The notes beneath the pieces were generated by a model that was given only the letters and a program-made list of their open reading frames with translations, did no database searches and was not told the origin of the DNA. The position numbers were made by a program, and so were the translations under genes. This document shows positions 1 to 24,439 of a stretch of DNA of 24,439 nt, in pieces. Position 1 is the first letter of the stretch. Every line of letters starts with the position of its first letter. Source of the DNA: a virus; IMG/VR virus record IMGVR_UViG_3300048694_000101, positions 1 to 24,439 of that record. The stretch is one strand, 5' to 3'.

Positions 1-50
1 CTATGATATTGTGGATAAAACGACATACAACGTAATACGGAGAAAATACT
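1..50 (+). promoter_or_regulatory. Leader and ribosome binding site of gene 32
   Basis: A GGAG Shine-Dalgarno sequence at 39-42 sits 8 bases before the ATG at 51 and supports that start. No clear promoter box is visible in these 50 bases. One frame (from base 2) stays open into gene 32 and stops at 119-121, so the 3' end of an upstream gene could overlap here; another frame closes with TAA at 33-35. Neither can be confirmed, because the upstream sequence is outside the window. The autoregulatory pseudoknot known for T4 gene 32 cannot be recognised. Confidence 0.5.
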
Positions 51-1016
51 ATGAACTTTTCAAATCTAAAGAAACAATCAAAAGACTTCAGCACCCTACT
101 CAAGAAGGTAGACGAACTTAATAAGCCTACCTATGAGAAGGATGATTCAACCGATAACTACTGGAAGCCTACCCCTGACAAGGCAGGTAATGCTCTTGCT
201 GTTATTCGTTTTCTTCCTGGTGCTGCCGTTGACGGTGAAGATGCTCTACCATGGGCACAGTATTGGGATCACGGATTCCAGAACAAGGTAACCGGCAAGT
301 GGTATATTGAGAAGTCACTGACCTCTATTGGTCAGAAGGATCCTGTTTCTGAATATAACTCAATGCTTTGGAACTCTAACTCTGATGATAACTCACCAGA
401 GCGTAAGCAGGCTCGTGACCAGAAGCGTCGTCTGCATTATGTTTCAAACATTCAGGTTATCTCTGATCCTAAGAACCCACAGAATGAGGGTAAGGTCTTC
501 CTATACAAGTATGGTAAGAAAATCTTTGATAAGATTACAAAGATGATGAATCCTGACCTTGAATCAGAGAAGGCAATCAACCCATTCAATCTATGGGAAG
601 GTGCCCACTTTAAGCTAAAGATGACCCGTCAGTCAGGTTTTCCAAACTATGATGAGTCAACCTTCCTAACGTCTGGTCCTCTATCAGAGGATGACAGTGA
701 ACTTGAGAAGGTGTGGCAGAGTGAATACTCTCTCGCAGAAATCACCGATCCTAAGAACTATAAGACTTATGATCAGTTGAAGGCTCGTCTCGAAGATGTG
801 TTGGGTGTCGCTGCTCCTGGTGGCAACCCACCTTCATACACGAGTGCTGCCCTTGATGCTAATCTCGCTAAGGTGAAATCTACCATGTCAGAAGAAAATC
901 CATTCAAGGATGTTCCATTCGCTGACTCAAAGCCAGTTGCTAAGAAGGCACCTGTAGTAGAGGAAGAGGATGAAGATTTGGCGATGTTCCGAGAACTAGC
1001 CGATCTTGATGACTAA
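51..1016 (+). CDS. 32: gp32-type single-stranded DNA-binding protein
   Basis: T4 gp32 family protein of 321 residues (T4: 301) that coats single-stranded DNA during replication, recombination and repair and recruits partner proteins. Visible: a basic N-terminal segment (residues 3-19) for cooperative self-contacts; the core with KWYIE at 83-87, NEGKVFLYKYGKKIFDKI at 145-162, LWEGAHFKLK at 181-190 and SGFPNYDES at 195-203, which lines up with T4 NEGKVFKYRFGKKIWDKI and SGFSNYDES; a flexible linker; and an acidic C-terminal tail (304-321) of the type that binds replisome partners. The T4 zinc ligands are gone: where T4 has three Cys after KWYIE, this protein has SLTSIGQKDPVSEYN, and there is no Cys in the whole protein. 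The gene stands alone and ends at a strong terminator. Identity is secure; the loss of the zinc site is read directly. Confidence 0.95.
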   Translation: MNFSNLKKQSKDFSTLLKKVDELNKPTYEKDDSTDNYWKPTPDKAGNALAVIRFLPGAAVDGEDALPWAQYWDHGFQNKVTGKWYIEKSLTSIGQKDPVSEYNSMLWNSNSDDNSPERKQARDQKRRLHYVSNIQVISDPKNPQNEGKVFLYKYGKKIFDKITKMMNPDLESEKAINPFNLWEGAHFKLKMTRQSGFPNYDESTFLTSGPLSEDDSELEKVWQSEYSLAEITDPKNYKTYDQLKARLEDVLGVAAPGGNPPSYTSAALDANLAKVKSTMSEENPFKDVPFADSKPVAKKAPVVEEEDEDLAMFRELADLDD

Positions 1017-1021
1017 GATTG

Positions 1022-1049
1022 AAGGGGAGCAGAAATGCTCCCCTTTTTT
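1022..1049 (+). terminator. Rho-independent terminator after gene 32
   Basis: A perfect inverted repeat, AAGGGGAGCA at 1022-1031 and TGCTCCCCTT at 1036-1045, closes on a GAAA tetraloop (GNRA type) and runs into a six-T tract at 1044-1049. It lies between the stop of gene 32 and the convergent stop of the 942-residue gene at 1051. The T tract favours rightward transcripts. On the leftward strand the stem is the same but is followed by only a weak CTTCAATC, so it may end the leftward operon less efficiently. Confidence 0.93.
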
Positions 1050-1050
1050 G

Positions 1051-3879
1051 TTATCCTATGTTAGATGTACCAAAGTGACCATATGCTGCGCCACTGGTAT
1101 CTGATATATTCTTCATTGCTCGTTCTAATGATGGTGATGAGAATTGTGGGTTGCTTCTCTCCAAGAACTTATCAATATTCACCTGTCTCTGTGGTCTATC
1201 AGGAGGCAATTGCTCCATATTGAATGAGTGTTTATCCTTAGGATCTTTATAGATAGGCTCTGGATTAAGCATACCCTTATCAACATCAGGTGCGCTATAG
1301 ACACCTGGTGGAGGAGCAGGCGGAGGTGGAGGTGCTGCTTGCTGTTGTTCTACAGGTTTAGCTGCAGGAGGTTCTACAGGTTTAGCAAGCGATGGTTTGG
1401 CGAATATTCTATCATACACAAAGTCTTTTGCTTGCTGTAAGTAACCTTTTTCAGTTGGCGCCACTGTGGCAGTTTGATTAGTTGGAGCATTTGCAGCCAC
1501 TGTAGGGACAGGTGGTCCCATTTCTTTACGCATTGCAACCTTGGGTGCCTTTGATTCTTCAAATGCAAGTTTCTTTCTCTCTTGCTCCTTGGTATATTCA
1601 GCATACTTAGTAATGTCCATGACATTAGACTTGGCAAAACCGCCGCTGGGTGTCTTGCCTAGAATTGCCTCTGCCTCTGGAGTATATCTGTTTTTGATAG
1701 ATGGTGCTCTTTCTTGCTTTGCTTTTGCAACAGCCATAATCTGTTCTTCTACAGACTTACCAACAGCATGTTTGGCTTTCTCAAGAATATGTCTGGTGTT
1801 ATTTCTAAATTGAACACCTGTACCAAATAATTGTTCCTGGAATCTGGGATCAGTGACAGTATATCCTAGGCGTGCGGCGGCCTTCAAGAATGGTGTATAA
1901 TGTGTTCTGGCTAGAAACTCATGTTGTGCCTTGTCGAATGCCTCGGGGTTTGCCTTGGCAACTCTCTCATATGCAGCATTGAACTTAGCCGTGCCGGGTT
2001 TTAGTTTTGAAAACTCGGCCGCAAATGGTGCAGCTTCTTCTGATTTAAGAAACTCTGACATAGTACCTGTCTTAGATGCCAGCTGGTGTCTACCATAAGA
2101 GATACCACCTTTATCACCCTTGCCTGTTGAAATCGTTTCAACACCATGATTAGCTGCGGCGCCGTGTTTACCCGATTCCCATTGTCCTGAAATAGCACCA
2201 AGGTCTGGCCTTAGATCAGGCAAGAATCCGTCATATGTCTCTTGAAACTTAACTGCTCCTGTTTTATGATGCTTATGCACTGTAGCCCTACCAGAACCAC
2301 CTGCTTCGGTCTGTGTCATAAATGCGTTTTTATCAATGTTATGAGATTTCATATCTTGATAGATTTGCTGGATCTTCTCATGATTAGGATCGAGGATCTG
2401 AATCTCGTTTGTCTTTTTATTCCACTTGATAGCACCGGCAGCCTGTGCCTCTTCAAAGCCCTGATATGTCTCCTGCATGACCTTTTCTTTACCATAGAAC
2501 ATACTATCTGCCATGGGTTGCTTGGTCTTGACTTCATTCCAATACTTGTCAGGGTCAAACTTATATGATTCGGTTGTTTTCTTTGCAGGTGCCTGTTCTG
2601 CTACCGGTACTGCTGCGGGCGCCGCAGCCGCAGCCTGCTGTGTGGTCGCAGGTGCTTCTTTAGCAGCATTGACTTTCGGTTCGGTCGATACAGAACCCAT
2701 TAATGATAACTGATCAGGATTGGCCAGACTTCTACCGATTTCAACAGCCTGCATTGATTTAGCAGAAGGCTCACCACCTTCAACAACAGCCATTCTTTCG
2801 CCTGATCCTCTATAGTTATTAACATTGACCATAGCAACACGAGCAGGCTGACCGGCAAACTGTTCAAGAATGAGAACATTACCTTTTTCATCAGGTGTCG
2901 AGAGTGCTACACCCGTGTGATAATGTGACTTACCGTCTGGCATATCTTTGGCCATGACACCACCGGGATGATCACCTTTACCATAGTTTGTCGTAGCAAT
3001 GATAGATCCAGGAGTAATGGCAGCATTTTCATTAAATTTCCAACCTGATGCAGCACCCAGATTACTAAAGTGTTTACTTAATGAGGCGCATTGTTCATTG
3101 TCTCCATAGAATCCACCAGACTTTGATGATGTCTTAGATACATCTGCTGTTCCTGATGGTTCTGATCCTTTACCTTCCATAGCAGTTGCATAACCGGCTG
3201 CTGTACCTGAACGCTGCTGTGCCGTAGAATCCGTGTCTTTTGGTTTTTCAAAGTGAGTAGTGAATCCAACAGAAGCGTCAGTAGGATTGGCATAGTTCTT
3301 ACCCAGATAGGTTTTCATTTCACCTTCTGTCAGAGCAAAGTCAATCTGTTTACGCCAGTTTGTTTTCCAATCTTCACCCACATATTGCTTCATTGCTGCA
3401 AATCGTGAGGCATGGTGCTGAAATAGACCACCTGAGGTTCCGTTGTCACCGATAGCACCTGAATTAAATTGTGACTCGTATTTCATATTATTGACAATAC
3501 CAACGGCATGATTATGGTCGATACCTTTTTGTCTTAGATAATCATATATCTCTTTGGCTCTGACGACATTGGTGACCTTTTCACCGTTACCTACCGTTGC
3601 AGAACCGGCTGCACCGTGTGGTCCGTATGTCTTCCCTTCACCACCTAATTCTACACCTGCTTCCTTCTTGGAGAGAGCCTTATAGAATCCCTCCACCTCA
3701 GGTAACTTCTTCTTGTAGTAATCAGGGAATAATGCTGCAAACTGCTCTGGTGTCAGTGATGAGAACGGAGACGCACCACCTTCTGTTTGTGCCGACTTAA
3801 ACAGATCAAGGCGCTTGGGCGGCGCCATGTTCTTTAACTTAGAGAATATATCTTTTTGTGATCCTAATGTGAAAGCCAT
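1051..3879 (-). CDS. Baseplate hub-associated protein with three peptidoglycan hydrolase domains
   Basis: A 942-residue modular protein, last gene of the leftward hub operon. Domain 1, about residues 105-215 (3567-3235), resembles the phage tail lysozyme family (Phage_lysozyme2): likely catalytic E135 in KYESQF, then GDNGTSGGLFQHH. Domain 2, about 257-368 (3111-2776), looks like a CHAP/NlpC-P60 (BPSL0067-type) cysteine amidase or peptidase: C264 in EQCASLSKHF, H321 in SHYHTGVAL, then LEQFAG. Domain 3, about 560-715 (2202-1735), matches the C-terminal lysozyme-like domain of T6SS VgrG3 proteins: E568 in GQWESG and GDKGGISYGRHQL. Ala/Pro/Gln-rich linkers lie at 400-432 and 830-860, and residues 440-550 are unassigned. 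The C-terminus (SPSLERAM, ending GHFGTSNIG) looks like a conserved structural tail, perhaps for docking. ATG overlaps the upstream stop as TAATG. It probably replaces the lysozyme of T4 gp5 for local cell-wall digestion at infection. A tape-measure role is possible but the coiled-coil content is low. Confidence 0.8.
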   Translation of the reverse strand: MAFTLGSQKDIFSKLKNMAPPKRLDLFKSAQTEGGASPFSSLTPEQFAALFPDYYKKKLPEVEGFYKALSKKEAGVELGGEGKTYGPHGAAGSATVGNGEKVTNVVRAKEIYDYLRQKGIDHNHAVGIVNNMKYESQFNSGAIGDNGTSGGLFQHHASRFAAMKQYVGEDWKTNWRKQIDFALTEGEMKTYLGKNYANPTDASVGFTTHFEKPKDTDSTAQQRSGTAAGYATAMEGKGSEPSGTADVSKTSSKSGGFYGDNEQCASLSKHFSNLGAASGWKFNENAAITPGSIIATTNYGKGDHPGGVMAKDMPDGKSHYHTGVALSTPDEKGNVLILEQFAGQPARVAMVNVNNYRGSGERMAVVEGGEPSAKSMQAVEIGRSLANPDQLSLMGSVSTEPKVNAAKEAPATTQQAAAAAPAAVPVAEQAPAKKTTESYKFDPDKYWNEVKTKQPMADSMFYGKEKVMQETYQGFEEAQAAGAIKWNKKTNEIQILDPNHEKIQQIYQDMKSHNIDKNAFMTQTEAGGSGRATVHKHHKTGAVKFQETYDGFLPDLRPDLGAISGQWESGKHGAAANHGVETISTGKGDKGGISYGRHQLASKTGTMSEFLKSEEAAPFAAEFSKLKPGTAKFNAAYERVAKANPEAFDKAQHEFLARTHYTPFLKAAARLGYTVTDPRFQEQLFGTGVQFRNNTRHILEKAKHAVGKSVEEQIMAVAKAKQERAPSIKNRYTPEAEAILGKTPSGGFAKSNVMDITKYAEYTKEQERKKLAFEESKAPKVAMRKEMGPPVPTVAANAPTNQTATVAPTEKGYLQQAKDFVYDRIFAKPSLAKPVEPPAAKPVEQQQAAPPPPPAPPPGVYSAPDVDKGMLNPEPIYKDPKDKHSFNMEQLPPDRPQRQVNIDKFLERSNPQFSSPSLERAMKNISDTSGAAYGHFGTSNIG

Positions 3880-4097
3880 TACATTCTTCTTTTACTGAGT
3901 TGCTTCATCATATTATTGTGTTCTGATTCCATCTGTCTTGCTGTTGTTTCTTGTTCTTTGACCCATGCATTAAGCAGTTCAACATATGTGTGCTTTTCCC
4001 ATGGCATCAGTGCATCGATAGTATCCAGGTTCCACTTATGATGATGTATCAGATTGAAGTTGGACATGATATGATTAGACAGTGTATCATGTCCCAT
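3879..4097 (-). CDS. Small baseplate hub assembly protein (gp51/gp26-like)
   Basis: A 72-residue protein between the 241-residue hub protein (2-base gap) and the 942-residue hydrolase (1-base overlap, TAATG). It has NFNLIHHHKWNL and DALMPWEKHTYVELL, a motif pair I associate with the short hub-assembly proteins of T4-like cyanophages (annotated there as gp51 or gp26), followed by a charged, helical, coiled-coil-like C-terminus. Position inside the hub operon agrees. Which T4 number fits is unsettled: T4 gp51 is far longer. The role (helping to build the central hub, possibly as a chaperone) is inferred from the family label and neighbours. Confidence 0.6.
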   Translation of the reverse strand: MGHDTLSNHIMSNFNLIHHHKWNLDTIDALMPWEKHTYVELLNAWVKEQETTARQMESEHNNMMKQLSKRRM

Positions 4098-4099
4098 TA

Positions 4100-4825
4100 T
4101 CAGATAAAAAAATCGTAGAACTCTGTATACCTCACATCATGGTTAAACCCGCACTTGGGGCATTTTGCTTCAATTCTGCCACGAATAGTAGGGAACCTAT
4201 CGACATATGCTTCTAGCTTCTTATAGTGTTCTTCTGTCAATCCCTCAACGAAGTCTTTTAATTCTTCCTGAGTGTAATCTTTATATGAGTGCATACCCTT
4301 CTTGTCATATATGTAATCGATGGAACTTACAATAACGTGCGTCTTTTTATCAAGGTCAGGCAGTTCTTCGATCTTCCTCATAATGCTGTAATTGGGGTAT
4401 CTCATTACAACACCGGAAGAACCGGTCAATCTGATATCATTCTCGACGCCTTCGAACTTGACCAGTTCAACATTACCGATATCTACCTGTGTCGAGAAAA
4501 TATGACCGCATGTATTACCATCTTCTAGTGTATTGTTACATGTTAGATTAACAACGGCATTCTCACCAACCGACTTGGCTCTTAGATAGATGAACAGATA
4601 ATCGATATCAAAGAATGGTAACTTGTCAACATCAATTTCATCGTCTTGAATACAGTTATTGATGACCTGTTTGACCGACGCTATGATATCTGCCGGTGTA
4701 TTCGACTCAATTGCTAGTAGTAATAGTTTTTCTTCTTTAACAGTAAATGGTCTGACCTTGATAACCTTACCACTTGACGGAATAGTAAAATCATAAACAG
4801 GTAGATCAATCTTGGGTAAAGGCAT
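4100..4825 (-). CDS. Baseplate hub assembly protein, T4 gp26/gp51 type, with four-cysteine site
   Basis: A 241-residue protein with the typical opening of T4-like hub proteins: short beta segments, then VIKVRPFTVKEEKLLLLA (21-38) and a helical region with LPFFDIDYLFIYLRAKSVGE (69-88). C96 and C106 (LTCNN, NTCGH) and C222/C225 in a CPKCGFNH knuckle near the end could together bind zinc. The C-terminus RYTEFYDFFI is characteristic of the family. ATG at 4825 is preceded by GGAG at suitable distance and a 25-base gap to the gp54-like gene; CTAAATG in that gap is only a near match to a late promoter box. In T4, gp26 and gp51 act in forming the central hub; the exact equivalent here cannot be decided by eye. 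Confidence 0.72.
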   Translation of the reverse strand: MPLPKIDLPVYDFTIPSSGKVIKVRPFTVKEEKLLLLAIESNTPADIIASVKQVINNCIQDDEIDVDKLPFFDIDYLFIYLRAKSVGENAVVNLTCNNTLEDGNTCGHIFSTQVDIGNVELVKFEGVENDIRLTGSSGVVMRYPNYSIMRKIEELPDLDKKTHVIVSSIDYIYDKKGMHSYKDYTQEELKDFVEGLTEEHYKKLEAYVDRFPTIRGRIEAKCPKCGFNHDVRYTEFYDFFI

Positions 4826-4850
4826 AATAAAACTCCATTATATTATTCAT

Positions 4851-5480
4851 TTAGGCGTATGGATAATCGTCGGCGCTAGTACCTGTGGCACCGCTGATTA
4901 GGTTAGGTCTATCCCAGTATCTATAAGCAAAGGTGACCTGTAGTCTGAGTATGTCTTGCTCGGCCCAGTTAACTGCCTGCTCGTTTACTACCGTGGGCCA
5001 TGCTTTGTGCAGGCGCCAGTGATATGTGATGTGAGGTTTCAGTGGATTCTTGTCACCTTCGTTACCCCATTCTGCATACTGATAGATATTAATCTCCGAG
5101 TAGTAGTTATTAGGATACTCGAAATTGAATGTATTGACAGGGTTGATATAGTCCAACCAGTCATCGAAAAATCTTCTCTCACTCGAATCGGCACGACATA
5201 GAAACACCAGCGATAGTGGCTGATATTCCGAATTAGACGGAAACATCTGCGCCGGACCATAGTAACGTGCAGTTGAAATACTAAACGCACGACCAGGGAA
5301 ATCGGCAGCCTCGCACAGATAAAGCAGGTCCTGAGGAAATGATTTGAGTGCATTGGGTGGTCTAATATCCACAACATATCGACAACCCTTGGCTAGGGAA
5401 CCGCCTTTGTCTAACGTAGACCTAAACTTCTGCATGTCTAGGTCTTTAATGCCGGTCTGAGAAACGTTATTAGTTGCCAT
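4851..5480 (-). CDS. 54: gp54-like tail tube initiator (gp19-fold)
   Basis: A 209-residue protein with the tube-protein pattern: an early strand RYVVDI, LYLCEAADFPGRAFS (53-67), YYGP, the strand LSLVFLCRADSSERRFFDDWLD and, near the end, LRLQVTFAYRYW. These correspond to T4 gp54 LVISFRMDSEACNYRAMQDWV and TTFDVTFAYR. gp54 sits on gp48 on top of the hub and nucleates tail tube polymerisation. ATG is one base after the stop of the gp48-like gene, the same 48-54 adjacency as T4. It is shorter than T4 gp54 (320), lacking that protein's C-terminal extension. A gp19-type tube protein is the alternative because the fold is shared; neighbour order favours gp54. Confidence 0.68.
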   Translation of the reverse strand: MATNNVSQTGIKDLDMQKFRSTLDKGGSLAKGCRYVVDIRPPNALKSFPQDLLYLCEAADFPGRAFSISTARYYGPAQMFPSNSEYQPLSLVFLCRADSSERRFFDDWLDYINPVNTFNFEYPNNYYSEINIYQYAEWGNEGDKNPLKPHITYHWRLHKAWPTVVNEQAVNWAEQDILRLQVTFAYRYWDRPNLISGATGTSADDYPYA

Positions 5481-5481
5481 T

Positions 5482-6258
5482 TTAGTATCCGCTGTCTATG
5501 TCTGCTTGACTGATAATACGCATTTCTCTAAACACCAATGTTAATTGTAGATTGGTTGGTGCGCCATCTTTAAAGGTACTGAACTCACCTTGCTGGGTAA
5601 AGTCAACGTCAACTCTCTCTAGAACACAACGACCAATCTTAGGAAGATATTGGTTGGGCTGCGATGAACCCGTAGCAATAGTTCTGAACTCAATGCCAAA
5701 TTCTGCTGGTGGTATGAACCAGTAACCTGATGTTAATTGTGATCCCTGTCCTGATGAACCACCTAGAGTGAGTGCGGGCGCAGAGTATTTTCTAAGTGTT
5801 CTGATAATTCTGTGCATTTCATCGTTTTCAGCAGCCGACTGTGGTGCCATAAAGAAACCGAACTGAAAGCGTCTTAGTTCTGAGTTACCATATAGAACGT
5901 CAACTTTAGGATTAATAGTACCCATACCCATTACACGGGCTGCACCTAATGCTGCACCACCTATTTTACTGGCACCTCCGGCGATCATGTCGCCGCCCGG
6001 CACCATTCTAGTAATAGCACCAACCGTGCCTACACCTAGTCGTGTTAGTTTAACGTCATCATATTCATGAATCATCTGCCATTGTAGCGGTCCGTTTTGC
6101 TGACCGCCAGGAACGAATAGACTGATTGTGTCGCTATATCCGCTGTCAACGGTTGAACTCTGAGGTTTCGGAGCACCGCTTGACGGATATATATTAATCT
6201 TCATAAAATGGCCTTGCTGATATGTATTTAAATCAGAAGGGAACTTGAGTTCTGCCAT
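5482..6258 (-). CDS. 48: gp48-like baseplate tail tube cap
   Basis: A 258-residue protein, first gene of the leftward operon. The C-terminal half carries the gp48 pattern: a hydrophobic Gly/Ala segment (about 85-110), NPKVDVLYGNSELRRFQFGFFMAPQSAAEN, a helix HRIIRTLRKYSAP, then IGRCVLERVDVDFTQQGEFSTF, APTNLQLTLVFREMRIIS and a terminal GY. T4 gp48 has VFTWDLTPRSTEDL, CQIQSIRFDKTPNG and FTLEITMREIITL in the same order. gp48 closes the baseplate hub and, with gp54, starts the tail tube. ATG at 6258 has GGAGG upstream. It is about 100 residues shorter than T4 gp48, mainly at the N-terminus. Confidence 0.75.
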   Translation of the reverse strand: MAELKFPSDLNTYQQGHFMKINIYPSSGAPKPQSSTVDSGYSDTISLFVPGGQQNGPLQWQMIHEYDDVKLTRLGVGTVGAITRMVPGGDMIAGGASKIGGAALGAARVMGMGTINPKVDVLYGNSELRRFQFGFFMAPQSAAENDEMHRIIRTLRKYSAPALTLGGSSGQGSQLTSGYWFIPPAEFGIEFRTIATGSSQPNQYLPKIGRCVLERVDVDFTQQGEFSTFKDGAPTNLQLTLVFREMRIISQADIDSGY

Positions 6259-6302
6259 CTATACCTCCAGATACTACATAGTATTTAGTAGAGGTACTAT
6301 GA
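6259..6302. promoter_or_regulatory. Divergent intergenic region with leftward late-promoter-like box
   Basis: This 44-base gap separates the leftward hub operon from the rightward wedge operon. On the minus strand CTAAATA reads from 6288 to 6282, a T4/cyanophage late-promoter-like -10 box; a start a few bases downstream would give a leader of roughly 15-20 bases carrying the GGAGG (6269-6265) before ATG 6258. On the plus strand GAGG at 6291-6294 lies 8 bases before ATG 6303. I see no rightward late box in the gap, so rightward transcription may begin inside the gp48-like gene or rely on an unrecognised promoter. Confidence 0.5.
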
Positions 6303-6758
6303 ATGGCATATGATTATAAGCAAGGTAAATTTACACCCAAATATCCTAAGAAGTATATTGGAGACTCCACGAATATAGTATTCAGATCAGGGTGGGAGAA
6401 GCGTGTTATGGATACGTTAGACAGTAATCCCAATGTTCTTAGATGGGCGTCAGAAGAAGTTATTATACCGTATATCTCTCCGATCGATAACAGACCACAC
6501 CGATACTTTGTTGACTTCTATGTTGAGGCACGGTCACCTGATGGTTCTATTAAGAAGATGCTAATAGAAGTTAAACCGGCAGCACAGACCAAACCACCCA
6601 AGACACCCAAGAGAAAGACCAAACGATATATCTCTGAGGTGATGACATACGGTGTGAATGAAGCCAAGTGGAAGGCAGCAAAAGAGTTTTGTTTAGATAA
6701 AGGGTGGGAGTTTCGTATAATCACAGAAGCGGAACTGTTCAAAAAGACCACTAAATAA
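6303..6758 (+). CDS. 4: gp4-like head completion nuclease (TnsA-type fold)
   Basis: A 151-residue protein matching T4 gp4, a head-completion protein needed before tails join filled heads. Motifs: GKFTPKYPKKYIGD (8-21), a gp4 family signature; FRSGWEKRVM with E32; VLRWASEEVIIPYISP; RYFVDFYVEA with D71; LIEVKP with E89 and K91. E32, D71 and E89-x-K91 form the active-site pattern of PD-(D/E)xK/TnsA endonucleases, so nuclease activity is likely intact. A Lys/Pro-rich loop (91-107) follows. It is the first gene of the rightward operon and ends four bases before the next ATG. An upstream ATG at 6299 is in another frame and closes at once. Confidence 0.88.
   Translation: MAYDYKQGKFTPKYPKKYIGDSTNIVFRSGWEKRVMDTLDSNPNVLRWASEEVIIPYISPIDNRPHRYFVDFYVEARSPDGSIKKMLIEVKPAAQTKPPKTPKRKTKRYISEVMTYGVNEAKWKAAKEFCLDKGWEFRIITEAELFKKTTK
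6751..6757 (+). promoter_or_regulatory. CTAAATA late-promoter-like box at the gp4 stop
   Basis: CTAAATA overlaps the gp4 stop codon (TAA 6756-6758). It matches the late box, but ATG 6763 is only five bases after it, so a transcript would start at or inside the next gene. It would make sense only for a leaderless transcript or for genes further downstream; chance is quite possible because Thr-Lys-stop codons create the string. Confidence 0.2.
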
Positions 6759-6762
6759 CTAT

Positions 6763-7290
6763 ATGGCAAAAGAATATACAAACGACGAATTAGCACAGTG
6801 GTTCGAAGAAAAGGCTGACACTGCCTCCGGATCCACTGCCCGTAACAAAATGCTGGGCACCTCTACCCGTTACACTGATATTCAGTCAGAGTTTGTGGGA
6901 TCAATGTATTTCTTTCGATATGATCCTAAGCATAAAGCAACGCTGCCGATGTATGATAAGTATCCGCTGGCTATTGTCATTGATAGATATAAAGACGGTT
7001 TTCTCGGTCTTAATCTGCACTATCTGACGAGAGGCCAGCGTGGTGGTCTAGTGACACTGTTTAATGACTTCTATACACGCCGCAAACTATTCAATGGCAT
7101 TATATCAGGTAGTGGTAAATCTAACTGGGATCTGATTCAATCGGCATCTACCGGTCTAGAAAGTTTCTCAAAAGAGTGTGTCAAGCGATATCTCTATACC
7201 AATGTTCGAAGTCAGTTTATTAGAATTGACAAAGAAGAATACGATAAAGCAATTCAATTGCCCATCGATGAATGGGTCTATAGAAAGTAA
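6763..7290 (+). CDS. Conserved T4-like phage protein of unknown function
   Basis: A 175-residue protein between gp4 and gp53. Visible pattern: MYFFRYDPKHKATLPMYDKYPLAIVIDR (48-75), GFLGLNLHYL (79-88), then basic, aromatic-rich segments and RSQFIRIDKEEYDKAIQLP near the end. I recall the MYFF-YDPK / P-YD--PL / GFLG-N-HYL pattern from many T4-like cyanophages, where it carries no secure function; annotations vary. There is no signal peptide, membrane segment or recognisable catalytic motif. Tight packing (4 bases after gp4, 6 bases before gp53) suggests a virion assembly role, such as head-tail joining or wedge assembly. No strong Shine-Dalgarno is visible before its ATG, so translation may be coupled to gp4. 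Confidence 0.7.
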   Translation: MAKEYTNDELAQWFEEKADTASGSTARNKMLGTSTRYTDIQSEFVGSMYFFRYDPKHKATLPMYDKYPLAIVIDRYKDGFLGLNLHYLTRGQRGGLVTLFNDFYTRRKLFNGIISGSGKSNWDLIQSASTGLESFSKECVKRYLYTNVRSQFIRIDKEEYDKAIQLPIDEWVYRK

Positions 7291-7296
7291 GGAATA

Positions 7297-8091
7297 ATGG
7301 TAGACGTATCACCATATTTTGATAACTTCCCCAAGATTAATTACTCTCTCAGTGACGATAAGAAGATCACTGATAGCGTTACCAATATCTTTAAACGATA
7401 TGCCATGCTCAGAGAGGTTTTGAGCAATTCATCATCATATGTTCTTTATGAGATAGATGATGGTGACACGCCTGAGATCATAGCGGAAAAGGTATATAAC
7501 GACGCCGGTGCTGGTTGGATCATTCTATATGCTAATCAGATCATGGACCCGCAGTTCGACTGGCACCTAAGTGATGCCAATTTCAAAAACTATATTGAAG
7601 CAAAATACGGATCAGTTGCAGCAGCCCAGAGTACCGTTCACCATTATGAAAAGGTGGTTGAGACCACTGTAGACGGCGAGACATATAGAAGGGTATATGG
7701 TGTCGGTAAAGAGAGATATACCGAGGTACCGCTTAATGTACCATATACCTATTATACACCATACAACGGATCTAATAACTGGGTTCTGACTGCCGACACT
7801 AATCTATTGAGAGCAGATAACACGGCATTCACTGCCGATCATAGTAATCATTCATCATATAATGACACATCGCTTCCTGAGTATTTCTCATATGAGGCAC
7901 ATACTGTCAACGGTAAGACAGTGACCATGAACACTTACGGTAACGCCGTTTCTAACTATGATTATGATTACAATCTAAACGATAACAGAAAATATATCAA
8001 GGTTATTAAAAAGCAATACTACACCCAGATCATGACCGAGTTTAAGGCTATTACTAAGGGTGTTCCGTCATATGTAAGGACTCTAGTCTAA
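7297..8091 (+). CDS. 53: gp53 baseplate wedge protein
   Basis: A 264-residue protein. YFDNFPKINY at the N-terminus, a LysM-like segment at 51-90 (YEIDDGDTPEIIAEKVY, then GWIILYANQIMDPQFDWHL), and C-terminal YDYDYNLNDNRKYIKVIKKQY agree with T4 gp53, which is added last to the wedge and locks wedges around the hub. T4 gp53 has 196 residues; the extra length lies at about 120-215, including an Asp/Asn/Tyr-rich insertion with short alternating Ala-Asp steps (LTADTNLLRADNTAFTAD, 165-182). The Shine-Dalgarno AAGGA overlaps the previous stop (TAAGGA). Confidence 0.88.
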   Translation: MVDVSPYFDNFPKINYSLSDDKKITDSVTNIFKRYAMLREVLSNSSSYVLYEIDDGDTPEIIAEKVYNDAGAGWIILYANQIMDPQFDWHLSDANFKNYIEAKYGSVAAAQSTVHHYEKVVETTVDGETYRRVYGVGKERYTEVPLNVPYTYYTPYNGSNNWVLTADTNLLRADNTAFTADHSNHSSYNDTSLPEYFSYEAHTVNGKTVTMNTYGNAVSNYDYDYNLNDNRKYIKVIKKQYYTQIMTEFKAITKGVPSYVRTLV

Positions 8092-8092
8092 G

Positions 8093-9382
8093 ATGGCATT
8101 TGTTGACTCCGCATCACAAATTAAACGATCAATAGATTATCAAGCACAGAGTAATGATCCTACATATCAGGTCTCGGCGACTATTAATCTGAATGGTGCC
8201 ACTCTTCCTGATGTGACCGTTAAAGAGGTCATTGTCGGTGAAAGTTTATTAAATCCATCTGCTCATGCCGTTGTTACACTACAGTCGGCCATGTATGGTA
8301 CGACAGGTGCCGGTGTGCCTATTGATTGGAACCAGTTCAGATGCCAACCTATCGGAATTTATATCAAAGACAATAACAATATACCTGATAATCCTAGAAC
8401 GATGACGATTAATCAGCATGTCTATCGTTGTGACAATCGCCGCTTTTCAACGACCAATACTGGTAATACAGAGGATCTAAGCCTTCACTCTATTGATGAA
8501 TCGATACTAAAAGATGCCGGTATGGTCATGGAGCAGTCATGGAAGTGCGCCACACCCTCACAGGTTGTTAAAGTAGCATTGCAGAAGATCGGTGCCACTA
8601 ATGCACAGGTTTCTAATAATACAGGACCCGGTAGACCCTACTCTGCGGATTCTATTCACCCTCTACAGGTCATAGCACAGCAATCCAATGTGGCACTGGC
8701 CAACGGTAATGATCCGTCGTTTCTGCATTATATGACCATTAATAATAACACCGGTGAGAATGTGCATAATTTCAGATCGCTTTATGATCTTATGAATCCG
8801 TCGGGTCACACACCATATGAGATATTCGGCGCCGATACTGCGGTAACCGGTGGTAATGGTATGTCAGAGTCCTATTTCGGTTCTAGCGGTATGAATAAAG
8901 CAATCACATTTACTTTCCCTTGCGACTATGACGTTCTATCTGATATTCTGAACGGTGTCGATTGTGATGGTGCCAATAAGAATGATGTCAGAACATTTAA
9001 TCTGGCATCAGGTGACTTTGCGGCTGCTATGGGTGCTGCTACTAGCATCGCCAATATGTTCACCTCAATGACCAATTTCGGAACGGCACAGCAACAACAG
9101 TCATGCGAAACCCATGTTGAGAAATACTTGCTTAAACGCCAGGCACGAATGGGTATGCTAGAAAAAGATAAGATTGCCCTCAGAATTACCGTGCCCTGGT
9201 CACCATGGTTGCATGTCGGGAATCAGATTAAATTCACATGGAATAACCGATACAACCCATCTAATATACAGTATGGTTCAGGTACATATCTTATCGTCCA
9301 TCTGACACATAATATTCAATACGGTGGTTACGGCACCACTACACTAGATTGTATCTCTAATACATTTGGCAGCGGAGGCTAA
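8093..9382 (+). CDS. 27: gp27-like baseplate hub protein
   Basis: A 429-residue protein (T4 gp27: 391). The N-terminal part has a beta-rich pattern (YQVSATINLNG, VTVKEVIVGESL, HAVVTLQSA), and the last 100 residues have the closing hub-domain pattern also seen in VgrG/gpD hubs: LRITVPWSPWLHVGNQIKF, then GSGTYLIVHLTHNI and TTLDCI. gp27 forms a trimeric ring on which gp5 (the spike) and gp48/gp54 (tube) sit. It directly follows gp53 with one base between stop and start and precedes the OB and beta-helix spike genes, as expected for a hub-spike unit. Sequence identity to T4 is too low for certainty by eye; position and C-terminal pattern carry the call. Confidence 0.68.
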   Translation: MAFVDSASQIKRSIDYQAQSNDPTYQVSATINLNGATLPDVTVKEVIVGESLLNPSAHAVVTLQSAMYGTTGAGVPIDWNQFRCQPIGIYIKDNNNIPDNPRTMTINQHVYRCDNRRFSTTNTGNTEDLSLHSIDESILKDAGMVMEQSWKCATPSQVVKVALQKIGATNAQVSNNTGPGRPYSADSIHPLQVIAQQSNVALANGNDPSFLHYMTINNNTGENVHNFRSLYDLMNPSGHTPYEIFGADTAVTGGNGMSESYFGSSGMNKAITFTFPCDYDVLSDILNGVDCDGANKNDVRTFNLASGDFAAAMGAATSIANMFTSMTNFGTAQQQQSCETHVEKYLLKRQARMGMLEKDKIALRITVPWSPWLHVGNQIKFTWNNRYNPSNIQYGSGTYLIVHLTHNIQYGGYGTTTLDCISNTFGSGG

Positions 9383-9384
9383 TA

Positions 9385-11025
9385 ATGAAGGGTAAGTTTC
9401 CTGGTCAGGATTCAGAATTACAGATAGGTGTCACTACAGACCAGAAGGCAGAAGACCATTCAGGTAATGCCGGTTATTATCTACCACTCAGAGGTGGACA
9501 GGATACTAACCTGGAAGACTCTATGCTTTCTCCTATGCTCAATTCACCTACTGGTTTTATGCAGCAGGCATTCCCTGGTGCACTAGATCCTGGCACGCCT
9601 GTTGTCGTTATGAGAGAGATTGGTTCTCTCGGTGGCCTTGTTCTAGGTCAGTCTAATACTGTTAAAAAAGGTGGTACAGGTGCCAGCAATAGCAGCCTAC
9701 CATCGGCGCAGAAAGTTAAACAATTAACTGGCACCGAGAGAGATATTAATATTGCGCCTGATATCGAAGAAACGGAAGAGAACGGTGTCAAGATTAGAAA
9801 GATTAAAGAGAAGGGGCAGCAGCATTCCCTTGATCTACTAGACGGTCTGCCTATTCACGGTGCGCTATTCGACATGGCTGGTTTTAGATTACCAGAAATT
9901 AAGAATGTACCTACTGCCAAACAGACCAATGATCAGATGATGTCAGCCCAGCAGTTGCAGCAGATGATGGGTCAGATCATGTCTATGGGTCAGATGATCC
10001 AAGGTCTGGCAGGCAATAAAGGTGGAGGTGGAGGCGCTGGCGGTTACGGTGCAGGTTCATTGGCACCACAGACACCAGGAACGACATATACCCCACCAGG
10101 CGCTAATACAGGTGCAGGTGGCGCCGGATATAGCGGAGGTCTGGGTAATAATATTATCTCGGCTGCCAATGCTCCTTCAGATACTCCTCTATACAGTATT
10201 ATGGAGGGAGTCACACCCCCTATGAAGGCCGCAATTAATTCTCTTTCTGTATTATTACAGGGATATGAAACGACCGGCGGCGTTGCATTTGTTACGGGTG
10301 GTGTTGTCCATGAAGATACATATTTACAAAATGCGGAACAATTACTAAGTCAGGTCAATACACTTGACGATCTAATGTATGTATTGAGTAGACTCCAATG
10401 GGATTCATCGCTTCGTGGTACAGAAAAACTACAGAGTGTCGTCAATGAAATTCAGACGGCATGGGGTGTAGCATTACAAGAGATCGACTATAACGGTAAT
10501 ATCATCATCACATACGGCAGTGCCGATGCCAATCTTGAAATGGATTTTGCCAATACGATGACCAGTAATACGTCATCACCGGCACTTGGTTATTTCAGCG
10601 GTAACGACCCCACATATTCTATTAATGCTACAGGTGCTAGTCAGGGATTCAATAGCGGTTCTGGTATCGGTGGTGCAGGTGGTCAAGGCAGTTCATCATC
10701 CGCCCAGCAAGTTATGGGACAGGTTCAGGGCCTTCTCGGTCAGATTCAAGGTCTAGCACAAGGCATGGATCAGAACATGTTTGGTGAAGCAGCCGGCACC
10801 ATGAAAGATATGTGGAAGCGTATGACACGAGAACAAGAGAATGATGCCAAGAAAATGCACGAGAAATTAAATCAAGCCAGTGATACTCAGAAGATGAGCA
10901 AGATTGTTGAAAAGACCGTAAAAGGTGGCAAGCCGCTGGACACACAGAACTTTGATGAAAATAGTCTAGAGAGCATGGGTGAATCAGCCGGGTCAGGTAA
11001 TTTCGGTGTATCATTCGGACCATAA
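9385..11025 (+). CDS. Baseplate hub/spike protein with gp5-like OB-fold N-terminus
   Basis: A 546-residue protein. Residues 1-92 have an OB-like layout (KGKFPGQDSELQIGV, YYLPLRG, DPGTPVVVMREIGSLGGLVLGQ), resembling the N-terminal domain of gp5/VgrG spikes that seats the needle on the hub. HGALFDMAGFRLPEIKNVPTA (158-178) follows, then a Gln/Met-rich helix (183-209), a Gly-rich linker (211-255), a globular helical region (about 260-400), a Gly/Ser region and a charged helical C-terminus (about 450-510). No lysozyme catalytic pattern is seen, unlike T4 gp5. The start is supported by GGAGG 7 bases upstream of ATG. Between gp27 and the beta-helix it most likely connects hub and needle. Confidence 0.55.
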   Translation: MKGKFPGQDSELQIGVTTDQKAEDHSGNAGYYLPLRGGQDTNLEDSMLSPMLNSPTGFMQQAFPGALDPGTPVVVMREIGSLGGLVLGQSNTVKKGGTGASNSSLPSAQKVKQLTGTERDINIAPDIEETEENGVKIRKIKEKGQQHSLDLLDGLPIHGALFDMAGFRLPEIKNVPTAKQTNDQMMSAQQLQQMMGQIMSMGQMIQGLAGNKGGGGGAGGYGAGSLAPQTPGTTYTPPGANTGAGGAGYSGGLGNNIISAANAPSDTPLYSIMEGVTPPMKAAINSLSVLLQGYETTGGVAFVTGGVVHEDTYLQNAEQLLSQVNTLDDLMYVLSRLQWDSSLRGTEKLQSVVNEIQTAWGVALQEIDYNGNIIITYGSADANLEMDFANTMTSNTSSPALGYFSGNDPTYSINATGASQGFNSGSGIGGAGGQGSSSSAQQVMGQVQGLLGQIQGLAQGMDQNMFGEAAGTMKDMWKRMTREQENDAKKMHEKLNQASDTQKMSKIVEKTVKGGKPLDTQNFDENSLESMGESAGSGNFGVSFGP

Positions 11026-11035
11026 GGAATAAAGA

Positions 11036-12271
11036 ATGTCAAATACAGATGGTGCAGGAGTTACTGGTGAAGTTTCTACAATGCAGGAACCCAAGAAGGA
11101 ATCTCCTAAAAAGTGGACTCAACCACATCAGTCAGATGCCCGTAAAGCAAAATCTACTGGTTCATATCCTGATTACTTCTCATGGAAGACACGCTCAGGA
11201 CACGTTCTACAATTAGACGACACCAAAGGTGGTGAGACTGTAACACTACAGCATCGTGGTGGTACCGCAGTTCAGATGGCACCTGATGGTTCTATGCATG
11301 TCACCGCACATAACGGTAAATATGAGATCACATTCGGTGAGAACCGTGTGACCATATCAGGTGCCCAAGATATCACAGTCAAAGGTGATGCTTCATTCCG
11401 TGTATATGGTGATTATAATGTCACCTGTCAGAAAGATTATAACCTCACCGTTCTAGGTAATTTTAATCTAACTGCCAAGAACCATAACAGACAAATTCTC
11501 GGAAATCTTGACACGCAGGCACGTAATGAGAATAAGAAACTAATGGGTTCATCTTCTAAGATTGCTCGTGGTGCCATTGCATATGTCGCCAAGGGATCAG
11601 TAACCCATGCATCACAGTCAGATCAAATCTTTCTGGGTGGTGCTGCCGGTGCCAATCTATGGGCCAAGAAAGGTAATATCACACAGAATATCGAAGAAGA
11701 AGGCAACTTTCACTCTGAGGCCAAAGACGGTGAGTATCATGTAAAAGCCAAGAAGGCGATTAAAGTCCAATCAACCGACGAAACAATGGACTTTAAATCT
11801 AAGAACGAATTTACTATGACCTCTACTGATAAAAGCGGAAAGATTACTACCAAGCAAGATATGGGAATTGAATCACAGAACTCAGGCGTCAACGTCAAAG
11901 CACAGAATAATATCGGGTTGCAATCAACCTCGGGTGATATTCAGGCCAAGTCAACTGCTGGTAATGTCGAGGTAACCGCACAGCAAAGCCTGGACCTTCG
12001 TGCATCACAAAAGGCGTCACTATCTGCACCGACCACATATGTCTCCGGTGACACCACAACGAATATCAAAGGTGGTACGTCAGTCAATGTTGACGGTCCT
12101 TCTGCACTCAATCTTAATGGGGGTATGTCACAAGTAATGAGCGCACTAGGATTACAAATGAACTTCAACTTTGGATCAGGCGGAGACGCATCAGGAGAGA
12201 CCGGTTCATCACGAGGCGTTCATGCACCTGATAGACCAGCAAATAGAGACGAAGCGGATAACTGGGCATAA
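11036..12271 (+). CDS. 5: gp5 C-terminal-like beta-helical needle (membrane-piercing spike)
   Basis: A 411-residue protein. After a polar N-terminus, YFSWKTRSGHVLQLDDTKGGETVTLQHRGGTAVQM (44-78) is the collar seen in gp5/VgrG spikes just before the needle. From about residue 100 to 385 the sequence follows an eight-residue step, for example ITVKGDAS, FRVYGDYN, VTCQKDYN, LTVLGNFN, matching the VxGxxxxx octad of the T4 gp5 triple-stranded beta-helix, and ending IKGGTSVN, VDGPSALN, LNGG. It lacks both OB and lysozyme domains, so it is a stand-alone needle. No PAAR tip motif is visible at its C-terminus, so a separate tip protein is expected. The Shine-Dalgarno AAGGA overlaps the upstream stop. 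Confidence 0.82.
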   Translation: MSNTDGAGVTGEVSTMQEPKKESPKKWTQPHQSDARKAKSTGSYPDYFSWKTRSGHVLQLDDTKGGETVTLQHRGGTAVQMAPDGSMHVTAHNGKYEITFGENRVTISGAQDITVKGDASFRVYGDYNVTCQKDYNLTVLGNFNLTAKNHNRQILGNLDTQARNENKKLMGSSSKIARGAIAYVAKGSVTHASQSDQIFLGGAAGANLWAKKGNITQNIEEEGNFHSEAKDGEYHVKAKKAIKVQSTDETMDFKSKNEFTMTSTDKSGKITTKQDMGIESQNSGVNVKAQNNIGLQSTSGDIQAKSTAGNVEVTAQQSLDLRASQKASLSAPTTYVSGDTTTNIKGGTSVNVDGPSALNLNGGMSQVMSALGLQMNFNFGSGGDASGETGSSRGVHAPDRPANRDEADNWA

Positions 12272-12292
12272 ATAATATAAATGGGTAAAGGA
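12267..12292 (+). promoter_or_regulatory. Late-promoter-like boxes and ribosome binding site before gene 25
   Basis: CATAAATA (12267-12274, one mismatch to TATAAATA) overlaps the needle gene stop, and TATAAATG (12276-12283, also one mismatch) follows at once. AAAGGA at 12287-12292, 5 bases before ATG 12298, is the Shine-Dalgarno. The first box would give a transcript starting just ahead of the Shine-Dalgarno, which is feasible; the second is too close. Confidence 0.4.
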
Positions 12293-12297
12293 CCACA

Positions 12298-12702
12298 ATG
12301 GCACAGTTAAATATCAGCAGAGATCCTGACTATTCAGATTTGGATTTAGATTTTCAAATCAATCCAATTACTGGTGATATCAATAGAAAGACAGGTGTGG
12401 ATGCCGTCAAGAGGTCAATCCGCAATCTTATCTTTACTAACTTCTATGAGAGACCATTCAAATCAGCAATAGGATCTAAGATTCCTAGATTGCTATTTGA
12501 TAATGTGGATATGATGACTGCTACATACATAGAAGATGCTCTGATTCAAATGATAAATAATTTTGAACCCAGAGTAATGCTGACAGACGTTAAAGTTTAT
12601 GCCGACATTGATAACCACGGATTCAGTGTCACTATACAGTATATTGTATTGAATACCGAGACACCAGCCACATTCAATTTATTCTTAGAGAAGATAAGGT
12701 AA
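12298..12702 (+). CDS. 25: gp25 baseplate wedge protein
   Basis: A 134-residue protein (T4 gp25: 132), conserved from phage to type VI secretion (TssE). Visible: LDLDFQINPITGDI (15-28), a helix VDAVKRSIRNLIFTNFYERPF (34-54) and the family hallmark EPR at 90-92 (NFEPRVML), then the strand VTIQYIVLNT. gp25 joins the gp6/gp7 wedge core to the sheath and is thought to trigger sheath assembly. It is followed after three bases by gene 6, the partner it binds. Confidence 0.95.
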   Translation: MAQLNISRDPDYSDLDLDFQINPITGDINRKTGVDAVKRSIRNLIFTNFYERPFKSAIGSKIPRLLFDNVDMMTATYIEDALIQMINNFEPRVMLTDVKVYADIDNHGFSVTIQYIVLNTETPATFNLFLEKIR

Positions 12703-12705
12703 CTA

Positions 12706-14778
12706 ATGGCAACCGCAAACACAACCCTTAAAATAGCGGATTTAGATTTCAATTCCATTCGTGATAATCTAAAGACCTATCTCGGCAGTCAGTCAGAGTT
12801 TACAGATTATAACTTTGAAGGTTCTGGTCTATCTGTTCTATTAGATATCCTGGCGTATAACACATACTATAATTCATACTATCTGAATATGGTTGCCAAC
12901 GAAGCATTCCTGGATACTGCCCAACTTCGTCAGAATATTCTATCACAGGCCAAGTTGGTTAATTATATGCCAACATCTGCCCACGGATCAGAGGCACAGG
13001 TTACTATTGTTGTTACACCGACGACCTCAGAAAACCAGACAATCGACTATGTGGTTCTAGACAGATATACACGCCTGCTTGGTGCCGATGTTGAGGGTAC
13101 TAATTACCCATTCGTTGCTATAAACGCCAATACGTCACATAAATCAGGTGCGACATTCACATTCCCTAATGTATGGATCAAGCAGGGTGAAGTAATCACC
13201 CAGCAGTTTCAAATGCTGGCCAATAATCTGACAGGTCGATTTGAAATTCCATCTGCCAATATCGATACGACCACTCTCACTATCACGGTTCAGGAATCAA
13301 CATCTAATACCTACACAGAAGAATATCAGATATCAGAAGATATCACTCTGGCAACTGGTGACAGTCGTGTATATTTCATGGAAGAGAATGAGAAGTTAAA
13401 CTACACCATTCAATTTGGTGATGGTGTCATTGGTTATCGTCCTAAGGTAGGCAATATCGTTATCGCTACATATATCGACACTCAGGGTGGTATGGGAAAT
13501 GATATCTCAAAGTTCAGCGTCATTGATCCTGTAGGCGGCCTATTTGCTGGTGATGTTAGAGTTACCACAGTTCAGAGTTCAAGAGTCGGTACTGACAAAG
13601 AAGATATTGATAGTATCCGCCTCAGAGCACCGCAGTATTATACAGCACAGAACCGTTGTGTTACCACCCGTGACTATGAATCGATTATCACCAAAGATTA
13701 TCAGAATATCGAAGCCGTTTCTATTTGGGGTGGTGAAGATAATGATCCACCAATTTACGGTAAGGTTTATATCTCAATCAAGACCAAAGGGTACTATGCT
13801 CTATCTAATCTTGAAAAAGAGAACATCAAGACTAACCTGATTTCAAATAGAAACGTCCTGACAGTGACACCGGTCATCATTGACCCTGACTATATCTTTG
13901 TCACTGTTCGTGGTAAAATCTATTATAACCCAACATTGACCTCTAAGACTTCTAATGAACTGGCAGACATTGTTAGACAAGCAGCATATGATTATGCTGA
14001 TGCCAATCTCAACACATACAAGTCAACTCTCAAGAAGTCAAAGTTGCAGGCTGCTATCGAATCATCTGATCCGGCTATTACCGGTTCTGATATCACTGTA
14101 TATCTACAGGGTCGTCAGACAATCGATACGACCCAGAACAAAAAGTATTATTACAACTTCAAGACACCGATTGAAAAGGGAACATTTACCAATAAGTTGT
14201 TCTCATATCCTCAGATCACGGTGCCTGATAGTTCGTTTACTGACCGTAATGTTTTCTATGAAGAAGTTCCCGATTCTTTCACCGGTGTCGATTCTATTGA
14301 ATTGATCAACGCTGGTATCAATTACACAACGGCCAATGTCGTTATCACTGGTGACGGTACAGGTGCTACAGCCAAAGCAACTGTTATTAATGGTCGTGTT
14401 AGATCGATTACAGTAACTAATAAGGGTATCAATTACTCTCGTGCTATTGCTTCAATTGAAGGTAATGGATCGGAAGCAGAAATTAGACCGGTTCTTCAAG
14501 CCAAGAACGGTACACTTAGAACTTACTACTATGACACGGTTGGTAATAAGATCATAGTAAATTCTTCAGCCGGAACCATCGACTATGACACGGGTGAGGT
14601 TGTTCTAAATGCCGTTCAACCATCGGCAGTGGTTACTAATGACTTCTATGACACCAATATTCTAACTCTGAATGTCGTCGCAGGAAGTCAGGTTATTCCA
14701 CCACTAAGAAACAGAATCCTAACGGTTGATACTAATAATATTCAAAGTATTCAGATTGAAATGGTGGCTGAAAGCTAA
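12706..14778 (+). CDS. 6: gp6 baseplate wedge protein
   Basis: A 690-residue protein (T4 gp6: 660). The N-terminus closely follows T4: LKTYLGSQSEFTDYNFEGSGLSVLLDILAYNTYY against T4 LIEWLNGQNEFLDYDFEGSRLNVLCDLLAYNTLY. Further on, EENEKLNYTIQFGDGVIG, the central RCVTTRDYESIITKDYQNI (T4 RCVTATDYDTFVSERFGSI) and LQAAIESSDPAITGSDITVYL match the gp6/gpJ/TssF wedge core that forms the inner baseplate iris. Near the C-terminus two Gly-Ile-Asn-Tyr modules (about 14309-14329 and 14419-14440) appear to be an insertion absent from T4 gp6. The stop overlaps the gp7 start (TAATG), suggesting coupled translation of these partners. Confidence 0.95.
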   Translation: MATANTTLKIADLDFNSIRDNLKTYLGSQSEFTDYNFEGSGLSVLLDILAYNTYYNSYYLNMVANEAFLDTAQLRQNILSQAKLVNYMPTSAHGSEAQVTIVVTPTTSENQTIDYVVLDRYTRLLGADVEGTNYPFVAINANTSHKSGATFTFPNVWIKQGEVITQQFQMLANNLTGRFEIPSANIDTTTLTITVQESTSNTYTEEYQISEDITLATGDSRVYFMEENEKLNYTIQFGDGVIGYRPKVGNIVIATYIDTQGGMGNDISKFSVIDPVGGLFAGDVRVTTVQSSRVGTDKEDIDSIRLRAPQYYTAQNRCVTTRDYESIITKDYQNIEAVSIWGGEDNDPPIYGKVYISIKTKGYYALSNLEKENIKTNLISNRNVLTVTPVIIDPDYIFVTVRGKIYYNPTLTSKTSNELADIVRQAAYDYADANLNTYKSTLKKSKLQAAIESSDPAITGSDITVYLQGRQTIDTTQNKKYYYNFKTPIEKGTFTNKLFSYPQITVPDSSFTDRNVFYEEVPDSFTGVDSIELINAGINYTTANVVITGDGTGATAKATVINGRVRSITVTNKGINYSRAIASIEGNGSEAEIRPVLQAKNGTLRTYYYDTVGNKIIVNSSAGTIDYDTGEVVLNAVQPSAVVTNDFYDTNILTLNVVAGSQVIPPLRNRILTVDTNNIQSIQIEMVAES

Positions 14779-17700
14779 TGGCAACACCTAATAACAAAAC
14801 ATCATTACTCGTATCCGAGCAGCTACCTTCCTTCGTTAGGGAGGAGCATGATACCTTTGTCAAGTTCTTAGAGTATTATTATGAGGCTATGGAGCAAGAA
14901 GGTCAGCCACTATATCTGTCCAAGAACATTCCTCATTATCTCGACATTGACCAGCTAAACGAACATATATTATATTCCCATGATCAGGGTAATGATTATT
15001 TCGCCTACCAAGATTTAATGCAGAGAATGTATGACACGTTCATTGCATATATTCCTGATTCAATCCTAGCAGATAGAACACTACTACTAAAACACGCCAA
15101 GGAGTTCTATCGCTCTACTGGTTCGGAGAAGTCTGCCAGATTCCTCATTCAGGCACTATTCAATAAAGAAGCAACGTTCTACTATCCTAAGGTAGACGTT
15201 CTTCGTGCATCTGATGGTAAGTGGTTCATTGAAAGATCACTCAAGGTTACCGGTGTTCAATTAAACAATACATCGAATAGCATTGCCGTTACTAACTTTG
15301 CCAATACAACCATCAAAGGAATTTCATCAGGTGCTACCGCTATCGTTGAAAAGGTTGATACCTATTTCGATAAGGGGCAGATCATCTATGAACTAAAACT
15401 GTCAAGTATCAATAAAGAGTTTCAGAACGCCGAGAAGATTTACACCTACTTCACGCAAGAGGGGACAGATTACTTTCTATCTGCTTCTCTGTTTTCAGGA
15501 ACCATTATCAACACCACACTTGTTTCTGGTGGTTCAGGTTATGTCGAAGGCACAACTATTCCTATTATCAGTTCTTTGGGTACTGGTGGCCAGGTTATCG
15601 TATCAAGCGTAACAAAAGGATCAGTTCAGGCCGCCGGTGTTGTTAAATCAGGTGCCGGGTTCAAAGTCAATGATCCTCTAGTTTTTGCTGGTTCAGGTTC
15701 TGGTGCTGCTGGTATCGTTGCTTCGGTTGATACTACACAGTTCTATCATCCAAATAGCTATAATGTCGTATGGACAACAATTAACCTGGTTGCCAATAAC
15801 GTTCTCGGTAATGTTAATAATAACGTTTATGAAACTATGGCATATTCTAATCTGGCAGCAATATACACCAATACATCAAATCTCGCTGTCAATACAGGAT
15901 CAGGTGCGTCGGTAACATTGATTAACCTATCATTCTGGTCATCTAACTCGAATGTATATTTCGAAAGTTATGATTCGATCAACGTTGGTAATACAATCGT
16001 CACGATTACATCGTCAAACCTGCTATCTAACGTAATTACTGTGACACCTGGTCTTCCCGGTAATCTGGTTTCTAATACACTACAGATCATCAAGAGAGCA
16101 AATGTCTATACGACAATTGCCAATGCAGTATCATACTTCGCATATTCAAACTGCGGCCCTGCATACTCTCTCGCTATTACCAACGGCGGTACTAACTATA
16201 CATCGGTGAACGTATCTATTTCTGCCAATGCCACTATCTCTAAGATGGGCATTCTCGGAAGAATGGAGATCATCAACGGTGGTATCGGGTATCTTGTCAA
16301 CGATAGAATTGAGTTCTTGAATGGATATGGTTCAACCGGATCAGGTGCTATTGCTAACGTAACATCTGTAGCAGCCAACGGTATGATCACCGGTGTCAAG
16401 TTCCAGCAGATGCCAGGTCATATTATCGGTGGCCAGGGTTATGACTGGAACCGTCTACCGTCAGCAAATGTCGTATCTGGTACAGGTACCGGCGCCAACA
16501 TCGCTGTTACTGCTCTTATCGGTCACAACGAACTGATCACCCAGTCCCTTTCAAATGTCGGAACTATTCAGTCACTATCTGTTATCTCTGGTGGTTCTGG
16601 ATATACTGATAATCCTAAACTAAACTTTACAGGTTTGGGTGACGGTCAAGCAAATGCTGGTCTGGTCGTTGTTACGGGTGCTTACTCATACCCTGGTCGA
16701 TATATCACTGATGATGGCCATATTTCAGCATATAACTTCTTGGAAGATAGAGATTACTATCAAGAGTTCTCATATGTCGTTAGAGTTGACGAAACAACCA
16801 ACAAGTATAGAGCAGCCCTCAAGGATCTAATCCATCCTGCTGGTACCAAGATGTATGGTGAATATACTGTCACATACGATAGTGCCAATAGTGTCAATTC
16901 TAATCTTGAAGTCACCTATGCAAATACCGGAAACATTCTAAACGCCTATAAATCAACCTATCAGGTTCAGGGATATACACCAGGTGTATTCAATCCTAAC
17001 GTTGTCGTTGGTGTTGCAAACGCTGAGTTCGTTGTCGGATCATATAAAGTCAATACATCAAACCATTTGTCAGTATATGATGCTAATAGCAACATCATCA
17101 CAATCCAATATTATACTCATGGGTTCATTGCCAATGATTATGTCTATCTACACTTTGGTGGTGACGCCAATGCATGGGCAAATCTAGCAAATGCCAATTA
17201 CATCGTAACATCTGCTAATCAGAATTACTTTAGCGTATATAATCCAAACATCCTATATCCTAGATCAAATACAGGTAATGTTAAGGTATGGAATCCTGAT
17301 GTCACCGTGTATATGCCATACAGCAGACCAAGTGTCAATGACAACGTATATCTACAGTTCCAGACAACCGATCCTTCATTGTCTAATGGATTCTACACTG
17401 TCTATGCCACACCTGGTGTCAACACATTTAACGTGATGCACAATTCAATGATCACGGCAAATGATGCCGCCAACGTGGCCAATCTTATCACCAAGAAGAT
17501 CATCGTTACTGCTAACAATCACGAATACGTTGTTGGTGAACAGGCGTATATTCTATTCAATGGTGGTGATACTGCTAACAATAAGAATGGTTACTATACT
17601 GTAACTTCTGTCGGATCAAATAACAAGTTCAATATTGCCGGGCAGAATCTAATCTTTAGTGGAACTAATTCTCAGACCTATCAGAAGCGTTCATATATCA

Positions 17701-18200
17701 CTATTACCAACCATCCTCATGCGAATGGTAATACAGCCTATATCTCATTCGTATCTGGTGATCAGGGTAATACTACAAATGGTGTCTATACACCAATCAA
17801 GATCAATGCCAACCAGTTTACGTTCAACGTTGCCAAACCTGCTACCGCCAACTGTAACGTCAGAGTATGGTACAAACCAAACAACTACACCAACGTTGTG
17901 TTCACCACCGGTAGAACAACTAATGGATTTGCGGCAACCAATAACGTATATGTCGAGTTCTATACATCTGCGTCTGATCTTGCTAATGGTATCTACATGG
18001 TCAGAAGCGTATATAGTTCTAACACATATAACATTTACTATAATGCCAACACATACATTCAGAACTCATGGACAACATATCATTCATTAGTAACTATTCC
18101 TGGCAATCCTAATACAATCAATACGATTGGATATTCTGGCGCTGGCGTTGTTGCCAATACTAGAATGGAAGGTACTGCTCTTGTTTCGTTGTATAAATAA
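14778..18200 (+). CDS. 7: gp7 baseplate wedge protein, rearranged and extended
   Basis: A 1140-residue protein (T4 gp7: 1032). Its N-terminal 150 residues match the C-terminal domain of T4 gp7: FVKFLEYYYEAM (27-38) to T4 FEAFCEAYIQYL, and KEFYRSTGSEKSARFLIQALFNKEATFYYP (108-137) to T4 SRSYDFYSTKGIEASYKFLFKVLYNEEVEIEI; about residue 685, LIHPAGTKMYGEY matches T4 FVHPVGFGFIAI. Between these blocks five Gly-rich beta modules (15520-16640) are inserted. The T4 N-terminal region is missing, and a new C-terminal tail (about 760-1130) has five related repeats. In T4, gp7 is the outer wedge scaffold that binds gp6, gp8 and gp10. Gene 7 follows gene 6 with a one-base overlap. Core identity is good; the tail function is unknown. 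Confidence 0.88.
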   Translation: MATPNNKTSLLVSEQLPSFVREEHDTFVKFLEYYYEAMEQEGQPLYLSKNIPHYLDIDQLNEHILYSHDQGNDYFAYQDLMQRMYDTFIAYIPDSILADRTLLLKHAKEFYRSTGSEKSARFLIQALFNKEATFYYPKVDVLRASDGKWFIERSLKVTGVQLNNTSNSIAVTNFANTTIKGISSGATAIVEKVDTYFDKGQIIYELKLSSINKEFQNAEKIYTYFTQEGTDYFLSASLFSGTIINTTLVSGGSGYVEGTTIPIISSLGTGGQVIVSSVTKGSVQAAGVVKSGAGFKVNDPLVFAGSGSGAAGIVASVDTTQFYHPNSYNVVWTTINLVANNVLGNVNNNVYETMAYSNLAAIYTNTSNLAVNTGSGASVTLINLSFWSSNSNVYFESYDSINVGNTIVTITSSNLLSNVITVTPGLPGNLVSNTLQIIKRANVYTTIANAVSYFAYSNCGPAYSLAITNGGTNYTSVNVSISANATISKMGILGRMEIINGGIGYLVNDRIEFLNGYGSTGSGAIANVTSVAANGMITGVKFQQMPGHIIGGQGYDWNRLPSANVVSGTGTGANIAVTALIGHNELITQSLSNVGTIQSLSVISGGSGYTDNPKLNFTGLGDGQANAGLVVVTGAYSYPGRYITDDGHISAYNFLEDRDYYQEFSYVVRVDETTNKYRAALKDLIHPAGTKMYGEYTVTYDSANSVNSNLEVTYANTGNILNAYKSTYQVQGYTPGVFNPNVVVGVANAEFVVGSYKVNTSNHLSVYDANSNIITIQYYTHGFIANDYVYLHFGGDANAWANLANANYIVTSANQNYFSVYNPNILYPRSNTGNVKVWNPDVTVYMPYSRPSVNDNVYLQFQTTDPSLSNGFYTVYATPGVNTFNVMHNSMITANDAANVANLITKKIIVTANNHEYVVGEQAYILFNGGDTANNKNGYYTVTSVGSNNKFNIAGQNLIFSGTNSQTYQKRSYITITNHPHANGNTAYISFVSGDQGNTTNGVYTPIKINANQFTFNVAKPATANCNVRVWYKPNNYTNVVFTTGRTTNGFAATNNVYVEFYTSASDLANGIYMVRSVYSSNTYNIYYNANTYIQNSWTTYHSLVTIPGNPNTINTIGYSGAGVVANTRMEGTALVSLYK
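15520..16640 (+). repeat. Gly-Gly-x-x-Tyr beta-module array within gp7
   Basis: Five copies of a short beta module begin with a strand and a turn of the type VSGGSGY, VKSGAGF, ITNGGTNY, INGGIGY and ISGGSGY (near 15528, 15650, 16180, 16274 and 16587). Most are followed by a strand and a Gly/Ala turn such as GSGSGAAGIV or GSTGSGAIAN. The same module occurs in gp6 (14309, 14419) and gp8 (18822, 18948). Protein-level repeat; the DNA copies are diverged. Confidence 0.7.
17055..18055 (+). repeat. Five diverged repeats in the gp7 C-terminal tail
   Basis: Five units of about 55-65 residues start near 17060, 17270, 17484, 17681 and 17850. Each follows the pattern hydrophobic strand, His/Pro-containing turn, (N/G)-x-x-Y-(V/I)-x-F, a polar loop, NG-x-Y-x-V (or A-N-Y-I-V) and a final N-x-F-x-V strand: YVYLHF/ANYIVTS/NYFSV, NVYLQF/NGFYTV/NTFNV, QAYILF/NGYYTV/NKFNI, TAYISF/NGVYTP/FTFNV, NVYVEF/NGIYMV/NTYNI. 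The pattern suggests tandem small beta-sandwich or beta-barrel domains. Confidence 0.65.
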
Positions 18201-18216
18201 TCAAAATAGAAAAGGA
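18192..18216 (+). promoter_or_regulatory. T4-type late promoter and ribosome binding site of gene 8
   Basis: TATAAATA at 18192-18199 is a perfect T4 late-promoter -10 box and overlaps the gp7 stop codon (TAA 18198-18200). A start 6-8 bases downstream would give a leader of about 20 bases. AGGA at 18213-18216 lies 8 bases before the TTG at 18225 and fixes that start. No sigma70-like -35 box is evident, as expected for late promoters that use a phage sigma factor (gp55). Confidence 0.7.
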
Positions 18217-18224
18217 TTAATCTT

Positions 18225-19550
18225 TTGACAGCCGCACATTCCAAATCACTAGACATCTTTGTGGCAAAACAGGTCAAAGAATCTGTGTCAGAACCATCAT
18301 CCTCAAATGTTTTCTTGACGTTTGGTAAGAGTTCTGCGTGGCCAACTGAAACAGCACCACCACAACCTAATACATCAGTCACCACTCATAATGATGTGTG
18401 GAAGAATATGATCGGTGCCAAGAGAATTGTGGGCAACAATATCAGACATGCTATTCCCAGATATAACTGGACTAGCGGAACAGTATATAACGCTTATAGC
18501 GATATTCAAGACAGTCTTGTATTGAAAAGTGCGACAAACAACTTCTATGTTATGACTCCAGATTATAACGTCTACAAGTGCCTATTCAATAACGGTGGGA
18601 AAACATCAACGGTTATGCCCAACATTCTGATTACAACCACACACTTTCAGACCAGTGATGGTTATATTTGGAAGTATATGTATACCCTAAATGCGGAAGA
18701 GAAACTAAGATTTTTGACCCCTAACTTTATGCCGGTCAAAACTCTACCATCATCTGATAACAGCCAGCAATGGAACGTTCAATTGAATGCCATCGACGGT
18801 GCTATTCATGTTATCAATGTCACCAATGGTGGTTCTAACTATACCGCAAATGACGTTACTGTTTCTATTACTGGTGACGGGCAGTATGCCAACGCATATG
18901 CAACCCTGAACACAACATCAAAAACAGTGCAGTCTATTGTAATCGACAATCTGGGTTATGGATACACATATGCCACGATTTCACTAATATCAGGAGTAGG
19001 TCTAGGTGCTACTGCTACGGCAGTCATCAGTCCACCAGGTGGTCATGGGTCAGACCCTGTTACAGAATTGGGCGGTTCATATCTAATTTTCAATGTTCAG
19101 TTCAGAGATTCCGAAAGCGGAATCTTGACTACCCACAATGATTACAGACAGATTGCTCTAATTGAAGATCCATATCTATATGGTACTACCAACGTTTGTT
19201 CATCAATCACAGTTTCACAATTGACCACTCTTGCATTGAATGGTACATCAGTTGAATATATTGAAGATGAATGGGTATATCAGGGATCATCACTAGCAGC
19301 AGCCACATTCAAAGGTCAGGTGACAGAGTGGGATTCACCAAATAATATCATTCGCCTGTCACAGACACAGGGAACACCAACAAAAGACTTGTTGACCGGT
19401 GCCAATACTACTGCTGGACGCTTCATTAGTTCGATCACTAATCCTGCGCTACAACCACGTTCCGGAAAACTACTATATACAGATAACATATCTCCAATTC
19501 AAAGAGCCAATGATCAGGCTGAAGATTACAAAATCGTTCTGAATTTCTAA
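18225..19550 (+). CDS. 8: gp8 baseplate wedge protein, TTG start
   Basis: A 441-residue protein (T4 gp8: 334). FLTFGKSSAWP (30-40) equals T4 FITFGRSEPW; VWKNMIGAKRI, PRYNWTSGTVYNAY, NFYVMTPDYNVYKCLFN and TSDGYIWKYMYTL match the T4 order (MWTHMMGTVKV, IPRRDW, VYRCL, GDGYVWEYLFEI). gp8 is a wedge protein that docks on gp7 and gp10. The start is TTG, supported by AGGA at the right distance and by alignment of residues 30-40; no nearer in-frame ATG fits. Two Gly-rich modules (VTNGGSNY, near 18822, and LGYGY, near 18948), followed by SPPGGHGSDP at about 269, form an insertion absent from T4 gp8. Confidence 0.93.
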   Translation: MTAAHSKSLDIFVAKQVKESVSEPSSSNVFLTFGKSSAWPTETAPPQPNTSVTTHNDVWKNMIGAKRIVGNNIRHAIPRYNWTSGTVYNAYSDIQDSLVLKSATNNFYVMTPDYNVYKCLFNNGGKTSTVMPNILITTTHFQTSDGYIWKYMYTLNAEEKLRFLTPNFMPVKTLPSSDNSQQWNVQLNAIDGAIHVINVTNGGSNYTANDVTVSITGDGQYANAYATLNTTSKTVQSIVIDNLGYGYTYATISLISGVGLGATATAVISPPGGHGSDPVTELGGSYLIFNVQFRDSESGILTTHNDYRQIALIEDPYLYGTTNVCSSITVSQLTTLALNGTSVEYIEDEWVYQGSSLAAATFKGQVTEWDSPNNIIRLSQTQGTPTKDLLTGANTTAGRFISSITNPALQPRSGKLLYTDNISPIQRANDQAEDYKIVLNF

Positions 19551-19568
19551 GAGGAAAGAATAATAGCA

Positions 19569-22500
19569 ATGACAAATTTAGATTTGCAATATCTAGCTAA
19601 TACCGCAAATTCACCTAATAGTTCGTTGACAACTAATTTTAACGTCACACCATACTATGATGACTATTCTGCTGACACTGAATACTATAGAATCCTGTTC
19701 AAGCCAGGTTATGCGGTTCAGGCTAGAGAACTAACGCAAATCCAGAGCATGATCCAGAGCCAGATCAATCGATTTGGTAAGCATGTATTTAAAGAAGGTT
19801 CTATTGTTCTTCCTGGTTCATTCAACATCAAGGCAAATCTTCGTGATCAGAAGATGAATCCTATTGACTATGTTAAAATTCAGAACACAAATGCTCTCGG
19901 AAAAAATATTGACGTTACTTCATTCGTCGGTCAGATTGTTACAGGTGCCACCAGCAACATTTCTGCTCTAATTGTTGATACTCTCGACACAGACGGTACC
20001 GCAGCTAATACCAAAACATTCTATGTTACATATCTAAATGCATCAACTGTTGATCCTACCATCAGAGTATTCCAACCAGGTGAAACACTAAACAACGCCA
20101 ATACTGGTCCTTGTTTGGTTCTTAATTCCGATCCTGTTGCTAATACAGGATATGCTTCATGGTTCCAGATTAGTTCTGGTGTTGTCTTTGCCAAGGATCA
20201 CTTTATCTCATTCCCAACTCAATCAGTTGTAATGAGTAGATATGATGCCAACCCAACATGTAAGGTTGGTTTCTATGTTTCAGAAGATATTATCACAGCA
20301 TCACAGGATACCTCACTACTTGATCCTGCTTTAGAAGCATCAAACTATTCTGCACCAGGTGCTGATCGTCTAAAACTTACACCAGAACTATCGGTTGTTG
20401 CATATGACGATAGCCTCCACCTACCAGATTTCGTAACACTCTTTACGATCAAAGATGGTGTTGTGCAGATTACAAACGAGAATACACAGTATAATATTCT
20501 GGGTGATACACTCGCCCGCAGAACATATGACGAAACAGGTGACTATGTTATCAGAGGTCTTAACGTTCAGATTCAAGAACATCTAGACAATGGTGTTAAT
20601 AAGGGTCGATTCACTCTCGCCAATGGTGGTAATTCACAATCACTATATGTTTCTGTTGATCCTGGTCATGCTTACGTGCAGGGATATCCAGTTGATAACA
20701 ATGACAAATTCTCTATTGTTATTCCGAAGCCATTAAACTATAACAGCGTATCAACCCCACAAATCACATCAACTGGCATGGGTCAGTATGTCACTGTCAA
20801 TCAGTTTGTTGGATCATGGCAGGCCGATCAGGGATTGAGAATCAGTCTATATGATCAGCCACAGCAGAGAATTTCTAACTTCGGGTCATCAACAGGACAG
20901 AAGTGGTCAACAGGTTCACAATCTGGTAATGTTATCGGAACCGCCGCTGTAACAACTGTCGATTATGTTAGTGGTACTCCAGGATATGACGCAAAGTATA
21001 ATATTTACTTGACAGACATCACAATGTCTGGTGCTAACAGCTTCGGTAATGTCAGAAGCATTTATTACCATAATGCTGCGGTTTCTGACTCTGGTGCTGA
21101 CATTGTTGGTGCAAGCAATACATCAACTAACACATCACTACAAGGTCTCACACTAGCACCTTTGCTATACAAAGTAGGTTCAAACTTCACAAAGTCTGTT
21201 ACCGATTCTAGTGGTAATCCTGCAACAATCTATTTGTCTGAGAGAACTGCAGGAACAGGTACTACACTGTATATGTCATCTAACGGTGTGTTTAACTTTG
21301 TTCCTTCTCTAGGTACTTACGAAACTCTACCATATGGTACATCAACACTAGCACCTGCGTCGATTTCTAATGATCTAACCCTAACATTTAATGCGGCAAG
21401 CAATATTGGACCTATGTGGGGAACTACGGCAGTTGCTTCATCTGGTTCAGGAACAACACTAAACGGTTCAGGAACTAAGTTCAGCCGCTTTAATAGTGGT
21501 GATAAGATTGAAATTGGTGGTCTTGCTGCTAATACATTCTACATTGCGTCAGTTGCTAATGACACGACACTATATCTAACGACAAGTCTACCAGCAGGTA
21601 TCACGCTTGGTACCGCTGCTAATAACATCTTCAAAGCATATAAGAACGGTGACGTTATTAACCTGCTTGGTTACGGATCAAATACTGGTGTTGCCAAGGT
21701 TGTTACTGCCACACCAACGACAATGACCATCAACGTTTCAGAAACGTTTGCTACAACTGTTCCTGTTACACTTAACTATAAGGTGGCGCTATCATCAACG
21801 GCTGCTGCTAAAGCAACCAAGACACTTAACTCACATATCTTTGTTAAGATTAACTGTGCTACTGCTGGTGTCACTGGTCCATTCTGTCTAGGTTTCTCTG
21901 ACATTTATCAGATTAGAAACATCATCAAGAAAACAGGATCAGCACCAACAACACTAACTGACGGTACGAATGTCACCAAATATTTTGTGTTGAACAATGG
22001 TCAGAAAGATACTATCTACGATCTAGCATACATCACTCCTGCTAATGCTGCCGGTCTCGGTGCTACTGATTATCTTCTAATCGAACTAGATTATTTCTCA
22101 CCAACATATTCTGGTGGTTCTTACTTTACAGTAGATTCATATCCTGTAAACGATTCTGTTGTATCTGATTCATATATCAGAACAGAAAACATTCCGATTT
22201 ATATTTCACCAACGTCAAAGTTGAAATATGATCTAAGAAACCAGATTGACTTTAGACCTGTCAAGTCTATTACTGCCACAGCATCAGCAACAGCAGCCGG
22301 TGCCACTGTAAATCCATCAAACACATCTACCACATTCTATAATAGTGCTGCTATGAAGTTCCCAGTTCCTTCAGCAGAATTGATTTACTCATATCAGTAT
22401 TATCTAGGTAGACAAGATATCGTAGCCATCAACAAGAATGGTGAAATTGCCATCACCGAGGGTGTTCCTGATATCAGTCCTATTGTGCCGCAACCACTAA

Positions 22501-24439
22501 GCACACAGATGTTGATTGCTATTCTGAATATACCACCATATCCATCACTATCACCAGCATATGGTAACATTCTAGGAAGAAAAGATATCACCTGTTCTGC
22601 TAGAAAAGTAACCAATCGTGGTTATACTATGCGTGATATTGGTGTTCTTGATAACAGAATTAAGAACCTAGAATACTATACATCACTAACACTTCTTGAA
22701 AAAGATGCGCTGGCGATGAAAGTTCTGGATGCCAACGGTCTTGATCGATTCAAGAATGGTATCTTTATTGATACATTCAAAGATACATCATTGACTGCTA
22801 AGGGAATTGATCCTGATTATAGAATTGTCACCGATCCAGTCGAACTATCAATTCGCCCACTATTCTCTTCCGATTCATTCAAGTATAATTATATCGGTGG
22901 ATCAAATATTGCTATCAACAGCAACAAGGTGACCTTTGCATATATTGAAAATGTTCACTTTGCTCAGTCTAAAGTAACTGATGCCAGAAACCTTGAAAGA
23001 GGAACTTACTACTATCAAGGTAGTGTCACCATGTTCCCTTATCAAGACGTTTGGATTGATACTTCTACCGCAGAAGATGAGACAGTTACAATTGCTGCAA
23101 ATGGTGCAACTCTATCTGTTTCTGTCAGCACAACACCTGACGTTGCTGCTAAGGTTTCCAAATCATACACTAGCACTACATGGCAAGACTGGAAGACAAA
23201 GATCACCGGATATAATCTATATCGTGGTCAGGGTGCGTCAAGAGTATTGGTCGGAACATATAGTGATGAAGCAACAGCAAGAGGTGTAGCTGCTCAATGG
23301 ACAACGGCCGCCGGCGGTGGTGTTGCAACTCTAGAAACAGTATATGATAATACAAGATTGGGAATAGATTGGTTCGCCAATGAAAGTACCGATACAGCAG
23401 TAGGATCATATAAACTAGTTTCAAGTAGCATGATCCCATACATTAGACCTCAAGATATTGAAGTCCATGTAAGCGGAATGAAACCATATAGCAAACTACA
23501 TGTGTTCTTTGATGGTGTAAATGTTGATTCTTATGTATCACCTCTAACACAAACACAGTTCAACACACTTATTGGTGGTGGTGTGCTACCAATTGATGCC
23601 AACCTACCTTCAATGGGTGGGACATTGATTGTTGACACCAACGGTAATGCCTACTTCACGTTCAAGATTTCTGCCACTGGTCCTAAATTTAGAACTGGTG
23701 AAAGAAGAATGATTGTAATGGACAGTTCACAGATCAATCCACAAGATCCTGCTGTCGAACCAGATGCATCAACATATGCATCATCATACTTCTTTGCAGA
23801 TGGAACTAAACAAGTTCTACAGAGAAACGTCTATTCTACAGAAGGTTTCAGAATCACCGGTGAGAATACAAGTCAAGAATATATGTCATATGCTGACTCA
23901 GTTCTACCAAATACCTGGCGTCCACCACCACCACCTGCTTACTCATGCTTCAACCCTGAAGCCAAGGTGCTTATGGCAGACAGAACATGGAAGCCAATTG
24001 CTGAAGTTAATGTTGGTGATGAAGTTATTGGTGCCAATCTAAGCATCAACAAAGTTGTCAAAACCCTACAGACCACAGTAAATGGTCGTAAGATGATGAA
24101 GCTTAAAGATAACGTATATGCTACTGACGATCATATGTTCCTATCTGATAAGGGATGGAAAACATGGAATCCACAGCATGTTATCAGCATCGATGCCGTC
24201 AATGCGCCACTACTTGAAGGTGAAAACAGAGAGAAGTCAATCGATCCACTCGACAAGCTAAAGATTGTTGATATCGAAAACGATTCACTATCAGCAAAGT
24301 ATGTTGAAGTCGAAAATCTAGGGCATGAGATTGATGACACATTCGATCCTGAATATGTTGTATATGACCTAACACTAGATGGTGACGAAACATACATCGT
24401 TGAAGGATACGTTGTTCATAATTGCTGCTATGCCTATAC
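19569..24439 (+). CDS. Giant DUF4815-type baseplate/tail structural protein, partial, with intein
   Basis: ATG 19569, preceded by GAGG in AAGAGGAAAG, opens a frame without stop to the window edge (1623 codons so far). I read it codon by codon. The N-terminus (MTNLDLQYL, then NFNVTPYYDDYSADTEYYRILFKPGYAVQARELTQIQSM) and LLDPALEASNYSAPGADRL are hallmarks of the DUF4815 family of T4-like phages. Later landmarks are TMRDIGVLDNRIKNLEYYTSLTLLEKD, LDRFKNGIFIDTF and YIRPQDIEVHVSGMKPYSKLHVFFDG. The family occurs beside wedge genes in cyanophage-like genomes and is presumed to be an outer baseplate or fibre-connecting protein; correspondence to T4 gp10 is a guess. After a Pro-rich stretch (WRPPPPPAYS) the frame enters a mini-intein at 23946, then resumes with CCYAY. 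The C-terminal part lies outside the window. Confidence 0.88.
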   Translation, partial: MTNLDLQYLANTANSPNSSLTTNFNVTPYYDDYSADTEYYRILFKPGYAVQARELTQIQSMIQSQINRFGKHVFKEGSIVLPGSFNIKANLRDQKMNPIDYVKIQNTNALGKNIDVTSFVGQIVTGATSNISALIVDTLDTDGTAANTKTFYVTYLNASTVDPTIRVFQPGETLNNANTGPCLVLNSDPVANTGYASWFQISSGVVFAKDHFISFPTQSVVMSRYDANPTCKVGFYVSEDIITASQDTSLLDPALEASNYSAPGADRLKLTPELSVVAYDDSLHLPDFVTLFTIKDGVVQITNENTQYNILGDTLARRTYDETGDYVIRGLNVQIQEHLDNGVNKGRFTLANGGNSQSLYVSVDPGHAYVQGYPVDNNDKFSIVIPKPLNYNSVSTPQITSTGMGQYVTVNQFVGSWQADQGLRISLYDQPQQRISNFGSSTGQKWSTGSQSGNVIGTAAVTTVDYVSGTPGYDAKYNIYLTDITMSGANSFGNVRSIYYHNAAVSDSGADIVGASNTSTNTSLQGLTLAPLLYKVGSNFTKSVTDSSGNPATIYLSERTAGTGTTLYMSSNGVFNFVPSLGTYETLPYGTSTLAPASISNDLTLTFNAASNIGPMWGTTAVASSGSGTTLNGSGTKFSRFNSGDKIEIGGLAANTFYIASVANDTTLYLTTSLPAGITLGTAANNIFKAYKNGDVINLLGYGSNTGVAKVVTATPTTMTINVSETFATTVPVTLNYKVALSSTAAAKATKTLNSHIFVKINCATAGVTGPFCLGFSDIYQIRNIIKKTGSAPTTLTDGTNVTKYFVLNNGQKDTIYDLAYITPANAAGLGATDYLLIELDYFSPTYSGGSYFTVDSYPVNDSVVSDSYIRTENIPIYISPTSKLKYDLRNQIDFRPVKSITATASATAAGATVNPSNTSTTFYNSAAMKFPVPSAELIYSYQYYLGRQDIVAINKNGEIAITEGVPDISPIVPQPLSTQMLIAILNIPPYPSLSPAYGNILGRKDITCSARKVTNRGYTMRDIGVLDNRIKNLEYYTSLTLLEKDALAMKVLDANGLDRFKNGIFIDTFKDTSLTAKGIDPDYRIVTDPVELSIRPLFSSDSFKYNYIGGSNIAINSNKVTFAYIENVHFAQSKVTDARNLERGTYYYQGSVTMFPYQDVWIDTSTAEDETVTIAANGATLSVSVSTTPDVAAKVSKSYTSTTWQDWKTKITGYNLYRGQGASRVLVGTYSDEATARGVAAQWTTAAGGGVATLETVYDNTRLGIDWFANESTDTAVGSYKLVSSSMIPYIRPQDIEVHVSGMKPYSKLHVFFDGVNVDSYVSPLTQTQFNTLIGGGVLPIDANLPSMGGTLIVDTNGNAYFTFKISATGPKFRTGERRMIVMDSSQINPQDPAVEPDASTYASSYFFADGTKQVLQRNVYSTEGFRITGENTSQEYMSYADSVLPNTWRPPPPPAYSCFNPEAKVLMADRTWKPIAEVNVGDEVIGANLSINKVVKTLQTTVNGRKMMKLKDNVYATDDHMFLSDKGWKTWNPQHVISIDAVNAPLLEGENREKSIDPLDKLKIVDIENDSLSAKYVEVENLGHEIDDTFDPEYVVYDLTLDGDETYIVEGYVVHNCCYAY
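23946..24422 (+). other. Mini-intein (Hint domain) within the DUF4815 protein
   Basis: Residues 1460-1618 of the host protein (159 residues). Block A: Cys1 in CFNPEAKVLMADRTWKPI followed by VGDEVIG. Block B: YATDDHMFL with T60 and H63 of the intein (TxxH). Blocks F and G: VYDLTLDGDETYIVEGYVVHN with penultimate His158 and terminal Asn159. The +1 residue is Cys (24423-24425). All canonical splicing residues are present, so class 1 cis-splicing with thioester formation at Cys1, transfer to Cys+1 and Asn cyclisation is expected. About 60 polar, acidic residues between blocks B and F replace a homing endonuclease; no LAGLIDADG or HNH motif is seen. It could instead act as a self-cleaving Hint module, but Cys+1 and HN favour splicing. 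Confidence 0.9.

Follow-up and report, generated by a model that had tools for sequence, protein, structure and literature searches.

We identify, in a 24,439-nucleotide stretch of the genome of a T4-like water phage (IMG/VR record IMGVR_UViG_3300048694_000101; hereafter the window), a 942-residue protein in which three predicted wall-hydrolase domains follow one another in series: a Phage_lysozyme2 domain, a BPSL0067/CHAP-like cysteine hydrolase core and a VgrG3-C domain (Pfam, NCBIfam and predicted fold). We estimate a probability of roughly 80% that this protein belongs to the virion as a peptidoglycan hydrolase of the tail, where it would serve to open the cell wall during DNA entry. This reading draws on the catalytic residues, the placement in a baseplate hub operon, the overlap with gp51, a conserved TAAATA element, the exchange of modules between relatives and the lysozyme-less gp5 pieces of the same window. 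It is further based on the wall hydrolases that hold the same position in isolated T4-like phages and on the separate small lysins of two related genomes (G002 and G007).

The open reading frame spans 1051..3879 on the minus strand (read 3879→1051), exactly where the first-pass annotation had placed it, and the four residues which that annotation had singled out (E135, C264, H321 and E568) are found at the positions given. A plus-strand reading of the same interval was ruled out, as it is interrupted by stops throughout. The predicted structure of the full-length protein is of moderate confidence (pLDDT 64.2) and consists largely of globular domains and disorder. Pfam detects no VgrG spike domain in the protein, and a PADLOC search gave no match.

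The outer two enzyme slots are recovered by sequence profiles with strong statistics, as the first-pass annotation had anticipated. Slot 1 (residues 107-233; 3181..3561, minus strand) matches the Phage_lysozyme2 model PF18013 with E=3.4e-17 and 63.4 bits, above the curated cut-off of 28.2, and a 16-row profile of this slot recovers the phi29 gp13 lysozyme (PDB: 3csr) with E=4.9e-10. In that alignment E135 is paired with chain residue 45 of gp13, which we take to be catalytic, and the glutamate is kept in 16/16 rows; a Foldseek search with the full-length model again matched 3csr (E=5.3e-3). Slot 3 (residues 560-730; 1690..2202, minus strand) matches PF21277 over residues 560-722 (E=3.6e-34, 118.8 bits, curated cut-off 27), pointing to a VgrG3-C muramidase of chitosanase fold. 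An 11-row profile of this slot recovers VgrG3 (PDB: 4noo) with E=1.4e-32, the identical glutamate and aspartate of 4noo, presumably the catalytic pair, aligning with E568 and D589; both residues are kept in all 11 rows, and 4nso (E=7.5e-5) and 4noo hold the top ranks in the Foldseek search with the full-length model. The same first reading held that the protein borrows here a domain best known from T6SS effectors; such a direction of transfer is unsupported, PF21277 recurring among the tail-region proteins of many phages. Indeed, 93 phage records are matched by the window protein, most of those among the matches listed through VgrG3-C, and some of the relatives in jumbo phages carry the annotation 'endolysin'.

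Slot 2 (residues 246-380; 2740..3144, minus strand), for which a CHAP/NlpC-like domain had been proposed, is more remote in sequence. Pfam finds nothing significant between slots 1 and 3 of the window protein, its CHAP model matches 0/35 family members at E-values up to 10, and a profile of the core retrieved nothing from the PDB. The nearest sequence family is instead BPSL0067 (NCBIfam NF033857), which matches the window core with E=2.8e-4 and 21.1 bits, under its cut-off of 27, and 17/35 family members at E<=10 (best 5e-8); sequence comparison thus indicates a core that is related to BPSL0067, and we do not assign it as a member. The proposal fares better when folds are compared. The AlphaFold2 model of the core (pLDDT 90.8) gives as its two best Foldseek matches, both weak, a CHAP endolysin (E=0.01) and the CHAP domain of the phi812 hub (PDB: 9eum; E=0.06), and CHAP proteins occupy ranks 1-9 in VIA-align (we take rows such as PlyGRCS, PcsB and Ly7917 to be of this kind), followed at rank 10 by the NlpC-type MepS. 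The best VIA-align row (Z 7.5, rmsd 3.0 over 99 residues) falls below the tool's caution line of Z 8, a level that can reflect merely a common arrangement. Across the 35 aligned rows C264 and H321 are each invariant, and position 339 holds E in 23 rows, D in 11 and N in one, a pattern as in a Cys-His-acid/amide triad. E339 is probably the third catalytic residue, and we regard a CHAP/NlpC fold as likely for this slot.

Outside the enzymes, the protein contains several further segments that the first-pass annotation did not mention, namely an N-terminal segment, a folded segment between slots 2 and 3 and a conserved C-terminal end. The N-terminal segment (residues 1-75, motif LTPxxFAxLFPxYY; 3655..3879, minus strand), delimited by alignment and a local profile, is present in 34/42 non-redundant family proteins and is a proposed docking part. 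Searches of 50,697 phage records returned only chance-level matches for this segment (E=4) and for the slot-2 core (E=0.8), and in bacterial and archaeal genomes the N-terminal segment gave four pattern matches, none of which was confirmed. The Ala/Pro/Gln linkers described earlier hold for residues 396-440 (2560..2694, minus strand), which are 67% A/P/Q/T/S with pLDDT<50 over 396-435, and do not hold for residues 236-262, where the linker is of a Ser/Gly/Lys type. The folded segment at residues 440-531 (2287..2562, minus strand; block pLDDT mostly 73-87) is without a Pfam match, is detected by a local profile in 10/42 family proteins and may be an additional wall-binding or catalytic module. 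By composition, pLDDT and alignment, residues 779-942 (1054..1545, minus strand) form a Pro-rich, low-confidence tail that ends in a conserved terminal motif (SPSLxRAM...).

The hydrolase is the last gene of an operon in the order gp48-gp54-gp26-gp51-hydrolase, all on the minus strand: a gp48-like tail tube cap (5482..6258; phrog_230, E=1.3e-38), a gp54-like tail tube protein (4851..5480; phrog_45, E=1.1e-29), the baseplate hub protein gp26 (4100..4825; PF12322, E=1.6e-55, and phrog_150) and the hub assembly catalyst gp51 (3879..4097; phrog_634, E=1.6e-18), whose stop codon overlaps the hydrolase ATG (TAATG). Downstream lies a terminator-like hairpin (1021..1046, strand not assigned) between the hydrolase and the convergent gp32 gene. 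This arrangement is conserved: among non-redundant relatives, gp51 is immediately 5' of the hydrolase in 33 and gp26 5' of it in 34 of the 34 with that side covered, and gp32 is convergent in 36/37. Upstream of gp48, at a distance of 24 nucleotides, a motif search found CTAAATA (6281..6288, minus strand). Of 32 relatives, whose loci were hand-picked among those that include a gp48 ORF, 31 have a TAAATA element no more than 60 nucleotides before gp48, in most rows in the full CTAAATA form; the chance expectation is about 0.017 per 55 nucleotides. TAAATA is not enriched over the whole window (11 found, about 22 expected), and the T4 late promoter TATAAATA has a single match there, which is chance level, so the evidence lies in the conserved position before gp48 and not in the overall frequency of the motif. 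T4-type late promoters of this kind are known in cyanophages, and we read the element, from its sequence and placement, as late-promoter-like.

Two plus-strand ORFs of the window correspond to gp5. The first, of 546 residues (9385..11025; PHROG), sits at the gp5 position; no lysozyme was found in it, and a gp5 OB fold was not confirmed; the second, of 411 residues (11036..12271), resembles the C-terminal spike part of gp5 (phrog_430, E=1.2e-22, profile positions 327-585) and matches Gp5_trimer_C with E=4.5e-4, under the Pfam cut-off. Pfam thus detects no lysozyme in the gp5 pieces of the window, and the T4-type lysozyme model PF00959 has no match in 7/8 related records.

To describe the variation of this protein we assembled, from an initial scan of viral contigs and two further ones, 55 distinct ORFs that contain the core, the N-terminal segment or both; dropping those shorter than 600 residues or about 90% alike across the first 400 residues left 42 family proteins, including that of the window. 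The roughly 40 relatives, from uncultivated T4-like phages, have the operon position in common and mostly also the N-terminal segment, and differ in their enzyme slots. Local profiles detect the N-terminal segment in 34 of the 42, the core in 38, Phage_lysozyme2 in 18, SLT_3 in 7 and VgrG3-C in 14; the enzyme triple of the window recurs in 9/42 and a different triple, with SLT_3, in 2/42. Slot 1 may thus be filled by Phage_lysozyme2, SLT_3 or, in one protein (L037, Pfam), a glucosaminidase; slot 2 by the BPSL0067/CHAP core or Amidase_2 (L084 and L085, Pfam); and slot 3 by VgrG3-C or another domain, while one relative (L005) has a second Phage_lysozyme2 stretch (Pfam). A pair of relatives, L053 and L062, illustrates such a replacement: they share 95% identity over the N-terminal segment, 88% over the core and 100% over VgrG3-C, but 24% over slot 1. 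The protein of the window has a mosaic structure of its own. With L004 and L001 it shares, respectively, 80% and 44% identity in slot 1, 40% and 70% in the core, and 60% and 39% at the C-terminal end (867-942), and in slot 3 it is 70% identical to L001. The neighbouring gp26, gp51 and gp32, by contrast, show about the same similarity to L004 as to L001. The changes of affinity lie in linkers, near residue 240 and at about 780-900. Among relatives that start with Met and exceed 800 residues, length ranges from 804 to 1134 and varies with the enzymes. A PmoC/AmoC gene occurs in 2/8 related records, so the hosts of some relatives may include methane or ammonia oxidisers.

In a comparison of identity matrices, which include shared ancestry and linkage, the two ends of the protein follow the tail genes more closely than the core does. 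Correlation with gp51, gp26, gp54 and gp48 is r 0.57-0.65 for the N-terminal part and 0.71-0.74 for the C-terminal part, lower for the core (0.25-0.33) and intermediate for slot 1 (0.23-0.53). The VgrG3-C slot, with r 0.50-0.72 (n 8-10), counts against a picture of freely exchanged slots. The two ends correlate less with gp32 (r 0.16 and 0.36) than with the tail genes even though gp32 adjoins the hydrolase, and linkage alone is therefore no explanation.

Multi-domain tail hydrolases are already known, phi29 gp13 being an example, and domain shuffling in phage lysins has likewise been described (PMC10684548). Phi29 gp13 (tail 'Morphogenesis protein 1'; PDB: 3csq and 3csr) resembles the window protein in that a lysozyme of the Phage_lysozyme2 type is accompanied by a domain that cuts peptides, which we take to be of the M23 type, and differs in having two enzymes against three and no VgrG3-C; it is a podovirus tail protein and not part of a T4-like hub. 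In T4 wall cutting at entry is assigned to gp5 at the baseplate hub, with a single lysozyme inside the spike, and the earlier remark that T4 uses only one lysozyme is correct; the spike pieces of the window show none by Pfam, and three other enzymes are encoded in a separate hub-operon protein. In T4-like phages that have been isolated, the gene or genes behind gp26/gp51 likewise code for wall hydrolases: Phage_lysozyme2 and then M23 in S-RIM44 and Sf-FP1, GH108 in DLP6, and SLT_3 and then VanY in DSL-LC03. The phrog_5453 cyanophage proteins of S-RIM44 and Sf-FP1 and DLP6 AAY80_233, with one hydrolase each, are long and tape-measure-like with a hydrophobic middle, unlike the window protein. 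They show no N-terminal or core homology to the window family at E<1e-3, and phrog_5453 has no match at E<=0.1 either to the window protein or in any of 8 relatives; with neither end nor core in common, the family is a positional counterpart and not a homologue beyond the lysozyme. The 'VgrG-like/endolysin' tail-region proteins of the large phages PaBG, JA11, YerA41 and Carin-5 (930-1176 residues) matched the window protein only in the VgrG3-C region and, unlike it, have no second hydrolase detectable with Pfam in any of the four. The C-terminal domain of the T6SS effector VgrG3 is the same muramidase domain with the same aligned E and D, whereas no VgrG spike domain was found in the window protein. 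In staphylococcal phage phi812 a wall hydrolase of CHAP fold forms part of the hub; its host is Gram-positive, and the match is the weak one noted above. At the level of titles and the openings of abstracts, we recognised no description of the window family in the literature, and what appears to be new is the set of three enzymes in one protein of a T4-like hub operon, together with the exchange of slots and a spike without a recognised lysozyme.

Alternatively, the protein might be an endolysin released late in infection for host lysis. All three folds occur in endolysins, and the jumbo-phage annotations cited above point the same way, as does the 172-kb relative G001, in which Pfam recognised no dedicated endolysin among 8 chosen of its 219 ORFs; on this account an endolysin role in G001 retains some probability. 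Set against this are the coupling of the gene to gp51 within a tail-gene operon behind a late-promoter-like motif, the stand-alone small lysins that 2 of 8 relatives encode elsewhere (PF00959 in G002; a 165-residue Phage_lysozyme2 protein in G007), and a size of 942 residues with tail-gene-like ends, which is unusual for an endolysin. We consider a lysis function very improbable for the window protein.

An equally improbable explanation is that of a tape measure with enzyme domains, replacing T4 gp29 in position. It would accommodate the tape-measure-like proteins with a hydrophobic stretch and one hydrolase that follow gp51 in S-RIM44 and Sf-FP1, although the DLP6 counterpart is the second gene after gp51; no gp29-like protein (phrog_1283) was found in any of 8 relatives at E<=1, and of the 5 ORFs of at least 300 residues in G001 that have a strongly hydrophobic stretch (G001 being scanned in separate pieces, so that ORFs spanning piece borders were cut) none looks like a tape measure. 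PHROG 'tape measure' families do match the window protein, by way of its lysozyme domain, and 9/42 family proteins exceed a Kyte-Doolittle value of 1.6 over some stretch of 19 residues. Yet the window protein itself gives no phrog_1283 match at E<=0.1, reaches a Kyte-Doolittle maximum of only 0.97 with no hydrophobic stretch, and is built largely of globular domains and disorder, and a range of 804 to 1134 residues caused by enzyme changes would shift tail length. Somewhat less remote, yet still unlikely, is the view that the three domains include at least one that lacks activity and acts instead in wall binding or as a structural element; the distance of the core from known CHAP domains would fit it, whereas the conservation of the catalytic positions (C264/H321 in 35/35 rows, E135 in 16/16, E568/D589 in 11/11) argues against it.

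Returning to the tail hydrolase, we infer its docking, its presence in the virion, the activity of its enzymes and the order in which they act from the features above. Residues 1-75 and the last 75 or so would probably dock the protein to the baseplate hub or the tail lumen. On contraction of the sheath the spike would cross the outer membrane, bringing the hydrolase to the periplasm, where it could make a local hole in the wall: two of the enzymes, the lysozyme resembling that of phi29 gp13 and the muramidase of VgrG3 type, would act on the glycan strands, and the third, a cysteine hydrolase of CHAP type, on the peptide stem or the amide bond. The three domains, the late hub operon, the gp51 coupling and the enzyme exchange together give good support, at the level of sequence, to the earlier description of the protein as a modular wall-penetration machine. 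Within the family the enzyme domains are swapped at the linkers, and the ends remain associated with the tail genes. We propose, at about even odds, that in this uncultivated T4-like clade wall cutting has moved from the gp5 spike to a separate 'warhead' whose ends co-vary with the tail genes and whose slots recombine at linkers, a phage-tail parallel to the interchangeable effector domains on T6SS spikes that would track, and may be selected by, the chemistry of the host wall.

If this picture is right, not all T4-like phages depend on a single spike lysozyme, and one clade, which we know only from uncultivated phages, cuts the wall with an exchangeable protein of several enzymes. The family would then also be a source of natural wall-cutting domains, and with its common ends and interchangeable enzymes one could test directly how a tail hydrolase is loaded and how it is fitted to the host wall.

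Between the core domain (slot 2, BPSL0067/CHAP-like) and the VgrG3-C muramidase (slot 3) of the 942-aa hydrolase lies a predicted folded segment, residues 440-531 (2287-2562, minus strand), which is common to 10 of the 42 non-redundant family proteins of at least 600 aa; a search for a family match to these residues recovered none. In L085, the family member with an Amidase_2 domain in place of the core, residues about 130-260, ahead of the amidase, have by eye the look of a SleB-type cell wall hydrolase, judged from its motif, and this region gave no Pfam match at E<=0.01.

Elsewhere in the window, the 151-aa product of the ORF at 6303-6758 (plus strand) matches PF08722 (TnsA-like endonuclease N-terminal domain; E=1.1e-24), and the ORF occupies the position annotated as head completion protein in relatives such as the isolated T4-like phage DLP6. 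The last ORF (19569-24437, plus strand), which encodes a tail protein and is cut short by the end of the window, has a C-terminal stretch (CFNPEAKVLM... VVHN) that, on inspection by eye, reads like a candidate Hint/intein-type domain.

Among the T4-like relatives, the 172 kb record G001 and seven others, none had a recognizable gp29-like tape measure (phrog_1283). Far from the hub genes, G001 encodes a 188-aa protein (L098:4854-5417, L098 being a piece of that record) whose weak, below-cut-off match to the PAAR motif (E=0.0032) makes it a possible spike tip. PF04896 identifies a PmoC/AmoC gene in two of the eight records (E about 1e-107 to 1e-110), namely G001 (61931-62704; L099:1931-2704 in the corresponding piece) and G004 (140447-141175). 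In this both resemble the pmoC-phages already described from freshwater. These genes hint at methanotroph or ammonia-oxidiser hosts for the clade.

Follow-up and report, generated by a model that had tools for sequence, protein, structure and literature searches.

Phage inteins have been described mainly in enzymes, and the question raised by this locus is what an intein-like Hint domain does inside a phage baseplate protein: whether it splices the two parts of its host, only cleaves them, gates the assembly of the baseplate, or is simply carried along. The window, i.e. the whole stretch of DNA analysed here, is the complete IMG/VR record IMGVR_UViG_3300048694_000101 (24,439 bases), a fragment of a phage genome holding a T4-like structural cluster (ssDNA-binding protein, baseplate hub, tail tube, tube cap, head closure and baseplate wedge). 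A preliminary description had attributed it to a giant phage, which a 24.4-kb fragment leaves unproven; its assignment of the host to the DUF4815 structural proteins, on the other hand, was borne out. The host ORF (19569..24437, + strand, open at the contig end) matched DUF4815 (PF16075) at 4.7e-55 and phrog_358 at 4.6e-244 in profile searches and lies within the baseplate gene cluster, which makes it a member of the VrlC family. Its relatives among named phages are the VrlC proteins of Kyanoviridae and their kin, and the VrlC/DUF4815 family is homologous, in the N-part and the C-part alike, to chain 9euf of the solved phi812 baseplate; unlike the window protein, that chain and most VrlC homologues have no Hint domain. 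The N-extein (19569..23945, + strand) is 1459 residues long and ends in PPPPPAYS, with the five-proline run at 23922..23936 (+ strand), in agreement with the preliminary description. Of the C-extein the window supplies only the start, CCYAY (24423..24437, + strand), as the contig stops 15 nt past the last Hint residue; the continuation was read from orthologues, where the unseen C-part has about 570-600 residues.

The Hint domain itself (23946..24422, + strand; ORF residues 1460-1618) spans 159 residues from Cys1 to Asn159, beginning CFNPEAKV and ending YVVHN before CCYAY, all in one frame from 23946. Cys1 (23946-23948), block B with T60-D-D-H63 (24123..24134), the His158-Asn159 of block G (24417..24422) and the Cys+1 and Cys+2 (24423-24428), all on the + strand, were confirmed, in agreement with the Cys1, TxxH, His-Asn and +1 Cys of the preliminary description, and to these can be added an Asp141 at position F:4 (24366..24368, + strand), a residue that accompanies Cys+1 across the Hint family. 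The profile search of the 159 residues that had been proposed at that time gave Pfam Vint at 1.9e-6, slightly above the cut-off, and NCBIfam intein_Cterm TIGR01443 at 23.9 bits (cut-off 15.6; 3.6e-5). Given these matches, and given that the Cys1/TxxH/HN[CST] pattern, present once in the window, never arose when the codons of the ORF were shuffled 2000 times, the domain is not a product of chance. An AlphaFold2 model built with 44 sequences (pLDDT 91.9, pTM 0.87) had as its best match among solved structures the Tetrahymena BIL2 (6y75, Z 18.5), with the Ssp and Npu DnaB inteins at Z about 16 and Hedgehog (1at0) at Z 14.9. All 159 residues belong to the Hint fold, which leaves no LAGLIDADG or HNH endonuclease domain of the kind a homing intein carries, as had been suspected, and a crude pattern search limited to GIY-YIG and LAGLIDADG, with HNH outside the pattern, found no such endonuclease near the Hint.

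The class to which such a domain should be assigned is then a matter of comparison. With the class 1 mini-inteins (Ssp DnaB 1mi8, Npu DnaB 4o1r, gp41-1) it shares the Hint fold (blocks A, B, F and G included), the Cys1, TxxH, Asp F:4, HN and Cys+1 residues, and the lack of an endonuclease; it departs from them in its location, which is a variable linker within a baseplate protein instead of a conserved active site, in having Lys+1 domains among its nearest kin, and in that its splicing is a prediction. The type A BILs (Tetrahymena BIL2 6y75, C. thermocellum BIL 2lwy) resemble it in the HN end, the location in a non-conserved region and the absence of a homing endonuclease, and 6y75 is its closest fold match; they lack the +1 nucleophile, as does most of the phage Hint family, so that the Lys+1 relatives fall within the type A definition while the window and its clade, with Cys+1 and Asp F:4, fall outside it. 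Hedgehog has the fold and Cys1 in common with the window Hint, which shows no cholesterol-transfer region and instead has HN-Cys and a C-part. The PT-HINT domains of polymorphic toxins are related in sequence, and the same profile matches actinobacterial genomes, but most of those matches have no HN at the profile end and the host of the window Hint is a virion protein. Its sole matches in named phages were terminase inteins (for example Caulobacter phage CcrRogue TerL, 33% identity over 59%); these interrupt packaging or replication enzymes, which the window Hint does not.

Single-sequence scans found no close relatives of either the window Hint or the N-part; alignment queries did. Using the window's own Hint clade as query, we identified eight VrlC orthologues with a Hint at the same place (L249, L250, L251, L256, L257, L258, L260 and L262), and Cys1, HN, Cys+1 and Cys+2 (HN|CC-x-AY) were present in 9/9 genes, window included. 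Compared with the window, these are 51-61% identical in the N-part and 49-66% in the Hint, and their C-parts have 572-596 residues in the complete ORFs (L251 and L257 are cut short by the contig end). The N-part tree united the window and seven of the eight in one clade (100/100), the Hint-free L009 falling just outside; the ranking of orthologues by identity differed between N-part and Hint, the Hint tree in that comparison being without resolution. The residue at -1 is Cys in several orthologues, giving junctions of the form GHC^C...HN|CC, and Ser in the window.

A comparison with intein-free DUF4815 homologues, also foreseen in the preliminary description, showed the same chain with the Hint missing (L009, L011, L013 and L043), and the orthologues showed the extein continuing behind the domain, as expected of an in-frame insert. 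In the Hint-free proteins the N-part passes into a variable linker and then into a conserved C-terminal domain starting DPLAQSF or CSAYSF. A structure model of L009, from an analysis confined to contig loci, has this linker, equivalent to the one with the five prolines in the window, disordered at pLDDT 38-48, and the Cys of CSAYSF (residue 193 of the modelled segment, by hand count) opens the first strand of the C-terminal domain; together these place the Hint at the very end of the interdomain linker, with the C-terminal beta domain following at once. The site is thus variable and disordered and not a conserved functional one; insertion at a conserved functional site is usual for inteins, not strictly defining. 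The Cys+2 of the window clade corresponds to the Cys of the host motif, and since the +1 position is occupied by H in L009, S in L011 and A in L013, all Hint-free, the Cys+1 arrives with the Hint.

The wider family, assembled by scans with Hint alignments, comprises 117 distinct phage Hints, whose hosts include VrlC, a gpI-like tail assembly protein (phrog_32), a phrog_2048 tail protein and a Phage-tail_3 protein. No report of a Hint domain in phage tail or baseplate proteins was found in the open literature (subscription journals lay outside the coverage), and the family, a large one, is apparently undescribed. The residue at +1 is Lys in 86 and Cys in 18, with one each of R, G, T and F, and nine have no HN; four Lys+1 homologues had suggested that the window held the sole Cys+1 copy, an impression overturned by the wider scans. 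In the Hint tree the window lies within a 100/100 clade of Cys+1 sequences. Read row by row, position F:4 is Asp in 17/18 Cys+1 Hints; an automatic tally gave 13, as its pattern hit too early in some of the sequences. Of the Lys+1 Hints with either D or N at F:4, 80/81 have Asn. Shared ancestry makes these counts non-independent, but the pairing of Asp F:4 with Cys+1 recurs in a separate branch (L159/L166). Inteins mostly have Asp at F:4, where it assists Cys1, Cys+1 and Asn (PMC4031507). Judged by these residues, the family is of two kinds, a BIL type A-like majority with Lys+1 and Asn F:4 and an intein-like minority with Cys+1 and Asp F:4. Among cellular relatives the +1 residues are scattered and not chiefly Lys; one protein from a Thermoplasmata archaeon MAG (L177:1-6753) has nine tandem Hint domains, with HN followed mostly by Thr.

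The composition of the family is what gives weight to the alternative that the window Hint is a BIL-type autoprocessing domain that mainly cleaves, with splicing a minor outcome, so that the N-part and the C-terminal beta domain would still assemble, but as separate chains. Most of its relatives have no nucleophile at +1, type A BILs ending in HN without one mostly cleave (PMC4031507), and BILs are located in variable regions (PMC5874633); the window Hint, too, sits at a disordered interdomain linker. The state of the host genes bears on this directly. Among non-redundant VrlC loci, the gene is broken into two ORFs at the boundary in 8/26 with a Hint and in 7/67 without; since the break also occurs in Hint-free loci, two VrlC chains can be viable, and cleavage alone might be as well. 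The gene is unbroken in 10/10 loci with a single Cys+1 Hint and split at the Hint boundary in 7/15 with Lys+1 Hints, an association (p 0.02, or p 0.08 with the triple-Hint L090 counted as a Cys+1 split) drawn from loci that are not phylogenetically independent. L090-L093 represent a Cys+1 lineage in which the Hints are in triple tandem and the gene is split. In the two-ORF cases broken at or near the Hint (L090:9561-12152, L096:8550-10253, L053:12022-14433), the second ORF opens immediately ahead of the conserved C-terminal block, except in L053, where it opens ahead of the block preceding that one. Native chemical ligation to the separate C-part ORFs was considered and, in its simple form, rejected because their N-termini have no Cys after Met. 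Unbroken genes with single Cys+1 Hints and frequently split genes with Lys+1 Hints make splicing likely in the window; the pattern favours splicing for the window clade and cleavage for many Lys+1 members, and most of the family, being Lys+1, probably cleaves rather than splices. As the window clade retains Cys+1 and Asp F:4, and its single Hints lie in unbroken genes, predominant cleavage is unlikely there, and the Hint that only cleaves, raised as an alternative in the preliminary description, fits the Lys+1 relatives better than the Cys+1 copy for which it was proposed.

The Lys+1 members have peculiarities of their own. Many terminate exactly in HN-Lys-stop at the extreme C-terminus of siphophage-type tail proteins (L116:8001-8435, L117:5020-5454, L128:2587-3000, L122:8001-8414, L139:4745-5164), the Lys being kept across diverged sequences and encoded by both AAA and AAG. 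A programmed frameshift or readthrough past this end was rejected, because the next genes start normally or in an ATGA overlap and both Lys codons are used. Other Lys+1 Hints are in tandem, often with 1-2 residues between copies. In L141:4260-5200, L125, L131, L160, L162 and L148, tandem Hints are joined by linkers of a few residues at most (K, KG, KE, R, KSSS). One contig, IMGVR_UViG_3300025598_000027 (L092, L253), has a VrlC with triple tandem Hints and a second Hint-bearing gene elsewhere. It could be imagined that the tail-tip Hints form a dedicated maturation system, in which Cys+1 members would splice baseplate chains, and the strongly conserved Lys+1 members, which in gpI-, gpJ- and phrog_2048-type tail proteins often end in HN-Lys-stop, would turn the protein upstream of them into an active thioester for its ligation or cross-linking to a second tail protein; we consider such a system quite improbable.

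Whether the phage needs the domain can be judged from close relatives with and without it. L089, which has the Hint, and L043, which does not, share 93.8-94.7% of their DNA sequence on either side of the site; at the site itself, 513 bases (L089:7958-8472) stand against 48 (L043:7051-7100). The two flanking parts are under purifying selection, with dN/dS of 0.11 and 0.09, the latter for the C-part. Among L256, L258 and L262, the synonymous divergence is 0.12-0.35 in the Hint and 0.66-1.25 in the flanks. Their DNA is mostly 60-85% identical outside the Hint and >90% identical along most of it, and the switch falls near the Hint borders; the best explanation is that phages have recently exchanged this segment horizontally. 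Within the Hint, dN/dS is about 0.04-0.07 in these closest pairs, with a family median of 0.16. Constrained by selection and yet present or absent in close phages, the Hint is, on such sequence comparisons, functional as a domain, though the phage lineage as a whole can do without it. That it has become an inactive relic, or that it stays in the virion as an ordinary folded domain, is extremely improbable: its long persistence in a structural protein would fit, but the catalytic residues are all conserved in the orthologues and in much of the family, and its presence is polymorphic. The idea that splicing is conditional and times or gates baseplate assembly, for instance as a redox switch through Cys1, Cys+1, Cys+2 and the Cys-1 of several orthologues, draws on these cysteine-rich junctions and on the retention of the Hint, under purifying selection, in orthologues about 50% diverged. 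With Ser at -1 in the window, a Hint-free sister phage 94% identical and a recent exchange with sharp borders that suits a mobile element, the timing or gating role previously suggested goes unsupported and is very improbable. The accompanying view that the element is not self-mobile holds insofar as the endonuclease is absent, but the segment has recently moved between phages.

The interpretation we prefer, with a probability of roughly three in four, is that the window Hint is a natural class 1 type mini-intein in a T4-like phage baseplate protein, predicted by comparison with its relatives and by its modelled fold to be competent for splicing. Cys1, with T60, H63 and Asp141, would make a thioester at Ser-1, Cys+1 would take over the N-part, and Asn159, with H158, would cyclise, so that the N-part and C-part would be joined as ...PPPPPAYS-CCYAY.... 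The mature baseplate protein would then be the chain of the Hint-free relatives with an altered linker, for which reason the Hint may best be seen as a tolerated self-excising element that spreads between phages by DNA exchange, and not as a needed assembly switch.

The locus thus provides a phage baseplate protein with an intein-like Hint, one of a family of tail-protein Hints for which no description turned up in the open literature. It also shows that an intein-like element can keep moving between phages without an endonuclease, and the family to which it belongs, toggling between Cys+1 with Asp F:4 and Lys+1 with Asn F:4, may offer a natural series for the interconversion of splicing and cleavage.
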